Shown one piece after another: positions 1 to 64,000 of a DNA stretch of 64,000 nt. The notes beneath the pieces are model-generated. The model made no database searches. It was given only the letters and a program-made list of their open reading frames with translations, and had not been told where the DNA came from. Origin of the DNA: Acidobacteriota bacterium (lineage in GTDB: Bacteria; Acidobacteriota; Vicinamibacteria; Vicinamibacterales; UBA2999); NCBI GenBank assembly GCA_018000455.1, contig JAGNJW010000001.1, positions 62,001 to 126,000 on the forward strand, in the 5' to 3' direction. Within the stretch, counting starts at the first letter, position 1, and each line of letters starts with the position of its first letter. Both the position numbers and the translations under genes were made by a program.

Positions 1-240
1 GGCGGCGGCGAGCAGCTCGCCCAGGAGATGGACGTGGCCTTCCTGGCCCGGCTGCCGATCTACCAGCCGATCCGCGTCGGCGGCGATCGTGGCGTGCCGC
101 TCGTCATCGCCGAACCGCAGTCGCCAGCCGGGCGCGGCTTCTTCCAGCTCGCCGAGCGCGTGGCCATGCGTGCCGCCGTCGCGGCCCACGAGAACCAGAT
201 CAAGCACAAGGGCAAGATCCCGCTGATTCAGGTCAAGTGA
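1..240 (+). CDS. Mrp/NBP35-type P-loop ATPase (iron-sulfur carrier), C-terminal part
   Basis: The frame is open from the first base of the window, so this is the 3' end of a gene that starts outside. The 79 visible residues begin GGGEQLAQEM and continue with LGRIP-like and GGD-x-G-x-PLV segments, then an AEP-x-SPAG segment. This is the usual C-terminus of Mrp/ApbC P-loop NTPases, which carry and transfer Fe-S clusters in the cytoplasm. The Walker motifs and the CxxC cluster site lie upstream and cannot be seen. It converges on the MFS gene and overlaps it by 8 nt. Confidence 0.8.
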   Translation, partial: GGGEQLAQEMDVAFLARLPIYQPIRVGGDRGVPLVIAEPQSPAGRGFFQLAERVAMRAAVAAHENQIKHKGKIPLIQVK

Positions 241-1480
241 GCTGGGCGGCGCCGGGCCCGCGGCCGGCGCCCGAGCCCAGCCGCCCCATCGCCACCGTGC
301 CGGCGATCGGCCCCAGCGCGAGCACGGCGCACGCCCACTGCCAGCCGACGACGCTGGCCACGCGAGGCACGGCGTCGATTGTCACCATCGTCAACAGGAA
401 ACCCAACGACGTCTGCAGGGTGAGCGCGGTACCGACCGCATCCGCCGGCGCGTGTTCGGTCACGAGCGCGGAGAACTGCGCCGAGTCGGCGACGACGGTG
501 AAGCCCCAGACGGCCACCAGCAGGAAGAGCCAGCCCGGATGGTGGCCGTAGACGAACCCGGCCGCGAGCGCTGAGGCGCCTGAGGCCGCCATCGCCGCCC
601 GCGCGATGCGCGCCTTGCCGACGACGTCGGCCAGCCGGCCCGCCATCACGCAGCCGAGCGCGCCGCTCCCGATGGCCACGAAGGCCACGAGCGCCGCCAG
701 GCGGTTGACTGACGCGACGCCGCTCGCCCCGAGGCTCGCCGCGGCGAAGGCCGCCACCCACGCCCACATCGCGTAGAGCTCCCACATGTGTCCGAGATAG
801 CCGAACGTGACCAGGCGCACCTCGCGGACGGCCGCGATGCGCCGGATGGCGCCGAAATCGAAGCGTGCCGTGGTCAGCGTGAGGGGGCCATCGCGGACGA
901 CCCCCAGCGCCACGGCCGCACCGGCCAGCGCCAGGGCCGAGGTGAAGGCCATGGACGTCTGCCAGTCGCCGCCGAAGAGCGCCGTCACGAGATGCGGCGT
1001 GGCCTTGCCGAGTGTGAGCGCACCGACCAGCACGCCAAGAGCGAGGCCGCGGTGTCGGCGGAACCACCCGGCCACGATCTTCATGGCTGGCGGATAGACC
1101 CACGCCAGCGAAACGCCGGTGAGGAGGCGCGTGACGATGAGCGTGAGCGGCGAGCCGGCGACGAGCGCCGCGGCGTTGGCGGCGGCACCGGCCAGGCACC
1201 CGAGCCCCATCAGTCGCCGCGCCGCCACCACGTCGGCGAGATTGATCATCGCCGTCGCCAGCGTGCCGACGACGAATCCGCCCTGCACCGCCATCGTCAG
1301 CCACGCTGCTTCGCCTGACGACAGGTGGAACGCGGCCACGAGCGACGGTGTCACCGCCGTCGCCGAGAACCACAGGGACATGCCGAGCAGTTCGGCGCCC
1401 GCCAGCCACGCCAGCATGCGCCAGGCCGGCGCGGCGTCGACCTCAGTCGGGTCGTGTGTAGCAGGCACCGGCGTGGCCAT
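233..1480 (-). CDS. MFS transporter (12-TM, CynX/NimT-like)
   Basis: A 415-residue protein made almost entirely of hydrophobic helices with short loops, as expected for a 12-helix major facilitator. A short hydrophilic N-terminus leads into TM1 near residue 22. Basic loops such as WFRRHRGLALG (after TM4) and GRLADVVGKARIAR (after TM8) match the conserved MFS signatures. The fold is clear but the substrate is not. The nearest-looking group is the CynX/NimT-like or nitrate/sugar-phosphate-like carriers. It is a single gene, divergent from the VIT gene, and shares an 8-nt 3' overlap with the Mrp gene. Confidence 0.8.
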   Translation of the reverse strand: MATPVPATHDPTEVDAAPAWRMLAWLAGAELLGMSLWFSATAVTPSLVAAFHLSSGEAAWLTMAVQGGFVVGTLATAMINLADVVAARRLMGLGCLAGAAANAAALVAGSPLTLIVTRLLTGVSLAWVYPPAMKIVAGWFRRHRGLALGVLVGALTLGKATPHLVTALFGGDWQTSMAFTSALALAGAAVALGVVRDGPLTLTTARFDFGAIRRIAAVREVRLVTFGYLGHMWELYAMWAWVAAFAAASLGASGVASVNRLAALVAFVAIGSGALGCVMAGRLADVVGKARIARAAMAASGASALAAGFVYGHHPGWLFLLVAVWGFTVVADSAQFSALVTEHAPADAVGTALTLQTSLGFLLTMVTIDAVPRVASVVGWQWACAVLALGPIAGTVAMGRLGSGAGRGPGAAQLT

Positions 1481-1542
1481 CGTCGGCAGCTACCGTACTT
1501 CATTCGCACCGGAGCGGTATGCTTGAGGCCAGTCGCTCCGCC

Positions 1543-2235
1543 ATGGTCCATGTCGAACGCCATCGCAGTGCGCACGTCGGCTGGTTGCGTGCCGCCGTGC
1601 TCGGTGCCAACGACGGCCTCATCTCGACCAGCAGCCTCGTCGTCGGCGTGGCCGCCGCTACCATCGAAGGGCGTGAGCCGGTGCTGCTGGCGGCCACCGC
1701 GGGCTTGGTGGCGGGCGCGCTCTCGATGGCGGCCGGCGAGTACGTGTCGGTCAGTTCGCAGGCCGATACCGAGAGCGCCGACTTCGAACGCGAACGGCGC
1801 GAGCTCGAAGACGATCCGCTACTCGAACATGAGGAGCTGGCGGACATCTACCGCGCGCGAGGACTCAGCGCGCAGCTGGCGACGCAGGTGGCCAGCGAGT
1901 TGATGGCGCACGATGCGCTCGCGGCCCACGCCCGCGATGAACTCGGCATCACCGACTCGTCGCGCGCGCGCCCGCTCCAGGCTGCGTTCACGTCGGCCGC
2001 CGCCTTCGCGCTCGGGGCCGCCCTGCCGGTCGTCGTGGCGGCCGTCGTGCCGGTCGAAGGCATCAGCGCCGTCGTTGGCCTCTCGACTATCGTGCTGCTC
2101 GCCGTGCTCGGCGGGCTCGCCGCCCGGCTCGGCGGAGCGCCGATCGCGCGTGGAGCGGCCCGCGTGACGTTCTGGGGCGCCGTGGCGATGATCGCGACAG
2201 CACTCGTCGGCCGGCTCTTTGGCGCCGCCTTCTAG
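1543..2235 (+). CDS. VIT1/CCC1-family membrane metal-ion transporter
   Basis: The protein opens with an RH-rich stretch and a GWLRAAVLGANDGLISTSSL segment, the hallmark first helix of VIT/CCC1 (nodulin-21-like) proteins that move Fe2+ or Mn2+ across membranes. A glutamate-rich cytoplasmic segment (about residues 70-110, ERERRELEDDP) corresponds to the metal-binding hinge of the family, and three hydrophobic helices follow. The start at 1543 is chosen because a TATGCT -10-like box lies at 1517-1522. An in-frame ATG at 1519 would add 8 residues but overlaps that box. Length (230 aa) is typical. Ion specificity is not readable from sequence. Confidence 0.85.
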   Translation: MVHVERHRSAHVGWLRAAVLGANDGLISTSSLVVGVAAATIEGREPVLLAATAGLVAGALSMAAGEYVSVSSQADTESADFERERRELEDDPLLEHEELADIYRARGLSAQLATQVASELMAHDALAAHARDELGITDSSRARPLQAAFTSAAAFALGAALPVVVAAVVPVEGISAVVGLSTIVLLAVLGGLAARLGGAPIARGAARVTFWGAVAMIATALVGRLFGAAF

Positions 2236-2350
2236 CCCAGCGGCGCCTGTGCCGCTCACGATCGTGGCGGCGTTGGACCGCCGCCCACGGCCGATGTGCC
2301 GTGACTGCGGCTGGCCTTCACGATACGATGACGGTTTGGCGATCGACAGA

Positions 2351-3655
2351 ATGGATATTCCCTACACGACGCATACGCTGGCCAACGGCCTGGACGTGAT
2401 CGTCCACCAAGACCACCACATCCCGATGGCGGCCGTGAGCGTCTGGTATCACGTGGGCTCGCGCCACGAGCAGCCCGGGCGCACCGGGTTCGCGCATCTC
2501 TTCGAGCACCTCATGTTCAAGGGCTCGGCGCATCATCCGGCCGGCTATTTCGAGGCGCTGCAGGAGGCCGGAGGTCTCGTCAACGGCTCGACCAACACCG
2601 ATCGCACCAACTACTGGGAAGTCGTGCCGTCGCAGTCGCTCGAACTGGCGCTGTGGATGGAGTCTGACCGCATGGGGCACCTGCTGCCGGCCCTGAGTGA
2701 GGAGAAGTTCACGACCGAACGGGAGGTCGTCCTGAACGAGCGGCGGCAGAACTACGAGAACCGTCCCTACGGCCTGTCGAGTGTGGCCCTGGCCGCGGCG
2801 CTCTTCCCGCCCGAGCATCCCTATTCGTGGGTCACGATCGGCGCGCCCGAGGATCTGCTCGCATCGACCGTCGACGACGCGCGGCAGTTCTTCCGCACGT
2901 TCTACCATCCGTCGAATGCCTCAGTCGCGATTGCCGGCGATGTCGACGTCGACGAGACGCTGGCCCTGGTCGAGCGCTATTTCGGCGAGATCGCGCCTGG
3001 ACCGGCCGTGATGCAGCCGCGCCGCAGCGCGTCGTTGTCGGCGCCGGCCTCGCTCGTGCTCGAAGACCGCGTCGAGCTGCCGCGCCTCTCGCTCGCCTGG
3101 CACACGCCGGCCATGTTCCACGACGACGATGCGGCGATGGACATCGCCGCCGACGTGCTCTCGAACGGCAAGACGTCCCGCCTCTATCGCACGCTCGTCT
3201 ACGACACCCGTCTGGCGGCCGACGTCTCGGCCATCCAGGCATCGCGCGAGATGTCGAGCGTTTTCCAGGTCTCGGCCACGGCCGCACCAGACCAGTCGCT
3301 CGCCGCGATCGCGACGCTCATCGAGTGCACGCTCGACGATCTGGCGGCCACCGGGCCGACCACCGACGAACTCGAACGCGCGACGGCGCGCGCCGAAGCG
3401 CAGTTCGTCTACCGCGTGCAGACGATTGGCGGCTTCGGTGGAAAGTCGGATCAGTTGAACGCCTACAACGTGTTCACGGGCTCGCCTGGTTACATCCACG
3501 CCGATCGCGAACGCTACTCCCGCGCCACCGCGCGCTCGGTGGCCGAGGCCGTGCGGAAGTGGCTGCGCGAGGCGCCTGGCGTGGCACTGAGTGTCGTGCC
3601 GCGCGGACAGATGACGCTCGCCCCGCCCGGCGCCACACGGGTGCAGCCGGCATGA
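2351..3655 (+). CDS. M16 family zinc peptidase, catalytic subunit
   Basis: A 434-residue pitrilysin/MPP-like peptidase. The inverted zinc motif HxxEH is present as HLFEH (H49, E52, H53), and a distal acidic run (TTEREVVLNERR) supplies the third zinc ligand expected about 76 residues later. The C-terminal half lacks the RxxxRYY-type substrate-binding region, which instead sits in the next gene. It overlaps that gene by ATGA (stop 3653-3655, next ATG 3652), so the two should be made together as a heterodimer, as known for the M16B pair of Sphingomonas. The start at 2351 is preferred to an upstream in-frame start at 2219, because homology begins at MDIPYTTHTLANGL. A TACGAT -10-like box lies at 2324-2329. 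Confidence 0.9.
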   Translation: MDIPYTTHTLANGLDVIVHQDHHIPMAAVSVWYHVGSRHEQPGRTGFAHLFEHLMFKGSAHHPAGYFEALQEAGGLVNGSTNTDRTNYWEVVPSQSLELALWMESDRMGHLLPALSEEKFTTEREVVLNERRQNYENRPYGLSSVALAAALFPPEHPYSWVTIGAPEDLLASTVDDARQFFRTFYHPSNASVAIAGDVDVDETLALVERYFGEIAPGPAVMQPRRSASLSAPASLVLEDRVELPRLSLAWHTPAMFHDDDAAMDIAADVLSNGKTSRLYRTLVYDTRLAADVSAIQASREMSSVFQVSATAAPDQSLAAIATLIECTLDDLAATGPTTDELERATARAEAQFVYRVQTIGGFGGKSDQLNAYNVFTGSPGYIHADRERYSRATARSVAEAVRKWLREAPGVALSVVPRGQMTLAPPGATRVQPA

Positions 3656-5019
3656 GCGGCATCGACCGTACCCGGCTGCCGGCTGCCGGCCCGCCGCGGC
3701 CCTTCCGGTTCCCGACCATCGAACGCGCGGCGCTCACCGGCGGGCTCGACGTGCGCGTCGTCACCGAGCGCTCGGCGCCGATCGTGTCGCTCACGGCGCT
3801 CGTGCGCGGCGGGTCGTCGACCGATCCGGCCGACCGCCCAGGGCTGGCGGCGTTCACCGCCGACTTGCTCGACGACGGCGCCGGCACGCTCGACGGCCCC
3901 GGCCTTGCCGATGTGCTGGCGCGCATCGGCGCCGAGGCCGACATCGAGGTCTGGCCCGATGCCACCGTCGTGACCGTCACCACGCTGGCGCGCCACGTGG
4001 CGCGGGCAGCGGATGTGCTCGCCGACCTGCTGATTCGGCCGCGACTGGCCTCCGATGACATCGAGCGCGTGCGCAGCCTGCGCCTCGACCGCTTGCGCCA
4101 GATGCGCGCGCAGGCGGCCAGCCTGGCGGACCGGGCGCTCACCCGCGCCATCTTCGGCCGGCATCCCTACGGGCATCCCGGCATCGGTGATCCAGAGGCG
4201 GTGCGCGCGACCACGGTCGACGAGATCCGCGCCTTCCACGGACATGGCTATCAGCCCGGCGCGACGACGCTCGTCGTGGCCGGCGACCTCGACACGGCCG
4301 AGGGCATCGCGCTGGCAGAGCAGGCCTTCGGTGCGTGGGTGCCCGGGCCGACCAATGGCACCGGGTTGCGGCCGACGCCGGCACCGGAACCGCGAGGCGG
4401 CGTGCTCGTCGTCGCCCGGCCAGGAGCGTCGCAGTCGGAGCTGCGCGTGGGCCAGGTGTCGGCCGCCCGCAGTACGCCCGACTACCACGCCCTCCTGCTC
4501 TGGAACGCGGTGCTCGGCGGGCAGTTCGTGAGCCGCCTGAATCTGAACCTCCGGCAGGAGAAGGGCTACACCTACGGCGTGCGGTCGGGCTTCGACTTCC
4601 GTCGCGATCGCGGGCCCTTCAGCATCCACACGAGCGTGCAGACCGATGCCACGGCGGATGCGACGAGCGAGATCCTGCGCGAGGTCAGCGAACTCCACTC
4701 GCAGCGGCCGGTGACGGCCGAGGAACTGGCGCGCGCGAAAGCCGCGGTGGGTCTCGGCTATCCGCGCGGCTTCGAGACCGCCCAGCAGGTGGCGCGTGCC
4801 GTCGCGCAGATGAGCCTGCACGACATCGGCCCCGACCACTTCGAGCAGTTCGTGCCGCGCCTGAACGCGGTGACACTGGCTGACGCGGCTGCGGCGGCCG
4901 ACCGTCACGTGCGCCCCGACGAGCTGATGGCGGTAGTGGTCGGCGATCCAGCCGTCGTCGAGCCGCAACTGCGCGCGCGCGGGCTGGCCTACGACGTGGC
5001 CGCCGAAGAGATCACCTGA
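3652..5019 (+). CDS. M16 family peptidase, non-catalytic partner subunit
   Basis: A 455-residue M16 fold. At the position of the zinc motif it has FTADLLDDG instead of HxxEH, so it cannot bind zinc. It keeps the C-terminal substrate-binding region (SRLNLNLRQEKGYTYGVRSG), which the upstream catalytic subunit lacks. The two proteins therefore look complementary. ATGA overlap with the upstream gene indicates translational coupling. A 1-nt gap to the dehydrogenase gene puts it in the same transcript. Function is probably degradation of unfolded or signal peptides in the periplasm, but no clear signal peptide is seen on either subunit. Confidence 0.88.
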   Translation: MSGIDRTRLPAAGPPRPFRFPTIERAALTGGLDVRVVTERSAPIVSLTALVRGGSSTDPADRPGLAAFTADLLDDGAGTLDGPGLADVLARIGAEADIEVWPDATVVTVTTLARHVARAADVLADLLIRPRLASDDIERVRSLRLDRLRQMRAQAASLADRALTRAIFGRHPYGHPGIGDPEAVRATTVDEIRAFHGHGYQPGATTLVVAGDLDTAEGIALAEQAFGAWVPGPTNGTGLRPTPAPEPRGGVLVVARPGASQSELRVGQVSAARSTPDYHALLLWNAVLGGQFVSRLNLNLRQEKGYTYGVRSGFDFRRDRGPFSIHTSVQTDATADATSEILREVSELHSQRPVTAEELARAKAAVGLGYPRGFETAQQVARAVAQMSLHDIGPDHFEQFVPRLNAVTLADAAAAADRHVRPDELMAVVVGDPAVVEPQLRARGLAYDVAAEEIT

Positions 5020-5020
5020 C

Positions 5021-6043
5021 ATGCGCGCCGTGCGCTTCCACGCCCATGGCGGACCGGAGGTGCTCCGGTTCGAAGAGGCGCCCGAACCGACGCCGGCCGC
5101 GGGCCTCGTCATCGTCCGGGTGCGAGCCTGCGCGCTGAATCACCTGGATCTCTGGCAGCGCCGCGGCCTCGACAAGGTCACGATTCCGTTCCCGCACATT
5201 TCCGGCGCCGATGTCGCCGGTGAGGTCGTCGACGCGCCGGGCGGCGAATTTGCGGGCGGGACGAGGGTGCTCCTCCAGCCCGGCCTCTCGTGCGGACGCT
5301 GTGCGGCCTGCCTCGGCGGGCACGACAACATGTGCGCGCGCTACGACGTGCTCGGCTATCAGAGCGACGGCGGCTATGCCGAGTTCGTGCAGGTGCCGGC
5401 CGTGAACGTCGTGCCGATTCCGGATCACGTGCCGTTCGTGGCGGCGGCGGCGTTTCCGCTCGCGTTCCTCACGGCCTGGCACATGCTCGTCGCCCGCGCG
5501 AAGATCGTCACCGGCGAAACGGTGCTGGTGCTGGCAGGCGCCAGTGGTGTCGGACAGGCGGCCATCCAGCTCGCACGCCTCTTCGGCGCCACCGTCATCG
5601 CCACGGCCGGCAGCGACGCCAAGCGCCAGCGGGCCCGTGACCTTGGGGCGTCCGAGGTCATCGATCACTACACGTCCGATATTGCCACCGAAGTGCGCAA
5701 GCTCACCGGCAAGCGCGGTGTGGACGTCGTCGTCGAGCACGTGGGCCAGGCCACGTGGGCGGCGAGCATCAAGTCGCTGGCCAGGGGAGGGCGGCTCGTG
5801 ACGTGCGGCAACACCACCGGCTGGGACGCCGCCATCGATTTGCGCTTCCTGTTCTCGCGCCAACTCAGTCTGCTCGGATCCTACATGGGCACCAAGGCGG
5901 AACTGCTAGCGGCGGCGCCGTTCTTCTTCGATGGCCGGCTCCGACCGCTGGTCGACCATGTGCTGCCGCTGGCGAATGCGGCCGACGCACACCGCTTGCT
6001 CGAGGCGGGCAATGTGAGCGGCAAGCTCGTGCTCACGCCCTGA
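5021..6043 (+). CDS. Zinc-type alcohol dehydrogenase/quinone oxidoreductase (MDR superfamily)
   Basis: A 340-residue medium-chain dehydrogenase. The N-terminal GroES-like domain contains LNHLDLWQRRGL and a cysteine cluster (CGRCAACLGGHDNMC) that fits the structural zinc site. The NAD(P)-binding Rossmann motif is VLVLAGASGVGQAAIQLA at about residues 168-185. The catalytic zinc cysteine of true alcohol dehydrogenases is replaced by asparagine in the LNHLD motif, which points to an oxidoreductase acting on quinones or enals. It starts 2 nt after the M16 pair, so it is co-transcribed. The link to peptidases is unexplained. Confidence 0.85.
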   Translation: MRAVRFHAHGGPEVLRFEEAPEPTPAAGLVIVRVRACALNHLDLWQRRGLDKVTIPFPHISGADVAGEVVDAPGGEFAGGTRVLLQPGLSCGRCAACLGGHDNMCARYDVLGYQSDGGYAEFVQVPAVNVVPIPDHVPFVAAAAFPLAFLTAWHMLVARAKIVTGETVLVLAGASGVGQAAIQLARLFGATVIATAGSDAKRQRARDLGASEVIDHYTSDIATEVRKLTGKRGVDVVVEHVGQATWAASIKSLARGGRLVTCGNTTGWDAAIDLRFLFSRQLSLLGSYMGTKAELLAAAPFFFDGRLRPLVDHVLPLANAADAHRLLEAGNVSGKLVLTP

Positions 6044-6109
6044 AACAATCAACGGCGGTTCGCCGTCTGATCTGCAGTCCCGGGTGTATCATGCGCCCGG
6101 ACTCAAGCC

Positions 6110-6337
6110 ATGTCCGCTCCCAATCCCCGCTCCAATCGTCTTCGTCGCGCCAGCCTCAGCCTGGCAGGGGCGGTGGGGCTCGTCGCGGTCGTCGTGGCGG
6201 GGGCCACGATCTGGCTGGTCCTCACGGATCCGATCACAGTGGCCGAGGCGGTGGATACCGGCGAGTACGCGCCGCTGGTCGAGGAACTGGCCAACGTGAT
6301 CTACAACGCCCTCGTCGGCCTCTTGCGCTACCTGTAG
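6110..6337 (+). CDS. Small single-pass membrane protein, unknown function
   Basis: A 75-residue protein with a basic N-terminus (PRSNRLRRAS), one hydrophobic helix at about residues 18-38, and a short acidic C-terminal part ending in a second, weaker hydrophobic stretch (VIYNALVGLLRYL). A TATCAT -10-like box lies at 6087-6092, 17 nt upstream of the ATG. No family is recognised. It sits between the M16 operon and the convergent amidase gene. Base composition and codon use look like those of the neighbours, so it is probably a real gene. Confidence 0.55.
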   Translation: MSAPNPRSNRLRRASLSLAGAVGLVAVVVAGATIWLVLTDPITVAEAVDTGEYAPLVEELANVIYNALVGLLRYL

Positions 6338-6386
6338 CCGTCCCTGACACTCGGCCGTGGGCTGCACGAGCGAGGGGACTCGCGCC

Positions 6387-7760
6387 CTACGAGCCGGATG
6401 CCGTCTGCGCGAGTGCGCGTTCTAGCGACAGTCCGATCGCGAGCAGGTCGGAGGTATGCCCGCCGGCGCCTACGAGCTGCAGACCGACCGGCATGCCTGA
6501 GGTCACGGCGCGGCCGCACGGCACCGTCAGCGCCGGCTGGCGGCCCAGATTGAAGGGCTGCGTCAGCCGGAGCATGGCGCTGCGCACGGGGTCGATGGCG
6601 TTGCCGACCGCGACCATCGTCGTGCCGAGCAGCGGCGCTGGCACCGGCATCGTCGGACAGAGGAGGGCGTCGCGGCCGGCCAGCGCCGCGTCGATCTCGC
6701 TGGCGATCACGTCGCGACCGCGCAGCGCGCGGACGTAGTCCTCGGCGAGCACGTAGCGGCCCATCTCGAGGCGGACGCGGACGTTCGGTGTGTAGTCGTC
6801 GGGTTGCCGGTCGAGCGTCTCGGCGTGAAACGCGGCGGCGTCGGCCAGCACCAGGTGCAGGTAGACAGCGGAGATGTCTTGCGCGTGCGGGATCTCGACC
6901 GGCTCGAGTGTCGCTCCGGCGCGCCGCAGCGTCTCGACAGCGGCGTTGAAGACGGCCTCGACCTCGGTGTCGAGCCGCTCGGCGAAATAGCCGCGCAGGA
7001 GTCCCAGGCGCGTGCCGGCGAGGGGACGCGCCTCGAGGACGGCATTGGCCGCGGGGGCGCGCCCGGCGAGTGTCTCGTAGACCAGCCATGCGTCGGTCAC
7101 GGTGCGCGCGATCGGACCGAGGTGATCGAGCTGGCGGCTGAGCGGCACGACACCGTCGTCGGGGATCTCACCCCAGCCGGGTTTCAAACCCACGACCCCG
7201 CACGCGGCGGCGGGAATGCGGATCGATCCGCCCGTGTCGCTGCCGATCGACGCCATCGACATGCCGGTGACGACGGCGCTGGCCGAGCCGCCGCTCGATC
7301 CTCCGGTCATGCGCGTGTCGTCGATCGGATGGCGCGCGGCGCCGAAGGCGGAATCCTCGTTGGTGGTGCCGAAGGCGAACTCGTGGAGGTTGGTCTTGCC
7401 GACCAGCACCGCACCGGCGTCGCGCAGCCGCGTCGTGATGGTGGCGTCGGCGGCGGCGACGGCGCCGGTTCGCACGCGAGAGCCGGCCGTCGTGACGACC
7501 CCAGCCTCGTCGATGAGGTCCTTGAGCGAGAGCGGAATGCCGTGCAGCGCGCTGGTCGCATGCCCGGCGCCGCGGGCCTGGTCGGAGGCCAGCGCGGCCG
7601 CCAGGGCACGCTCGCCGGTTACGGTGATGAAGGCGTTGAGGCGGGAATTGAGTGACGCGATGCGCTCGAGACACCGCTCGGTAAGCGCCACCGAGGTCGT
7701 CTCGCGGCGGGCCAGGACCGCCGCGAGCTCGCTGATGGTCTCGCCCTTCCAGTCGGTCAT
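6387..7760 (-). CDS. Amidase signature family enzyme
   Basis: A 457-residue amidase with the full Ser-cisSer-Lys triad: K80 in SLKDLIDE, S155 in the GGSSGGSASA core, and S179 in GSDTGGSIRIP. The family includes GatA, AtzE and many amide or ester hydrolases, so the substrate cannot be told from this alone. The preceding gene encodes an AtzG-like small protein that overlaps it by ATGA. Together they resemble the AtzG/AtzE-type pairing, with a small chain wrapping around an amidase, rather than the GatCAB complex (no GatB nearby). Confidence 0.9.
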   Translation of the reverse strand: MTDWKGETISELAAVLARRETTSVALTERCLERIASLNSRLNAFITVTGERALAAALASDQARGAGHATSALHGIPLSLKDLIDEAGVVTTAGSRVRTGAVAAADATITTRLRDAGAVLVGKTNLHEFAFGTTNEDSAFGAARHPIDDTRMTGGSSGGSASAVVTGMSMASIGSDTGGSIRIPAAACGVVGLKPGWGEIPDDGVVPLSRQLDHLGPIARTVTDAWLVYETLAGRAPAANAVLEARPLAGTRLGLLRGYFAERLDTEVEAVFNAAVETLRRAGATLEPVEIPHAQDISAVYLHLVLADAAAFHAETLDRQPDDYTPNVRVRLEMGRYVLAEDYVRALRGRDVIASEIDAALAGRDALLCPTMPVPAPLLGTTMVAVGNAIDPVRSAMLRLTQPFNLGRQPALTVPCGRAVTSGMPVGLQLVGAGGHTSDLLAIGLSLERALAQTASGS

Positions 7761-7978
7761 GACCGAGTCGCGGGTCGAGCCGCGGGCGTCAGGGGCGCGT
7801 CTGCCTCGTCGTTCCAGTCGGCGGCGCGCAGGGCGGCGGTGGCGGCCGCCAACCCCTGCAGCAGCGGCGTCAGCTCCGGCAGCCCACGCCGCTCGGCATC
7901 GACCTCAGCCGCCGCCAGCCAGCGTGCGATCGCCGCCGCCTGCGTGATGGCGCCGCCCTTCGGCGTTGATGTGTCCAT
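7757..7978 (-). CDS. AtzG-like (DUF4089) small accessory subunit of amidase
   Basis: A 73-residue, mostly helical protein (AAAIARWLAAAEVDAERRGLPELT, split by a proline) whose stop overlaps the amidase start by ATGA. A small GatC-like protein placed directly before an amidase gene is the arrangement known for AtzG, which forms a heterotetramer with AtzE in the cyanuric-acid pathway. The assignment rests on size, helix pattern and position, not on a search. It begins 1 nt after the O-methyltransferase stop. Confidence 0.6.
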   Translation of the reverse strand: MDTSTPKGGAITQAAAIARWLAAAEVDAERRGLPELTPLLQGLAAATAALRAADWNDEADAPLTPAARPATRS

Positions 7979-7979
7979 A

Positions 7980-8633
7980 CTAGCCCCAGGCCTTGACCGC
8001 CACCGCCACGCCGTCACCGACCGGTAGCCAGGTCGTCGAGAAGCGCGGATCGCGCGCCAGCTGTTGGTTGTAGGCGGCAATCGCCGCCGTGTCGGCGGCC
8101 GTACGCCGCGGCGCGTCGGTGAAGCCGGGCACGACCTCGCCGTCCCACAGCACGTTGTCGGTCACGAGCAGGCCGCCCGGCCTGAGCAGCGGCGCCAGCT
8201 TTTCGAGCATGGGCCCGTACTGGGTCTTGTCGCCGTCCTGGAAGATGAGATCGAACGGTCCCGCGAGCTTGTGGAGGTAGCGATCGGCCTCGCCGATCAT
8301 CACATTCACACGATCGTCGAGCCCGGCCTCCGCCAGGTAGGCCCGCGCCGTCGCCGCCCTCACGGCGTCGCGCTCGAGCGATACGAGCAGGCCCGCAACT
8401 GGCAGCGCCGTGGCCATCCACACGGTGGAATAGCCAATCGCGGTGCCGATCTCGAGCACTGTCGTGGCGCCGATCGCCCGCGTCAGCCCGTGCAGCAGGC
8501 TGCCGGTGAGCGCGTCGACGATGGGCACGCCGTCGTCGGCGCCTTCGGCGCGAATGCGCGCCAGCACCGGATGCGGCAGGCGCGAGAGGCCATCGAGGTA
8601 GGCGGCGATTGCCGGCGGCGTCAAGGGAGTCAT
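7980..8633 (-). CDS. Class I SAM-dependent O-methyltransferase (methyltransferase_3/COMT-like)
   Basis: A 217-residue protein with the SAM-binding loop VLEIGTAIGYSTVWMA, the acidic adenosine-binding motif LVSLERD, and the metal/catalytic segment DLIFQDGDKTQY. This combination is typical of cation-dependent O-methyltransferases of the caffeoyl-CoA/catechol type. It is the first gene of an operon with the AtzG-like protein and the amidase. The start at 8633 follows a TACAAT -10 read on the minus strand (8649-8644). That box overlaps the plus-strand box used by pyruvate kinase. Confidence 0.88.
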   Translation of the reverse strand: MTPLTPPAIAAYLDGLSRLPHPVLARIRAEGADDGVPIVDALTGSLLHGLTRAIGATTVLEIGTAIGYSTVWMATALPVAGLLVSLERDAVRAATARAYLAEAGLDDRVNVMIGEADRYLHKLAGPFDLIFQDGDKTQYGPMLEKLAPLLRPGGLLVTDNVLWDGEVVPGFTDAPRRTAADTAAIAAYNQQLARDPRFSTTWLPVGDGVAVAVKAWG

Positions 8634-8643
8634 GACGGTGCCG

Positions 8644-8653
8644 ATTGTAAGCT
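8644..8653. promoter_or_regulatory. Overlapping divergent -10 boxes, O-methyltransferase operon / pyruvate kinase
   Basis: On the minus strand TACAAT occupies 8649-8644, 10 nt from the methyltransferase ATG. On the plus strand TAAGCT occupies 8648-8653, 7 nt from the pyruvate kinase ATG. The whole intergenic gap is 27 bp, so both promoters must use this short segment. The kinase mRNA would begin at or within a base or two of its start codon. Confidence 0.5.
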
Positions 8654-8660
8654 GTAGGCC

Positions 8661-10082
8661 ATGAGACACACCAAGATCGTCGCCACGCTCGGGCCGGCCA
8701 CGAACGACGACGCCACCCTCGACGCGCTGCTTGGCGCCGGCGTCGACGTGGTGCGCCTCAACTTCTCGCACGGCACGCACCAGACGCACGAGCTGACCTA
8801 CGCCCGCACCCGGGCTGCCGCCGAACGCGCTGGCCGGCAGGTGGCGATCATGCAGGACCTGAGCGGTCCGAAGATCCGCACCGGGCGCCTCGAGGGCGGC
8901 CTGGCGATCCAGCTCCACGAGGGCGACCCGCTCGTTGTCGCCACAGGCGACTTCGTGGGCGGCCCCGGGCGCGTCTCGACCACCTACGCCGAGCTCGCCA
9001 GGACGGTACAGGCCGGCGACCGGCTGCTCCTCGACGACGGGCGCATCGAGCTTCGCGTCGAGGGCGCCGACGGCGTGGCGATTCGCACGCGCATCGTCAA
9101 CGGCGGCTGGCTCTCCGAGCACAAGGGCATCAACGCGCCACAGGTGGCGCTGCCGGCCGGCGCTCTCACCGACAAGGACGTGGCGGATCTGAAGTTCGGG
9201 CTCGCGCTTGGCGTCGACCTCGTGGCGCTCAGCTTCGTGCAGTCGGCCGGCGACCTGACCAGTGCCCGCGCCCTCGCGGTGGCGTGCGGCGTGCCCGACG
9301 TCCCGCTCGTCGCCAAACTCGAACGTCCCGAAGCCATCGCCCGCCTCGACGAGATTCTCGATCACGCCGATGCCGTGATGGTGGCCAGGGGCGATCTCGG
9401 GCTCGAGGTGCCGTTTGAACGCGTGCCCCGCGTACAGAAAGACATCCTGCGCACGGCCAATGCCCGCGGCGTGCCGGCGATTGTCGCCACCCAGGTACTC
9501 GAGTCGATGCGCGAAGAGCCGCGGCCCACGCGCGCCGAAGTGAGCGACGCGGCCGGCGCCGTCGACATGGGGGCCGGCGCCATCATGCTGGCCGGTGAGA
9601 CGGCGGCGGGAAAGTATCCGGTCAAGGCCGTCCAGGCCCTCGATGCCATCATCCGCGACGCCGAGTCGGACGGCATCCGCCGGCCGGTCGAAGTGCCGCG
9701 CCTGCCGGGCGAAGGCCCGTGGGACCACGCCTCGAGCCTGGCGACGGCGGCCATCGGGCTGGCCGCCCGCGCTCACGCCGGGGCCATCGTGGCCGTGACG
9801 CGTGAAGGCCGCACCGCGCGCCTGCTGTCGAGCGGCCGACCCACCGCGCCCATCTATGCGGCCACCGACCGTCCGGAGGTCGCGCGCCGCCTCGCCCTGT
9901 GGTGGGGCGTCGTGCCGCTCGTCGTGCCAATCGAGGGCGGCGTGGACGAGGTAGGCGGGCGCGTCGTCGATGAGCTGCGCGGCATCGGCGCGCTCAGCAC
10001 CTCGCCCACCGTCGTCATCGTGAACGTCAGCCCCGACCTCGACCTCGGCGCCGCCAACTTCGTGCGTATCCGCCGCGCTTAG
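8661..10082 (+). CDS. pyk: Pyruvate kinase
   Basis: A 473-residue enzyme that converts phosphoenolpyruvate and ADP to pyruvate and ATP in glycolysis. N-terminal RHTKIVATLGPA, substrate/metal segment VVRLNFSHG, MQDLSGPKIRTG, and the active-site signature VMVARGDLGLEVPFERVP are all intact. The C-terminal regulatory domain (IVAVTREGRTARLLSSGRP) is complete. Length is normal. No Shine-Dalgarno sequence precedes the ATG. A TAAGCT -10 box 7 nt upstream suggests a leaderless transcript. Confidence 0.96.
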   Translation: MRHTKIVATLGPATNDDATLDALLGAGVDVVRLNFSHGTHQTHELTYARTRAAAERAGRQVAIMQDLSGPKIRTGRLEGGLAIQLHEGDPLVVATGDFVGGPGRVSTTYAELARTVQAGDRLLLDDGRIELRVEGADGVAIRTRIVNGGWLSEHKGINAPQVALPAGALTDKDVADLKFGLALGVDLVALSFVQSAGDLTSARALAVACGVPDVPLVAKLERPEAIARLDEILDHADAVMVARGDLGLEVPFERVPRVQKDILRTANARGVPAIVATQVLESMREEPRPTRAEVSDAAGAVDMGAGAIMLAGETAAGKYPVKAVQALDAIIRDAESDGIRRPVEVPRLPGEGPWDHASSLATAAIGLAARAHAGAIVAVTREGRTARLLSSGRPTAPIYAATDRPEVARRLALWWGVVPLVVPIEGGVDEVGGRVVDELRGIGALSTSPTVVIVNVSPDLDLGAANFVRIRRA

Positions 10083-10107
10083 CGGCCCGACCCGCAGCGC
10101 GGCCCGG

Positions 10108-12306
10108 CTAGCTCGCGGGCGCTCCATCACCGAACACGTGCAGCTCGTACACCGTCCACATGCGGTTGCCGGCCGGCACGGACTGTTCGAGCCGCAGCTT
10201 CGACAGCGCGATCGGCGGCCAGGTCAGGCGCACCCCGGGTTCGGCCGGCTCGAACAGGGCCGTCATCGCCGCGTCGTAGACGGTCGGGCCGTCGTACAGC
10301 ACGTGGGCCAGGCCCTCGGCGTCGGTGCCCACCACGCGCAGGTGATTGGGATAGTCGGAAACCGCGAAGCGCGGCACCTCCAGCTTCACGCCGTGCACGA
10401 GGCGGGCGCGTTGTAGTTGCAGTTCGATCCAGGCATCGCCGTCCTGTGCGGCCCGCCAGCGGGTGGTGAGATCGTCGTCGGTCAAGCTCGAAACGCCGTC
10501 GAGGTCGTCTGAAGCAGACACCTCGAAGCGGGCACGCGCCAGACGCTGCATTGGCTCCGGTGGCGAGGTCATCGGCGCCGGACGCAGCGTGAACACGGCC
10601 GTCGTGCCGAACTGCCGCACGGCTTCGACCTGGGGCGTGTCGGCGCGCATGGCCGCCTCGAGCGTGTCGACGTGCGGCAGCGCGTTGGCCAGGTACTCGT
10701 GCCGGTGGATCAGGACATAGCGGGTGCCGATCGTCCGCAGCACCCGCAGCGCGTCGTCCACCGTATCGAGCGTGGTGAAGGGCGACGAATGCTCCTGCAG
10801 GAGCCGAACGAACGGCGTGACGAAGCCCGAGCTGCCGTTGACCAGGGCGTGGCCGTGCCGCAGGCCGGCCAGCTGATAGCGAAGTGTCACGGAGCCGCCT
10901 GCGTACGGGCGCTGCCCCTGGAAATCGGTCACGACCGGCAACTCGAGCAGCGCCGCCTTGGGCTGCGTGGCCAGCCACGCGTAGGCCTCGGTGGCCGAGG
11001 GATCCTCGTCGGGCTGAACCGCGAGCCAGTCGTACTCGCGGTGCCCGTCCCAGAGCGAGACGGCCGCGACGGCCACGATCACTGCGGCGCGCAACCCGCG
11101 GCTGCGCCCGGTCAGGATCGAGGCGGCCCCCACGCCGGCCAGGATGCCGAGCGCCAGCACCACGAAGACGGCAAACCTTCCCGGTGCGCGGATGCCGTCG
11201 AACCCCGGCACGACGTCGGCCAGCCATTGGAATAGGCCAGGCACGCCGAGCGGTGTGGTGCCGAGGGTCGGTGCCGGGCCAAGCGTGAAGAGGAACGTCG
11301 CCGCCGCGACGAGCAAATAGACGGCCGGGGCATGGGCGCTGCGCCAGCTGGCGCGGTTACGCCCGAGCGCGACCCCGCCGCCGATGACGGCGAGGGCTGT
11401 CAGCAGCGTACCCGGGAAAAGCGCTCGGTCCGACGAGTCTTCGCGCCACAGCCACGTCGTGTCGCGTTCGTGCCAGACGCTGGCGTAGGAGCGGAGACTG
11501 GCGCTGTACTGCCGCACCTGGTCCATCGAGTGCTCGAGGCCCAGCTCCTCCTGCGCCGCGGCGTAGTGCAGCAAGGCCGGCGCCGTGATCGCCACCAGCG
11601 TCACCGCCGCTACGGCCAGATGGCCCGCCCGCCGCCACGTCAGCCGCGGCTGCCGGCGCACGAAGGCCGTCGCGAGCACGACGGCGACGGGCACGGTGAA
11701 GAACAGCCCGAGATAGACGTTGGAGGCGAGCTGGATCGCCCAGCACACCGTGAATGCCGCAAGCGCCCTTGGGCGGCCGCTCTCGAGCCACCGATGGAGC
11801 CACAGCAACGCCAGCAGGCTCCAGCCGGCGCTGAGCATCTGCAGGCGCGCCACCTGGCTGCTCACGAAGTATGGACTGCACATCACGACGACGCCGGCAA
11901 CGAGTGCGCCGCCGTGGCGGCCCGTGATGGCTCGCACCAGCACGTACATCGCCCAGCCGAGGAACGCGAAGCCGAGGAGAAACGCGGCGTTGTAGGTCAG
12001 GATGGCGTTGCCGGTGAGCCAGTAGACCGGCGCGACGAAGACCGCGATACCCGTGAGATGTTCCGAGAAGGCGAGCGCGTTGGGATGGGGGTGGAAGATC
12101 GGCGCGTCCCAGAGCGCCGAGGGGTGTCGCGCCAGCGCGTCGCTCACCCAGCCGAGGATCCAGGCGTTCAGCATCGGATCGCCGGCATTGCCCGGCACGG
12201 CGTTGGGTAGAAACGGCAGCAGCTCGCGGTTGAGTACCAGCGAACATGCCAGAAACAACAGCGCCGCGGCGCCGGGCGTCAGCCGGCTGGACGAGTGAAC
12301 GGGCAC
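10108..12306 (-). CDS. Multi-pass membrane protein, GT-C glycosyltransferase-like, with C-terminal discoidin-like domain
   Basis: A 732-residue protein starting with GTG. Residues about 10-410 hold a dozen hydrophobic helices with a large first loop (GNAGDPMLNAWILGWVSDAL), as in GT-C-type or YfhO-like lipid-linked-sugar transferases. Residues 410-580 form a soluble periplasmic part. Residues about 585-732 resemble an F5/8 type C (discoidin) carbohydrate-binding fold (SSLTDDDLTTRWRA, WIELQLQRARLVHGV). Exact substrate unknown. It lies 71 nt downstream of the FAD oxidoreductase on the same strand. Confidence 0.65.
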   Translation of the reverse strand: MPVHSSSRLTPGAAALLFLACSLVLNRELLPFLPNAVPGNAGDPMLNAWILGWVSDALARHPSALWDAPIFHPHPNALAFSEHLTGIAVFVAPVYWLTGNAILTYNAAFLLGFAFLGWAMYVLVRAITGRHGGALVAGVVVMCSPYFVSSQVARLQMLSAGWSLLALLWLHRWLESGRPRALAAFTVCWAIQLASNVYLGLFFTVPVAVVLATAFVRRQPRLTWRRAGHLAVAAVTLVAITAPALLHYAAAQEELGLEHSMDQVRQYSASLRSYASVWHERDTTWLWREDSSDRALFPGTLLTALAVIGGGVALGRNRASWRSAHAPAVYLLVAAATFLFTLGPAPTLGTTPLGVPGLFQWLADVVPGFDGIRAPGRFAVFVVLALGILAGVGAASILTGRSRGLRAAVIVAVAAVSLWDGHREYDWLAVQPDEDPSATEAYAWLATQPKAALLELPVVTDFQGQRPYAGGSVTLRYQLAGLRHGHALVNGSSGFVTPFVRLLQEHSSPFTTLDTVDDALRVLRTIGTRYVLIHRHEYLANALPHVDTLEAAMRADTPQVEAVRQFGTTAVFTLRPAPMTSPPEPMQRLARARFEVSASDDLDGVSSLTDDDLTTRWRAAQDGDAWIELQLQRARLVHGVKLEVPRFAVSDYPNHLRVVGTDAEGLAHVLYDGPTVYDAAMTALFEPAEPGVRLTWPPIALSKLRLEQSVPAGNRMWTVYELHVFGDGAPAS

Positions 12307-12377
12307 AGCACCTCGACGTTATCAACGAATCGGCGCGCGCCGCCCAAGAAACGGACGCGTTCGCGCCCGGCGCGCCG

Positions 12378-13562
12378 TCAGATCGTGGCGCCGTCCGGCA
12401 TGACCACCCCGCGTTCGAAGCGGTCGACGGCGAATGGCGCGATGTCGAAGGTGCGACTCTCGCCGAGGCGCACCAGCTCCGACACGATGAGGCCCGTGGC
12501 CGGCGACATCATCAGCCCGTGGCCGCTGAAGCCGCTCGCGAAGATCAAGCCGCCAAGTCCGGGGTGCTCGCCGATCACCGGGTTGTGGTCGGGCGTCATC
12601 TCGTAGTGCCCGGCCCAGCCGTGCACGTCGGTCACGTCGACCGCCGCCGGCAGGCGCTTGACCAGCGCCGGGTAGAACTCGTTCTCCCACCGCACCTCGT
12701 CGCAGGTGAGGTTCTCGCCGGCCGGCTCGTCCCAGTTCGTGAAGGCGAGGATGATGCGATCCGGATCCCCGGCGGTGAGCGCGTCGTCGTGCCGCCAGTG
12801 GACGCCGCCCGGGTCGACGACCATCGGGAAGCGTGTCGGCCAGGCGGAGGGCAAGGTGCACCGGAAGAGCAACTGGCGCACCGGTTCGACTGGAACATCG
12901 AGCCGGGCGAGCCGGCCGACGCGGCCGGCTAGGGCGCCGGCAGCATTCACCACCACGGGCGCACGCAGCCAGCCCCCATGCGCCAGCGTGACGCCGGTCA
13001 CGCGGCCACCGCGCGTCTCCAGTTCGACGACCTCGTCGTCGAGGTACTCCGCTCCAGCGGCGAGCGCCGCTGCTCGCAAGCCAAACAGCACCTCGCGCGG
13101 ATTCGCGTAGCCGTCCTCCGGGCCGAAGAGGCCGAAGCGGATGTCGTCGAGCATCAGCCCGGGCACCATGGCGCCGACCTCGTCCACGCTCAGGCGCTGC
13201 TGCACAGCACCAGCGGCCCACTGTGCGGCTTCGCGTGCCAGCATCGCCTCGGCGTTGGTGTCGTCGGCGAGGAACAGATAGCCGCGCTGGCGGAACCACG
13301 CGCGCGGTGTGTGGGTGGGCGTTCGCATCCGCGTGTCGAACTCGCGCCACAGCGCCACGCTGTGCTGCACCATCCGCACGCAGGCTGTCGAGGTGAACTG
13401 CTGGCGGATGCCGCCCATGGCCAGAAACGACGAAGCGCGCGCGTAGGTGGGATCGCGCTCGACGACCACGATGCGGCCGGTGAAGCCGTCGTCGCGAAGG
13501 CGCCAGGCCGCGGCTGACCCGACGACGCCGCCGCCGATGATGACGACGTCGGCGGCGTTCAC
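12378..13562 (-). CDS. FAD-dependent oxidoreductase, DAO/glycine-oxidase-like
   Basis: A 394-residue flavoprotein. The N-terminus DVVIIGGGVVGSAAAWRL is a dinucleotide-binding fold with GxGxxG. VNAAGALAGRVG is the second FAD motif, and GHYEMTPDHNPVIGEHPG plus FASGFSGHGLMMSPATG form the C-terminal FAD site of the D-amino-acid-oxidase/sarcosine-oxidase superfamily. It starts with GTG at 13562, overlapping the stop of the SRPBCC gene (GTGA), so no other start fits. Substrate is probably an amine or amino acid. It is the third gene of the namZ operon. Confidence 0.88.
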   Translation of the reverse strand: MNAADVVIIGGGVVGSAAAWRLRDDGFTGRIVVVERDPTYARASSFLAMGGIRQQFTSTACVRMVQHSVALWREFDTRMRTPTHTPRAWFRQRGYLFLADDTNAEAMLAREAAQWAAGAVQQRLSVDEVGAMVPGLMLDDIRFGLFGPEDGYANPREVLFGLRAAALAAGAEYLDDEVVELETRGGRVTGVTLAHGGWLRAPVVVNAAGALAGRVGRLARLDVPVEPVRQLLFRCTLPSAWPTRFPMVVDPGGVHWRHDDALTAGDPDRIILAFTNWDEPAGENLTCDEVRWENEFYPALVKRLPAAVDVTDVHGWAGHYEMTPDHNPVIGEHPGLGGLIFASGFSGHGLMMSPATGLIVSELVRLGESRTFDIAPFAVDRFERGVVMPDGATI

Positions 13563-14089
13563 GGCTTGGCCTGTTTGATCGTGTGGACGCGGTAGAGCCA
13601 CTCGTTCTCGAGGTAGTCCTTGAGGGTCGCGAGGGCCGCCCTCCAGCCGTGCTCGGTCAGGGCGAAGTATCGGTGCCAGCGCGGTCCCTCGTCCGAGGCG
13701 CTCTGCCGCACCGTCACGCGCGTCTGCTGTGGATCGCTGTCGGGCTGGCACGTGATCTCGAGCGCCATCGGGCCGAGCGGTTCGCCCGCCGGTGGCTGCC
13801 AGTAGACGTCGGCCACGAAGAGCGCGCGCTCGGGCGTGTAGTCCACCACCGTGCCGTGCAGCGTGCCGCCGAGCTGACCGAGCAGATCGTCGCGGCTGGC
13901 GCTGGTGGGCCAGGTGATGGCGTAGGGCCCCGACAAGCGCGCGACCGTCACCGAGCGCTCCGCCTGCCACCAGTAGGCAAGATCGGTGTGCGAGAAGAAC
14001 GCCTGCATCACGCGGGCCACGGGTGCGTTGACCGCCGTGCGCACGACGAAACTCGGAGGTCCGGCGGCGGGTGGTGTCGGACTAGCCAT
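13559..14089 (-). CDS. SRPBCC/AHSA1-like domain protein
   Basis: A 176-residue START-like protein: FVVRTAVNAPVARVMQAFF at the N-terminus, a central region of alternating strands (VDYTPERALFVADVYWQP), and a long C-terminal helix (WRAALATLKDYLENEWLYRVH). This is the pattern of the AHSA1 (activator of Hsp90 ATPase) branch of SRPBCC proteins, which bind hydrophobic ligands. It overlaps namZ by 8 nt upstream and the FAD oxidoreductase by 4 nt downstream, so it is translationally coupled to both. Confidence 0.75.
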   Translation of the reverse strand: MASPTPPAAGPPSFVVRTAVNAPVARVMQAFFSHTDLAYWWQAERSVTVARLSGPYAITWPTSASRDDLLGQLGGTLHGTVVDYTPERALFVADVYWQPPAGEPLGPMALEITCQPDSDPQQTRVTVRQSASDEGPRWHRYFALTEHGWRAALATLKDYLENEWLYRVHTIKQAKP

Positions 14090-15248
14090 ACAGCAGATGC
14101 GGCGCGCGCAGCGCCCGGAAGGCCGCCTCGTCGTCAGCCCACCCGGCGGCGATCGACTCGGCCGCAGCTCCCGCGTCGATCAACTCGCGCGTGAGGCTGC
14201 TGCCGGCCAGGATATCGATCGGCATCAGGCGGTGTTCGTATTCGTAGGGCGGCGGCCGCCAGGCGAAAGCGGATGAACCCGCCCGGCGCAACTCCTCGAT
14301 GACTGCCACGCCAGTGACCACGGGGCGGAAGGCGGCGCGGTCGATGACGTGAATCTGGCCGCCTTCGCAGGTGGTGCCGTGGTGCTTCTGGAACGTGGGC
14401 TCGAAGACGGCGGGCCGGAAGACGACACCCGGCAGGCCGTGTCCGTTCAGCCGATCGGCAAAGGCCTCGGCGCGCACCCACGGCGCGCCCACCACCTCGA
14501 ACGGCCGCGTCGTGCCGCGGCCTTCGGAGGCGAGCGTGCCTTCGAGCAGCACCGTGCCCGGATAGACGATGGCCGAATCGAGTGTCGGCATGTTGGGCGA
14601 GGGCATCACCCACGGCAGACGGCAGTGGTCGGCGTAGTGAGCGCGCTGCCAGCCTTCCATCGTCACGACCTCGAGCGAGGCGCCGAGCGCGAAGCGCTCG
14701 TTGAAAAGGCGCGCCAGCTCGCCAATGGTGAGCCCGTGCCGCATCGGGATCGGGAAGAGACCGACGAACGATTCGAAACCTGCGACCAGCGTCTCGCCCT
14801 CGACGTCCACGCCGCCGATCGGGTTGGGCCGATCGCACACGATGACCGGCACGCCGTGCGTCCCGCACGCGCGCAGGCAGTTGGCCATCGTGTAGATGAA
14901 GGTGTAGATGCGCGCGCCGATGTCCTGCAGGTCGATGACGAGCACGTCGAGCCCGGCCAGCATCTCGGCCGTGGGCTCGCGCGTTTCGCTGTACAGCGAA
15001 TAGACCGGCACGCGGCGGGCCGGGTCGTGCCCGTGCGGCGTCTCGATCATGTTGTCCTGCAAGTCGGATCGGAAGCCGTGCTGCGGGCCGAAGATGGCGC
15101 CGAGCGTCACTCCATCCGCTGCCCGAACACGATCGACCACGTGGACGAACTCGTGGTCCACCGAGGCGGGGTTGGCGACGACGCCGACCGTGAGCCCCTT
15201 CAGACGTCCAGACGCGATGAGACGCGTCGATCCCAGCGTGACAGGCAT
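14082..15248 (-). CDS. namZ: Exo-beta-N-acetylmuramidase (NamZ, DUF1343)
   Basis: A 388-residue DUF1343 protein. Diagnostic segments are GVVANPASVD, GPQHGFRSDLQDNM, DLQDIGARIYTFIYTM, VCDRPNPIGG, PSPNMPTLDSAIVYPGTVLLEGT and SEGRGTTRPFE. The Bacillus homologue releases N-acetylmuramic acid from the ends of peptidoglycan fragments. No signal peptide is visible in the chosen start, so it may act in the cytoplasm or the start may be further upstream. It is the first gene of an operon with SRPBCC and FAD oxidoreductase. TATAAT on the minus strand lies at 15266-15261, 12 nt from the ATG. Confidence 0.9.
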   Translation of the reverse strand: MPVTLGSTRLIASGRLKGLTVGVVANPASVDHEFVHVVDRVRAADGVTLGAIFGPQHGFRSDLQDNMIETPHGHDPARRVPVYSLYSETREPTAEMLAGLDVLVIDLQDIGARIYTFIYTMANCLRACGTHGVPVIVCDRPNPIGGVDVEGETLVAGFESFVGLFPIPMRHGLTIGELARLFNERFALGASLEVVTMEGWQRAHYADHCRLPWVMPSPNMPTLDSAIVYPGTVLLEGTLASEGRGTTRPFEVVGAPWVRAEAFADRLNGHGLPGVVFRPAVFEPTFQKHHGTTCEGGQIHVIDRAAFRPVVTGVAVIEELRRAGSSAFAWRPPPYEYEHRLMPIDILAGSSLTRELIDAGAAAESIAAGWADDEAAFRALRAPHLLYG

Positions 15249-15260
15249 GTCGAACGTCCG

Positions 15261-15269
15261 ATTATAGTG
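15261..15269. promoter_or_regulatory. Symmetric -10 element shared by namZ (minus) and membrane glycosyltransferase (plus)
   Basis: The bases ATTATAGTG read TATAAT on the minus strand (15266-15261) and TATAGT on the plus strand (15264-15269). The two start codons lie 12 nt and 8 nt from their boxes, in a 29-bp intergenic gap. A single near-palindromic -10 therefore probably fires in both directions. No clear -35 boxes are apparent. Confidence 0.55.
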
Positions 15270-15277
15270 GGGGAGCC

Positions 15278-16873
15278 GTGGCCTTGACGTCCTCTCTGAG
15301 TGCTCCACCCCGCGTCGCCCTGGCTTTCGTGCTCGCGGCTTACGTGCTGCCGCTCGTGCTGCCCGTGCCGCTCATGGAAGACGACGAGGGACTGCACGCC
15401 GCGATCGCCGTCGAGATGGTCGAGGGCGGCGACTGGACCGTGCCGCGGTTGATGGGCGCGCCGTTTCTCGACAAGCCGATCCTCTATTTCTGGATGCAGG
15501 CGGCGTCGCTTGCCACCTTCGGGGCCTCGGAATTCGCCGTGCGCCTGCCGGGCACGCTGATGGCCGTTGCCGGCATCGCCGCTACCGGCTGGCTGGCCCA
15601 GGTGCTCTTCGGCGTGGCTGTGGGACGCTGGGCGGCGCTGTGCTACGCGACGATGCTGCTGCCGTTTGCCGTGTCGCTGACGCCGCTCCACGACCTCGTC
15701 ATGGTGCCGCTCGTCGCGCTGGCGCTCGGGGCATTCTGGCGCGCCCATCATGCGGCGACGACGGCCCACGTCGCCGGCTGGACACTCGTGGCCGGCGTCG
15801 TGCTCGGCCTCTCGATGCTCGGCAAGGGGTTGACCGGCGTCGGCCTCATCGGCGTGGGCATGGTGGCGTGGATGGCGTGGACGCGCACGTGGCCGATGCG
15901 CCTCATCCTGGTGGCGGCCTGCGCGCTGGTGCTCGGAGCGTTCATCGCCTGGCCGTGGTACGCGGCCATGGAGCAGGCTTCGCCGGGATACCTGCGCTAT
16001 TTCATCCTGGAACGGCATCTGGGTGGGGTGGCGGGCGAGGCGCAGCGGCACGCCGGCCGCCCGTTCTGGTACTACCTGCCGGTGCTCGTCGGCGGCGCCT
16101 GGCCGTGGCTGTTCCCGGCGCTACGACGGCCGGCACGAACTGCCGACCTCGCCGAGCGGCTCGTGTGGAGCTGGCTCGTCGCCGACGTCGTGCTCCTGAG
16201 CGCCGCCGGCTCGAAGCTGGCGACCTACCTGCTGCCGGCCTTCCCCGCGGTGGCGCTGCTGGCCGCGCGCCGCATCATGGACGCAGGCGGCGGGGCGGCG
16301 GCCGCCCCCGCGTGGCTGGTCCTCACCACCGCGTTGCTGCCGCTCGGGGGCGTGGTCTACTTTGCCGCCGCGACGGCGGCCGTGCCCCAGGACGCGCGGG
16401 CTCTGATGGCGCTGGTCCCCCTGGTGCTCGCCGGCTGGCTCCTGGTCTCGCCGGCAGGCCGCGCCTGGACAGCTTCGACGCGGCTGCTCGTGGTGACCGC
16501 GACGGCGCTCGGCGCCGTGGCCGTGGCCGTGCGTCCGCTCGCGGCCGTGCAGCTCACCGCGCGCCAGCTCGCTGAGCGCATGAATCGGCTCGACGCCATG
16601 CCTCGGACCCTGCTCATCGTGGACGAGGGCGTGGGCTCGTTCCTCTTCTACCTGCGTCCGGAGCTACGCCGGGGGCTCACGCCCGACCGCGTGCAGCGCA
16701 TCTCGCGGTTTTCTCTCGGTGACGACCGCGACCCCGAGGGCGTCCTCGTCGCGATCGCGACCGACCGGCTCGACGGAGTCAGGCAGCTCTACCACCTGCC
16801 GCCGGGCGCGCCGGCCGCAGTCGGCGCCTTTCACGTGCTGCCGTGGGCTGAACTCCGGCCCACGGTTCGCTGA
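15278..16873 (+). CDS. ArnT/PMT-type glycosyltransferase (GT-C, GT83-like)
   Basis: A 531-residue protein starting with GTG. The first periplasmic loop has the EDDEGLHAAIAVEMVEGGDW segment with the acidic pair near residue 33 that catalyses transfer in ArnT-like enzymes, followed by PFLDKPILYFWMQAASLATFG. Eleven or so helices and a short periplasmic C-terminal domain follow (residues about 430-531). Such enzymes transfer a sugar from a polyprenyl phosphate donor to lipid A, protein or glycan. It is divergent from namZ and probably leaderless. Confidence 0.8.
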   Translation: MALTSSLSAPPRVALAFVLAAYVLPLVLPVPLMEDDEGLHAAIAVEMVEGGDWTVPRLMGAPFLDKPILYFWMQAASLATFGASEFAVRLPGTLMAVAGIAATGWLAQVLFGVAVGRWAALCYATMLLPFAVSLTPLHDLVMVPLVALALGAFWRAHHAATTAHVAGWTLVAGVVLGLSMLGKGLTGVGLIGVGMVAWMAWTRTWPMRLILVAACALVLGAFIAWPWYAAMEQASPGYLRYFILERHLGGVAGEAQRHAGRPFWYYLPVLVGGAWPWLFPALRRPARTADLAERLVWSWLVADVVLLSAAGSKLATYLLPAFPAVALLAARRIMDAGGGAAAAPAWLVLTTALLPLGGVVYFAAATAAVPQDARALMALVPLVLAGWLLVSPAGRAWTASTRLLVVTATALGAVAVAVRPLAAVQLTARQLAERMNRLDAMPRTLLIVDEGVGSFLFYLRPELRRGLTPDRVQRISRFSLGDDRDPEGVLVAIATDRLDGVRQLYHLPPGAPAAVGAFHVLPWAELRPTVR

Positions 16874-16920
16874 CACGCCGCGGATTGTGTCGGGGGCGCC
16901 TTCCGGCGCATGCTGGATCC

Positions 16921-17433
16921 ATGCGCACGATGCTCGCTTTCCGCTTGCAGCGCGGCCTGACCGTGGCTGCGCTCATCATCGTCACCAGCGCCTGCGCCAG
17001 CGGCGGTGGCAGGTCGCGGCCAGCCACCGGCGTGCCGTCGCCCCCGTCTGGTGAGGCGGGTTCGCCGCTCGAGGGCGAATGGCGCCTCACGTCCTTCCAG
17101 CTCGCGGACGGATCGACACGCCAGGTCAATGGCTTCCTGCGCTTCGACCGCTTCTCGAACATCAGCGTGCACGCGGAACTGGCGCCGAACGATCCGTCGG
17201 CGCGCCCGCCGCGCACGGTCGTGGCCGATTTCACGGCCAAGGCGCAGGCCGGTGCCGGTGAGTTCGACTATGTCGGGCTGGCGATGGGCGTGGGCGCCGA
17301 GCGGCTCACCGAAGACGCCGTGAACATGTCCGAATGGCGACACTACGAGCTGGCCGGCGATACGCTGCGGATCTCGGCCCGCGATCGGGCGGGCCGCGCC
17401 GCGGCGACCCTGGTCTTCGAACGGGCGCGTTGA
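16921..17433 (+). CDS. Lipoprotein with lipocalin-like domain
   Basis: A 170-residue protein with a basic N-terminus, hydrophobic core and lipobox-like IVTSAC at about residues 20-25. The mature part begins with a Gly/Ser/Pro linker and then LEGEWRLTSFQLADGS, the typical first strand of lipocalin-like or META-like beta-barrel domains, with a second conserved block at MSEWRHYELAGDTLRIS. The ligand is unknown. Stop at 17433 is 2 nt before the MGMT start, so the two genes are one transcript. The CATGCT sequence 6 nt before the ATG could be a weak leaderless -10. Confidence 0.65.
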   Translation: MRTMLAFRLQRGLTVAALIIVTSACASGGGRSRPATGVPSPPSGEAGSPLEGEWRLTSFQLADGSTRQVNGFLRFDRFSNISVHAELAPNDPSARPPRTVVADFTAKAQAGAGEFDYVGLAMGVGAERLTEDAVNMSEWRHYELAGDTLRISARDRAGRAAATLVFERAR

Positions 17434-17435
17434 CG

Positions 17436-17951
17436 ATGGGGGCGAGGACGCTGCCGGCCCTCGGCGTCGTGTACCACACGTCGATCGAGAGCCCGATCGG
17501 GCCGCTGCTCCTGGCCGGCGACCGGCGCACCCTGCGGATGCTCTGGTTCGGCCACGGCCGCAAGGCACAGGGGCCAGACCCCGGCTGGGTGGAGTCGGCC
17601 GACGAGTTCGCCAGCGTGACGGTGCAGCTTCGCGAGTACTTCGCCGGCCGCCGCACCTCGTTCGACATCGACGTCGAACCACACGGTACCGACTTCCAGC
17701 GCCGGGTATGGCGCGCCCTGGTCGAGATTCCCTACGGCGAAACCACCAGCTACGGCGCGCTGGCGCGCCGGATCGGCGCCGAGAAGGCCGTGCGTGCGGT
17801 GGGCCTGGCCAACGGCGCCAATCCCATCGCCGTCGTGATCCCCTGTCACCGCGTCATCGGTGCCAGCGGCGCGCTCACCGGCTTTGGTGGCGGCTTGCCG
17901 ACCAAACGCGCGCTGCTCGACTTGGAGCAGGGCCAGCGCACGCTGCTCTGA
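17436..17951 (+). CDS. ogt: Methylated-DNA--[protein]-cysteine S-methyltransferase
   Basis: A 171-residue suicide DNA-repair protein that takes the alkyl group off O6-alkylguanine. The acceptor cysteine is C137 in the invariant IPCHRVIG motif. The helix-turn-helix and the active-site C-terminus (GFGGGLPTKRALLDLE) are intact. The N-terminal part has the DFQRRVWRALVEIPYGETTSYG start of the DNA-binding domain. It follows the lipoprotein gene by 2 nt. The start at ATG 17436 is the first in the frame after that gene's stop. Confidence 0.95.
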   Translation: MGARTLPALGVVYHTSIESPIGPLLLAGDRRTLRMLWFGHGRKAQGPDPGWVESADEFASVTVQLREYFAGRRTSFDIDVEPHGTDFQRRVWRALVEIPYGETTSYGALARRIGAEKAVRAVGLANGANPIAVVIPCHRVIGASGALTGFGGGLPTKRALLDLEQGQRTLL

Positions 17952-17993
17952 GCGTCGCCGCCGTCGGGTTCTCGGCGTCAGCAGCGGGCGGGC

Positions 17994-17999
17994 TACCAT
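17994..17999 (+). promoter_or_regulatory. -10 box for the 53-aa cysteine-rich protein
   Basis: TACCAT is followed by 6 nt and then the ATG at 18006. This spacing predicts a transcript starting at the start codon. There is no Shine-Dalgarno sequence. Confidence 0.4.
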
Positions 18000-18005
18000 G
18001 GACCG

Positions 18006-18167
18006 ATGTGTCAGCGGGTGCGGTGCGACAAGTGCGGCAAGGCGTCGTGGGCGGGCTGCGGTCAACACGTAGAACAGGTGCTCGGCGGCGTGCCCGAGGC
18101 CGAGCGGTGCCAGTGCCCCCGGCCGGCGCCGGGCCGGTCGTGGCTCTCCCGCCTGCTCGGACGCTGA
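18006..18167 (+). CDS. 53-residue cysteine-rich (zinc-ribbon-like) protein
   Basis: The ORF encodes 53 residues starting MCQRVRCDKCGKASWAGCG. Six cysteines (positions 2, 7, 10, 18, 35, 37) and one histidine (position 21) are arranged as CxxxxCxxC...CGxH...CxC, which would suit zinc binding. The core CDKCGK-x-SWAGCG-x-H followed by VLGGVP-x-x-x-RC matches a small conserved protein I recall from many bacteria and some eukaryotes. Its function is unknown. The gene sits alone between MGMT and PhoD. It is too short for ordinary length cut-offs and is probably missed in most annotations. An ATG at 17998 is in another frame. Confidence 0.75.
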   Translation: MCQRVRCDKCGKASWAGCGQHVEQVLGGVPEAERCQCPRPAPGRSWLSRLLGR

Positions 18168-18237
18168 GGGCCGGTCGCCGCGCCGGCGTCGCGGCGTTAC
18201 GACCCGCTGCGTGTAAGCTGTCGCCGAGGAGTCGCTG

Positions 18238-19854
18238 ATGTCCGTCACGCGCCGCCGCTTTCTCTCCGGGTCGGCCCTGTCGCTGGCGGGCCTGCCGCTG
18301 GTCGACGTCGTGCGGCCCGAGGATCTCTTCGCCGCCGAGCAGGCCGCGCGCCTGGCTGCACCCGTCTTCCGTCACGGCGTGGCGAGTGGCGATCCGCGCG
18401 CCGACCGCGTCCTCCTGTGGACGCGCGTGTCTGGTGGCTCTGGCGAGGTGCCCGTACGCTGGACGTTGGCGGCCAACGCCAGCTTCACGCGGGTCGTGGC
18501 CCGCGGCGAGACGCGCACCGGCGCGGCGCGCGACTTCACCGTGAAGGTGGATGTGACGGGCCTTGCGCCCGCTACCCCCTACTACTACCGCTTCGAGGCG
18601 CTCGGCGGCCGCTCGGCCGTTGGCCGCACGCGCACGTTGCCGGCCGCCGGCGTCGGCCGCCTGCGCCTGGCGCTGGCCTCGTGCTCGAACTACCCGCACG
18701 GTTACTTCAACGCCTACGCGCGCATCGCCGAGCGCACCGACGTGGATGTGGTGCTGCACCTCGGCGACTACATCTACGACTACCACCAGGGGCGCTACTT
18801 CGATCCCGACCTGGCCACGGACCGCGCAGTCGATCCGCCCACCGAGACTATCGCCCTCGACGACTACCGTCGCCGCTACGCCCTCTATCGCACCGATACC
18901 GACCTGCAAGCCGTGCACCAGCAGCATCCGTTCATCTGCGTCTGGGACGACCACGAGATTGCCAACAACGCCTGGAAGGGCGGCGCCGAGAACCATCAGC
19001 CGGACGAGGGCGATTACCTGATGCGCCGTGACGCCGCCTACCAGGCCTATCTGGAGTGGCTGCCCGTGCGTGAGACGGGCTCGGCACGTCAGCCGCTCAT
19101 CTATCGTTCGTTCGCCATCGGCGATCTGGCCGATCTCGTGATGCTCGACACTCGCCTCGCCGGCCGTGACGAGCAGGTGGATCGCGAAGACGTCCTGGCG
19201 GTGGAGGACCCGCGCCGCTCGCTTCTCGGCCAGGGCCAGGAAGGCTGGCTCGAGGGGGAGCTGACCGAGTCGGTGCGGGCTGGCACGCGCTGGCAGATCC
19301 TGGGGCAGCAGGTGATGTTCGCGCCGCAGACCCCGGCCGGCCAGGCAGCCGGCAATCCAGACTCGTGGGACGGCTACCGGGTGTCGCGCTCGCGCGTCTT
19401 CGACATGGTCGAGCGGCACAAGGTGCCGAACTTGGTCGTGTTGACCGGCGACGTCCACAGCTCGTGGGCGTACGACCTGCCGCGCGGCATCAGCGACGCC
19501 TACGATCCGGCCACGGGTCGTGCCTCGCTCGGAGTCGAGATCGTGTGTCCCGCCGTGTCGTCACCGTCGCCGTTCCAGGGGGCGCAGGGCGAGGAGCGCC
19601 TGGCCTCGACCCCGACGACCCGCCCGCACCTGAAGTACCTCGACGGCCGCTCGCGCGGCTATGTCGTCGTCGAGCTCACACGCGACCGCCTGCAGGCCGA
19701 CTGGTGGCTGCTGAAGAGCGTGAAGGAGCGCAACGCCGAACAGCGCTTCGCCAAGGGGCTCGTCTGCGAGGCCGGCAGCCGGCACCTGGTCGACGCCTCC
19801 GCCGCGATGGCCCCGGCAACCGGTCCAGATCCCGCCCCTGCGGCCCGCGACTGA
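18238..19854 (+). CDS. phoD: Alkaline phosphatase PhoD-like, Tat-exported
   Basis: A 538-residue enzyme. The N-terminus VTRRRFLSGSALSLAGL is a Tat signal (twin arginine with RFL). The PhoD N-terminal Ig-like domain (FRHGVASGDPRADRVLLWTRVS) is followed by the metallophosphatase core: ASCSNYPHGYFNAYARIAER, HLGDYIYDY, VWDDHEIANNAW and VLTGDVHSSWAYDL. PhoD enzymes hydrolyse phosphodiesters or monoesters in the periplasm with Fe3+/Ca2+. An AGGAG Shine-Dalgarno lies 7 nt upstream of the ATG, and TAAGCT at about 18214 is a probable -10. Confidence 0.93.
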   Translation: MSVTRRRFLSGSALSLAGLPLVDVVRPEDLFAAEQAARLAAPVFRHGVASGDPRADRVLLWTRVSGGSGEVPVRWTLAANASFTRVVARGETRTGAARDFTVKVDVTGLAPATPYYYRFEALGGRSAVGRTRTLPAAGVGRLRLALASCSNYPHGYFNAYARIAERTDVDVVLHLGDYIYDYHQGRYFDPDLATDRAVDPPTETIALDDYRRRYALYRTDTDLQAVHQQHPFICVWDDHEIANNAWKGGAENHQPDEGDYLMRRDAAYQAYLEWLPVRETGSARQPLIYRSFAIGDLADLVMLDTRLAGRDEQVDREDVLAVEDPRRSLLGQGQEGWLEGELTESVRAGTRWQILGQQVMFAPQTPAGQAAGNPDSWDGYRVSRSRVFDMVERHKVPNLVVLTGDVHSSWAYDLPRGISDAYDPATGRASLGVEIVCPAVSSPSPFQGAQGEERLASTPTTRPHLKYLDGRSRGYVVVELTRDRLQADWWLLKSVKERNAEQRFAKGLVCEAGSRHLVDASAAMAPATGPDPAPAARD

Positions 19855-19870
19855 CCACCCACGAGACCAC

Positions 19871-20872
19871 GTGACTCCTTCCAGCGTCCAACGACCTGTG
19901 TCCCGGTCTCTCGCCCTCGGGCTCGCCCTGGCCGCGCTGACGCTCGTGGCGGCCGACGCGCGCCAGGCGCCGCGCCCGCTCTTCGACTTCCGCGTGTCGT
20001 TCTGGAACAGCCTGCATCACGAGCTGCATGCCGTCGCCCGCCCGCGTCCGGCGCCGGCAACCGCCTCGTCCGAGGAGATGCCCGAGGCCGCACGGACTGG
20101 CTGGTCCCGAGGGGTTGAGGCCTACCGCCCGCTGGCTCGTCGCTCCCTGCTCTTCGACGAGGGCCTCGCGGCGCTCGGCGCCGTGCTCTCACCCCTCGAC
20201 GACGACTCGAGTCTCGAGAAGGTGCTCATCGCGCCGGCCGTTGCGGCGGCGCTCGAGGCGGCCGCGCCGGCCTACCGCCTGGCCGGCTGGCCATCGCACC
20301 AGCGCGAGGCGCAGATGTTCATCGAGCAGGTGACGCCACTCGTCGAGCGGCACGGCGCCGCGATTGCCGCGCCGCTGGCGGCGTCGTACGGGGCCCGGTG
20401 GGAAGGCCTGGTGCCGGTTGACGTCGTCCGCGATGCCGGTCCGCCCGGCAACGCCCACACGACCACCCGTCCGCGGGCCCACGTGACGATTGCCGCCACC
20501 GACCCGCGCCATCAGGGGCTGGCCGCGCTCGAAGTGCTCTTTCACGAGGCCTCGCACGGCTGGGACGCGACGGTCGAAGACGAGCTGACGCGCGCCGCGC
20601 GCAGCGAAGGCCGCGTGATTCCCCGCGACCTGTGGCACGCCGTCCTGTTCTTCACGGCCGGCGAGCTCACGCGTCGCACGCTGGCGGCTGCCGGCACCGA
20701 CTACGTGCCGTACGCCGCGGCGCAGGGGATGTCGACCGGGATCTATGCGGAGGTGTGGCCGGCGGTCGTGGCCGCGTGGACGCCGTGGCTCGATGGCCGA
20801 GGCACGCGCGCTGGCGCGGCGGTCGAACTGGTTCGCGCTGTCGGAGTGTTGCCCCCGGGCCCCGGGCGCTAG
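19871..20872 (+). CDS. Secreted protein with HExxH motif, putative metallopeptidase
   Basis: A 333-residue protein starting with GTG. A signal peptide (SRSLALGLALAALTLVAADA) is cleaved near residue 32. The only recognisable functional motif is H225-E-A-S-H229 in ALEVLFHEASHGWD, matching the zinc-binding helix of gluzincins; an acidic cluster (TVEDELTRAARSE) follows about 10 residues on. I do not recognise the family. It follows phoD by 16 nt and probably belongs to its transcript, so it may act outside the cell membrane together with PhoD. Confidence 0.6.
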   Translation: MTPSSVQRPVSRSLALGLALAALTLVAADARQAPRPLFDFRVSFWNSLHHELHAVARPRPAPATASSEEMPEAARTGWSRGVEAYRPLARRSLLFDEGLAALGAVLSPLDDDSSLEKVLIAPAVAAALEAAAPAYRLAGWPSHQREAQMFIEQVTPLVERHGAAIAAPLAASYGARWEGLVPVDVVRDAGPPGNAHTTTRPRAHVTIAATDPRHQGLAALEVLFHEASHGWDATVEDELTRAARSEGRVIPRDLWHAVLFFTAGELTRRTLAAAGTDYVPYAAAQGMSTGIYAEVWPAVVAAWTPWLDGRGTRAGAAVELVRAVGVLPPGPGR

Positions 20873-20977
20873 CCCACCAGGGAACGACGGGGCGGTTTGA
20901 GGCAGCGCTTCGTGAGTCGCCCCGCTCGGCGGCCGGCCCTCCACCCGCACCCGCCGACACGGCGAGCACTCCGGCAC

Positions 20978-20983
20978 TATAAT
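20978..20983 (+). promoter_or_regulatory. Consensus -10 (TATAAT) of the oxidoreductase operon
   Basis: TATAAT is a perfect -10. CCGACA at 20954-20959 is a reasonable -35 with an 18-bp spacer. Transcription would start near 20990, leaving about 60 nt of leader before the ATG at 21050. Confidence 0.55.
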
Positions 20984-21049
20984 TTCTCACAGGCCGGCCT
21001 GCGTCGCGCACCGACGTCTCGCGTGCAGGCAGCAAGCCGAGAGGTGTCC

Positions 21050-22855
21050 ATGTCGCGAACGAACACCAACGACCCGTCGTACTACCACAGGGTCGTGGAC
21101 TGCCAGTGGGCCTGTCCGTCACACACGAACGTCCCCGAGTACATCCGTCTCATCGCGCAGGGGCGCTACGACGACGCCTACATCCTCAACCGCGAGTCGA
21201 ACGTGTTCCCGGGCATTCTCGGCCGCACCTGCGACCGGCCGTGCGAACCCGCCTGCCGGCGCACCCGCGTGGACGGCAAGCCGGTGGCGATCTGCCGCCT
21301 GAAGCGGGTGGCCGCCGACAACAAGAGCGACGACGTCAAGGCGCGCTTGCCCAAGGCTCCGGCCGTGAAGAACGGTAAGAAGGTGGCCCTCATCGGTGCC
21401 GGCCCGGCTTCGCTCACCGTCGCCAACGACCTCATGCCGCTCGGCTACGAGGTAACCATCTTCGAGAAGTTCGACCGGCCCGGCGGGCTCATGCGCGTCA
21501 ACATCCCGTCGTTCCGCCTGCCGCCGGAAGTACTCGACGAAGAGATCGCCAGCATCGTCGACATGGGCGTCGACGTCCGCTACAACTCGCCGGTCGACAG
21601 CCTCGGCGCCCTGCTCGAGACCAAGGCGTTCGACGCGGTCTTCGTCGGCAGCGGCGCACCCAAGGGCAAGGAACTCGAAGTCCCGGGCCGCCGCGAGTCC
21701 GACCAGATCTTCATCGGCATCGAGTGGCTCGAGTCGATCCACTTCGGGCACGTCGATTCGGTGGGCAAGCGCGTCGTCATCATCGGCGTGGGCAACACGG
21801 CGATGGACTGCTGCCGCTCGGCCAAGCGCCTCGGCGCCACCGACGTCAAGGTCGTGGCCCGCAAGACGCGCAAGTACTTCAAGGCCTCGCCCTGGGAACT
21901 CGAGGACGCCGAGGAAGAGGGCGTCGACATCCTCGAGAACCTGCAGCCGGTGCGCTTCATCGTCGAGAACGGCACGCTCACCGGCATGGAGTTCGACAGG
22001 TTCACCTCGACCGAGGTCGACGGCAAGCTGGTGCAGGAGAACGCCGGCCGCGAGATCATCCCGTGCGACACCGTGGTGCTGGCCATCGGCCAGGACAACG
22101 CGTTTCCGTGGATCGAGCGCACCATCGGCCTCGAGTTCGACAAGAAGTGGGACATGCCGGTGGTCGACAAGAAGACCTTCATGTCGACCCGCCCGGGCGT
22201 CTTCTTCGGCGGTGACGCGGCATTCGGCCCGGCCAACATCATCTGGGCCGTCGAGCACGGCCATCAGGCCGCCATCTCGGTGCACCAGTACTGCCAGGGC
22301 CTGCCGGTCACCGACCGCCCGGCCGACGGCATGACGCTCGCCAGCACCAAGATGGGCCTGCACGAGTGGTCCTACAGCAACGATTACAGCGGTGCGCCGC
22401 GGCAGAAGATGAAGCACGTCGAGATGCCGAAGCGCTTCGGCGACATGTCCATCGAGGTGGAGAAAGGCTTCACCGAGGAGCAGACGCGCGCCGAAGTGCA
22501 GCGCTGCCTCAACTGCGACGTCGAGACGCACTTCACCGACAACCTGTGCATCGAGTGCGACGCCTGCATCGACATCTGTCCGGTTGACTGCCTGACCATC
22601 ACCAAGCCGGGCGACGAAGCGGATCTCAGGACCCGCTTGATGGCGCCGGCCGAGAACCTCGACCAGGCGCTGTTCGTCTCCGACCCGCTCAAGCAGACGG
22701 CGCGGGTGATGGTGAAAGACGAGAACGTGTGCCTGCACTGCGGGTTGTGCGCCGAGCGCTGCCCGACCTACGCATGGGACATGCGCAAGTTCGTGCTGTC
22801 GTGGCCCCACGCCAGCAAGGTCGAGGCGCCGGCCGCGGCGACGGCCGGGCGCTAG
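21050..22855 (+). CDS. GltD-like FAD/NAD(P) oxidoreductase with N-terminal and two C-terminal [4Fe-4S] sites
   Basis: A 601-residue protein. The N-terminal cluster domain (DCQWACPSHTNVPEYI then RTCDRPCEPACRR) matches the adrenodoxin-reductase-like GltD family. It is followed by FAD motif VALIGAGPASLTVANDL (about residue 120) and NAD(P) motif VVIIGVGNTAMDCCRSA. The C-terminus adds two ferredoxin-type sites, CIECDACIDICPVDC and CLHCGLCAERCP. Such proteins shuttle electrons between NAD(P)H and ferredoxin or an oxidoreductase partner. The next two genes encode a 2-oxoacid:ferredoxin oxidoreductase, so this is likely its electron-transfer subunit. Start at 21050 follows a TATAAT promoter. Confidence 0.9.
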   Translation: MSRTNTNDPSYYHRVVDCQWACPSHTNVPEYIRLIAQGRYDDAYILNRESNVFPGILGRTCDRPCEPACRRTRVDGKPVAICRLKRVAADNKSDDVKARLPKAPAVKNGKKVALIGAGPASLTVANDLMPLGYEVTIFEKFDRPGGLMRVNIPSFRLPPEVLDEEIASIVDMGVDVRYNSPVDSLGALLETKAFDAVFVGSGAPKGKELEVPGRRESDQIFIGIEWLESIHFGHVDSVGKRVVIIGVGNTAMDCCRSAKRLGATDVKVVARKTRKYFKASPWELEDAEEEGVDILENLQPVRFIVENGTLTGMEFDRFTSTEVDGKLVQENAGREIIPCDTVVLAIGQDNAFPWIERTIGLEFDKKWDMPVVDKKTFMSTRPGVFFGGDAAFGPANIIWAVEHGHQAAISVHQYCQGLPVTDRPADGMTLASTKMGLHEWSYSNDYSGAPRQKMKHVEMPKRFGDMSIEVEKGFTEEQTRAEVQRCLNCDVETHFTDNLCIECDACIDICPVDCLTITKPGDEADLRTRLMAPAENLDQALFVSDPLKQTARVMVKDENVCLHCGLCAERCPTYAWDMRKFVLSWPHASKVEAPAAATAGR

Positions 22856-22884
22856 GGCGGCAGGAGCGAAGGGACTTTCGAGTG

Positions 22885-24681
22885 ATGGACCGCGTCAACG
22901 ATTTCGCGTTCAAGATCGCCACGGCCAACGGCACCGGCTCGGCCAGTGCCAACGGCCTCATCATGCAGGCCATCTTCCGGATGGGCATTCCGGTCACGGG
23001 CAAGAATGTCTTCCCGTCGAACATCCAGGGCCTGCCGACGTGGTACGAGATCCGGGTCAACAAGGACGGCTACACCGCCCGCACGCCGCACTTCGACCTG
23101 ATGGTGGCGCTCAATGCCGCCACCTACGCCAAGGACGTGGCCGAGGTGACGAGCGGCGGCTGGCTGCTCTACGACTCGAGCTGGCCGCTCGACGACAAGC
23201 TGAAGCGGCCGGATGTCACCTTCATCGGCGTGCCGCTGGCCGACCTGTGCAACGCCGCCTTCAAGGGCGTGCGCGAGCGCATCCTGATGAAGAACATCGC
23301 CTATGCCGGCGCCCTGGCGGCGCTCATCGGCATCGACACCGAGGTCATCCGGGCCCTCACGCAGGAGAAGTTCTCGAAGAAGAAGGCCCTGCTCGACTCG
23401 AACGACGCGGCGATCGCGCTCGGCTACAACTACGCCAAGGATCACTTCGCCTGCCCGCTGCCCATCCGGCTCGAGCGGATGGACGCGACCAAGGACATGA
23501 TCCTCATCGACGGCAACACCGCCGCCGGCCTGGGGTGCGTCTTTGCCGGGGCGACGGTGGGCGCCTGGTACCCGATCACGCCGTCGACCTCGCTGATGGA
23601 GGCCTTCAAGGGCTTCTGTCAGAAGTTCCGCGTCGACCCGGAGACCAAGAAGAACCGCTACGCCATCATCCAGGCGGAAGACGAACTGGCGGCAGTGGGC
23701 ATGGTGATCGGCGCGTCGTGGGCCGGCGCGCGGGCCTTCACGCCCACGTCGGGCCCTGGCATCTCGCTCATGAACGAGTTCATCGGCCTGGCCTACTACT
23801 CGGAAGTGCCGGCCGTCATCTTCGACGTGCAGCGCACGGGACCCTCGACCGGGATGCCGACGCGCACCCAGCAGGGCGACCTGATGCTGTGTGCCTACGC
23901 CTCGCACGGCGACACCCGGCACATCTGCCTCTATCCCGCCGACCCCAAGGAAGCCTTCGAGCTCGCCGGCAACGCCTTCGACCTGGCCGAGCGCTTCCAG
24001 ACGCCCGTCTTCGTGCTGACCGACCTCGACATCGGCATGAACGACTGGATGGTGCCGAAGCTGACCTGGGACGACACCTATCGGCCGGACCGCGGCAAGG
24101 TGCTGTCGGCCGAGGAACTCGAGCAGGCCAAGAGCTTCTATCGCTATCTCGACATCGACGGCGACGGCATTCCGCAGCGATCGCTGCCGGGCGTGCACCC
24201 CAAGGGCGCGTTCTTCACGCGCGGCTCGGGCCACAACAAGTTCGGCGCCTACACGGAAGACTCGGACGAGTACCAGGAGGTGCTCGATCGGGTGGCCCGG
24301 AAGATCCAGAACGCCGCCAAGGCGCTGCCGGCCCCGATCATCAAGCGGACGCCCGGCGCCAGGATGGGGCTGGTCACCGTGGGCGGCTGCGATGCCGCCT
24401 GCCTCGAGGCGCTGGACGTGCTGGCGAGAGAGGGCATCCACCTCGACTACCTGCGCGTGCGAGGATTTCCGTTCAGCGACGAGGTGCATCAGTTCCTGGC
24501 CGAGCACGAGGTCAACTTCGTGGTCGAGCAGAACCGCGACGCGCAACTGCGCAGCCTGCTGATGCTCGACACCGGCACGCCGCTCACGAAACTCGAGTCG
24601 GTGCGCTACTACGCGGGGTTCCCGATGAGCGCCCACCACGTGATTTCCGGCGTGAAGGCCAAGCTGGAGAAGGCGGCATGA
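22885..24681 (+). CDS. 2-oxoacid:acceptor oxidoreductase, gamma-alpha fused subunit
   Basis: A 598-residue protein. Residues 1-190 are the gamma domain (KIATANGTGSASANGLIMQAIFRMG), and residues about 205-590 the alpha (pyrimidine-binding) domain (IDGNTAAGLGCVFAGATVGAWYPITPSTSLMEAF, then QAEDELAAVGMVIGASWAGARAFTPTSGPG). This is the KorA architecture of 2-oxoglutarate or pyruvate:ferredoxin oxidoreductases. The 4-nt overlap with the beta gene means a coupled complex. Upstream lies the GltD-like electron-transfer gene. Start is ATG 22885; a GTG at 22882 is possible. Substrate (2-oxoglutarate, pyruvate, branched-chain or aromatic 2-oxoacid) is not decided by the sequence. Confidence 0.9.
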   Translation: MDRVNDFAFKIATANGTGSASANGLIMQAIFRMGIPVTGKNVFPSNIQGLPTWYEIRVNKDGYTARTPHFDLMVALNAATYAKDVAEVTSGGWLLYDSSWPLDDKLKRPDVTFIGVPLADLCNAAFKGVRERILMKNIAYAGALAALIGIDTEVIRALTQEKFSKKKALLDSNDAAIALGYNYAKDHFACPLPIRLERMDATKDMILIDGNTAAGLGCVFAGATVGAWYPITPSTSLMEAFKGFCQKFRVDPETKKNRYAIIQAEDELAAVGMVIGASWAGARAFTPTSGPGISLMNEFIGLAYYSEVPAVIFDVQRTGPSTGMPTRTQQGDLMLCAYASHGDTRHICLYPADPKEAFELAGNAFDLAERFQTPVFVLTDLDIGMNDWMVPKLTWDDTYRPDRGKVLSAEELEQAKSFYRYLDIDGDGIPQRSLPGVHPKGAFFTRGSGHNKFGAYTEDSDEYQEVLDRVARKIQNAAKALPAPIIKRTPGARMGLVTVGGCDAACLEALDVLAREGIHLDYLRVRGFPFSDEVHQFLAEHEVNFVVEQNRDAQLRSLLMLDTGTPLTKLESVRYYAGFPMSAHHVISGVKAKLEKAA

Positions 24682-25733
24682 GCTACATCACCAAGCCCAA
24701 GGCACACCACCCGGCGCTCAAGAAGAACGCCATCGGGCTGACCCGCCGCGACTACGAAGGCTCGATGACCACGCTCTGCGCGGGCTGTGGCCACGACTCG
24801 ATCACCGCCGCCATCATCCAGGCGTTCTGGGAACTGGACATCGCGCCGCATACCGTGGCCAAGCTCTCGGGCATCGGCTGCTCGTCGAAGACGCCGGCCT
24901 ACTTCCTGAAGGAAGCACACGGTTTCAACAGCGTGCACGGCCGCATGCCGTCGATCGCCACCGGCGCCGGCGCCGCCAACCAGGCGCTCACGATGATCGG
25001 CGTGTCGGGCGACGGCGACTCGCTCTCGATCGGCCTGGGGCAGCTCTGCCACGCCATCCGCCGCAATCTCAACATGCTCTACGTGCTCGAGAACAATGGC
25101 GTCTACGGGCTCACCAAGGGACAGTTCTCGGCCTCGGCCGATCCCGGCTCGACCAGCAAGAAGGGCGAAGCCAACTCGATGGACGCCATCGACAGCGTGC
25201 TGCTGGCGTTGACGCTCGGCGCCACCTTCGTCGCCCGCAGCTTCTCGGGCGACAAGGCGCAGCTCGTGCCGCTCATCAAGGCGGGCCTCGCGCACAAGGG
25301 CTTCGCCTTCATCGACGTCATCTCGCCGTGCGTCACGTTCAACGACCATGAAGGGTCGACCAAGAGCTACGCCTACACGCGCGAGCACCAGGTGGAAGTG
25401 GTGCAGGCCGACTTCGTGCCCATCCGCGAGGAGATCACGGCCGAGCAGGCGCCCGGCGCCGCCAAGAGCGTGAGGATGCACGACGGCAGCTGGGTCACCT
25501 TCCGCAGCGTGGCCGAGAACTACGACGCCACCAACCGCGACGTCGCCTACAACTACATCCGCGAGCGGCAGAAGGAGCACGAAGTGCTGACCGGCCTGCT
25601 CTACATCTCGCCGGATTCGCGCGACATGGTCGAGCAGAACGAGATCGCGCCCGGGCCGCTCACGAACGTGCCGTTCGAACAGTTGTGCCCGGGCAGCGCG
25701 GCCCTCGACAAGTTGCAGGCGCGCTTCCGGTAG
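24678..25733 (+). CDS. 2-oxoacid:acceptor oxidoreductase, beta (TPP-binding) subunit
   Basis: A 351-residue KorB-like protein. Cysteines of the proximal [4Fe-4S] cluster are in TTLCAGCGHDS and SGIGCSS. The thiamine-diphosphate motif is GDGDSLSIGLGQLCHAIRRN through ENNGVYGLTKGQ, and the cofactor loop ending SPCVTFNDHEGSTKSY is present. It overlaps the alpha gene by ATGA. With the alpha and GltD-like subunits it should oxidise and decarboxylate a 2-oxoacid to an acyl-CoA and pass low-potential electrons to ferredoxin or NAD(P). The C-terminal tail after residue 290 is longer than in minimal KorB. Confidence 0.92.
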   Translation: MSYITKPKAHHPALKKNAIGLTRRDYEGSMTTLCAGCGHDSITAAIIQAFWELDIAPHTVAKLSGIGCSSKTPAYFLKEAHGFNSVHGRMPSIATGAGAANQALTMIGVSGDGDSLSIGLGQLCHAIRRNLNMLYVLENNGVYGLTKGQFSASADPGSTSKKGEANSMDAIDSVLLALTLGATFVARSFSGDKAQLVPLIKAGLAHKGFAFIDVISPCVTFNDHEGSTKSYAYTREHQVEVVQADFVPIREEITAEQAPGAAKSVRMHDGSWVTFRSVAENYDATNRDVAYNYIRERQKEHEVLTGLLYISPDSRDMVEQNEIAPGPLTNVPFEQLCPGSAALDKLQARFR

Positions 25734-25762
25734 TATCCGCGTGTCGGCGTGGCAACGGGCCT

Positions 25763-25966
25763 TCAGGTGAGCGATAGAGTGCCGCGGTTCATCCTCATGA
25801 GCCGCTGCATGTCGATCAACACGATGGGCTTGTTTTTCGAGAACTCGACTGCGCCGGCCGAAAACGTGCCAGTAGTGACGATGTAGCCTTTGTCAACCCC
25901 TCGTGAACGGTCGAGCGTCACGAAATTGCGGATTGTGCGAAACGGGCTTGTCATATCGCCGATCAT
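25763..25966 (-). pseudogene. Fragment of an Mrr-type restriction endonuclease domain
   Basis: A 67-residue reading frame resembles only the C-terminal end of the Mrr (type IV restriction) catalytic domain: RNFVTLDRSRGVDKGYIVTTGTFS, then AVEFSKNKPIVLIDMQRLMRM. In intact proteins this block follows the D/QxK catalytic core, which is not found upstream. It is therefore a remnant rather than an active nuclease. It lies downstream of the DUF2442 gene on the same strand in a locally lower-GC stretch, consistent with a decayed island. Confidence 0.5.
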
Positions 25967-26000
25967 TCCCGCGCGAGGCACGGGCCTCTCGCGGCAGGCG

Positions 26001-26261
26001 CTATTGCGGCGTAGGGGCGCGATGCCTTGTGGCCGCTGCGTGCAGCGTCTCCGGTGCGATGTCCGCCCCGTTCGGCCACGCGACCGCGCCGCCATCGATG
26101 AAGAAACGCTGGAAGTAGTCGACTTGCGTCAACGGCTCGAAGACAGGTCCGTCGAGCCATGGCTCGAAATCGACCGTCCCTTCGGTGCCGTCGTTGAACA
26201 CGAGGTGAATGCGAAACGCACCTTGGTATTCGGCGGTGATGACGGATGGTAGAACTGGCAT
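26001..26261 (-). CDS. DUF2442 domain protein
   Basis: An 86-residue protein with the DUF2442 pattern: ITAEYQGAFRIHLVFNDGTEGTVDFEPWLDGPVFEPL followed by YFQRFFIDGGAVAWPNGADIAPETL. Function is unproven. DUF2442 genes are often found beside DUF4160 genes, as here (3-nt gap), and such pairs have been suggested as toxin-antitoxin candidates. The gene sits in an island with VapBC-like and Mrr-type remains. Confidence 0.8.
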   Translation of the reverse strand: MPVLPSVITAEYQGAFRIHLVFNDGTEGTVDFEPWLDGPVFEPLTQVDYFQRFFIDGGAVAWPNGADIAPETLHAAATRHRAPTPQ

Positions 26262-26264
26262 CGC

Positions 26265-26525
26265 CTACTCCAACGGCGGAATCCGGTTCAACGGACGGCC
26301 CGCCTTCATGCAGTCCCAGTTCGCCGCGAGTTCGTCGCGGTGGAGTGCGGCCCACTCCCGTACGAGACGAATCGCGGTATTCGACTGGATGGTCCCGGCC
26401 AGCAATCGACCTTCGAAGTCGACTTTCGCTTGCTGGCCTTGATGCTCGACATGGAAGTGTGCCGGCTCATGGTCTTTGTAGAACATTCTGATCACGATTC
26501 CAAAGAACACGGAGATGATCGGCAC
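26265..26525 (-). CDS. DUF4160 domain protein
   Basis: An 86-residue protein beginning VPIISVFFGIVIRMFYKDHEPAHFH, with EHQGQQAKVDFEGRLLAG and WAALHRDELAANW, the full DUF4160 consensus. GTG at 26525 is chosen because homology begins exactly there and TATACT lies a few nt upstream on the minus strand (26540-26535). It is followed by DUF2442 after 3 nt. Molecular function is unknown. A role as one half of a toxin-antitoxin pair is a guess from gene pairing. Confidence 0.8.
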   Translation of the reverse strand: MPIISVFFGIVIRMFYKDHEPAHFHVEHQGQQAKVDFEGRLLAGTIQSNTAIRLVREWAALHRDELAANWDCMKAGRPLNRIPPLE

Positions 26526-26632
26526 GAAGTTGAGTATACGATGCGATCGGCAGAAGGGCACGAGGTGCTCGCAGCCTCCGCCGCGTCTCACCCGGCTCGT
26601 GCGAAATCGACTGACCCGATTCCCTCACACCG

Positions 26633-26845
26633 TCAGGCCGGCAGACCGAGTTCGCGCGCCGTATGGGCCAACGTCGTGTCCACTGTCACGAGCGCGTCGA
26701 GGGGCTGGACTGTGTGGAACCTGAGCGCCGTCTGCAGGTGTGCCAGGCCGAGGGAGCGCGGCGTCGCCACCGCCGGCATGGTCAGGGACGTGCACAGGTA
26801 GGCCGAAGTGTCGACAGAGACCCGGCGCGTGCGCGCGGGGCTCAC
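26633..26845 (-). pseudogene. VapC-like PIN-domain toxin with internal deletion
   Basis: The frame encodes 70 residues, about half the usual 130-140. The N-terminus RRVSVDTSAYL is the normal PIN start with the first catalytic aspartate. It then jumps within a few residues to the C-terminal block MPAVATPRSLGLAHLQTALRF and LVTVDTTLAHTARELGLPA, which carries the last acidic site. The middle of the domain, including the central acidic residues, is absent, so the ribonuclease should be inactive. GTG start overlaps the antitoxin stop (GTGA), the usual VapBC coupling. Confidence 0.7.
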
Positions 26846-27093
26846 CGGTCGCCCCGATCGTCGAGCAACGTCGCCAGAAGCAGGCCATTAGGTCCTTTGA
26901 GCCCACCTGTGACGGCCGGCCCGAGACGCGCTGCTCCGACTTTCCCCCCACGGTGAACGCGCGCCGCCGCCACCGGTGTCAGCTGGACTACTGGCTCGTT
27001 GTGTTGGGTGATGACCAGCGTCTCGCCGGCTTCCGCCCGGGCGATGGCACCAGACAGCTGCGCCGTCAGGTCCTGAACGGAGATCCGAGTCAT
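26842..27093 (-). CDS. Phd/VapB-type antitoxin
   Basis: An 83-residue protein starting MTRISVQDLTAQLSGAIARAEAGETLVITQHNEPV, the standard Phd/YefM DNA-binding fold. The C-terminal part (about residue 45 on) is the toxin-neutralising tail. It precedes and overlaps the truncated VapC gene. With the toxin broken, this antitoxin may persist as a stand-alone regulator or is on its way to loss. ATG 27093 is preferred over an upstream ATG at 27144 since homology begins at MTRIS. Confidence 0.8.
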   Translation of the reverse strand: MTRISVQDLTAQLSGAIARAEAGETLVITQHNEPVVQLTPVAAARVHRGGKVGAARLGPAVTGGLKGPNGLLLATLLDDRGDR

Positions 27094-27153
27094 GGACCAA
27101 CTATTGTAGAAGTGGACCACGGAAGTCCAGATGCGACGGGCCACCGGCGTGGG

Positions 27154-29028
27154 CTACGGCGTCGCCGTCGCGTAGTGGAAGTCGCCGGCACGCACGTCGA
27201 GGGTGTCACCGTCGACGACGATCGTGACGCTGACCTCCGGGTCGCCGGGCCGCAGCCGGCCGCGGCCGGTGAGGCTGGCCCAGCCCGCGGCTGTCTGAAT
27301 CCGTCCGAACGCGGTCATGTCAAGCGCGACACCGCTCGCTCCCTGCCTGAGCCGCACCGTGCCACCAGCCGCGCGCGCGCCGGCAGCCTGGGTCACGTCG
27401 AGTACCACCTCAACGTCGGTGGTGGCGTGGCGATGGCGCATCGTGTGCGCCCCAGGCGGCGTCATCGGACGGGTCGGCATGTGCGGCCCGCGGCGTAGCG
27501 CCCGCCCACCCTTGAAGCCGGTGACCGCGCCGTCTCCGAGCACGACCGAGCCGTTCAGGATCACCGTGTGAATGCCGTCCGAGGTGCGAGTGGGCGCCTC
27601 GAACGTCGCGTGATCGATGACGGTCTCTGGATCGAAGACCACGATGTCCGCAGCCATACCCGGCGCCAGCCAGCCGCGATCCACCAGGCCGATGGTGGCG
27701 GCTGGCAAGCCCGTCATCTTGCGGACCGCGTCCTCCCAGCTCAGGACCGGCTGTTCGCGCACGTAGCGGCCGAGCACGCGCGGAAAGGTGCCGTAGTATC
27801 GGGGATGTGATGCCTCGCCCGCCACTGCCCCGCAGTCGCACGCGATCGACGACGTCGGGTGTTTCAGGATGGCGACGAGATCGGCCTCGACGCCGAAGCG
27901 GACGATGATGCCGGGGCTGCTCTGCTCGAGCAGCCGCACCACGGCCTCGCCGGCCCCCACGTTCATCGACGCCATGACCGCCGTGAGCTCTTGCTTAATG
28001 GCGGTCAGATAGATGCCGGCGGCGCCGCCAAAGCGCGCCTCCATCGCGGCCTCGGCCTCGGTGATGATGCGCGCGCGCTGAACCGGGTCGGCGAAGCGTG
28101 TCAGCATGGCCTCGCGGCCGCCGTCCTGGGCCCAGCCTGGAATGATCAGTGACACGAGGCCGGTCTGCCCCGCCAGATAGGGGTAGACATCGGCGGCCGT
28201 GTAGGTGCCGCGCTCGGTCGCCTGGCGCATCTGACGCAGGATGTCGGCGGCGCGGCCCTGCTCGCGGCCCTGCACCTTCATGTGCGTGATGATCGGCGTC
28301 ACGCCCGATCGCGCGCCGATGGCGATCGTCTCGGCCATGCCGGCAATCGAGCTGAAGCCCGACTCCGGCGTGACGCGGTCGTGGTTGGTGAAGAAGGTGC
28401 GTGAGGCGCGGGCCACGTCCACCACCTTGATCACGTCTTCAGTGGAGGCGTAGTAGCCGGGTTTGTAGTCGAGCCCGGCCGAGAAACCCCAGGCCCCAGC
28501 GTCGAGGCCGGTGCTGAGCCGCTCGCGCATGCGGGGGATCTCGTCGCCCGCCGGCCGCCTGTCGGCCAGCCCGACCACCTCGGCCCACACGCTGTTGAAG
28601 CCGATGGCTGTCGCGATGTTGACGGCCAGGCCGCGTGCTTCTGCGGCGGCAAGCTGGGCACGGATGTCGACCGGGCCCCCACCGTCCGCATTCAGGAGCT
28701 CGGTCGTCACGCCCTGCGTCAGCATGTTCGCGGCGGTCATCAGCCCGTCAGGCGTCGCATGACTGTGGATGTTGATGAAGCCCGGGGTGACGAAGCGTCC
28801 GGTGGCGTCGATCTCGACCGCGGCGCGCGCGCCCGAGAGATCGCCGACCCTCGCGATCGACCCGCCGCTCACGGCCACATCGGCCAGGTATCGCGGCGCC
28901 CCCGAGCCGTCGATGACCGTGCCGCCACGGACGATGAGGTCGTAGGCGGTGGCGGGCTGCTGCCCGTGCCCCGCGAGGCCGGCGGCGAGCGTGAACACGG
29001 CGGCGAGCGCGTGACGGCTGTGACGCAT
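27154..29028 (-). CDS. N-acyl-D-amino-acid deacylase (D-aminoacylase) family, secreted
   Basis: A 624-residue amidohydrolase. A signal peptide (ALAAVFTLAAGLAGHGQQ) is followed by YDLIVRGGTVIDGSGAPRYLADVAVSGGSI and the metal motif FINIHSHATPDGL, TRAASDN-like KMTGLPAATIGLVDRGWLAPGMAADIVVFDP. These show the D-aminoacylase/N-acyl-D-amino-acid hydrolase family. Residues about 520-624 are an extra C-terminal beta-rich domain (VEVVLDVTQAAGARAAGG) not in minimal family members. TATAAT on the minus strand (29041-29036) is 7 nt from the ATG, so the mRNA should be leaderless. Confidence 0.85.
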   Translation of the reverse strand: MRHSRHALAAVFTLAAGLAGHGQQPATAYDLIVRGGTVIDGSGAPRYLADVAVSGGSIARVGDLSGARAAVEIDATGRFVTPGFINIHSHATPDGLMTAANMLTQGVTTELLNADGGGPVDIRAQLAAAEARGLAVNIATAIGFNSVWAEVVGLADRRPAGDEIPRMRERLSTGLDAGAWGFSAGLDYKPGYYASTEDVIKVVDVARASRTFFTNHDRVTPESGFSSIAGMAETIAIGARSGVTPIITHMKVQGREQGRAADILRQMRQATERGTYTAADVYPYLAGQTGLVSLIIPGWAQDGGREAMLTRFADPVQRARIITEAEAAMEARFGGAAGIYLTAIKQELTAVMASMNVGAGEAVVRLLEQSSPGIIVRFGVEADLVAILKHPTSSIACDCGAVAGEASHPRYYGTFPRVLGRYVREQPVLSWEDAVRKMTGLPAATIGLVDRGWLAPGMAADIVVFDPETVIDHATFEAPTRTSDGIHTVILNGSVVLGDGAVTGFKGGRALRRGPHMPTRPMTPPGAHTMRHRHATTDVEVVLDVTQAAGARAAGGTVRLRQGASGVALDMTAFGRIQTAAGWASLTGRGRLRPGDPEVSVTIVVDGDTLDVRAGDFHYATATP

Positions 29029-29035
29029 GTCGGCG

Positions 29036-29041
29036 ATTATA
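29036..29041 (-). promoter_or_regulatory. Consensus -10 of D-aminoacylase gene, leaderless
   Basis: TATAAT reads on the minus strand and lies 7 nt from the ATG at 29028. Transcription would begin at about the first base of the start codon. Confidence 0.55.
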
Positions 29042-29187
29042 GGCGCCAGGTCCGCGACCGGTCGGCATCGGCCGTCGACTGCATCAGACCTGTCGCCACT
29101 GTGCCCCTCCGGACGGCTGGCCTTCCCGCGTCTGCTGTGGAACCATAATTCCGCCTGCCGCTCGTGCGGCCGGGCTGGAGGATGTCC

Positions 29188-32100
29188 ATGAGTGTGCGAA
29201 CTGCCGGCCTTGGCCACATCGTGATGTCAGTGGTCGCGGTTACGGCCACGGTGGCTGCGCTTCGAGCCACCGCGCCCGGCGATGATCCTGCCAGCGGCGC
29301 CTCCACCCGCTTGCTGCGCCAGCCCACGGTGAGCGCGACCCACATCGCCTTTGCCTACGCCAGCAATATCTGGATCGTCGAGCGGGCCGGCGGCACCGCG
29401 CGGCGCGTCACCAGCTTCCAGGGACAGGCCAGTCATCCCCAGCTCTCGCCCGATGGCCGTCAGCTGGCCTTCAGTGCCGACTACTCCGGCAATGCCGACG
29501 TCTATGTCGTGCCCGTCGAGGGCGGCGAGCCCACGCGACTGACCTGGCATCCCGGCGGCGATCTCGTGCAGGGCTGGACGCCCGACGGCGCCCGCGTGCT
29601 CTTCACCTCGACGCGCGCCTCCGCTTCACCCGCCGCGACGCCGCGCTTCTGGACGGTGCCGGTGGCCGGCGGTGCCGCCGTGCCGCTCGCGCTGCCGCGC
29701 GGCTATCAGGGCAAGATCGCCCCCGACGGGAAGCGCCTGGCCTACCGCATGAACAACTCGTGGGATGAGGAGCGGCGTAACTACAAGGGCGGCCAGAACA
29801 AGGCGATCTGGATCGCCGATCTCACGACTTACGAGGTGGCGACGCCGCCCTGGACCGGTTCGAAGGAAATGGACCCGGTGTGGCTCGGCGACACCGTCTA
29901 CTTCCTTTCCGACCGTGACGGCGTGTCGAACGTCTGGTCGTATGCCGCAGCCACGAAGCAGCTCGCCCAGGTCACGCGCTTCACCGACTTCGACGTGAAG
30001 ACGCTCGGGGCGGGCGGCGGCGTGCTGGTGGTCGAACAGGCCGGCCTCGTCCACCTCGTCGACCCGAAGGCCGGTAAGCCCTCGGTCGTGCCCATACGCG
30101 TGACCGGTGATTTCCCGTGGCTGATGCCGCGCTGGGAAGACGTCACCGCGCGCATGACCAACCTCGGCCTGTCGCCGACCGGCAAACGCGTGGTGGTGGA
30201 ATCGCGCGGCGAGATCTTCACCGTGCCCGGCGACAAGGGCGACGTGCGCAACCTCACCGCGTCGAGCGAATCGGCGGAGCGTGAGCCGGCATGGTCGCCC
30301 GACGGCCGGTTCGTGTCGTACTTCAGTGATGCCGGCGGCGAATACCGTCTGGTCATCGAGGCGCAGGATGGCCTGGCGCCGCCGCGCGAGATTCCGCTCG
30401 AGAAGCCGACGCGCTACTATTCGCCGGCGTGGTCGCCCGACAGCACCAAGTTGCTGTACACCGACACCAATCTGCAGGTGTGGGTGCTCGACGTCGTGAC
30501 CGGCAAGGCGAAGATCGTCGGCCGCGATCCGTGGATGGTGCCCCAGCGCACGCTGGCGCCGTCGTGGAGCCCCGACAGCCGGTGGGTGGCCTTCGCCTCT
30601 CGCCTCGACACGCTGTACCGCGCGATCGTCATCGCCAACGCGGACACTGGGCAGCAACGCCAGATTACCGACGGCCTGGCCGATGCGATGTACCCGGTGT
30701 GGGACGCGAGCGGCAAGTACCTGTGGTTCCTGGCCTCGACCGACCTCGGGCTGCGCTCGCAGTGGCTCGACATGACGTCCTACGAGCACCTGCAGACGTT
30801 CGGGCTCTACGTCGCCGTGCTCCGTAAAGGCGAACCGAGTCCGACCTTGCCCGAGAGCGACGAAGATGCCGGCGTGGGCGCCAAGATCGAGCCAACGCCG
30901 CTCGTCGGCTCCAGTGCCCCGGTGACCATCGACTTCGAGGGGCTGCAGCAGCGCGTCATTGCCGTGCCCAACGTGCCCGAACGCCAGTACGCGCGCCTTG
31001 TTGCCGGCACGGCCGGCAGTGTCTTCTATCTCGAAGCGCCGCCGGTCGCCGAACGCGGCGGCACCCCGCCCACGACCGGCAGCACGCTGCGCCGCTATCG
31101 CCTGAGCGATCGCACATCGGTGGGATTTGCGACCAATGTCGGTGACTACGCGGTGAGCGCCGATGGCAAGAAGCTCGTCTATCGCACGCCGTCGCGGCCG
31201 GCGCCTGAGGGCGGCGGCGAGGCCACGCCGCCCGCCCTGTATCTGGTCGACGCCGATGGCGCCGTGCCGGTGGCGGGCGCCGGACGGCTCAATGCGACGC
31301 TCCGCATGCAGCTGGATCCGAAGGCGGAGTTCCGGCAGATCTACAGCGAAGGGTGGCGCTACCAGCGCGACTACCTCTACGTGGCGAACCAGCACGGCGC
31401 CGACTGGCCGGCGATGAAGAAGCGGTACGGCGCGCTGCTGCCCGACGTGCGGCATCGCGCCGATCTCACCTATCTGCTCGACATGATGGGCGGCGAGATC
31501 GCGATTGGCCACTCCTACGTGCGCGGCGGCGATCTGCCCGAGGTGCCGCCGACACGCGCCGGACTGCTGGGCGCCGACACGGCGATCGAGAACGGCCGCT
31601 ACCGCCTCACTCGTATCTACGACGGCGAGAGCTGGAATCCCGAGTTGCGGGCGCCGCTGGCAGCGCCTGGCGTCGACGTGGCCGCGGGCGACTACCTGCT
31701 CGCCGTCAATGGCGTCGAGCTCGGCGCCGCCGACAATCTCCACCGCCTGCTCGACGGCACGGCCAACCGGCAGACGGTGCTGACCGTGAACGCGCAGCCC
31801 ACGCTTGCCGGCGCGCGCCAGGTGACGGTGGTGCCGGTGGCGAACGAGCAGGGTTTGCGTACGCGGGCCTGGGTCGAGGGCAACCGGCGGCTCGTCGACA
31901 AGCTCTCGGACGGCAAGCTCGCCTACGTCTACGTGCCCAATACCGGTCAGCCCGGTTACGTCAGCTTCAACCGCTACTACTTCGCACAACAGGACAGGGC
32001 CGGCGCGGTCATCGACGAGCGCTACAACGGCGGCGGATCGGCCGCCGACTACATCATCGACGTGCTGCAGCGCGACTTCGACGGCTACTTCAACAACGTG

Positions 32101-32538
32101 GCCGGCGACCGCGTGCCGTTCACCAGCCCCGGGGCCGGCATCTGGGGACCGAAGGTGATGATCATCAACGAGATGGCCGGTTCCGGCGGCGATCTGATGC
32201 CGTACATGTTCCGGCGGCGCAAGATCGGCCCGCTCGTGGGCACTCGCACCTGGGGCGGCCTCGTGCATACGGCCGACACGCCGCCGTTCATCGATGGCGG
32301 CACCATGATCGCGCCGCGCGGCGGGTTCTTCACGCGCGATGGCAAGTGGGCCGTGGAGAACGAGGGCGTCGGTCCCGACATCGAGGTCGAGAATTGGCCG
32401 AAAGAGGTCATCGCCGGCCGCGATCCCCAGCTCGAACGCGCGGTCGAGGAAGCTCTGAAGGCGCTGGCAGCCGCGCCGCCGACGCGCCTGCGGAAGGAAC
32501 CGCCACCTCCCACGTGGGGCCGTCGGCCAGGCCACTAA
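29188..32538 (+). CDS. Tricorn-like S41 family protease with TolB-type beta-propeller
   Basis: A 1116-residue exported protein. After a signal-like N-terminus, residues about 50-600 form WD40/TolB-like beta-propeller repeats (SHPQLSPDGRQLAFSADYSGNADVYVVP and similar). A tricorn C1/core domain follows, then a PDZ domain (PGVDVAAGDYLLAVNGVELGAADNL). The S41 catalytic domain ends with IDERYNGGGSAADYI and NEMAGSGGDLMPYMF, in which S999 is the nucleophile. Tricorn proteases trim peptides. A GGAGG Shine-Dalgarno 6 nt upstream selects ATG 29188 over 29182. CATAAT near 29145-29150 is the probable -10. Confidence 0.93.
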   Translation: MSVRTAGLGHIVMSVVAVTATVAALRATAPGDDPASGASTRLLRQPTVSATHIAFAYASNIWIVERAGGTARRVTSFQGQASHPQLSPDGRQLAFSADYSGNADVYVVPVEGGEPTRLTWHPGGDLVQGWTPDGARVLFTSTRASASPAATPRFWTVPVAGGAAVPLALPRGYQGKIAPDGKRLAYRMNNSWDEERRNYKGGQNKAIWIADLTTYEVATPPWTGSKEMDPVWLGDTVYFLSDRDGVSNVWSYAAATKQLAQVTRFTDFDVKTLGAGGGVLVVEQAGLVHLVDPKAGKPSVVPIRVTGDFPWLMPRWEDVTARMTNLGLSPTGKRVVVESRGEIFTVPGDKGDVRNLTASSESAEREPAWSPDGRFVSYFSDAGGEYRLVIEAQDGLAPPREIPLEKPTRYYSPAWSPDSTKLLYTDTNLQVWVLDVVTGKAKIVGRDPWMVPQRTLAPSWSPDSRWVAFASRLDTLYRAIVIANADTGQQRQITDGLADAMYPVWDASGKYLWFLASTDLGLRSQWLDMTSYEHLQTFGLYVAVLRKGEPSPTLPESDEDAGVGAKIEPTPLVGSSAPVTIDFEGLQQRVIAVPNVPERQYARLVAGTAGSVFYLEAPPVAERGGTPPTTGSTLRRYRLSDRTSVGFATNVGDYAVSADGKKLVYRTPSRPAPEGGGEATPPALYLVDADGAVPVAGAGRLNATLRMQLDPKAEFRQIYSEGWRYQRDYLYVANQHGADWPAMKKRYGALLPDVRHRADLTYLLDMMGGEIAIGHSYVRGGDLPEVPPTRAGLLGADTAIENGRYRLTRIYDGESWNPELRAPLAAPGVDVAAGDYLLAVNGVELGAADNLHRLLDGTANRQTVLTVNAQPTLAGARQVTVVPVANEQGLRTRAWVEGNRRLVDKLSDGKLAYVYVPNTGQPGYVSFNRYYFAQQDRAGAVIDERYNGGGSAADYIIDVLQRDFDGYFNNVAGDRVPFTSPGAGIWGPKVMIINEMAGSGGDLMPYMFRRRKIGPLVGTRTWGGLVHTADTPPFIDGGTMIAPRGGFFTRDGKWAVENEGVGPDIEVENWPKEVIAGRDPQLERAVEEALKALAAAPPTRLRKEPPPPTWGRRPGH

Positions 32539-32582
32539 ACCAAATAAACGCCGGCAACGTCCAACCCGGCCAGGAGTTCCTC

Positions 32583-32770
32583 ATGTTGGCCCACCTGCGC
32601 CTGGCGATCCGCACGCTGTCGAAGACCCCGTTCGTGACCGCCGTGGCGGTCGGCTCGATTGCCTTGGGCATCGGGGCGAATGCCGCGCTCCTGGGCGCCG
32701 TGGCGCTCGGAGCCAGCCTGCTCCCGGCCCTCCGCGCCTCGCGCCGATGGTGGCGCTGCGCGACGAATGA
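32583..32770 (+). pseudogene. ADOP/MacB-type ABC permease fossil (N- and C-terminal ends only)
   Basis: ATG 32583 opens with LRLAIRTLSKTPFVTAVAVGSIALGIGANAA, the exact start of ADOP-family FtsX-like permeases (normally about 800 residues). It then passes directly into LLGAVALGASLLPALRASR, the final helix of the same family. The next bases in the +1 frame read PMVALRDE and a TGA at 32768-32770, the standard ADOP C-terminus. So about 700 codons were lost and a frameshift follows. The main frame continues to 32828. It lies just behind the tricorn gene. Confidence 0.75.
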
Positions 32771-32837
32771 GACTCGTGCCGGATCGGCCCGCGAGCGGCG
32801 ACTGCGCCCGTTGCGCGCGGAGGCGTGATGGCGCACG

Positions 32838-33590
32838 ATGCAGCGTGCCGGGACGCCTCGTCGCATGATTACCCGCCGGCCGCGCGCCATCGAGACGGTG
32901 TTCCTCGACGCCGGCGGCGTGCTCGTGCATCCGAACTGGACACGCGTTGCCGACGCACTCGTTGGCCGCGGTGTCGCGACGAGCGCAGCGGCCCTGGCGG
33001 CGGCCGAGCCTCACGCCAAGCGCGAGATGGACCTGGCCACGCTCATGGCGCGCACCGACGATCGGCAGCGCGGCTGGATCTACTTCGAAAGCGTGCTGCG
33101 GCACGCCGGGCTCGATGCCTCGACGGCGGCGGCGGGTGAGGCGCTCGCCGAGGTGCGCGCCTACCACGACGCCCACAATGTGTGGGAGCACGTGCCCGAC
33201 GACGTCGTGCCGATGCTGGCGGGGCTCAGGGCGCTCAGCGTGCGGCTCGTCGTCGTGTCGAACGCAAACGGGCGGCTGCACGCGATGTTCGACCGCGTCG
33301 GCCTCACGCCGCATGTCGACGAGATTCTCGACTCGCACGACTTCGGTGTCGAGAAGCCCGATCCGCGGCTCTTTCACCTGGCGCTGGCGGCCAGCGGCAC
33401 CGATGCGGCCACGACCGTCCACGTCGGCGACTTCCTGCACATCGACGTCGTCGGCGCCCGGGCGGCAGGTTTGGCCGAGGCCGTGCTCTTCGACGTCGCC
33501 GGCCTCTACGACGACGCCGACTGTCCTCGGGTGCGCCAGCTGGGCGCGCTGGTGGAATTCGTCGCCGCCAAGAACGCCGCCGGCGGTTAG
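32838..33590 (+). CDS. HAD-superfamily hydrolase
   Basis: A 250-residue HAD protein. Motif I is ETVFLDAGGVLVHP with D24 as nucleophile; the usual second aspartate is Gly, as in DAGGVL-type members. Motif II is LVVVSNANG, motif III is GVEKPDPRLFHLAL with K, and motif IV is VHVGDFLHIDVVGARAAG. Cap insertion of about 70 residues follows motif I. Substrate unknown. It ends in a 4-bp convergent overlap with the PhoD-like gene. An in-frame ATG at 32865 is an alternative start. Confidence 0.82.
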   Translation: MQRAGTPRRMITRRPRAIETVFLDAGGVLVHPNWTRVADALVGRGVATSAAALAAAEPHAKREMDLATLMARTDDRQRGWIYFESVLRHAGLDASTAAAGEALAEVRAYHDAHNVWEHVPDDVVPMLAGLRALSVRLVVVSNANGRLHAMFDRVGLTPHVDEILDSHDFGVEKPDPRLFHLALAASGTDAATTVHVGDFLHIDVVGARAAGLAEAVLFDVAGLYDDADCPRVRQLGALVEFVAAKNAAGG

Positions 33591-35053
33591 CTGCGCCCGG
33601 CCGGTGCCGTGTCGGCGTCGCGCACGGCCGGCTCGAGCAGGTGCGCCGGCACCAGCACGCAGCGCGAGCCCGAGCATTCGACCCGTAGCCGTGTTTCAAG
33701 TACCGGCGTGGCCCTGTTGTCACCCAGGTAGCGGTACCCCTGGAGCGTCGCGGTGAGCGTCGTGCCCGTGTCGTCGACCTGCAGCGTGGCGAACTGGCCG
33801 TTCTTCTGCTGCCGGGGCTCGTGTGAATACGGACCGCCCTTGCGGCGCACGAACCGATCGAGCGGCGCCGCCTGCGCCACGATGAAGCCGCCGTTCTGGT
33901 TGTTGCGGCCGTCGTCGAAGGCCAGCATGTGGGCGTCGCCGCTCAGCATCAGGAGGCGCGAGCCCAGGCCGAGTGTGGCGATACGGTCGCCGATCGCCTT
34001 TCGCTCGGCGGCGTAGCGGCCCCACCCGTCACCGTCGCCGTCGGGCGTGATCCACGGCACGGGATTCACCCACACCAGCAGCGGCACGCGGTCGGCAGCC
34101 GCCCGGTCGAGTTCCTCGAACAGCCACGTCACCTGACGACTGCCAAGCAGCGTCAGGGCCGGCGGCAGGCGTTCCGAGCGCGCGTCGGTCATCAGGAACC
34201 GCACGCGGCCGATGTCGAACGTCTGCGCGATCGGCCCATCGGCCTTCGGCGCGAGCGGCAACGGATAGTGCGGAACGTCGGTGCTGTAGTAGGTCCGCGC
34301 GGCATCGCGGGTCGGGGAGCGGGCGTCGGAGTCGTCCGACCCGTAGTCGTGATCGTCCCACATGTAGACGATTGGCGTACGGCGGTAGAGCAGCGCCTGG
34401 TACTCCTGCGAGAGCACACGGTCGAGCGCGCGCCTGAAGAGCTCGAGCAGGAAACGGTCGCGCACGCGCCGGATGGTCTCGGGCAGGAAACTGGGCGACG
34501 GCGCTGGCCCGGTGATGTTGTAGTAGTGGAAGTCGCCCATGTGGATGAACACGTGGGGATCGAGGGCGCTCACAGCGGCGAAGACGCCGCTGTTCGACAC
34601 GTGCGACATCGGCACGATCCGGGTGCCGCCGGCACACGAGGCGAAGGCCGCCGTGAAGCTGAAGGGGCCGGAGCCGAACGTCCGAAACCGCGCCCGGGTG
34701 CCGCTGTCGGGCCGGAACCCAGTGAAGTACTCGGTGGCCGGGGCCAGCCCGTCGACCCGGTACTCGATGACGGTGCGGTCCTTGCGACTGCGCGACGGTG
34801 CGGCGCTGGCAATGCCCTCGATGCGCCGGGGGGCGAGGAGCCCACGAGCGGTATCGACGAGCAGCGGCGGCACGGTGACCGGGCGCTCGGCAAAGGCCGC
34901 GATGACCGTTGCCGAGGTCGCCGTGACGGCTCCAGACCACAGCCACGCGGGTTCGGCGTCGGCTCGCGCGCCGGCGGGGGCGACGACCAGTCCCGCCAAG
35001 AGCTGGCGGAGCACGTCCCGACGGGGTAGAAAGTGGCCGGACGGCACGACCAC
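33587..35053 (-). CDS. PhoD-like metallophosphatase, secreted
   Basis: A 488-residue protein with an N-terminal RRDVLRQLLAGLVVAPAGARA export signal (Tat-like RR but not the full motif). PhoD-like domain order: AWLWSGAVTATSATV (Ig-like), ASCAGGTRIVPMSHVSNSGVFAAV, HMGDFHYYN, MWDDHDYGSDDSD and LLMLSGDAHMLAFDDG, covering the metal ligands. It is a different subfamily from the phoD at 18.2 kb, with a longer C-terminal tail that carries two cysteines (ECSGSRC). Substrate not certain. The 3' end overlaps the HAD gene. Confidence 0.88.
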   Translation of the reverse strand: MVVPSGHFLPRRDVLRQLLAGLVVAPAGARADAEPAWLWSGAVTATSATVIAAFAERPVTVPPLLVDTARGLLAPRRIEGIASAAPSRSRKDRTVIEYRVDGLAPATEYFTGFRPDSGTRARFRTFGSGPFSFTAAFASCAGGTRIVPMSHVSNSGVFAAVSALDPHVFIHMGDFHYYNITGPAPSPSFLPETIRRVRDRFLLELFRRALDRVLSQEYQALLYRRTPIVYMWDDHDYGSDDSDARSPTRDAARTYYSTDVPHYPLPLAPKADGPIAQTFDIGRVRFLMTDARSERLPPALTLLGSRQVTWLFEELDRAAADRVPLLVWVNPVPWITPDGDGDGWGRYAAERKAIGDRIATLGLGSRLLMLSGDAHMLAFDDGRNNQNGGFIVAQAAPLDRFVRRKGGPYSHEPRQQKNGQFATLQVDDTGTTLTATLQGYRYLGDNRATPVLETRLRVECSGSRCVLVPAHLLEPAVRDADTAPAGRS

Positions 35054-35194
35054 GATCCTATCGCACCGATCGGGCGCCAGTTGGTCTTCGACGGGCGCGT
35101 GGCCATCAGGACTGATAAGATCGCGGCGGCGGCTCCACGAGTCGTGGAGCTGGCGCGCGCGGCCGCCCCCCGCCGGCGCGCATCGGAGTCATGC

Positions 35195-35449
35195 ATGTTC
35201 CAGGGACGTCCCCGCAGTAAGCGCGACCGTGAGCGCGCCCGACAGGATCGGCAGAAGCAGAAGACGCAGAAACGGGTCGAGTCGCGCGAACGCCGCGCCA
35301 ACACACCTGGTGCGCCTCCGGGCATCGACCCGGATATCGCGGGCATCGTGCCCGGGCCGCAGGCCAATCCGTGGGGAGACGACCTCTCAGACTTGAACGA
35401 GGACGCGACCGAGGGCGACGACGAGACGCCTGAAGAGCAGCCGTCCTGA
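35195..35449 (+). CDS. Small highly charged protein, unknown
   Basis: An 84-residue protein. The N-terminal half is strongly basic with a predicted helix (RPRSKRDRERARQDRQKQKTQK), and the C-terminal half is Pro/Gly-rich and acidic (DDLSDLNEDATEGDDETPEE). No signal peptide or membrane segment. A TAAGAT -10-like box is at 35112-35117. Family is not recognised. The clear codon bias and the 16-nt spacing to the DUF937 gene support a real gene. Confidence 0.55.
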   Translation: MFQGRPRSKRDRERARQDRQKQKTQKRVESRERRANTPGAPPGIDPDIAGIVPGPQANPWGDDLSDLNEDATEGDDETPEEQPS

Positions 35450-35465
35450 TTCCCGGGAGCATTTC

Positions 35466-36041
35466 ATGAACATCCTCGAAGCCCTCATGGCCGCCCAGGG
35501 CGGCGGCGCCGTGAAGCAGCTGGGCCAGCAGTTCGGCCTCGGCGACGACCAGACCAGCACCGCGCTGGCAGCGCTCGTGCCGGCTCTCGCCGCGGGGCTG
35601 GCCCGAAACGCCACCCGTGAGGGCGGTCTCGACGGGCTCACCGCCGCGCTGGCCGGCGGACGTCACGGCAGCTACCTCGACGACGTCTCCTCGCTCAGCC
35701 GCCCCGGAACGGTGGCCGACGGCAACGGCATCCTCGGCCATATCCTCGGCAGCAAGGACGCCAGCCGCCAGGTCGCCGCGCAAGCGGCACAGTCGACCGG
35801 CGTCGGTCCCGACGTGCTCAAGAAGATGCTGCCGATCGTAGCGGCCATGGTCATGGGCGCGATGGCCAAGAAGGCCGGCGGGCCCGCGGCCAACGCCGGG
35901 TTGTCCGGCGGCCTCGGCGCCAACCTCGGCGCCGGCGGCGGTCTGCTCGAGATGCTCACGCCGATGCTCGACCGTGATCGTGACGGCTCGGTCGTCGACG
36001 ACGTCGCAGGCATGTTCGGCAAGTTTCTCGGCGGGCGCTGA
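35466..36041 (+). CDS. DUF937 (YidB-like) domain protein
   Basis: A 191-residue protein with the DUF937 repeats: MNILEALMAAQGGGAVKQLGQQFGLGDDQTSTALAALVPALAAGL followed by LLKKMLPIVAAMVMGAMAKK-like residues and a glycine-rich region. The C-terminus has a DRDRDGSVVDDVAGMFGKFL segment with an acidic repeat. Function of the family is unknown. No signal peptide. It is preceded by the charged small protein and followed by the porin-like gene on the same strand, 51 nt away. Confidence 0.85.
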   Translation: MNILEALMAAQGGGAVKQLGQQFGLGDDQTSTALAALVPALAAGLARNATREGGLDGLTAALAGGRHGSYLDDVSSLSRPGTVADGNGILGHILGSKDASRQVAAQAAQSTGVGPDVLKKMLPIVAAMVMGAMAKKAGGPAANAGLSGGLGANLGAGGGLLEMLTPMLDRDRDGSVVDDVAGMFGKFLGGR

Positions 36042-36080
36042 GCGCCCCACCCGCCGTGCCGTGACGGAACGGGCGGCCGC

Positions 36081-36086
36081 TACAAT
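36081..36086 (+). promoter_or_regulatory. -10 box of the porin-like gene, leaderless
   Basis: TACAAT is followed by 6 nt and ATG 36093, so the transcript would start at the start codon. No Shine-Dalgarno sequence precedes the ATG. Confidence 0.5.
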
Positions 36087-36092
36087 GGCCGC

Positions 36093-37490
36093 ATGTCCAG
36101 CCCTGCACGTCGATCCAGAGGCACGCACGCACGGCTCGTCGCGGCCGCGTTCGTCATCATGGGTGTCGCGACCGTTCCCGCCAGCGCCCAACGGCAGACC
36201 GACGGCGGCCGGGCCGAGGCTGCGCCCGTCGACGCGTCGCGCGGGCGGGGCGAGGTTGAGCTACTGCGCGACGAGGTCGCCGAACTTCGCAAGGAGCTTG
36301 GTGCGCTCGCCACCGAGCTTCGCGCACTGCGTGCCGCGGCATCGCCACCTCAGGCTGGTCTGACGCCCGCCCATCCGCCCGCGGTGCGGCTGCCGCCCGA
36401 GATGCTGCAAGCGCAGGTCGCCGAGCTCGCCCAGGTGAAGGTGGAGGCGGCCTCGAAGTTCCCCGTGACGCTCACCGGCACCATCCTGTCGAACACCGTC
36501 GTCAACACGGGCGACGCCAACTGGCTCGAGAGTCCGAACCTCGTCGGCACGGCGTCGGGCGGTTCGATGACCTCCACCATGCGGCAAAGCCGCCTTGGCT
36601 TCGACGTGCACGGCATCACGATGGGGCAGTGGCAGGCCAAGGGCGCGCTCATTCTCGACTTCTTCGGCGGCACGCCGGGCTTCGCCACCGGCACCGTGAT
36701 GGGCGTGCCGCGTCTGCTCTATGCCTTCGGACGCCTCGAGCACGGCGGCACCGCCGTGCAGATCGGACAGGATCACGTGATGCTCGCCCCGCGCGATCCG
36801 ACCTCGCTCGCCAGCTTCGCCTTCCCGCAGTTCTTCCGCGCCGGCAACCTGTACCTGCGAGCGCCGCAGGTGCGTCTCGAGCAGCGCCTCGCTGGATTCA
36901 CCATCAAAGGCGGCATTGTCGCGCCGGTGGCGGGCGATGCCGGCACGAGCTATGTCTTCGCGCCGGCGCCCGGCGGCGGCGAGCGTTCGGAGCGGCCGGC
37001 GTTTCAGGGACATCTCGGTTACGGCCGCGGCACGGCGGAGGGCGCCGGGGAGTTCCAGGTCGGTGGATCGGGTCACTACGGCTGGATCCGCCAGGCCGGC
37101 CGGCTCATTTCCGCGTCGGCCGGCGCGCTCGACCTCAACGTGCGGCGCGGCCGCGTCGGCTTTGCCGGCGAGGCCTATGTTGCCGACGAACTCGACGCCT
37201 ACGGCTCGGGCGTCGGCCAGCCAGGACGCTCCGAGGGCGGCTGGATCGAAGGGCGGCTGGCGGCCACCTCGCGCCTGGCGTTCAACGGCGGTGCGGCGCT
37301 GGATCGTCGTCCTGACGGCCCCGGCGCGGCTGGACGGCTGCGCAACACGAGCGCCTTCGGCAACGCGATCGTGCGCCTCACGCCGGAAGTGTCGGCATCG
37401 ATCGAGTACAAGTGGCTGCAGACGCGCTACGGTTTTGGCCGTAGTCGCGAGAACCATCACGTCAACGCGGTGTTCGCGGTCACCTTCTGA
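36093..37490 (+). CDS. Outer-membrane porin-like beta-barrel protein with N-terminal coiled coil
   Basis: A 465-residue protein with a signal peptide (ARLVAAAFVIMGVATVPASA). A short coiled coil follows (VELLRDEVAELRKELGALATELRALR, about residues 50-75), as in DcaP-like porins that trimerise. The rest is a run of alternating amphipathic strands ending in phenylalanine (NAVFAVTF), the outer-membrane beta-barrel signature. Substrate unknown. It is followed after 41 nt by the cupredoxin protein gene. Confidence 0.75.
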   Translation: MSSPARRSRGTHARLVAAAFVIMGVATVPASAQRQTDGGRAEAAPVDASRGRGEVELLRDEVAELRKELGALATELRALRAAASPPQAGLTPAHPPAVRLPPEMLQAQVAELAQVKVEAASKFPVTLTGTILSNTVVNTGDANWLESPNLVGTASGGSMTSTMRQSRLGFDVHGITMGQWQAKGALILDFFGGTPGFATGTVMGVPRLLYAFGRLEHGGTAVQIGQDHVMLAPRDPTSLASFAFPQFFRAGNLYLRAPQVRLEQRLAGFTIKGGIVAPVAGDAGTSYVFAPAPGGGERSERPAFQGHLGYGRGTAEGAGEFQVGGSGHYGWIRQAGRLISASAGALDLNVRRGRVGFAGEAYVADELDAYGSGVGQPGRSEGGWIEGRLAATSRLAFNGGAALDRRPDGPGAAGRLRNTSAFGNAIVRLTPEVSASIEYKWLQTRYGFGRSRENHHVNAVFAVTF

Positions 37491-37531
37491 GAGAGGCCGG
37501 GGCGCGCGGCCCAACTGGCAGGAGCGAACCG

Positions 37532-38200
37532 ATGGCGATGACCCGGATGTGTGCGGTGGCGGTGCTGTGTGCCTGGCACGCGTGGCCCCCCGAGCCGGTG
37601 CTCGCCGACGTGCTGACGGGCACGGTGACCACCAAGGTGCGCGAGGGCACGACGGCGGCGCCGGTGGTCGTCTATGCCGAGCCGGTCGATGGCGTGGTGC
37701 CGGTTGGTGAGACGAACCCCCTGTCGTTGTCGCAGCGCAACAAGAGCTTCTCGCCGCGGCTGCTTGGCGTGCCCGTCGGCGCGGTCGTGGCTTTCCCGAA
37801 CGATGACGACATCTTTCACAACGTGTTCTCGCTGTCGCCCGGCCACGCCTTCGACCTCGGGCTCTACCGCGCCGGCGCCTCGAAGAGCCGTACCTTCGCC
37901 TCGCCCGGCGTCGTGCGTGTCTTTTGCAACATCCACCCACAGATGACGGCGCTCCTGGTCGTGGTTCCCACGAAGTGGATTGCCGCTGCCGGCGCCGACG
38001 GCGCCTGGCGCCTCGATCTGCCGCCGGGCCGCTACACCGTGACCGCGCTTTCGGAACGGGCCGCGCCGGTGACGACGGACGTGACCGTGGCGGGGGCCAC
38101 GACGGCGACGTCTCTCGCGCTCGACGAGAGCGCCTTCGTGGCCGTGACGCACACCAACAAGTTCGGCAAGCCGTATCCAGTCTCCGCCTACAAACCCTGA
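37532..38200 (+). CDS. Secreted cupredoxin-like (MauL/plastocyanin-type) copper protein
   Basis: A 222-residue exported protein with a signal peptide ending near residue 25. The domain at about 60-145 holds the type-1 copper ligands in order: His in DDIFHNVFSLSPGHAF, then Cys, His and Met in VRVFCNIHPQM. A carboxypeptidase-regulatory-like beta domain follows (WRLDLPPGRYTVTALSE). Family members are often annotated as methylamine utilisation proteins, but no methylamine dehydrogenase genes are nearby. It probably carries electrons in the periplasm next to the porin. A GGAGCG-type Shine-Dalgarno precedes ATG 37532. Confidence 0.75.
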   Translation: MAMTRMCAVAVLCAWHAWPPEPVLADVLTGTVTTKVREGTTAAPVVVYAEPVDGVVPVGETNPLSLSQRNKSFSPRLLGVPVGAVVAFPNDDDIFHNVFSLSPGHAFDLGLYRAGASKSRTFASPGVVRVFCNIHPQMTALLVVVPTKWIAAAGADGAWRLDLPPGRYTVTALSERAAPVTTDVTVAGATTATSLALDESAFVAVTHTNKFGKPYPVSAYKP

Positions 38201-38206
38201 CGGGTG

Positions 38207-38212
38207 TATCGT
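38207..38212 (+). promoter_or_regulatory. -10 box of the ICMT-like gene, leaderless
   Basis: TATCGT is followed by 6 nt and ATG 38219. It is the same spacing as for several other genes of the window. Confidence 0.4.
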
Positions 38213-38218
38213 CGGTCC

Positions 38219-38698
38219 ATGCCCGACACCTTGGCGGTTCAGGACCATCCCGGCGTTGCCGTCTTTCCACCGCTGCTCTTTGCCGGGTGCCTCGCGGCGG
38301 GTCTCGCGCTGCACTGGCTGTGGCCGCTCGCGACCGGGCTGCCGTGGCTGCCGCGTGTCATCCTGGCTGGCCTGGCGCTGGTGGTCGCAGCCGCGCTCGG
38401 CCTGGGCGGTGAACGGGCGCTGCACGGCGCTGGCACCAACGTGCGGCCCGATCTGCCGACGACCACCGTCGTCAGCGGCGGCGTCTACCGCATCACGCGC
38501 AATCCGCTCTATCTCGCATTGCTGCTCATCTACACGGCGATCGCGCTCTTCACCGACGCCCTCTGGCCCTTCGTGCTGTGGGCCGTGTTGCTGCCGGTGC
38601 TCGTCAAGGGCATCGTCGAACGCGAGGAACGCTACCTCGAACGGAAGTTCGGGCAGCCGTATCTCGACTACAAAACGCGCGTGCGCCGCTGGATCTGA
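38219..38698 (+). CDS. Isoprenylcysteine carboxyl methyltransferase-like (phospholipid methyltransferase) membrane protein
   Basis: A 159-residue integral membrane protein with about four hydrophobic helices. The conserved C-terminal SAM-binding block is VVSGGVYRITRNPLYLALLL followed by EREERYLERKFGQPYLDYKTRVRRW, the ICMT/PEMT signature. These enzymes methylate carboxyl or amino groups of lipids. The exact acceptor is not known. It lies 18 nt after the cupredoxin gene but appears to have its own start-proximal -10. GTG at 38204 is an alternative in-frame start. Confidence 0.85.
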   Translation: MPDTLAVQDHPGVAVFPPLLFAGCLAAGLALHWLWPLATGLPWLPRVILAGLALVVAAALGLGGERALHGAGTNVRPDLPTTTVVSGGVYRITRNPLYLALLLIYTAIALFTDALWPFVLWAVLLPVLVKGIVEREERYLERKFGQPYLDYKTRVRRWI

Positions 38699-38710
38699 TC
38701 GAGGCTGGCG

Positions 38711-39210
38711 ATGGTGGCGCGAACACGGTGGCGACGCGTGACTGCGGTGCACGTGGCGCTCATTCTCGGCCTGCCGCTGGCCGCGGCCGACGCACGAGCC
38801 GGCCAGAATTCCGGCTCCTCGCTGACGTTTGCCGGTGGAGGTGTCGGGCTCACGACGAGCGGTGCCCGGGGACGCGTCCAGGTCACGGCGTTTCCCGAGG
38901 ATCGCCGCATGGCCCCCTTGGCTGAGGTCGGCGTGACCCTGGGACCTCGGATTGGTATCGGGGTGGCGTACATTCCGTTCTCGCGCATCAATGGCGATCA
39001 CAACATCGCGCGCCTGGCAGTCAGCGACCGGCAGCGCGAGCAGGCCTGGGTCGGCGAACTGCGTGTCCGCACGTCGCGTCGGTCGCGCGCGGCGCTGGAC
39101 CTCGTGGCGGGCGCGGGCGTACTCCGTCAGCAGCGGGAGGGGCAATACACCACGGCCACCTGCGGCGTCAGTTGCTTCACGACCGTCATGGCCGAGCCGG
39201 GCCGCGCGTC
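38711..39210 (+). pseudogene. Outer-membrane beta-barrel protein gene truncated at a junction
   Basis: ATG 38711 starts a signal peptide (VHVALILGLPLAAADARA) and then a beta-barrel-like protein (SSLTFAGGGVGLTTSGARGRVQVTAF, LAEVGVTLGPRIGIGVAYIP). The frame passes at about codon 160 (near 39200) into the reverse complement of a cyclase gene, where protein-like character is lost. So the 3' end of the gene is missing. The junction is shared with the neighbouring truncated cyclase, which lost its 3' end at the same place. Confidence 0.55.
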
Positions 39211-40398
39211 GACGGCTTCCTCTGGCGGCCGACGTTCGGCAAACGCCGTGAAGCCGCGGATGTCCGAGAAGAGCAGCGTGACGACCTGCCGCGATCCCGC
39301 GCGCGTCTCGGGCGTGGAGGGGCCGCGCTCGATCATCTCGACCGTCGAGTGCGAGACGAACTTCTGCATGTCGGCCTTCTCGCGCAGACCCGCGATCATG
39401 CGGTTGAAGGCGCCGGCCAGCTGCGCCAGCTCGTCTTCGCCGGCCACCTCGAGTGTGACGTCGAAGCGTCCCAGCGCGACCTCGCCGGTCGCGCGCGACA
39501 ACGCCTCGATCGGGGCCGTCAGCGAGCGGGCCAGCAGGAACGCCGCGCCCACCCCGGCGCCGGTCGCCACCAGCCCCAGCAAGACGAGACCGAGCTGGAT
39601 GTTGCGATACGGCGCCAGCGCCAGATCGAGCGATTGCAGCGCGACCCCGCGCAGTGCGGTGTCGTAGGGGTCGATGATGCCGATCGCTTCGAAGCGTTCG
39701 CCGCCCAGGTTCACCTCCGTGGTCGTGGCCCCGTCTGCAACGGCGAAGGCTGCGGCATTGGCCCACGGCGTGCGCCCCTGCGCGAGCGTGCTCGCGGCGA
39801 TGCCGGCCGGGGCCAGCACGACGATCTCCTTGCCGCTGGCATCCCGCAGTCTCGACGCCCAGCGGTCGTCGATCGGCGCGGCGGCGGCGACGAACCCGAA
39901 CACCGTGCCGCCGGCCTCGGCCGGCACGAGCACCAGATGATGCAGCCGTCGACCGATGTCCACGACGCCGCGCACCGGTCGGCCCGCCAGGGCCGGCTCG
40001 ATCCACCGGGTCGCCGCCTCCGGCAATGTGTAGGGCGCGAAAGTGTCGCTCCGGGCCAGGACGGCCCCGCGCTCGTCGAGCACCAGCAGCAGTTCCTCGC
40101 GCGCGTTGCGCTCGCGATAGTCGGTGAGGAAGTCGCGGATCGTCGCCGTATCCGTGCCGAGCAGGGCCAACAGCTCAGGAAACGACGCGAGCAGCCGCGC
40201 GACGAGGGTCAGCCGCTCGTAGCGGGCCTCGTGGGTGTTGGCGAGCGTGTTGCGGCTCGCCACGAGATCCGCCGACACCCGCGCGGTCACCGCCTGGCCG
40301 GCCAGCCGGCCCACATAGGCGAGCGTCGCGCCCGTCAGCGCCACGACGAGGGCGCCGATAGCGACGAGCAGCCGGCTTCTGAGGGAGCGGAATCGCAC
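39211..40398 (-). pseudogene. Adenylate/guanylate cyclase with sensor domain, truncated in the catalytic domain
   Basis: From GTG 40398: a cytoplasmic N-terminus, TM1 (LLVAIGALVVALTGATLAYVG), an extracellular double-Cache-like sensor, TM2 (LGLVLLGLVATGAGVGAAFLLA), a HAMP domain (APIEALSRATGEVALGRFDV) and the start of a class III cyclase (VVTLLFSDIRGFTAFAE). Homology stops after RRPPEEAV at about 39211, before the second catalytic aspartate and substrate sites. The ORF runs on to 39127 in unrelated sequence. It cannot be an active cyclase. TAAGCT at 40413-40408 on the minus strand is a probable -10. Confidence 0.7.
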
Positions 40399-40461
40399 GC
40401 TCGACGAGCTTACCGGAAAGGGGAGTGGCGGGAACGCCAGGGCCCCCGCCACCCGACACGG

Positions 40462-42171
40462 CTAGGGGAAGTCCGGCGGCGGAACCCGCCGTTTGGTCGC
40501 CTGCTCGAACGCGTAGGCCAGCTCGATGAGGCGCGGCTCGCTGCACGCCATGCCGGTGAAGCTCACGCCGAATGGGATGGGCATCGCCTCGAAGCCCTCT
40601 GGCAAGGCCGGCGTGGGTGCGTTCGGCACCAGTGCGAATGGCACGATCACGGTGGGGTAGCCGGGCTTGGCGGCGATGCCGGCGCCACTCGGACCCGGGA
40701 AGAGGATGGCGTCGAGCTTGTGCGTCTGCATCGCCTCGTCGATCCCATGCGTCGCGCCGAGCTGGACGTCCTTCTTCCGGTCAGCTTCGTAACGCGGCTT
40801 GTCCTTCTCGAGATTCATGTCGTCCGAGACATCCAGGTTGGCCTGCCCGTACTTGAGAGCGCCTCTACTCTGGTGCGCCTGATTCCAGGCCCGCAGTTCG
40901 GCGAGCGTCGTGACCGGACCGCTGCCGCCGAGGGTGGCAAGCCAGGCGTTGAAGTCGCGCTTCATGCCGTACTTGAGCACGACCGAGCAGTTCGCGTCCT
41001 TGCCCCTGGCCCCGTCAGTGCCCGAGCAGGTGCCCCACTTCAGGAAGTTGTTCGCGGCATCGGCGTCGACGATGCTGGGGATGTCGGCCGGATCGACGAT
41101 GACGGCGCCTTCCGCCTTCAACACCTCGATGGCCTCGGCCATGGCTGTCGCCTGCGCCTCGCTCAATCCGCCACGCGGCTCCTTGTCGCCGGCCAGCGTC
41201 AGCTTGTCGTAGTAGAACGCGCGCGGAATACCGATGCGGGCGCCTTGCAGACCATCGCGCTTCAGGTGCACCGAATAATCGCGATTGGGCGGCGGCGTGC
41301 AGGTGCTCGTTGCGGCGTCATGCGGATCGGGCGACGCGCCTTCCATGGCGCCGAGCAGCATCGCCGCGTCGGCCACGTACTTCGCCATCGGCCCGGCCGT
41401 GTCCTGATCGGCGGTGATCGGGATGATGCCGTAGCGGCTGATGCGGCCCACGGTGGGCTTGATGGCCGCCAGCATGTTCTGGTTCGACGGGCTCAGGACC
41501 GATCCCGACGTTTCACTGCCGACGTTGGCGGCCCAGAAGCTGGCCGCTGTGCCGACTCCCGAACTGGACCCGCCGGTGCTGGCCACGGGCCGGCCATCTC
41601 CCGTAGCCGCTCGCGGATCACGACGCGGATCGTAGGGGTTCAAGCCGTAGCCGCCGAGGCCGTTGTAGTTGCCCGGCATACCTTGGGCGATGAAGTTGGC
41701 CAGCTCGGTCATCATCGTCTTGGCGAGGATGATCGCACCAGCCTCCTTGAGATTCGTCGTGAGCGTCGCCTCGTATGGAGGGACGAAACCCTCGAAGGCC
41801 ACGGCACCGCCGGTGGTCGGCATGTCGGTCGTGTGGATGTTGTCCTTGAGGGCGATCGGGATACCGTGCATCGGTCCGCGCACCTGGCCGGCCTTGCGCT
41901 CGGCGTCGAGCCGGTCGGCCTCGTCGAGGGCCTTGGGATTGACGGCGATCGTCGCGTTGAGCCGTTCCTCGTAGAGGGCGATGCGTTGCAGGTACTGCTC
42001 GACCAGCTGCCGAGACGTGACCCGGCCTTCGGCCATTGCCGCTTGCATGTCGGCGAAGCTGGCTTCGACGACCGAGAACGGCGCCGCGGGCGCCGCCGGT
42101 GGGGGCGCCGAACAGGCGGTCGACAGCGCGAGCAGGCACACGGCGGCTGGGAACGATCGCACTCGGGTCAT
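40462..42171 (-). CDS. Amidase signature family lipoprotein
   Basis: A 569-residue protein with a lipobox ([11 protein letters not shown]) for membrane anchoring. It has the amidase signature core: K in [13 protein letters not shown], the Ser-rich [13 protein letters not shown], and the nucleophilic Ser in [15 protein letters not shown]. This subgroup has long insertions between residues about 260 and 450. Length is normal for peptide amidase-like members. Substrate unknown, probably extracytoplasmic peptide amides. The gene starts with ATG 42171 after a GAGGTG Shine-Dalgarno sequence. Confidence 0.88.
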
Positions 42172-42320
42172 GGCACCTCGACAAAGATGAGTGGCCGATG
42201 GTGGTGCACCGCGGGGGGCGGCGTCAACCTGCGCCATGCCGGCGCCGTGGCCTCCGGCGCGGCCCGCGCCGGGAACCTCGCCTGCGCCGCGTCCGTCTCT
42301 TGGCGCGAGGAGTTCCGCCC

Positions 42321-42653
42321 ATGAGCCCGTCCGTCATCCTGACCACCACCCCGTCGATTGAAGGCCGCAAGATCTCGAAGTACTGCGGCATCGTGACCGG
42401 CGAGGCCATCATGGGCGCCAACATCGTCAAGGATCTCTTCGCCGGCATCCGCGACATCGTCGGCGGGCGTTCGGCCACCTACGAGGCGGAACTTCGCAAG
42501 GCGCGCGATCTGGCCCTCACCGAGGTGGCTCAGACCGCGGCGGATCGTGGCGCCAATGCGGTCGTCGGCATCGACCTCGACTACGAGACCGTGGGCGGAC
42601 AGGGCAGCATGCTGATGGTGACGGTGAGCGGCACGGCGGTCGTCGTCGAGTAG
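42321..42653 (+). CDS. YbjQ/UPF0145 family protein
   Basis: A 110-residue protein. [46 protein letters not shown] followed by [16 protein letters not shown] is the conserved core of YbjQ (DUF74), which forms pentamers and was once thought to bind metals. Function is unknown. GAGGAG lies 7 nt upstream of the ATG. Between this gene and the next is a 96-nt gap with no feature. Confidence 0.93.
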
Positions 42654-42749
42654 CGTCGGCATCGAACGGCCGGCGTGCCTGCGGAACGATCGGACGGCGG
42701 CGCCGACGGATCTGGTCGATGTGGCGGCACTCGAAGGCGACGCCGAACA

Positions 42750-43652
42750 CTAGAGCGTGCGCTGGGCGCGCAGTCTTTCGCGCATCCGCGCGAAGTCGTC
42801 AGGCAGCGGTGCGTTCACGCTGATGCGCGCGCCCGTCAGCGGGTGCGGGAACGTCAACGTCCAGGCGTGCAGCATCTGGCGCGGTGCTGCCGCCGCCGCG
42901 CGCGGCGAGCCGTAGACGCGATCGCCCAGCACCGGGTGGCCAAGGTGCGTCATGTGCAGCCGGATCTGATGCTGGCGGCCCGTGTCGAGCGTGAGTTCGA
43001 CCAGAGCCGCGGCCGTGCCGTAGGCGTGGCGCACGACGTAGTGCGTCACCGCCGGCATCTGCGGTTCGGAGCCGACGGCCAGACGGCGCCGTCCGGCGGC
43101 GTAGACCTCGGCAATCGGCATATCGATCGTGCCGGTGTCGGGCGTCGGCACGCCCTCGACGAGGCCTTGATACTGGCGCTCGAAGGCGTGTCGCCCGAAG
43201 AGCGCGCGGCCGGCTTCGTGCGCCTCGCGTGACAGCGCCAGCGCCAGTGCGCCGGACGTGTCGCGATCGAGCCGGTGCAGCGTGCCGACGTAGCCGCCCT
43301 CGCCGCGCCGGCGGTCCATGTACTCGCGGACACGGCTGAGCACCGTATCGTCGTCGGTACCGTCGTCGCGGTCGATGGGTATCGTCAGCAGGCCGGCCGG
43401 CTTGTCGATGACGAGGATGTCGTCGTCTTCGTAGAGCCGCGTGAAGCGCGACCGGGCGGGGCGCTGCGCCGGCCGGTTCACGTCGAGGACCACGACGGCG
43501 GTCGACAGCACTTTGGCGGCCGGATCGCGCTCGATCGCGCCATTGACGCTGACCTGGCCGCGTTCGATGGCCGCGCGCACTTTGGCCCAGGAGAGCGCCG
43601 CGTGGTCGGCGCGTAGTCGCTTGTCGAGCCGGGTCCGGGTTGGGCGGGTCAG
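42750..43652 (-). CDS. RluA-family rRNA/tRNA pseudouridine synthase with S4 domain
   Basis: The catalytic core is unambiguous: DDILVIDKPAGLLTIP, TLHRLDRDTSGALALA with catalytic Asp in HRLDRDTSG, and LTLDTGRQHQIRLHMTHLGHPVLGDRVYG. S4-domain residues (ALSWAKVRAAIERGQVSVNG) continue in frame upstream of GTG 43580, so the true start lies further up. The only stop-free candidate is CTG at 43652, since the next codon upstream in frame is TAG at 43664-43662. No ATG, GTG or TTG exists between. A TATAGT on the minus strand (43666-43661) ends 8 nt before that CTG, which supports a leaderless CTG start. Confidence 0.8.
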   Translation of the reverse strand: MTRPTRTRLDKRLRADHAALSWAKVRAAIERGQVSVNGAIERDPAAKVLSTAVVVLDVNRPAQRPARSRFTRLYEDDDILVIDKPAGLLTIPIDRDDGTDDDTVLSRVREYMDRRRGEGGYVGTLHRLDRDTSGALALALSREAHEAGRALFGRHAFERQYQGLVEGVPTPDTGTIDMPIAEVYAAGRRRLAVGSEPQMPAVTHYVVRHAYGTAAALVELTLDTGRQHQIRLHMTHLGHPVLGDRVYGSPRAAAAAPRQMLHAWTLTFPHPLTGARISVNAPLPDDFARMRERLRAQRTL

Positions 43653-43660
43653 AGCATCGC

Positions 43661-43668
43661 ACTATAAT
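43661..43668. promoter_or_regulatory. Symmetric -10 element shared by class IV aminotransferase (plus) and RluA gene (minus)
   Basis: ACTATAAT gives TATAAT on the plus strand (43663-43668) and TATAGT on the minus strand (43666-43661). A plus-strand -35 TTGGGC is at 43640-43645 with a 17-bp spacer. Both genes can be served from this one element, the same design as at 15261-15269. Confidence 0.55.
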
Positions 43669-43692
43669 TCATCTTTGCCTGGAGGCGCTGCC

Positions 43693-44574
43693 ATGTCCGA
43701 CCCGAACCTGACGTCCATCTGTTTCTACAACGATCACTGGGGCACAGGTGCGGTGCCCCTGATGACGTCGCATACGAACGCCGCGTGGCTCGCCAACACG
43801 GTGTTCGACGGCGCCCGCTCGTTCGAGGGAGTCGCGCCCGATCTCGATCTGCACTGCGCGCGCGCCGTGCGCTCGGCCGAGGGCCTGCTGATGAAGCCGC
43901 CGGTCACCGCCGATCGCATCCTCGAGCTGGCGCGCGAGGGGATCGCGAAGTTCCCGGCCGATGCCCCGCTCTACATCCGCCCGATGTTCTGGGCCGAGGA
44001 TGGGCTCGTTGCCGTCGTCCCCGAGTCGACCCAGTTCGCGCTCGTCATCCAGCGGATGCCGTTGCCAGATCCGGCCAAGGGGTTCTCGGCGTGCCTGTCG
44101 CCCTTCCGCCGGCCGGGTCCCGAACAAGCTCCGACTCATGCCAAGGCCGCGTGTCTGTATCCGCTGGCCGGCATGGCCATCGCCCAGGCCAAACGCCGCG
44201 GTTTCGACAACGCCGTGATGCGCGATCCGCTCGGGAACGTGGCCGAGTTCACCGCGCAGAACGTGATGATCGTGAAGGACGGCGTCGTGCACACGCCCGT
44301 GCCGAACGGCACCTTTCTGAACGGCATCACACGCCAGCGCGTCATCGGCCTGTTGCGTGAGGCCGGCATCGAGGTGCGCGAACGCACGATTGGCCCGGCG
44401 GAACTGCTCGAGGCCGACGAGATCTTCTCGACCGGCAATCACGGCAAGGTCGTGCCGTGCCTGCGCTACGAGTCGCGCACCCTCGCGGCCGGGCCGATCG
44501 GCCAGCAGGCCCGCGCGCGCTACTGGGAGTTCGCCCACGCTGGCGCCGCCCAGCCCGCGGCCTCGCGAGGGTAG
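43693..44574 (+). CDS. ilvE: Class IV aminotransferase (branched-chain amino acid aminotransferase-like)
   Basis: A 293-residue PLP enzyme. The active-site lysine is K151 in THAKAACLYPLAGMAIAQAK, and the conserved GFDNAVMRDPLGNVAEFTAQNVMIV and GITRQRVIGLL follow. It transfers amino groups, normally to make Leu, Ile and Val from 2-oxoacids, though D-amino acid and aminodeoxychorismate lyase relatives share the fold. A perfect GGAGG Shine-Dalgarno sequence lies 7 nt upstream and TATAAT is at 43663-43668. Divergent from the RluA gene. The gene symbol is tentative. Confidence 0.78.
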   Translation: MSDPNLTSICFYNDHWGTGAVPLMTSHTNAAWLANTVFDGARSFEGVAPDLDLHCARAVRSAEGLLMKPPVTADRILELAREGIAKFPADAPLYIRPMFWAEDGLVAVVPESTQFALVIQRMPLPDPAKGFSACLSPFRRPGPEQAPTHAKAACLYPLAGMAIAQAKRRGFDNAVMRDPLGNVAEFTAQNVMIVKDGVVHTPVPNGTFLNGITRQRVIGLLREAGIEVRERTIGPAELLEADEIFSTGNHGKVVPCLRYESRTLAAGPIGQQARARYWEFAHAGAAQPAASRG

Positions 44575-44748
44575 GCCCGGCGGCGACGGCGGCAAGGTGG
44601 GGGCTCGACGGCTTTAATCGCCCGAGCGAGAGGCCAGGAAACTGCGTCCTGCCGGCGGGGGATTCCCCGCGCGGTGGGACCTTCTTGCGGTCTCTCCGGC
44701 CCTCCAATTCCGCGATCCAGAAATTCCGGCCTGTCCCGTGTTGCGGGC

Positions 44749-44764
44749 TTGGTACGCCCCTTGC
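44749..44764 (+). promoter_or_regulatory. Sigma-54-type promoter (-24/-12) of the PEGA gene
   Basis: TTGGTACG-N4-TTGC matches the RpoN consensus TGGCACG-N4-TTGC with the correct 12-nt distance between GG and GC. Transcription would start near 44776, about 47 nt before ATG 44823. No sigma-70-like -10 is apparent in the gap. If used, this gene needs an RpoN activator encoded elsewhere. Confidence 0.55.
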
Positions 44765-44822
44765 GCGTCGTGATGGCGGGGAGGTTCCCCGGCGATGTCG
44801 GTGCGACGAAGGGAGTCGGGTC

Positions 44823-45782
44823 ATGACCTTGAAACCTGTCTCGATGGCGACCGCGATGGCGTGTGCCTTGGCACTGCCGGCCATGGCAGGCCGACCCTCT
44901 GACGGCCGCACCCTACTGCCCGGTTGGTCGGTGGCCCAGCAGGCCCGCGAGCGGACACCCCCGCCCGAGCAAGCGCGCGAGCGCCGCCCCGATGAGACGC
45001 AGGCACGTGAGCGCCGACCGGACGAGACGCAGGCCCGCGCACGCCAGCGGTCGGCGCCGCGGCCTGCTCCGCGCCCCACCAAGCGCGGTAGCGTCGTCTT
45101 CATTGGCGGCTACTTTTACGACCCGTTCTTCGGGCCGTACCCGTGGTGGTCGCGTCCCGCCCACCCCTACTGGTACTTCGCACCCTACGACCACCGCGCC
45201 GAACTTCGGATCGACTGCCCCGATCGCCGGGCCGCCGTCTACGTGGACGACTTCTACGCCGGCATCGTCGACGACTTCGACGGCAACTTCCAGCGCCTGC
45301 CGCTGCCGCCTGGCGGGCACCGGATTGCACTGTATCTCGAGGGCTTCGAGACGGCGGAGTTCAGCGTCTACCTGCGGCCGGGATCGACCTTCACCCTGCA
45401 CCACGTCATGGAGCGCCTGGCGCCAGGGATGACGAGCCGGCGGCCACGTGTGTCGCTGCCAGTGCCCACGCCGCCCGACGGCACCTATTCCGTTCCGGGC
45501 ACCACGTCGCCGATTGCCAGCCCGTCACTCGAGCCTGACACCGCCGCATCGGTCTTCGGCGTGCTGGAACTGCGCGTGCAACCGGATTCGGCCATCGTGA
45601 TGGTGGATGGCGAGCGCTGGATGAGTTCGGACGACGGCTGGTATGAGCTGCAACTGCCGGCCGGCACGCACCGGATCGACGTGACCGCACTCGGCCATCG
45701 GCCGTTCACGACGACCGTCGACATAGCGGTGGATGCCACCGCGCCGCTCAACGTCAGTCTCACGCGGGAGCGGACGCCATGA
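44823..45782 (+). CDS. Exported PEGA-domain protein
   Basis: A 319-residue protein with a signal peptide (MATAMACALALPAMA). Residues about 40-80 are Arg/Glu/Pro-rich with a duplicated 10-residue unit ARERRPDETQ. A Tyr/Pro/Trp-rich stretch follows (GYFYDPFFGPYPWW). Two PEGA-type domains follow: about 120-200 (ELRIDCPDRRAAVYVDDFYAGIV) and 245-319 (LELRVQPDSAIVMVDGERW, LPAGTHRIDVTALGHRPF). PEGA domains are surface-exposed beta modules of unknown binding role. Behind a sigma-54 promoter match. It overlaps the next (broken) gene by ATGA. Confidence 0.8.
   Translation: MTLKPVSMATAMACALALPAMAGRPSDGRTLLPGWSVAQQARERTPPPEQARERRPDETQARERRPDETQARARQRSAPRPAPRPTKRGSVVFIGGYFYDPFFGPYPWWSRPAHPYWYFAPYDHRAELRIDCPDRRAAVYVDDFYAGIVDDFDGNFQRLPLPPGGHRIALYLEGFETAEFSVYLRPGSTFTLHHVMERLAPGMTSRRPRVSLPVPTPPDGTYSVPGTTSPIASPSLEPDTAASVFGVLELRVQPDSAIVMVDGERWMSSDDGWYELQLPAGTHRIDVTALGHRPFTTTVDIAVDATAPLNVSLTRERTP
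44973..45032 (+). repeat. Two tandem 30-bp repeats inside the PEGA gene
   Basis: The unit encodes ARERRPDETQ twice (44973-45002 and 45003-45032), with differing synonymous bases, and a looser partial copy precedes it. It lengthens the charged linker between signal peptide and first domain. It looks like an old in-frame duplication. Confidence 0.7.
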
Positions 45783-46235
45783 CGACACCGGTCGTCGTTC
45801 GGCGGCCACACGTGCCGGAGCCGAGCATGCACGAGGCGCGCGTGACGCGGCGCCTGCGCCAGCTCCGTCGCGACGCGCTGCGTGAGGTGACACAGCAGCG
45901 GCTGCGCTGGCGCTATCGAGTGCGGCGCGGGCGGATGGAGTTCGATCGCGAAGTCAGCGCGCTGCCCGCGCTCTTGAAACAGAGCGTGCCGGCCTACTTT
46001 CGGGCCGCAAATCCGCTGATCGTGCTGTCGGCGCCCGTCCTACCTTCCGCTCGATCGTCAAAGGCTGCAGTACCTGAATGCGATCGAGAAGACGAACTGC
46101 ACGTTCTGCACCTACGCCAACGGCGTCGTCGCCTACGTCCGTGAAGTGGCCGCCCGCACCGAGCACTACTGGTGCCCGATCAAGCACGCCCGTGGCGTGC
46201 CGGCGCCCGCTGCTATTCTGCGACGACGGCGATGA
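45779..46235 (+). pseudogene. Conserved membrane-protein gene with internal deletion and frameshift
   Basis: ATG 45779 (ATGA overlap with the PEGA gene) starts a basic N-terminal part ending FDREVSALPALLKQSVPAYFRAANPLIVLSAPV at about 46037. From about 46041 a different frame reads YLPLDRQRLQYLNAIEK, NCTFCTYANGVVAYVREVAARTE and YWCPIKHAR, stopping at 46235. As I recall this family, both blocks belong to one protein in which two membrane helices normally connect them. So roughly 40 codons are gone and the frame is shifted. Function of the family is unknown. The main frame stops at 46144. Confidence 0.55.
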
Positions 46236-46704
46236 CCTCGATTTCCAGCAGGAAGTCGGGATTGGCTAGCCGCGGCACCTGCACCAGCGTGCTCGCCGGC
46301 AGGTCCTTCGTGAAGTACTGCGACCGTATCTCGCGGATGACCTGCACCTGCGACGCGTCCAGCATGTAGTAGTTGGTCTTCACGACGTCGCTGAAGGTGG
46401 CGCCGGCCGCTTTGAGCGCGGTGTCGAGATTGGCGAAGACCTGCTTGGTCTGGGCGGTGAGGTCGCCCTTGCCCACGAGCTGACCCGCGGCGTCGAAGGC
46501 CACCTGGCCCGAGACGTAGATCGTACGGCCGCCGCGTGCCGAGACGATGTGCGAGTAGCCCGTCGGCGTCGAGAGCCCGGGCGGATTCATGCGTTGAATC
46601 ACGGAGCGACCTCCTTGGGCCGACGGTCCGACCGTGGCCAGGGCGATGCCCGCGGCGATGGCCGCGAGTGAGAGTCCGAGGGTGAACCGGGTGACGGGAA
46701 CCAT
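46213..46704 (-). CDS. RidA-family protein with signal peptide
   Basis: A 163-residue protein. Residues 1-28 are a signal peptide (FTLGLSLAAIAAGIALATVGPSA), unusual for the cytoplasmic RidA family. The domain is complete: RGGRTIYVSGQVAFDAAGQLVG, DLTAQTKQVFANLDTALKAAGATFSDVVKTNYYM, and the C-terminal VQVPRLANPDFLLEIEVIAVV. RidA proteins deaminate reactive enamines and imines; the arginine of the IEVIAV-proximal site is replaced. A GGAGG Shine-Dalgarno sequence lies upstream. The 3' end overlaps the preceding pseudogene remnant. Confidence 0.85.
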   Translation of the reverse strand: MVPVTRFTLGLSLAAIAAGIALATVGPSAQGGRSVIQRMNPPGLSTPTGYSHIVSARGGRTIYVSGQVAFDAAGQLVGKGDLTAQTKQVFANLDTALKAAGATFSDVVKTNYYMLDASQVQVIREIRSQYFTKDLPASTLVQVPRLANPDFLLEIEVIAVVAE

Positions 46705-46779
46705 GCGCGCCTCCGCCGACACGATACTCCGGGTGGGGGTGGCGGCGGCCGGACCGTTGTCCGGGCCTGCGGGCGGCGC

Positions 46780-47220
46780 CTACGCCGCGGTGGAGCGTGG
46801 TTTGCGGGCGTAGAGCAGGATCATGCCACTACCAGCCACGGCGGCGAGCGCGATAACTGCCGCGATCCAGGGCGCGAGGCGTCCGCTGAGATACAGGATG
46901 CCCATGCTCATGCCGACGCACGACCACATCGAGACCAGCGCGCTCGTGGCCGCCTGCTTCGACATGCCGCGCCCTTCGTCGAGCACCTTCATGTAGGGAG
47001 CGAAGAGCGGAATGCGCAGCAGTCGCTCCTCGAGCCACGGGCAGCTGCGGGTGAAGCAGTACGACGCGATGATGAGGAAAATGGTCGTCGGCAGACCGGG
47101 GATGAAAACGCCGAGCCAGCCGATGCCCGCCGAAGCGACGCCGATGCCGGCAAACGCCCAGCGGCGTGAATCGCGAACCCACGACACGGGCCGGGCGGCG
47201 GCGGGGCAGGAGCGTTCCAT
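46780..47220 (-). CDS. DUF454 (YbaN-like) membrane protein
   Basis: A 146-residue protein with a hydrophobic helix pair (FAGIGVASAGIGWLGVFIPGLPTTIFLIIASYCFTRSCPWLEERLL) followed by PLFAPYMKVLDEGRGMSKQAATSALVSMW. The LGVFIPGLPTTIFLI block and FTRSCP are diagnostic for DUF454. Function unknown. CACAAT on the minus strand lies about 10 nt before ATG 47220. Confidence 0.9.
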   Translation of the reverse strand: MERSCPAAARPVSWVRDSRRWAFAGIGVASAGIGWLGVFIPGLPTTIFLIIASYCFTRSCPWLEERLLRIPLFAPYMKVLDEGRGMSKQAATSALVSMWSCVGMSMGILYLSGRLAPWIAAVIALAAVAGSGMILLYARKPRSTAA

Positions 47221-47309
47221 ACGTCAGGCCATTGTGATGCGTGGCTACCCCGTGGTGCAAGCCCCGAGCCGGTGGCGACCATCGCCGAGCCATGGCTTGA
47301 CGAAGCGGG

Positions 47310-47315
47310 TAGACT
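47310..47315 (+). promoter_or_regulatory. -10 box of the deleted amidase gene
   Basis: TAGACT is followed by 7 nt and GTG 47323. The promoter of the decayed gene is thus still recognisable and has the leaderless spacing. Confidence 0.4.
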
Positions 47316-47322
47316 GGCGCGC

Positions 47323-47732
47323 GTGCGGCGAACTTCGGCACCAGGGCCCCGGGCGCTCGGGCTCGTCCTGGCACTCATCGTGTGCGCGGCCAGCCTCGAG
47401 GCCAAGCCCGGCGGGCGGCGACGCACGCCACGGGCTGGAATCAACGCTCGATCGGCATCGAGCTGGTGAACAACGGCGACGGCGTCGATCCCTTTCCGCC
47501 ACCACAGGTCGACGCGCTGGTGACGCTCGTGGACGCCATCCGACGGCGGCATCCCGGCATCGACGCCTCACGCGTGCTGCGGCATTCCGACGTCGACCAT
47601 TCGACCTTCCCTGTCGCGTCGTTCGGCCAGGGTTGTAGCGCCTTCCGCCGCAAGGAAGATCCGGGCGAGGCGTTTCCGTGGGACGCCTTCCGCGCCGCGC
47701 TGACCGCTGGCGCGGCACCGCCGCCGGGTTAG
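47323..47732 (+). pseudogene. N-acetylmuramoyl-L-alanine amidase (Amidase_2/AmpD-like), internally deleted
   Basis: GTG 47323 starts a signal peptide (ALGLVLALIVCAASLEAKPG) in one frame. After about 47400 the protein continues in another frame as WNQRSIGIELVNNGDGVDPF, VLRHSDVDHSTFP and RRKEDPGEAFPWDAF, the C-terminal half of Amidase_2 with the zinc-ligand aspartate region. The N-terminal half with the first zinc histidine (HYVI-type strand) is absent. The gene is a deletion product and should be inactive as a cell-wall amidase. Stop at 47730-47732. Confidence 0.65.
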
Positions 47733-48574
47733 CGAGGGATCGGCGCCGGCGCCGCCAGGGCTGCGGCGAACTGCCGCACCGCCTCGCGCACGCGTCCTGC
47801 CAGGTCGGGCCCCATCCGCAGCAGGTGCTTCTGGGCCGGGGGCAGTCGCTCGAAATTCGGATCGGCGTAGGCATAGCCGCCGACGCCGGGTACGAGCGCC
47901 GCATCGGCCGGCACCGACGGGGCCGTGGTCACGACGTCGATGGCCCGCCTGACGGCCTGGTCGAACCCGCCGTTGGGGTGCCCCTGCGCGATGTAGGCCT
48001 CTTCGAGCCGTGGCTGAAGGGTGGTGAAGGCGGCGGCGAGGGTGGCCGGATCGACCGTGGTCACGGCCGAGACGAGCGGGGCGTAGCGCAGGTAGCTGGC
48101 CGGATCGATCCGCGTCACACCGCTCCGCTGCACGACGGCAAAGCCGCCCGTGGGCCTGAGCACCCTCAGATCCCGTGCCGGTGTCTGGCCCTGTGCCAAG
48201 CGATCCACGGCGGTCACGATGGCCCCCACCAGATCGTCGGTTGCCAGCCACTTGAGCAGCTCCGGATGCGCGCCGAGTGTCGCGAAGAGCTCACGCACGT
48301 AGGGATCCATCTCGGCAAGCGGCGGCAGCACCGGTGCGGACGGCGCCGGTTCCGAGATTGCCTGGGCCGTGGTCGGCGGAGCGGTCGTTGCGACGCTCGC
48401 CGGCGCCTCGCTGGCGCGCGGCCACGACAGGTAGTACCACACGCCCGCGGCGAGTACGAGCGCCACCAACACGCCGAACAGGACGACCCTCGACCCTGGG
48501 GAGGATGGAGCCGGGGGCACCCCCTCTGCGTCACCGTGCCCGGTGCCGAGCGGAAGATCGTCGATCGAAGCCAT
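47729..48574 (-). CDS. DUF3014 domain membrane-anchored protein
   Basis: A 281-residue protein with one hydrophobic helix at about residues 30-50 (VVLFGVLVALVLAAGVWYYLSW), then a Pro/Ala linker. The DUF3014 domain follows at about 90-275: LAEMDPYVRELFATLGAHPELLKWLATDDLVGAIVTAVDRLAQGQTPA, RIDPASYLRYAPLVSAVTTVD and PAQKHLLRMGPDLAGRVREAVRQFAAAL. Function unknown. It overlaps the amidase remnant's stop by 4 bp. AGGAGG Shine-Dalgarno precedes ATG 48574. Confidence 0.85.
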   Translation of the reverse strand: MASIDDLPLGTGHGDAEGVPPAPSSPGSRVVLFGVLVALVLAAGVWYYLSWPRASEAPASVATTAPPTTAQAISEPAPSAPVLPPLAEMDPYVRELFATLGAHPELLKWLATDDLVGAIVTAVDRLAQGQTPARDLRVLRPTGGFAVVQRSGVTRIDPASYLRYAPLVSAVTTVDPATLAAAFTTLQPRLEEAYIAQGHPNGGFDQAVRRAIDVVTTAPSVPADAALVPGVGGYAYADPNFERLPPAQKHLLRMGPDLAGRVREAVRQFAAALAAPAPIPR

Positions 48575-48597
48575 GGTCGCCTCCTGGTCCGAGGGTG

Positions 48598-48888
48598 TCA
48601 GAAGGGCGGCGGGCATGCAAGCGTGATGCAGCCACGCGTGTTGGTGACGACGGCGCGCCACTCGCCCAGGCGGTCAATCTGTCGTTCGCGCTGGCCGGCG
48701 CGGCCGTCGCGTGGGCCCAAGAGCCGCGCCGCGGCCGCAAGGAGCAGCACCGCAGACGCCGAACCGAGTACGGCCTGCACGACCCGCGCGCTGCCAGGGT
48801 CGGCGCCGGCCACGGCGTAGACCGCGCCGAGGAAGTACGGATAGAGCGGCGCCTGATAGAGGGGGGCAGATCGGCGGCCGCGGGGCAC
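48598..48888 (-). pseudogene. Fragment of an ArnT/PMT-type membrane glycosyltransferase
   Basis: Between 48703 and 48864 the minus strand reads PLYQAPLYPYFLGAVYAVAGADPGSARVVQAVLGSASAVLLLAAAARLLGP, the standard loop and helix of GT-C transferases. Normal proteins have several hundred more residues on both sides. The frame continues in a possible C-terminal tail to 48598. No start or catalytic acidic pair is visible, so this is a remnant. From 48889 to 49083 nothing further is recognised except the Shine-Dalgarno sequence of the next gene. Confidence 0.45.
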
Positions 48889-49083
48889 GGACCGGACCGA
48901 CCATGGCCGGGTTCGGATGCCCTCAACATGATGGCGCGGCCCCCGTCGAGCCCGGTCACCGTGTTGGGACCTCAGCGCGGTCTATGATTGTAACCGCCGG
49001 AGTGAAACCGCTAGACTCTGGGTCCGGCGGATGCCTATTTGGCGCCCCTGCCGGCATTTATTCGGGCGATGAGGAGGCGGGAC

Positions 49084-50463
49084 ATGGGTCGTTTGAATCC
49101 GTGGGTGTTTTCGGGCGTAGTGGGAATGCTGGCGGCCGGTGCCGCACCAGCGGCAGCTCAGAACGCCGGCGCGTCGCCGACATTCGCCAAGGACATCGCG
49201 CCGATCTTCCAGGCCAAGTGTCAGGCGTGCCATCAGCCCGATTCAATCGCGCCGATGTCGCTCATCACCTACCAGCAGGCACGCCCGTGGGCGCGCTCGA
49301 TCAAGGATCGGGTGGCCCGCCGCCAGATGCCGCCCTGGCACATCGACCAGTCGGTCGGCGTGCAGCAGTTCAAGAACGACATGTCGCTCAGCGACCAGCA
49401 GATCGACACCATCGTCAAGTGGGTCGATTCCGGCGCGCCGCAGGGCGACCCGAAGGACCTGCCGCCCGCCAAGCCGCTCGTGACCACCAACGAGTGGCAG
49501 GGCGTGATGGACGGCTTCGGTCCGCCGGACGTCGTCGTCAAGTCGTCCGAGTACAAGATGCCGGCCGTGGGCCAGGACGTCTGGTACCGCCCGATGAGCG
49601 ATATTCCGCTCACCGAGCCGCGTTGGGTGAAGATGGTCGAGATTCGTCCCACCAACATGAAGGCTCGCAAGATCGTGCACCACTCGATCGCCTACCTCGT
49701 GCTGCAGGACGATCCGGAAGCCGTCAACACCGGCACCGCCACCTTCGGGCTGTCGGGTTCGCAGTCGCGCGAAGACCTGTTGGCGCGCCGTCCGCAGCTG
49801 ATGGAGTGGGCGATCGGCAAGGGCTACGACAAGTTCGCCGATGGCACGGGCAAGCTCGTGGTGCCCGGCGAGAAGATCTCGTGGGATCAGCACCTGCACG
49901 CAGTGGGCGAAGAGATCGATGGCGGGTCGGAGATCGGCCTGTGGTTCTACCCGAAGGGCCAGGAGCCGAAGAAGCGCAGCTATCTCATCGGCTTCACGGG
50001 CCTGCGTGAGCGCGAGTTCCTCGACATCCCGCCCAACTCGGTGGCCTACACCGAGGGTTTCACGGTGCTCAAAGAGAACACCATGATCACCAACTTCCAG
50101 CCGCACTTCCACCTGCGCGGGAAGGCGATGAAGGTCGAAGCCATCAAGCCCGACGGCGGCCGCGAGATCATCAGCTACGTCGGCAACTTCAACTTCAACT
50201 GGATGACCAACTACATCTACGAGGATGATGCCTCGCCCATCTTCCCGAAGGGCACGATCATCCAGGTGAGCGCGTGGTACGACAACACCGCCGCCAACAA
50301 GGACAATCCGGACCCCGAGCAGTGGGTGGGCTACGGCGATCGCACCGTGGACGAGATGGCACACGCCTGGATGAACGTCGTCTACTACACCGATGACGAG
50401 TACAAGGCGATCGTGGCCGAGCGCAAGGCCAAGGCCGGGCGCACCACGGTCGAGCGCCAGTAG
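49084..50463 (+). CDS. Heme c-bearing PHM-like (Cu type II, ascorbate-dependent-monooxygenase fold) protein
   Basis: A 459-residue exported protein with a signal peptide (VFSGVVGMLAAGAAPAAA). Residues 33-120 form a cytochrome c-like module with one heme site C46-Q-A-C49-H50 (IFQAKCQACHQPDSIAPM). Residues about 170-459 resemble the two copper domains of peptidylglycine/dopamine monooxygenases: HH pair H199/H200 (KIVHHSIAYLV), H270/H272 (DQHLH), HxH H341/H343 (PHFHLRGKAM), and M425 in a DEM motif. These fit the CuH and CuM ligands in order and spacing. AGGAGG lies 7 nt before ATG 49084. The next gene is 15 nt downstream. Confidence 0.75.
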   Translation: MGRLNPWVFSGVVGMLAAGAAPAAAQNAGASPTFAKDIAPIFQAKCQACHQPDSIAPMSLITYQQARPWARSIKDRVARRQMPPWHIDQSVGVQQFKNDMSLSDQQIDTIVKWVDSGAPQGDPKDLPPAKPLVTTNEWQGVMDGFGPPDVVVKSSEYKMPAVGQDVWYRPMSDIPLTEPRWVKMVEIRPTNMKARKIVHHSIAYLVLQDDPEAVNTGTATFGLSGSQSREDLLARRPQLMEWAIGKGYDKFADGTGKLVVPGEKISWDQHLHAVGEEIDGGSEIGLWFYPKGQEPKKRSYLIGFTGLREREFLDIPPNSVAYTEGFTVLKENTMITNFQPHFHLRGKAMKVEAIKPDGGREIISYVGNFNFNWMTNYIYEDDASPIFPKGTIIQVSAWYDNTAANKDNPDPEQWVGYGDRTVDEMAHAWMNVVYYTDDEYKAIVAERKAKAGRTTVERQ

Positions 50464-50478
50464 GCCGGGGAGTCGCCC

Positions 50479-51366
50479 ATGTCAGTCGTCCGTCTCGCGC
50501 CGCAGCTCGTCTGCGGCGCCTTTCTCCTGATCGGAGGAGCGTGGGTGTCTGCCCAGCAGGCGCCCGTGCTCCCCTACGAACCGCCCAAGCAATTCGGCGC
50601 CAGCATCACCGGGGCCTTCGAGGGATGGTTCGATAGCGCCGACGGCAGCCACAACTTCCTCGTCGGCTACTTCAACCGCAATCTGAAGCAGGCGATGGAT
50701 GTGCCGATCGGACCGAACAACCGCATCGAGCCCGGCGGCCCCGACCTGGGGCAGCCGACGCACTTCGAGCCGCACCGGCGCACCGGTGTCTTCATCGTGC
50801 AGGTGCCGAAGACGTTCGCACCCGATCAGAAACTGACGTGGACGCTGACCGTCAACGGCCAGACGACGCAGATCCCCTTGCGACTGCACCGCGACTACAA
50901 CGTCAATCCGTTCTCGGATGTCGCCATCGGGAACACGCCGCCGGTGGTGAAGCTCGGCGCCAGCGGCCCCTCCATTCAAGGGCCAGTTGCGCTGCTCACG
51001 ACGGCGCCGGCCATGACGGCGTCGTTGGACGCTCCGCTCACTCTCACGGCATCGGTCGAGGACGACGGCAAGTTCGCCAGCGGCACCATGGCGCCGGTGA
51101 GGGACGGCCGCTCGCCCGTGAACCTGCACTGGCTGAAGTACCGCGGGCCGGGTACGGTCACCTTCGACCCGGCGGATCCCCAGCTACAAGTGTCGAAGGG
51201 CGGTGGCGTGGACGAGCCGTTCAGCGCGGCCGGCACGACCACCGCGAAGTTCAGCGCGCCTGGCGAATACGCCCTGATGCTGCTGGCCACCGACTTCTCC
51301 GGCGAGGGCGGCAACGGCGAAGTCTGCTGCTGGACCAACGCCTACGTGAAGGTCTCGGTCAAGTAG
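50479..51366 (+). CDS. Secreted Ig/PKD-like beta-sandwich protein next to the heme-copper protein
   Basis: A 295-residue exported protein. Signal peptide (LVCGAFLLIGGAWVSAQ) then FGASITGAFEGWFDSADGSHNFLVGYFNRN, VTWTLTVNGQTTQIPL-type strands, and a C-terminal Ig-like part (PLTLTASVEDDGKFASG, KFSAPGEYALMLLATDFSGEGGNGEVCCWTNAYVKVSV). No catalytic motif. Fold and family not recognised with certainty. It follows the heme/copper protein by 15 nt, so they are likely co-expressed partners in the periplasm. Confidence 0.6.
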   Translation: MSVVRLAPQLVCGAFLLIGGAWVSAQQAPVLPYEPPKQFGASITGAFEGWFDSADGSHNFLVGYFNRNLKQAMDVPIGPNNRIEPGGPDLGQPTHFEPHRRTGVFIVQVPKTFAPDQKLTWTLTVNGQTTQIPLRLHRDYNVNPFSDVAIGNTPPVVKLGASGPSIQGPVALLTTAPAMTASLDAPLTLTASVEDDGKFASGTMAPVRDGRSPVNLHWLKYRGPGTVTFDPADPQLQVSKGGGVDEPFSAAGTTTAKFSAPGEYALMLLATDFSGEGGNGEVCCWTNAYVKVSVK

Positions 51367-52195
51367 TACGCGCGGTGACGGGACGCGCGTAGACGTAGCT
51401 ATCGACGCGGTCGACGGCTACCGGCACATCGAACAACGCGCTCAGGTGCTCCGGCGTGAGCATCTGGGCGGCTGGTCCGTCACCCGCCATCCTGCCCTCC
51501 TTCAGCAGCAGCACCCGCACGACTTCCGGGATGATCTCTTCAGTGTGGTGGGTCACGAGCACGAGCGTCGTGCCGGCGCGCGCGACCGCGCGGACCCGCT
51601 CCATGAAATCGTGGCGCGCCGCCAGATCGAGGCCCGAGGTGGGCTCATCGAGGACCAGCACCTGCGGCCGCGTCACCATCACCCGGGCCAGCATCACCCG
51701 GCGCGCTTCGCCGCCCGACATCTCGTGCATGTGACGGGCCGCCAGATGGCCGGCGCCGACGAGCGCCAGCGCGTCGGTGGTCTGTGAGCGCATCGCGTCG
51801 GTCACGGTGCCGTAGCGCAGTACGCCGTGGGAGGTGAGAAAGGCCGATAGCACCGCAGCCTCGCCCGTGATCCGGCCCTCGCTGTTGCCGGCGACGAAGC
51901 GTTGGTGGAGCGACGACGAGACGATCCCGAGGCGGCCCCGCAGCGTCGCCACGTCCCATCGGTGTGCCCCGAACACCTTCACGGGCGGCGTGCCGTCGTC
52001 GTGGGGCACCGCCCGCTCGTGGTGCGTCAGCAGTGCGACCAGCATCGATTTCCCAGCCCCGTTCGGACCGAGGATGGCCGTGTGCTCGCCGTCGCGAATC
52101 GTGAGGGTGAGGCGATCGAGGACGCGACGCCCGGCCTTCATCACGGTGGCGTCAGTGAGTTCCAGTAGCGGCGCAGACACGCGCGATGATCGCAC
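51359..52195 (-). CDS. ABC transporter ATP-binding protein (ModF/FbpC-like stand-alone ATPase)
   Basis: A 278-residue ATPase. Walker A is ILGPNGAGKSMLV, the signature is HEMSGGEARRVMLARV, Walker B is VLVLDEPTSGLDLAA, and the switch histidine is TLVLVTHHTEEI. The N-terminus begins GTG (52195). No permease gene is next to it. It lies 22 nt downstream of the HExxH protein gene on the same strand and may share its mRNA. Partner and substrate unknown. Confidence 0.9.
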   Translation of the reverse strand: MRSSRVSAPLLELTDATVMKAGRRVLDRLTLTIRDGEHTAILGPNGAGKSMLVALLTHHERAVPHDDGTPPVKVFGAHRWDVATLRGRLGIVSSSLHQRFVAGNSEGRITGEAAVLSAFLTSHGVLRYGTVTDAMRSQTTDALALVGAGHLAARHMHEMSGGEARRVMLARVMVTRPQVLVLDEPTSGLDLAARHDFMERVRAVARAGTTLVLVTHHTEEIIPEVVRVLLLKEGRMAGDGPAAQMLTPEHLSALFDVPVAVDRVDSYVYARPVTARTT

Positions 52196-52217
52196 ATCTC
52201 GTGGGCTGGCTGGCGCG

Positions 52218-54077
52218 TCAGGGCGTGACGGTCACGACCGACAGCCGGCAGCGGGAGTACTGCGGGGACGCGTCGGGCCAGAAAAGGAAGCCTTCGACGG
52301 AGTACTGGCCCTCGCGTCCCGGGCGAATCTCGACATCGACCCGGAACTCGCCCGACCGGCTGGCGTCGGCGTAGGCCCGCTCGGCCCGCTCCGAGACGTC
52401 GTCGGAAGGCCAGAACCGGAACATTACCCGGCTGAAGTCCGTACGATCGCGCGCCGTCACGCGGCCTGCGATCGTGAAGCGCTCACCGGCGCGAACGCGC
52501 GTGGGCGGCGGCGTGGCGAACTCGAAGCCGCGGCAATCGCGCGCGCCGAGGCGAGCCGGTTCCGGATCCTGCGTGCGTGGCAGTGGGTCGGCGTTCTGTG
52601 GCTTGATGCTCGCGCTGAGGTCGATCCGGCGGCCGGTGGAGGCATCGAACGACCCCTGCCCCTCGTAGTCGACGACGCCCGTGCCGGCGGCGTCCTCGTG
52701 GCGCGCCGCGAAGAAGTTCCAGAGCGCGAGTTCGTCTGCCGGCAGCAGCCCGTCGCGCGATACCACGATCGTGGCGCGCTTCAGCTCCGAGACGACCGGG
52801 CCACGCCGCGCGCCGTGCGCCGCCATCACGTCGTTGATTGACACCGTTCGGCGTCCTCCACCGATTGAGGTGCCAGGGTCGGGCGTCGACGACGATTCCG
52901 TCGAGAACTGACCCTGGTCCTCGAAGACGACGAACTCGGGAAGGGCGGGCGCATCGAGCAAGCCCATCGCGTAGAGATCGAGCGGGTGGTGGCGGGCCGG
53001 AGCCGGCGTGCGCTCGATGACCGCGGTGCCATCGGCGTGGAGGGCCGGCCGCCGGCTCGGCCCGAGCACGGCGCCGACGAGTGACTCCCCACCGGTCATG
53101 AGCGGCCCGTGTGCCGCCGGAGCGTGACCGGCACGGGCGATTCCGGCGATCCGTGTCCAGTCGAAGGCGTGGCCCCAGGTGTGTGCCAGTTCGTGGTTCG
53201 AGATGTCGTTCTGGACGAAGCCGGTCTGATGGAAGACCTCCACGCCGAGGAGCCGACCGGCGCTGCCGAACTCCGCGGCCCGGTTGAAGGTCGTCAGGCC
53301 CACGCCCTCGACGTCATTGCGGACGCGCAGATGGTAGCCGTCGATGCCGTCGACCTGACCGTCTTGTGGCACCACAGCGAGCACATCGTAGGTGTCGTCG
53401 AAATGCGCGTAGAAGCGTCTTGCCACCGCCCGCAGGTCGAAGTCGTCGACGAGCCGGCGGTCGCCGAAGTCGGGCACCACGAGATTCACGACGTGACTCG
53501 CGTACTGCACGGTGTCGTCGATGCGCACGACGTCGGTCGGGCCGATCGCCGACGAGCCGACACGCAGATAGACCGAGTGATACACCGAGGGTGCTTCGGC
53601 GGGGCCGCGGAAGTAACCGAGCCACAGGGAGGCGTTGTCGAGACCCACGCGCGCCGTGGCGAGCCGCTGCTGGATCACGTCGGCCGGCCACGAGGGCTCG
53701 AAGACGCTGACGACGTGCCCGGCGACCGTTTCGCTGCGCTCGCGCGTCCACGTTTCCTCGATGTAGCCGTTGGTCGCGGTATCCCAACGGTCGAACCGCA
53801 CGCGCTCCACGTCGCCGGCCACCACGAACCGGCGCAGGCGCATACCGTGGTCGTCGCGGGCGAGCAGCCAGGGCGGATCCTGCCGGTACGACAATGCGCC
53901 CCCGGCTCCGACGGCCGCCTTGCGCAGGCGGCCACCCGGGTCGGGAGCCTCACACATCTGGCCTGGCGTCGGCTCCGCCGGCGGGGGCAGTGCCACGGGG
54001 CGGGCGGTTGGCGCCTGCCCCTCGACGGCAAGCGAGCCGCCGGCTACGAGCGCGAAGGCAAGGATAGCCGTGCGCAT
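52218..54077 (-). CDS. Secreted HExxH zinc-metalloprotease-like protein
   Basis: A 619-residue exported protein with a signal peptide (ILAFALVAGGSLAVEGQA). Mid-protein, H295-E-L-A-H299-T-W-G-H303 in SNHELAHTWGHAFDW is a zinc-binding helix with an extra histidine. Upstream are beta-rich segments (RVRFDRWDTATNGYIEETWTRE), downstream HHPLDLYAMGLLD and a C-terminal Ig/CARDB-like domain from about residue 500 (RVRAGERFTIAGRVTARDR). It looks like a secreted peptidase but the exact family is not recognised. Divergent from the serine hydrolase gene, with an 81-bp gap. Confidence 0.65.
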   Translation of the reverse strand: MRTAILAFALVAGGSLAVEGQAPTARPVALPPPAEPTPGQMCEAPDPGGRLRKAAVGAGGALSYRQDPPWLLARDDHGMRLRRFVVAGDVERVRFDRWDTATNGYIEETWTRERSETVAGHVVSVFEPSWPADVIQQRLATARVGLDNASLWLGYFRGPAEAPSVYHSVYLRVGSSAIGPTDVVRIDDTVQYASHVVNLVVPDFGDRRLVDDFDLRAVARRFYAHFDDTYDVLAVVPQDGQVDGIDGYHLRVRNDVEGVGLTTFNRAAEFGSAGRLLGVEVFHQTGFVQNDISNHELAHTWGHAFDWTRIAGIARAGHAPAAHGPLMTGGESLVGAVLGPSRRPALHADGTAVIERTPAPARHHPLDLYAMGLLDAPALPEFVVFEDQGQFSTESSSTPDPGTSIGGGRRTVSINDVMAAHGARRGPVVSELKRATIVVSRDGLLPADELALWNFFAARHEDAAGTGVVDYEGQGSFDASTGRRIDLSASIKPQNADPLPRTQDPEPARLGARDCRGFEFATPPPTRVRAGERFTIAGRVTARDRTDFSRVMFRFWPSDDVSERAERAYADASRSGEFRVDVEIRPGREGQYSVEGFLFWPDASPQYSRCRLSVVTVTP

Positions 54078-54154
54078 GGCAGTGGCCAGTTTACGGCACG
54101 CCGGCGCTTCGGGGGTCGCCAGACTTGCACCCGAAGATGGCCGGTCCTCCGATG

Positions 54155-54160
54155 TAGGAT
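54155..54160 (+). promoter_or_regulatory. -10 box of the serine hydrolase gene
   Basis: TAGGAT is followed by 7 nt and ATG 54168. This spacing decides for ATG 54168 over ATG 54159, which overlaps the box. Confidence 0.4.
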
Positions 54161-54167
54161 GCCCGAC

Positions 54168-55667
54168 ATGACGCACCTGCCGCGGCGTGGCCGCCTGCCC
54201 GTGTCGGTCCTTCTGTTGCTGCCCGTCGCCCTCACGGCCGCTGTCGGCGCGCAGCCGGTGACGCCGACGCGCCCGCATCATCCGGATACTCCGTATCAGT
54301 CGCCAACGAGTCTCGGTGCCGCCAGCTACGCCAAGATTCTCTGTTCGGCGGTGTTCGTGAGCGGGCGCGATGCCGACGAAGCACGGCAGAACAGCGCCTA
54401 CTTCCTCATCCCCGAGCGAGATCGCATCCAGGAGGTGACGGTCGACGTCGACCGGGCGGCGAAGCGGGTGAAGGCCACGCTCAGGGGCACGACGCGCACG
54501 GCGGCGTTCTACGGCGACCAGGGCTGCGTCATCCATCCCGAGGGGCGAGACCAGGTGTTCTTCACCCCGACGCCTGTCACCAGCACGCTCCCGAGTGCGT
54601 CGGGAGAGCCGTGGCCGATGGGTGATGCGCCGGCGGCGGCATCGTGGCCGTCAGGGCTCGACCGTGCGCGTGTGCAGGCGGCAGTGGATCTCGCCTTCGC
54701 CGATCCCGCCGGGCTCACGGCGGCGGTGGTCGTCGTTCATCGGGGGCAGATCGTCGGCGAGCGCTACATGGCCGGCATCGCGCCAGACACACAGCTTGAG
54801 AGCTGGTCGATGGGCAAGAGCCTCACGGCGACGCTGGTCGGTCTCGAGATCGAGCGCGGCTCGTTCGCGCTCGACGACCCGGCGCCGGTGCCGGCCTGGC
54901 GGCGACCGGGCGATCCGCGTGGCGCCATCCGCGTGCGCGATGTGATGCAGATGTCGAGCGGGCTGAGCTTCACCGGGCAGGACGATCGGCACCTCGATCC
55001 GACGACGCAGTACCACGATCACTTCTTCATCTATGCCGGGGCCGTGAATGCCTTCGCCTATGCCACGTCGTCGCCGGTGGAGTTTGCGCCCGGCGTGGTC
55101 GGCCGCTATCGAAACTCCGATCCAATGACCCTCGGTTTCCTCGTGCGCCAGGCGGTAGAGGCGCGAGGCGAGGACTACCTCACGCACCCGCAGCGGGCGC
55201 TGTTCGACCGGATTGGCATCCGGCGCCAGGTGCTCGAGACGGATCCGTGGGGCAACTTCCTGCTGAGTGGCTACGACTACGGCACGGCGCGCAACTGGGC
55301 GCGGCTGGGGATGCTCTACCTGCAGGACGGCGTGTGGCAGGGCCAGCGGATGCTGCCCGAGGGCTTCACCACGTTCGTGCGCACGCCGGCGCCGGCGTGG
55401 AAGCGGAAGGAGTACGGCGGGCAGTTCTGGGTCAACGGCGAAGGCCAGTGGAATCTTCCGCGCGATGCCTATTTCATGTCGGGCGCCGGCGGTCAGCACA
55501 CCTTCGTCGTGCCGTCGCACGATCTGGTGGTCGTGCGAATGGGGCATCAGCGTGGCGCGCCGGTCGGCGCCAAGACGCTGAACGCGGCGCTGGCGGCGCT
55601 GGTGGAGGCCATCGACGCGTCGCGCGGCACGCGCGTACCGGCCGCCTACGGCGGGTTTATGTCGTAG
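54168..55667 (+). CDS. Secreted serine hydrolase, beta-lactamase/6-aminohexanoate-dimer-hydrolase-like
   Basis: A 499-residue exported enzyme (signal peptide VSVLLLLPVALTAAVGA). The SxxK motif is S214-M-G-K217 in WSMGKSLTATLVG, the Y-x-N motif is in YRNSDPMTLGFLV, and the third motif corresponds to SGAGGQHTFVVPSHDLVVV. These show the class C beta-lactamase fold of nylon-oligomer hydrolases and D-peptidases. Substrate unknown. The frame's last residues (VPAAYGGFMS, stop TAG 55665-55667) run into a lipocalin-like remnant. The natural end is probably near residue 485. Confidence 0.85.
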   Translation: MTHLPRRGRLPVSVLLLLPVALTAAVGAQPVTPTRPHHPDTPYQSPTSLGAASYAKILCSAVFVSGRDADEARQNSAYFLIPERDRIQEVTVDVDRAAKRVKATLRGTTRTAAFYGDQGCVIHPEGRDQVFFTPTPVTSTLPSASGEPWPMGDAPAAASWPSGLDRARVQAAVDLAFADPAGLTAAVVVVHRGQIVGERYMAGIAPDTQLESWSMGKSLTATLVGLEIERGSFALDDPAPVPAWRRPGDPRGAIRVRDVMQMSSGLSFTGQDDRHLDPTTQYHDHFFIYAGAVNAFAYATSSPVEFAPGVVGRYRNSDPMTLGFLVRQAVEARGEDYLTHPQRALFDRIGIRRQVLETDPWGNFLLSGYDYGTARNWARLGMLYLQDGVWQGQRMLPEGFTTFVRTPAPAWKRKEYGGQFWVNGEGQWNLPRDAYFMSGAGGQHTFVVPSHDLVVVRMGHQRGAPVGAKTLNAALAALVEAIDASRGTRVPAAYGGFMS

Positions 55668-55862
55668 TACGGCGGCTATGCGATCGACGAGGCGGCGCGC
55701 AAGGTGACGCACCACGTCGAGGCGTCGACGAACCCCAACTGGCCGGGCACGGACCTCGTGCGCTACCTCGAGTTCGCCGACGGCGGCGACACGCTGAAGC
55801 CCTCGATCCGCAACCAGTCTGGACGCACGACCGGCACGCTGCCGTGGGCGCGCATCCGCTGA
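55668..55862 (+). pseudogene. Lipocalin-like domain fragment in frame after a TAG codon
   Basis: Directly after the stop of the serine hydrolase, the same frame continues for 64 codons: YGGYAIDEAARKVTHHVEAS, NPNWPGTDLVRYLEFADGG, ending WARIR and TGA (55860-55862). These are the second half of a small lipocalin-like family (VTHHVE and NPNW/VGTDLVR are its core). The first half is missing, so a deletion fused the hydrolase gene end to a lipocalin gene. TAG at 55665 stands where the family normally has Tyr. Confidence 0.55.
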
Positions 55863-55995
55863 AGGGCTACTTGCCACGACTCGAGCGCCATCTCCATCGA
55901 TCGGTCTTCGAGGCCTTTGGCGGGACCGCCGGACGCCACGAACCCGGGTGTGGTCTGCACGGCCCAGGAGCGGTCGGGGTACAGTGTGGCCGCGT

Positions 55996-56940
55996 ATGCC
56001 GCTGCATCATCTGCTCATCCTCACCAAGCATCCCGACGAGTATCGCCAACGCATCGAGGCGGCCGCCCTGCCAGACCTCGGTATCGTCGCGGCGTCCGAG
56101 GTCCCGGACGGACTGGCGCGGGGTGCTCATAGCGACATCCTGCTGGGCGATCCGACGCGCGTCAAAGCCGCGCTACCGCACCTGCCGCGGCTCGTCTGGA
56201 CGCAGCTCACCTGGGCCGGCGTCGAGCCGATGCTCGATCCGGCGCTACGCCGCGACTACGTGCTCACGAACATCCGCGGGGTGTTCGGGCCGCTCATGTC
56301 CGAGTACGTGTTCGGCTACCTGCTGGCGATTGAGCGCAAGATCGTGCTGCGGCTCGAGTCGCAGCGGGCCAGGCGGTGGGACGCGACGCTGCCGGGCACA
56401 CTGCAAGGCAAGACGCTCGGCCTCGTCGGCGTCGGCTCGATCGGCGCGCATCTTGCGGCCACCGGCAAGCACTTCGGCATGCGCGTCTACGGCTACACGC
56501 GCCGCAGCCGCGACTGCCGGCACGTCGACCGCTACTTCCATGGTGACGGCAAGGCCGCCTTCGCGCGTGATCTCGACTACCTGGTGGTGGTGCTGCCAAG
56601 TACCGGCGACACGCACGCGATCGTGGACGCGGAGATGCTCGGCGCGCTGCCGTCACACGCGGTCGTCGTCAACGTCGGCCGCGGCACGACGGTGGACGAA
56701 GGGGCGCTCGTGGCGGCGCTGACGACCCGACGCCTGGCCGGCGCGGTGCTCGATGTCTTTCCGGAGGAGCCGCTGCCAGAGACGTCGCCGTTCTGGACGA
56801 CGCCGAACACGTTCATCACGAGTCACACGTCGGCGCCGAGCTTCCCGGCCGATGTCGTCGGCGTGTTCGTGGACAACTACCGGCGGTTCCACGCCGGCCA
56901 GGCGCTGCAGTACCGTGTGGATTTCGAGCGCGGCTACTAG
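55996..56940 (+). CDS. D-2-hydroxyacid dehydrogenase (NAD-dependent)
   Basis: A 314-residue enzyme. NAD-binding motif is LGLVGVGSIGAHLAATGKHFGMRVYGY. Catalytic segments are PLMSEYVFGYLL, VVNVGRGTTVDEGALVAAL (Arg), AVLDVFPEEPLPETSPFW (Glu) and NTFITSHTSAPS (His). It interconverts 2-oxoacids and D-2-hydroxyacids. The extent, 314 residues, is typical. A TACAGT -10 box lies 10 nt before ATG 55996. No operon partner. Confidence 0.93.
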   Translation: MPLHHLLILTKHPDEYRQRIEAAALPDLGIVAASEVPDGLARGAHSDILLGDPTRVKAALPHLPRLVWTQLTWAGVEPMLDPALRRDYVLTNIRGVFGPLMSEYVFGYLLAIERKIVLRLESQRARRWDATLPGTLQGKTLGLVGVGSIGAHLAATGKHFGMRVYGYTRRSRDCRHVDRYFHGDGKAAFARDLDYLVVVLPSTGDTHAIVDAEMLGALPSHAVVVNVGRGTTVDEGALVAALTTRRLAGAVLDVFPEEPLPETSPFWTTPNTFITSHTSAPSFPADVVGVFVDNYRRFHAGQALQYRVDFERGY

Positions 56941-56952
56941 CCTGGCGGAGCC

Positions 56953-57169
56953 CAGCAGTCGTGTTGGCGCAGGGTTCGGTCGTCGGCTCCGATGAGTCGC
57001 GTCGGACACTCGCACCTTCCGGCGACGTGTCCTGCCGTCCAAAGCACTTCTGGGGGCCCCTATCCCCTGACCTGGCCGTCGCCCGCACTCTCGGTGCGAG
57101 TGTCGGCCTTCTGCGCGACGACGACTCATAGTCGCTCGCCGACCGAACCACACGCCAACACGACTGCTG
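56953..57169. repeat. Imperfect inverted repeat, 217 bp
   Basis: The arms start CAGCAGTCGTGTTGGCG at 56953 (plus) and at 57169 (minus). The next bases match after 3 mismatches: GGTTCGGTCG, then ATGAGTCG, and further in GACACTCGCACC. Arms extend to about 75 nt each with small gaps. The centre (about 57030-57085) is unpaired. Local sequence differs from neighbours. It could fold into a long hairpin, or be a small MITE/REP-like element. It occupies the gap after the 2-hydroxyacid dehydrogenase. Confidence 0.6.
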
Positions 57170-57306
57170 ATTGGAGTTCGTTTCCCGTGGCAGTGCGTTT
57201 CCGAGCTGGCTGCCTTTGACCACGCCCATGTCCGGCGAATAGCATGGCCTTGGGACGCTCGGCGTATCCGTCGTGCTTCCGCCCCACAAAAGCGAAAGGG
57301 CCGGCC

Positions 57307-57430
57307 ATGTTGGATTCCGACGATCGCGCCGCGATGGCCGCGTACATCGAAGCCGCCGACAGGGACTTCCTCGAGCTCGAGAATCCGGAGCGCCTTTTCG
57401 CCAAACCCTTCGTGCCGCTTCACGCGGTCT
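57307..57430 (+). pseudogene. 5' fragment of an unknown gene, truncated at a junction
   Basis: ATG 57307 (or 57244) begins MLDSDDRAAMAAYIEAADRD and LELENPERLFAKPFVPLHAV with a protein-like acid/hydrophobic pattern. After about 57430 it runs into the antisense of a cyclase-family gene and stops at 57465. It does not resemble a known family to me. This is a truncated start of a gene; alternatively it is noncoding flank of the inverted repeat. Confidence 0.3.
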
Positions 57431-57639
57431 CGGCCGTGGGCCAGAAGACCGTCATGGCGTCGTAAGTGTGCGATAGATCCACGAGCACACCCGAGGGGAA
57501 CGGCGCCGGGGTGGCTGCCGGTGCGGCGGCCGGCGTCGGCGCCGGCGCGGGCCCGCAAGCGCTGGCGATGAGCGAAGCGAGCAGGGCCAGGCGGCGCAGG
57601 GCGACAGTGGCGTTCGGCGGGGAGGTGTGCACCGGCATG
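57431..57639 (-). pseudogene. Cyclase-family (kynurenine-formamidase-like) lipoprotein, 5' fragment
   Basis: On the minus strand from ATG 57639: a signal peptide with lipobox (LALLASLIASACGPAPAP), a Pro/Ala linker, then FPSGVLVDLSHTYDAMTVFWPTAE, the exact N-terminus of the cyclase family (Pfam Cyclase; metal-binding HGGTHLD comes later). It breaks off at about 57431 and the frame stops at 57420. All metal ligands are lost. The truncation point coincides with that of the plus-strand fragment. Confidence 0.6.
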
Positions 57640-57701
57640 CTGGGATGGCAGCCCAACGTCCCGGGCCCAGGATCCACGGCGCCGGGCGGGCCGCAGGCCG
57701 G

Positions 57702-57741
57702 AAAAAAACAAACGCCCCGCAGACACGAGGTCTGCGGGGCG
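57702..57741 (-). terminator. Rho-independent terminator of cspA
   Basis: A perfect 12-bp stem CGCCCCGCAGAC/GTCTGCGGGGCG at 57713-57724 and 57730-57741 encloses a 5-nt loop. On the minus strand it is followed by a T-rich tract (57712-57702). It sits just downstream of the cold-shock gene and terminates it. Confidence 0.92.
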
Positions 57742-57779
57742 CGAGTCCTGTGACCGGACTGTGATGTCCGGTCCCCGGC

Positions 57780-57986
57780 TTACGCCAGGCGGACGTTCTC
57801 GGCGCGGGGGCCCTTCGGGCCTTCGCCGGGTTCGAACGTCAGGCGCTGACCTTCGTGCATCGAGTCGAAGTTGCCGTCGACGCACGACGCCTGGTGGAAG
57901 AAGTACTCGCGGCCGTCGTCGGCTGCCACGAAACCAAAGCCCTTGTTGCTGACGAGCCGCTTGACGATACCGTTCACTGTAGCCAT
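57780..57986 (-). CDS. cspA: Cold-shock protein (CspA family)
   Basis: A 68-residue protein with both RNA-binding motifs: RNP1 KGFGFVAADDG and RNP2-like EYFFHQAS. CspA-type proteins bind single-stranded RNA and melt secondary structure. ATG 57986 has a CAGGAG Shine-Dalgarno sequence 6 nt upstream. The 58088 start would add a leader peptide without homology. A strong intrinsic terminator follows at 57702-57741. The 236-nt gap upstream may hold its long 5' leader. Confidence 0.95.
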   Translation of the reverse strand: MATVNGIVKRLVSNKGFGFVAADDGREYFFHQASCVDGNFDSMHEGQRLTFEPGEGPKGPRAENVRLA

Positions 57987-58222
57987 CTGTGTCTCCTGAG
58001 CGATCGCGCGGTCGTTACCGCCCATTGCTGTAACGACGGTCCACGCCGTAGCCACCCGCGATCCGTCGGTGGCCGACAACGTGCGCATCGCCTTCGCGAC
58101 ACGTGACTTCTATGAGACTGGTTGCGTGGGTTCCGACGAGATCGGGTGTCGGCACTGAGGCAGGGCTCACGAAGAGAGAAACTTCACTGTATCACAATTC
58201 GCGAGCCGCGCGACAGGCCGGG

Positions 58223-58717
58223 CTACTGGGGCACGTTCGGCAGGTAGATCGACATCAGGTGCACCGGGGCCTGGATGTCCACGAACTGATGAGGTAGCCC
58301 CGAGGGCACGATCAGGAAATCCCCCTTGGAAAACGCCTGCCGCACGCCGTTCTCGATGGCCGTGCCGGCCAGGTTCGTGCCCGTGCGGGTGGGGGCCACC
58401 AGGGTGCCGCCGGTGAGCAGCGTGGCCGCTCCCTCGATGACATAGAACAGCTCTGCCTGCGCCTCGTGCAGCGACGCGCCCTGCGGCTTCGGCAGCCGCC
58501 GCTCCACGTTCAGGTTGTAGGGGGCCAGCGTGAAGACGCGCACCGCCGACGACGGCCGATCGGCGGGTAGCTTCGCCAGGGCAGCGGCCAGGTCGTCGGC
58601 CTTGAAGACCGTGGCCTTGGTGCGGTCGGTGGGGGCAGGGGCTGGCGCTTGGGCGAGGGCGTGCCCGGCAACGGCGATGAAAGCGACGACGGTGAGAGCG
58701 GGCACGGATAGACGCAT
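58223..58717 (-). CDS. Secreted cupin-domain protein
   Basis: A 164-residue exported protein with a signal peptide (VPALTVVAFIAVAGHALAQ). One cupin domain: LHEAQAELFYVIEGAATLLTGG with the first metal glutamate/histidine pair, and KGDFLIVPSGLPHQFVDI with the second histidine. Single cupins of this type often bind Fe or Mn. Function unknown. A GGGAGG Shine-Dalgarno lies 9 nt upstream of ATG 58717, with TATAGG about 31 nt upstream. Confidence 0.82.
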   Translation of the reverse strand: MRLSVPALTVVAFIAVAGHALAQAPAPAPTDRTKATVFKADDLAAALAKLPADRPSSAVRVFTLAPYNLNVERRLPKPQGASLHEAQAELFYVIEGAATLLTGGTLVAPTRTGTNLAGTAIENGVRQAFSKGDFLIVPSGLPHQFVDIQAPVHLMSIYLPNVPQ

Positions 58718-58800
58718 CGAGGACCTCCCGGTGAGAACCGGCACCCTATAGTGCCACGGCCTTTGCCGTCGAGCGCGGCGCGGCGGGGCGCCCGCGCTCT

Positions 58801-60204
58801 CTACCGCAGCGTCTGCGTGCCGGCCTGGAAGCGCATGGTGGCGGCCATGATGCGCTGGTCCCCCGTGGCCGGCAGCACCGGGAAGACCGCCACGACGCGG
58901 CCGCCGTAGGCGTCGATGCCGTTGTAATCGCCGAGGAACGTCGAGCGGGCGCAGCAGTCGAACGGGTCGACCGGCAGGCGATGGTTGACGAACGTGCGGC
59001 CGCCGTCGACGCTGCGGGCGAGCGTGAGGCCGGTCACCGTGCCGCTGAGGCCGCGCCGGTCGTGGAACACGATGTTCACGGCGCCGTCCACCGGATCGAC
59101 GGCCATCCACGTGAACATCTGCGCGGCACCTTTCGGATCGTCGTTCACGCGCACCGGCGCCGCCCAGGTCTTGCCACCGTCGCGCGACGCCAGCAGGAAC
59201 ACGTCGGTGTCGCCGTTGCGCTCGTCGATGAAGTTGACATAGACGCTGCCCTGGTCCTTGCCGTCGCTCAGGTCGGTGGCGGTGACGGGCATGCCGTTGT
59301 GGCGCTCGATGCCGGGCACCGGGAGATCCCAGCCGCCGGTGAGCGTCGTGAGCACGCGGTCGGCGCCGAACGTCCAGCCGCCGTCGGTCGACATGTCGAA
59401 GACCAGGCCCTTGGGACCCGACCACGCCACGTAGACCTCACCATTCGGGCCCACGGCCGGCACCGCGCCTTCCACGGTGTTGTCGTCATCTTTGGCGCCG
59501 CCGCTCTCGTCCGAGATGCGCACGGGCGGCTGGAAGGAGCGTCCGCCGTCTTTCGAACGTGCGAACCAGATGTGGGTCCGGTGCGTGGGATCGGCGCTGC
59601 CGTAGACGTCGAAACGCGTCCACGCCACGTAGAGGTTGCCGCGGTGCGGTGAGCTCGCCGCGCGGTCGGCGGCCATCCACGGTTTGTCTTCCATCGGGAT
59701 GGCGGTGTTCACGTGGTCGACGACGACCACGGGCGGTTGCCAGGTGACACCATCCTGAGAGCGGCGCACGTGGATGCCGGAGAACGCACGCTCAGGGCGC
59801 TCGACGCGGATGCCGTCGAAGGCGATGTAGGTGTGGAAGGCAGTGCCGGCGCGGTCGAAGACGACGACGTCATCGCCCTGCACGCGCGCCTCGGGATTGG
59901 CCGCCGGCGTGCCCGTCCACGTGGCACCGCCGTCGGTCGAAACGTAGCCCCAGTTGCTCGAGCGCGGCTGCTGGCCGGGCTCGCTCGACTGGATGAACGT
60001 GGTGATGACGTGATCGGGATTGGTCGGGTTGATGGCGACCGAGGCTTCGGCCGGCCGCCGTGCCTCAGCCGCGCTCACCGGCACCACGCGGATGCCGGCG
60101 GAGCCAGCGGCCGGCGTCTGGGCGCGGGCGCGCAGAACGGCGAGGTCGGTGGCTGCGGCAACGGCGAGCCCGCCCACGAGCGCCAGCGACAGGCGAATCA
60201 GCAT
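58801..60204 (-). CDS. Secreted sialidase-like (BNR-repeat) beta-propeller protein
   Basis: A 467-residue exported protein with a signal peptide (LSLALVGGLAVAAATDLAVLRA). BNR/Asp-box motifs recur: STDGGATWTG, RSKDGGRSFQ, STDGGWTFG, SRDGGKTWA, and RSVDGGRTF. Five or six such boxes build a beta-propeller as in sialidases. The catalytic arginine triad and tyrosine of true sialidases are not obvious, so it may only bind glycans. TATCAT on the minus strand (60216-60211) lies 6 nt before ATG 60204. Confidence 0.8.
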   Translation of the reverse strand: MLIRLSLALVGGLAVAAATDLAVLRARAQTPAAGSAGIRVVPVSAAEARRPAEASVAINPTNPDHVITTFIQSSEPGQQPRSSNWGYVSTDGGATWTGTPAANPEARVQGDDVVVFDRAGTAFHTYIAFDGIRVERPERAFSGIHVRRSQDGVTWQPPVVVVDHVNTAIPMEDKPWMAADRAASSPHRGNLYVAWTRFDVYGSADPTHRTHIWFARSKDGGRSFQPPVRISDESGGAKDDDNTVEGAVPAVGPNGEVYVAWSGPKGLVFDMSTDGGWTFGADRVLTTLTGGWDLPVPGIERHNGMPVTATDLSDGKDQGSVYVNFIDERNGDTDVFLLASRDGGKTWAAPVRVNDDPKGAAQMFTWMAVDPVDGAVNIVFHDRRGLSGTVTGLTLARSVDGGRTFVNHRLPVDPFDCCARSTFLGDYNGIDAYGGRVVAVFPVLPATGDQRIMAATMRFQAGTQTLR

Positions 60205-60210
60205 GCGCTC

Positions 60211-60216
60211 ATGATA
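60211..60216 (-). promoter_or_regulatory. -10 box of the BNR protein gene, leaderless
   Basis: TATCAT reads on the minus strand with 6 nt to ATG 60204. Confidence 0.45.
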
Positions 60217-60232
60217 GAGCGCCGGCGCGCTT

Positions 60233-62263
60233 CTACGGCAGGTGCGTGATGCTCAGGTCGTAGACAGCCACCGGCCAGGCGGCATCGCGTCGACGGGCGA
60301 GCGGACCGGGCGGACGCGGGTCGGCCGGATCGACGCGCGAGATACCGAGGCTGCGGATCGACAGGTGGTTGAAGCCGATGCGGACGATGCGCGCGGCCAC
60401 GTCGCCTGGCACCGTCAGGGTGGCCGTCGATGGCTCGGGCACGCCGGCCGCGAACTGGCCGACCTGTGTGCCGTTCAGTTCGAGGGCGAGGGCCGCCTGC
60501 ACCACGGGCTCGTCGAGCCGCGTGCGCGTGCGAATGGTGATGGCAACGCGCCCCGGCGGCAGCGCCAGCGGCACGGTGAGGGTGGCCGGCGTGTCGCGGA
60601 TCCACCACGCCGAGCCCCACTCGTCGCCGGTGGGCGCTTCCCAGCCCTCCAGCAGGAACTTCTCCACGCTGCGATCGAAACGCGTCTCGAACGATGGGCC
60701 GATGGCCACCGGCGCAAGCACGTCGTACTTGTCGATCGGCAGGTCGTGCCGCCACGCGAACCACGCGTTGGCGGGAAAGGCGAAGGGATACGCGTAGGGC
60801 GCGCGCGTGGCCACGTCACCCTGCTGGCGCACCAGGCGCGAGAAGGCCACGGGCTCATCCTTCGGCAGCATGCCCGACGTGTACTGCACCATCAGTAGGT
60901 GGTTCCACCACAGCGCGGCACCGACCATGGGCGCCAGCGCCAGGAGCGGGCGCTTCGCCACGGCTTCGATCACCAACGCCAGGCCAGGCGCGAGAAGCAC
61001 GAGCACGCTCGAGAAGCGGCGTCCGCCGAACGACCAGCCGGCCGCCCAGTCCTCGGTGGCGCCGTTGACCCACGCAGTGAGGAACAGGACGACGATCGCC
61101 GCCGTGGCCCAGCGCCACTCCCGGCGCAGGTAGGCGAGCGTGCCGAGTGCGGCCACGTAGGCGACCGGCGTCCACGAGAAGAAGCCGTGCCACGACGAGA
61201 ACAGCGTGTCGAGCCAGCGCGACTGCAGCGGATGGAAATAGCCGCCCTGCCCGAGCAGGTTGTACTCGTAGCGCGCGAAGAGCACGTAGCTGTGGAGCGC
61301 CTGCAGCAGCAGCCACGGTAGCGCGCCGAGGAACGCCCAGCCAGCCAGCCTGACCGCGCGCTGCAGCCGGTTTGGCCACGGCGCTGCCACGCCGAGGACG
61401 AGGAGCGCTGGCAATAGCGCGAACAGCACTTCCTGCGACCTGACGGCGAACGCGCCGCCGAGCAATGTGCCAAGTACGAGGCTCCGGCCTACGGTCGGAC
61501 TCGTCGCGGGGCCTGGCCCGTGGCGGAATTCGTAGGTCGCCGGTCCCCTTGGCGTGAGCCAGGTCACCGACGCCACCGCGAAGAGCGCGGCGAAGCCGAA
61601 CGAGGCCGCGTGTGTCATCGACGGCTCGTAGACCATGTACCAGAAGAGCGGCGTAGCCCCGAAGAGCAGCGTGACGGTTGCAAACGCCACGCCCTTCGAG
61701 AACTGCGAGCGCAGGTGCAGCAACACCGCCATGAGTCCGCCGGCGCCGAGCGCAAACGACGACAGCAGGGCGGCGCGGATGTAGGGCAGCGTCAGGCCGA
61801 GCGTGGTGGCATCCGACGGCGCACGCCAGAGGCCCAGCAGACGGCCGAGCCCGTCGCCCGCAGCCACGGCAAGATAGAGCGGCGCCCACAGCAGCGTCGG
61901 CCCGATCGGTACGACGTGATTCGGGCGCGGCGGCTGACCAAGTACCGTGAACTCTTGAGCGACGTCGAGATCGCGATCAAAGACCAGGCTTCGGAGCTGC
62001 GCGAAGTAGGTGACGCCGTCGGTCGTGATGCCGTGCGTGTCGCGCAGCAGGATGCCGACGGCGTAGAGCAGCACGAGCGCCAGCGCGTGGAGGTCAGCGG
62101 TCTCGTCGATGAAGGCGCGCCAGGGACGCCCTCGCCGGCGTGCGACTCGCCACGAGGCGAGCGCCAGGAGGGGCAGGCCGGAGACGGCGACCAGCCAGAG
62201 GGAGGGCCGCGGCGGCAGCGACAGGAGGAGCCCCAGCCAGAGAACGATGCACGCGGCGAGCAC
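60233..62263 (-). CDS. Large multi-pass membrane protein, GT-C/PMT-like, with C-terminal beta domain
   Basis: A 676-residue protein from GTG 62263. About 11-12 hydrophobic helices in residues 1-460, with a first periplasmic loop TTDGVTYFAQLRSLVFDRDLDV carrying acidic residues that could be catalytic. Residues about 540-676 form a soluble beta-rich domain (VTVPLALPPGRVAITIRTRTRL, VQAALALELNGTQVGQFAAGV). It resembles lipid-linked sugar transferases but no specific family is certain. It follows BNR gene transcription in the same direction; TATGAT on the minus strand (62278-62273) is 9 nt upstream. Confidence 0.65.
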   Translation of the reverse strand: MLAACIVLWLGLLLSLPPRPSLWLVAVSGLPLLALASWRVARRRGRPWRAFIDETADLHALALVLLYAVGILLRDTHGITTDGVTYFAQLRSLVFDRDLDVAQEFTVLGQPPRPNHVVPIGPTLLWAPLYLAVAAGDGLGRLLGLWRAPSDATTLGLTLPYIRAALLSSFALGAGGLMAVLLHLRSQFSKGVAFATVTLLFGATPLFWYMVYEPSMTHAASFGFAALFAVASVTWLTPRGPATYEFRHGPGPATSPTVGRSLVLGTLLGGAFAVRSQEVLFALLPALLVLGVAAPWPNRLQRAVRLAGWAFLGALPWLLLQALHSYVLFARYEYNLLGQGGYFHPLQSRWLDTLFSSWHGFFSWTPVAYVAALGTLAYLRREWRWATAAIVVLFLTAWVNGATEDWAAGWSFGGRRFSSVLVLLAPGLALVIEAVAKRPLLALAPMVGAALWWNHLLMVQYTSGMLPKDEPVAFSRLVRQQGDVATRAPYAYPFAFPANAWFAWRHDLPIDKYDVLAPVAIGPSFETRFDRSVEKFLLEGWEAPTGDEWGSAWWIRDTPATLTVPLALPPGRVAITIRTRTRLDEPVVQAALALELNGTQVGQFAAGVPEPSTATLTVPGDVAARIVRIGFNHLSIRSLGISRVDPADPRPPGPLARRRDAAWPVAVYDLSITHLP

Positions 62264-62330
62264 TGGTCGACGATCATACCTTCGCCGGCCGCGGCGGCAC
62301 CCGCGGGTCCAATGTATTCTTCCCAGGCGG

Positions 62331-63911
62331 ATGCACCTTGATCCACCGTCTCCCGCGGTGTCGATGACGCGCCCACTCGCGTCCTCGCTGCTCGTTGCCG
62401 CGGCACCGGTCGCCCTGCTGGCGGCCTTCGTCCTGGCCTCCGTGGCGCTCGGCGAGGCCACCGGGTTCTTTCCCGTCCTCAGCGACTTCTGGGGCAACGC
62501 CTTCGCGGCCACCCACTGGAAGTGGAGCGCTCGCCAGCAGTGGAACGGTTTCTATCCACCGGGCTATCCAACCATCCTCGCGGCCTTGCCGGGGCGACGG
62601 CTCGTCGAGAGCGCCTACTACTTCAACCTCGTCGCCGGAGTCGGGCTGCTGCTCTCGGTGTGGGCGTTCACCGCGAGGTGGGCGGGCGCGGCGGCGGCGC
62701 TTGTTGCGATGGTGGCGGTGGCCGCGCATCCGCTCGTGCTGACGCAGGTCTTGACGACCGGTCCTGACGCCTTGTTCCTGACGCTCGCGGTCGCCGGCGC
62801 GCTGGTGGCGTTTACCGCGATCTCGCGCCGCCTTCCGTCGGCGCGCCTGCTCGTGGCCGCGGGGCTGCTGCTCGGCACCGCCTCCTGGGTGCGCTACCAC
62901 GGCCTGAGCTGGGCGTTGGCCGTCCTGGCGGCGGCCCTCGTCGTGGGCGGGGGACGACGCGTGCTGCGGCCGGTGGCCATGGGCGCCGCCGTGTTCGTGT
63001 CGTTCGCTGCCGGCCTGGCTCTTCTCGGCATCGCGGCCGGTGACCTGGGCGCGCTCGCCCGCGACCAGGCCTTCAACGTCTACAAGGGACACGTCGGCGC
63101 GGTGGACTGGTTCCATCTCGATAGGGCCAGCCTTCCTGCCACGATCGGTGAGGCCATCGCCCGCGATCCGTCCGCCTTCTGGCAGAGCTACTTGAGCTTC
63201 GGGCTTCCGCATCTGTGGCTGGGACTTGCGTGCGTGCTGGCGGCCGCCGTGGCCAGCGGCGCCGCCCGCCGGTTCGCACTGTTCGTGCTGGGCATCGGGC
63301 TGGCGTTCGTGCCGCTCGTGAATCTCGGTGCCAGCCCCCGCGGCATCGCGAGCCTGGTCCCGCTCGTGCTGGTCGCCGTCACCTGGGGTGTGGCCGATGC
63401 GCTCACGCGCATCGATCGGCGCTGGATGCGCACCGCGGCGGCCGGCGTGGCATTGCTCTCGGCCGCGGCCTACGTCTGGCACTCCTGGCTCCCGGAGCAC
63501 CGGCGCTACCTCGAGGAGGTGCGCTACCGATCGGCCCGGGCGGTCGAGATCGAGGCCTTGCTCAGGGCCGACCGCGTGCAGCTCGGCACGCAGGTCTTCG
63601 CGGTGGCGGACTTCCATTTCGTCAACGCACCCGGCTGGCATGTCGGTAACTACTTTCCGCGCATCGCGGGAGGCTGGCCGACCCTCGACCTCCCGGAATT
63701 CCTCGACACCTATCCCCCGCCCTCGACCGCCAATCTCGATGCCTTCCTCGACGACTGTCGGCGCTTTGGCATCTCGCACCTGGTGCTGTCGGACGCGTCC
63801 GGCGCCCTGTTTCCAGCGCTCGGCCAGTTGTTCGACGGACGCGTGACGAGCGCGCGGGTGGCGGACATCGGCGGCATTCCCGGAGTGCGGATCTTCAGAA
63901 TCGTCGGCTGA
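62331..63911 (+). CDS. Multi-pass membrane protein, GT-C glycosyltransferase-like
   Basis: A 526-residue protein with about 9-10 transmembrane helices. After TM1, FFPVLSDFWGNAFAATHWKWSARQQWNGFYPPGYPTIL is a periplasmic loop with a WNGFYPPGYP motif as in dolichyl-phosphate-mannose-type transferases. The C-terminal 100 residues are soluble (FHFVNAPGWHVGNYFPRIAGGWPTLDLPEFLDTYPP). Substrate unknown. Divergent from the previous membrane protein. ATG 62331 lies 10 nt after TATTCT. ATG 62364 is an alternative. From 63912 to the window end no gene is supported. Confidence 0.65.
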   Translation: MHLDPPSPAVSMTRPLASSLLVAAAPVALLAAFVLASVALGEATGFFPVLSDFWGNAFAATHWKWSARQQWNGFYPPGYPTILAALPGRRLVESAYYFNLVAGVGLLLSVWAFTARWAGAAAALVAMVAVAAHPLVLTQVLTTGPDALFLTLAVAGALVAFTAISRRLPSARLLVAAGLLLGTASWVRYHGLSWALAVLAAALVVGGGRRVLRPVAMGAAVFVSFAAGLALLGIAAGDLGALARDQAFNVYKGHVGAVDWFHLDRASLPATIGEAIARDPSAFWQSYLSFGLPHLWLGLACVLAAAVASGAARRFALFVLGIGLAFVPLVNLGASPRGIASLVPLVLVAVTWGVADALTRIDRRWMRTAAAGVALLSAAAYVWHSWLPEHRRYLEEVRYRSARAVEIEALLRADRVQLGTQVFAVADFHFVNAPGWHVGNYFPRIAGGWPTLDLPEFLDTYPPPSTANLDAFLDDCRRFGISHLVLSDASGALFPALGQLFDGRVTSARVADIGGIPGVRIFRIVG

Positions 63912-64000
63912 TCGGTCAGGGCGCGACCAGCGGACTGACGCAGCGCGAGGCCGGACGGATGATGCGGGTGGTTGAGGATGGCGCGCATGTCGCCCACCTG

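Follow-up and report, generated by a model that had tools for sequence, protein, structure and literature searches.

A predicted DBH/PHM-like copper monooxygenase with a fused cytochrome c and an Ig-like partner protein in Acidobacteriota

Introduction

Dopamine beta-hydroxylase (DBH) and peptidylglycine alpha-hydroxylating monooxygenase (PHM) are copper monooxygenases with two copper sites, which in animals serve the synthesis of noradrenaline and of amidated peptides. In DBH, CuH is bound by H262, H263 and H333 and CuM by H412, H414 and M487 (PMC4846438). In DBH and PHM the coppers lie over 10 A apart, and how electrons bridge this gap is an unsettled question of the enzyme class (PMC4846438). 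DBH carries in cis an Ig-like DOMON domain that structurally resembles the cytochrome domain of CDH (PMC4846438). PHM and DBM were tabulated under eukaryotes only in a review from 2020 (PMC7435645). Our literature search among open-licence papers gave no description of a PHM or DBH fused to cytochrome c. Haem domains are known to feed electrons into copper oxygenases, for example in haem-DOMON cellobiose dehydrogenase with lytic polysaccharide monooxygenases, but in that case the haem is b-type and the copper enzyme a protein of its own, unrelated to the one described here.

Here we explore a gene pair in a window of 64,000 nucleotides, the whole stretch of acidobacterial DNA that was analysed, for which an earlier note made from the letters alone had proposed a cytochrome c fused to PHM-like copper domains.

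Methods

The fusion protein was modelled with AlphaFold2 from a 61-member alignment, and the model was compared with known structures by means of Foldseek and VIA-align. Conservation of ligand and haem positions was scored on 61 relatives plus 31 more distant cousins, 92 sequences together. Sampling for the distribution was centred on Acidobacteriota. Signal sequences were judged by eye.

Results

Gene pair and expression signals

The two open reading frames are present as the earlier note stated, both on the forward strand and separated by 15 nt (Table 1). The start of the partner gene is preceded by GGGGAG. Since the apparent flanking genes are oriented opposite to the pair, it looks like a two-gene unit. 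Both products start with a Sec-type signal, MGRLNPWVFSGVVGMLAAGAAPAAAQ (about residues 1-26) in the fusion protein and MSVVRLAPQLVCGAFLLIGGAWVSAQ in the partner. Comparison with the orthologue at locus L007 gave a dN/dS of about 0.19 for the fusion gene and about 0.21 for the partner gene, which indicates purifying selection on both. The source assembly consists of 54 contigs (5.19 Mb), and the named contigs nearest to it belong to Acidobacteria, including a Luteitalea MAG. Elsewhere in the window, the translated ORF at 44457-45782 (+) has short tandem repeats of the TQARERRPDE type before PEGA-like domains.

Table 1. Features of the gene pair, in window coordinates
Feature	Position	Strand	Remarks
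Ribosome-binding site AGGAGG of fusion gene	49072..49077	+	six bases upstream of ATG; from sequence
Cytochrome c - DBH/PHM-like fusion gene	49084..50463	+	459 aa, ATG start; predicted exported
Cytochrome c domain	49180..49437	+	about residues 33-118; Pfam Cytochrom_C and model helices
Haem c attachment motif C46-Q-A-C49-H50	49219..49233	+	invariant, 61/61 relatives and 31/31 cousins
M82 in MPPW motif, putative sixth haem ligand	49327..49329	+	invariant, 92/92
CuH-type beta-sandwich domain	49519..49983	+	about residues 146-300; structural match to DBH/PHM
H199-H200, predicted CuH ligands	49678..49683	+	invariant
H270, predicted third CuH ligand	49891..49893	+	aligns with first His of DBH LEVHYH
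CuM-type beta-sandwich domain	49984..50403	+	about residues 301-440; structural match to DBH/PHM
H341-F-H343, predicted CuM ligands	50104..50112	+	align with DBH HTH
M425 in DEM motif, predicted CuM ligand	50356..50358	+	aligns with Met of DBH EEMC
Partner gene	50479..51366	+	295 aa; predicted secreted two-domain beta-sandwich / Ig-like protein
Partner N-terminal beta-sandwich domain	50605..50883	+	about residues 43-135; model; barely covered by fold comparison
Partner C-terminal Ig/PKD-like domain	50926..51363	+	about residues 150-295; VIA Z up to 11.2
Vicinal C283-C284 of partner	51325..51330	+	kept in 97% of partners

Fold of the copper core

The model of the fusion protein has a pLDDT of 87.9 and a pTM of 0.84. 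Its top match by Foldseek is human DBH (4.1e-12), and ranks 1 to 31 are all DBH and PHM chains. VIA-align superposed it on human DBH with a Z of 21.0 (300 residues, 3.9 A) and on PHM with a Z of 19.4 (244 residues, 3.0 A), the match spanning residues 146-436 of the fusion protein, while the best unrelated fold, peptide:N-glycanase, reached a Z of 8.1. Thus the predicted structure confirms a DBH/PHM fold for the two-domain beta-sandwich core, rather than a different fold that would have spoken against the PHM-like domains proposed earlier.

By sequence the relation is much fainter. PDB searches with the fusion protein and with family profile A3 retrieved cytochromes and chance matches only, neither DBH nor PHM, hence the connection required the predicted fold and the cousins. 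Pfam models Cu2_monooxygen and Cu2_monoox_C do not match the fusion protein itself, and among the 61 relatives they gave matches in 13, with 0.0017 as best value. Matches to these two families, for which a profile search had been suggested, are found in cousins, and cousins with the same N-terminal cytochrome c exceed the Cu2_monoox_C cut-off. Since the Cu2_monoox_C matches also fall within the stretches retrieved by A3, both sequence and fold place the fusion in the superfamily. One cousin, L144, aligns with human DBH by sequence alone (E 2.2e-7), pairing LQVHYH with LEVHYH, PHMHLLGRK with LHTHLTGRK and DEMC with EEMC.

Copper ligands

Only six of the 17 His and Met residues in the core are invariant among the 61 homologues: H199, H200, H270, H341, H343 and M425. 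Of the 295 columns of the core, 15 do not vary, and that all six fall among these is not expected by chance (hypergeometric, 6e-9). In the 31 cousins they are invariant too, except for M425 in two sequences. A profile alignment of the fusion family with the corresponding DBH segment places H270, H341, H343 and M425 opposite DBH ligands. Hence the ligand order HH, H, HxH, M that had been read from the sequence holds. The choice between H270 and H272 as third CuH ligand, which the earlier note had left open, falls to the invariant H270, as H272 is kept in 45 of the 61 relatives only.

The spacing in the fusion protein is 70 residues from HH to H, 71 from H to HxH and 82 from HxH to M, which on these counts appears close to the 64, 70 and 70 of PHM. 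The residue two before HxH is Gln in 56 of the 61 relatives and also in DBH. In PHM this position is presumably Arg240, which we take to bind the peptide carboxylate; a Gln instead of this Arg speaks against peptide amidation. The fusion protein has no cysteines other than the two of the haem motif, C46 and C49, thus the core disulfides of PHM and DBH are absent.

Cytochrome c domain

The proposed CxxCH haem site is indeed on the same polypeptide as the copper core: the motif lies in a region that matches Pfam Cytochrom_C above cut-off (2.5e-6, residues 39-116) and has predicted helices at residues 34-50, 63-78 and 104-115. M82 is the probable sixth haem ligand, since it is invariant whereas M58 is not, being replaced by Phe in 11 of the 31 cousins. 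With CxxCH in a predicted exported domain and a candidate axial Met, the domain can, as far as its sequence goes, be assigned to the class I c-type cytochromes. Cytochrome c assembly genes are present in the source genome.

Partner protein

Of 122 homologues, 103 have a partner gene next to them in the same orientation, usually downstream and sometimes upstream, a count in which L002 and L084 were tallied by hand and several other loci end at contig edges. This adjacency suggests a genuine two-gene module. Pairwise distances in the fusion and partner families correlate with an r of 0.74 over 90 pairs, the best of 1000 permutations reaching 0.24, and shared descent also contributes to this correlation. 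The model of the partner (pLDDT 89.5) has two beta-sandwich domains. Its Ig-like C-terminal domain and its Sec-type signal are in line with the secreted Ig-like protein described before, and PKD matches were obtained in 30 of 70 partner relatives. Beside distant cousins that pass the PF03712 cut-off, no partner gene was found within 1.5 kb flanks.

Neighbourhood

No third conserved gene was found near the loci (79 loci; Pfam tally of 98 neighbouring ORFs); the tally contained a few outer-membrane receptor domains and otherwise no recurrent function. NHL-repeat or NHL-propeller genes lie near eight of the 79 loci (L020:3936-5405 (-), L061, L071, L080 and others), and one of the encoded NHL proteins has the PAL half of PAM as a distant match (1.6e-7). 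A general PAL/NHL partnership was rejected, because such genes are near these eight loci only and match other NHL proteins better than PAL. The fusion protein has no PAL domain, neither fused nor linked as PAM would have.

Family and distribution

Of 59 relatives, 41 have homologues in their genomes, a single genome giving as many as 34 matches, which bears out the impression that related proteins are frequent in soil bacteria; at E 1e-20 they occur in 66 of 297 Acidobacteriota genomes. The source genome has three full fusion copies, each with a partner gene. In the genome of one relative 15 paralogues were sampled, in all of which the four haem and six copper positions are kept, and 13 partner ORFs were found in the same stretches. 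No plasmid match was found for the fusion protein.

Several variants were seen. L004:1444-2253 (+), on source-genome contig C12, consists of the cytochrome c and the CuH half only and has lost the His-His pair; it adjoins a protein with repeated metal-binding motifs of the CPMH/CPICKMGLEP type, and similar half-length forms occur in L094 and L098. Relatives at L069:3735-5828 (+) and L042:10814-12550 (-) have a C-terminal TPR-like extension and those at L146 and L151 a C-terminal DUF3471. In Nonomuraea gerenzanensis, L156:3722-5050 (+) encodes a PHM/DBH-like lipoprotein that has the core and the ligand motifs without cytochrome c; its 11.85-Mb record is labelled plasmid, but given its size is more likely a chromosome. 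Genes of the acidobacterial type are also present on contigs labelled as other phyla, for instance L047 and L048 (Bifidobacterium breve MAG) and L044 (Reyranella MAG). The loci with labels Reyranella, Acidimicrobiia and Bifidobacterium (L037, L043, L044, L047, L048) are probably on mislabelled or contaminating contigs.

Haem-copper oxidase subunit I is present in 65 of 66 carrier genomes versus 179 of 231 non-carriers (Fisher, 7e-6), which is to be read as supportive only, since the genomes are related and not independent. The sole carrier without it is a 72% complete bin.

Discussion

Comparison with known systems

The fusion protein resembles DBH (PDB 4zel) and tyramine beta-monooxygenase in its two-domain copper core, the order of the six ligands, the Gln before HxH, an additional N-terminal domain ahead of the core and its predicted secretion. 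The N-terminal domain of DBH is a haem-less, Ig-like DOMON, whereas that of the fusion protein is predicted to be a cytochrome c with covalent haem. Furthermore, unlike DBH, the fusion protein lacks disulfides and a C-terminal dimerisation domain, and has a separate Ig-like partner. One could speculate, by analogy, that this partner is the trans counterpart of the DOMON domain that DBH has in cis.

With PHM (PDB 1phm, 6ala) it shares a core fold of about 245 residues at 3.0-4.0 A besides ligand order and spacing. It differs from PHM by the cytochrome c fusion, an identity of 13-15% only, the lack of a fused or regularly linked PAL gene and the loss of what is presumably the Arg for the peptide carboxylate. 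Among the bacterial members of PF03712/PF01082, acidobacterial cousins in which the same cytochrome c precedes the core score above the PF03712 cut-off, whereas the fusion protein itself is below detection and has an Ig-like partner gene. Since the architecture is visible to Pfam in these cousins, databases may already label such proteins ascorbate-dependent monooxygenases.

Proposed mechanism and alternatives

We consider it reasonably probable that the two genes encode a copper monooxygenase of the DBH/PHM superfamily which depends on O2, acts outside the cytoplasm and takes its electrons from the fused cytochrome c instead of ascorbate. H199, H200 and H270 would bind CuH and H341, H343 and M425 CuM. 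CuM(I) would bind O2 and hydroxylate a C-H bond of the substrate; the two electrons for this would leave the respiratory cytochrome pool singly and pass via the fused haem to CuH and on to CuM. The partner would be the enzyme's own subunit for shaping or presenting the substrate site. A small molecule is a more likely substrate than peptidyl-glycine, and dozens of copies per genome suggest diversified substrates.

The fold, the six invariant ligands and the bridge from L144 to DBH count for a monooxygenase. The missing disulfides, the failure of the Pfam copper-monooxygenase models to match the fusion protein and the lack of another conserved neighbour that points to a substrate count against it. 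Adjacency and distance correlation argue for an enzyme of two proteins. The haem motif and M82, without exception in the 92 sequences, and the cytochrome c assembly genes speak for the cytochrome as donor, and the oxidase in nearly all carriers supports a link to oxygen.

The haem beside the coppers could have other roles, such as sensing or reverse electron flow. A copper monooxygenase might be fed by ascorbate or another small reductant, in which case the cytochrome c would be there for redox sensing, for docking or as a structural support. Ascorbate is the donor in PHM and DBH, the copper sites of which are exposed to solvent (PMC4846438). The cytochrome-free lipoprotein of Nonomuraea demonstrates that such a core also exists with no haem fused to it, but precisely this lends meaning to the strict conservation of the haem site throughout the fusion branch: haem motif and M82 vary no more than the copper ligands do, in the 15 paralogues of one genome as well as in the 92 sequences. 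We therefore regard ascorbate feeding as unlikely, though it deserves to be taken seriously, and a haem module in place of ascorbate as the best explanation.

It is improbable that the protein runs in reverse, as an oxidase or dehydrogenase in which electrons flow from the substrate to the coppers and through the cytochrome c into the respiratory chain. Many periplasmic dehydrogenases do end in a fused cytochrome c and the carriers have haem-copper oxidases that could be invoked, but the ligands are those of a monooxygenase that activates O2 and we know of no dehydrogenase with the DBH/PHM set. Very little speaks for a periplasmic protein that binds or handles copper and lost monooxygenase activity or never had it: the half-length L004, with haem but no His pair, demonstrates that non-enzymatic forms do arise, yet all six ligands including the CuM Met are invariant, and up to 34 copies per genome exceed the needs of copper homeostasis. 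Least credible of all is a peptide C-terminal alpha-amidating enzyme, i.e. true PHM activity with the partner or another secreted protein as peptide substrate, which the modelled PHM fold and the few NHL-propeller genes, including the PAL match, might suggest, but against which speak the better matches of these proteins to other NHL proteins, their absence from most loci and the DBH-like Gln.

Conclusion

The haem-fused copper core and its partner point to a large and so far unstudied family of bacterial enzymes, which may draw on respiration instead of vitamin C. We give slightly better than even chances to the wider view that this is a respiration-wired, ascorbate-independent branch of DBH/PHM, a two-protein enzyme diversified into about 30 copies per genome in some Acidobacteriota, which would equip these bacteria with a large set of C-H hydroxylases outside the cytoplasm and be the bacterial equivalent of the enzymes that make neurotransmitters and neuropeptides in animals. 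If true, it would provide simple bacterial systems for studying electron transfer between the coppers, in which the built-in haem is a spectroscopic handle on each delivered electron, and it would mean unsuspected oxidative chemistry in abundant soil bacteria.
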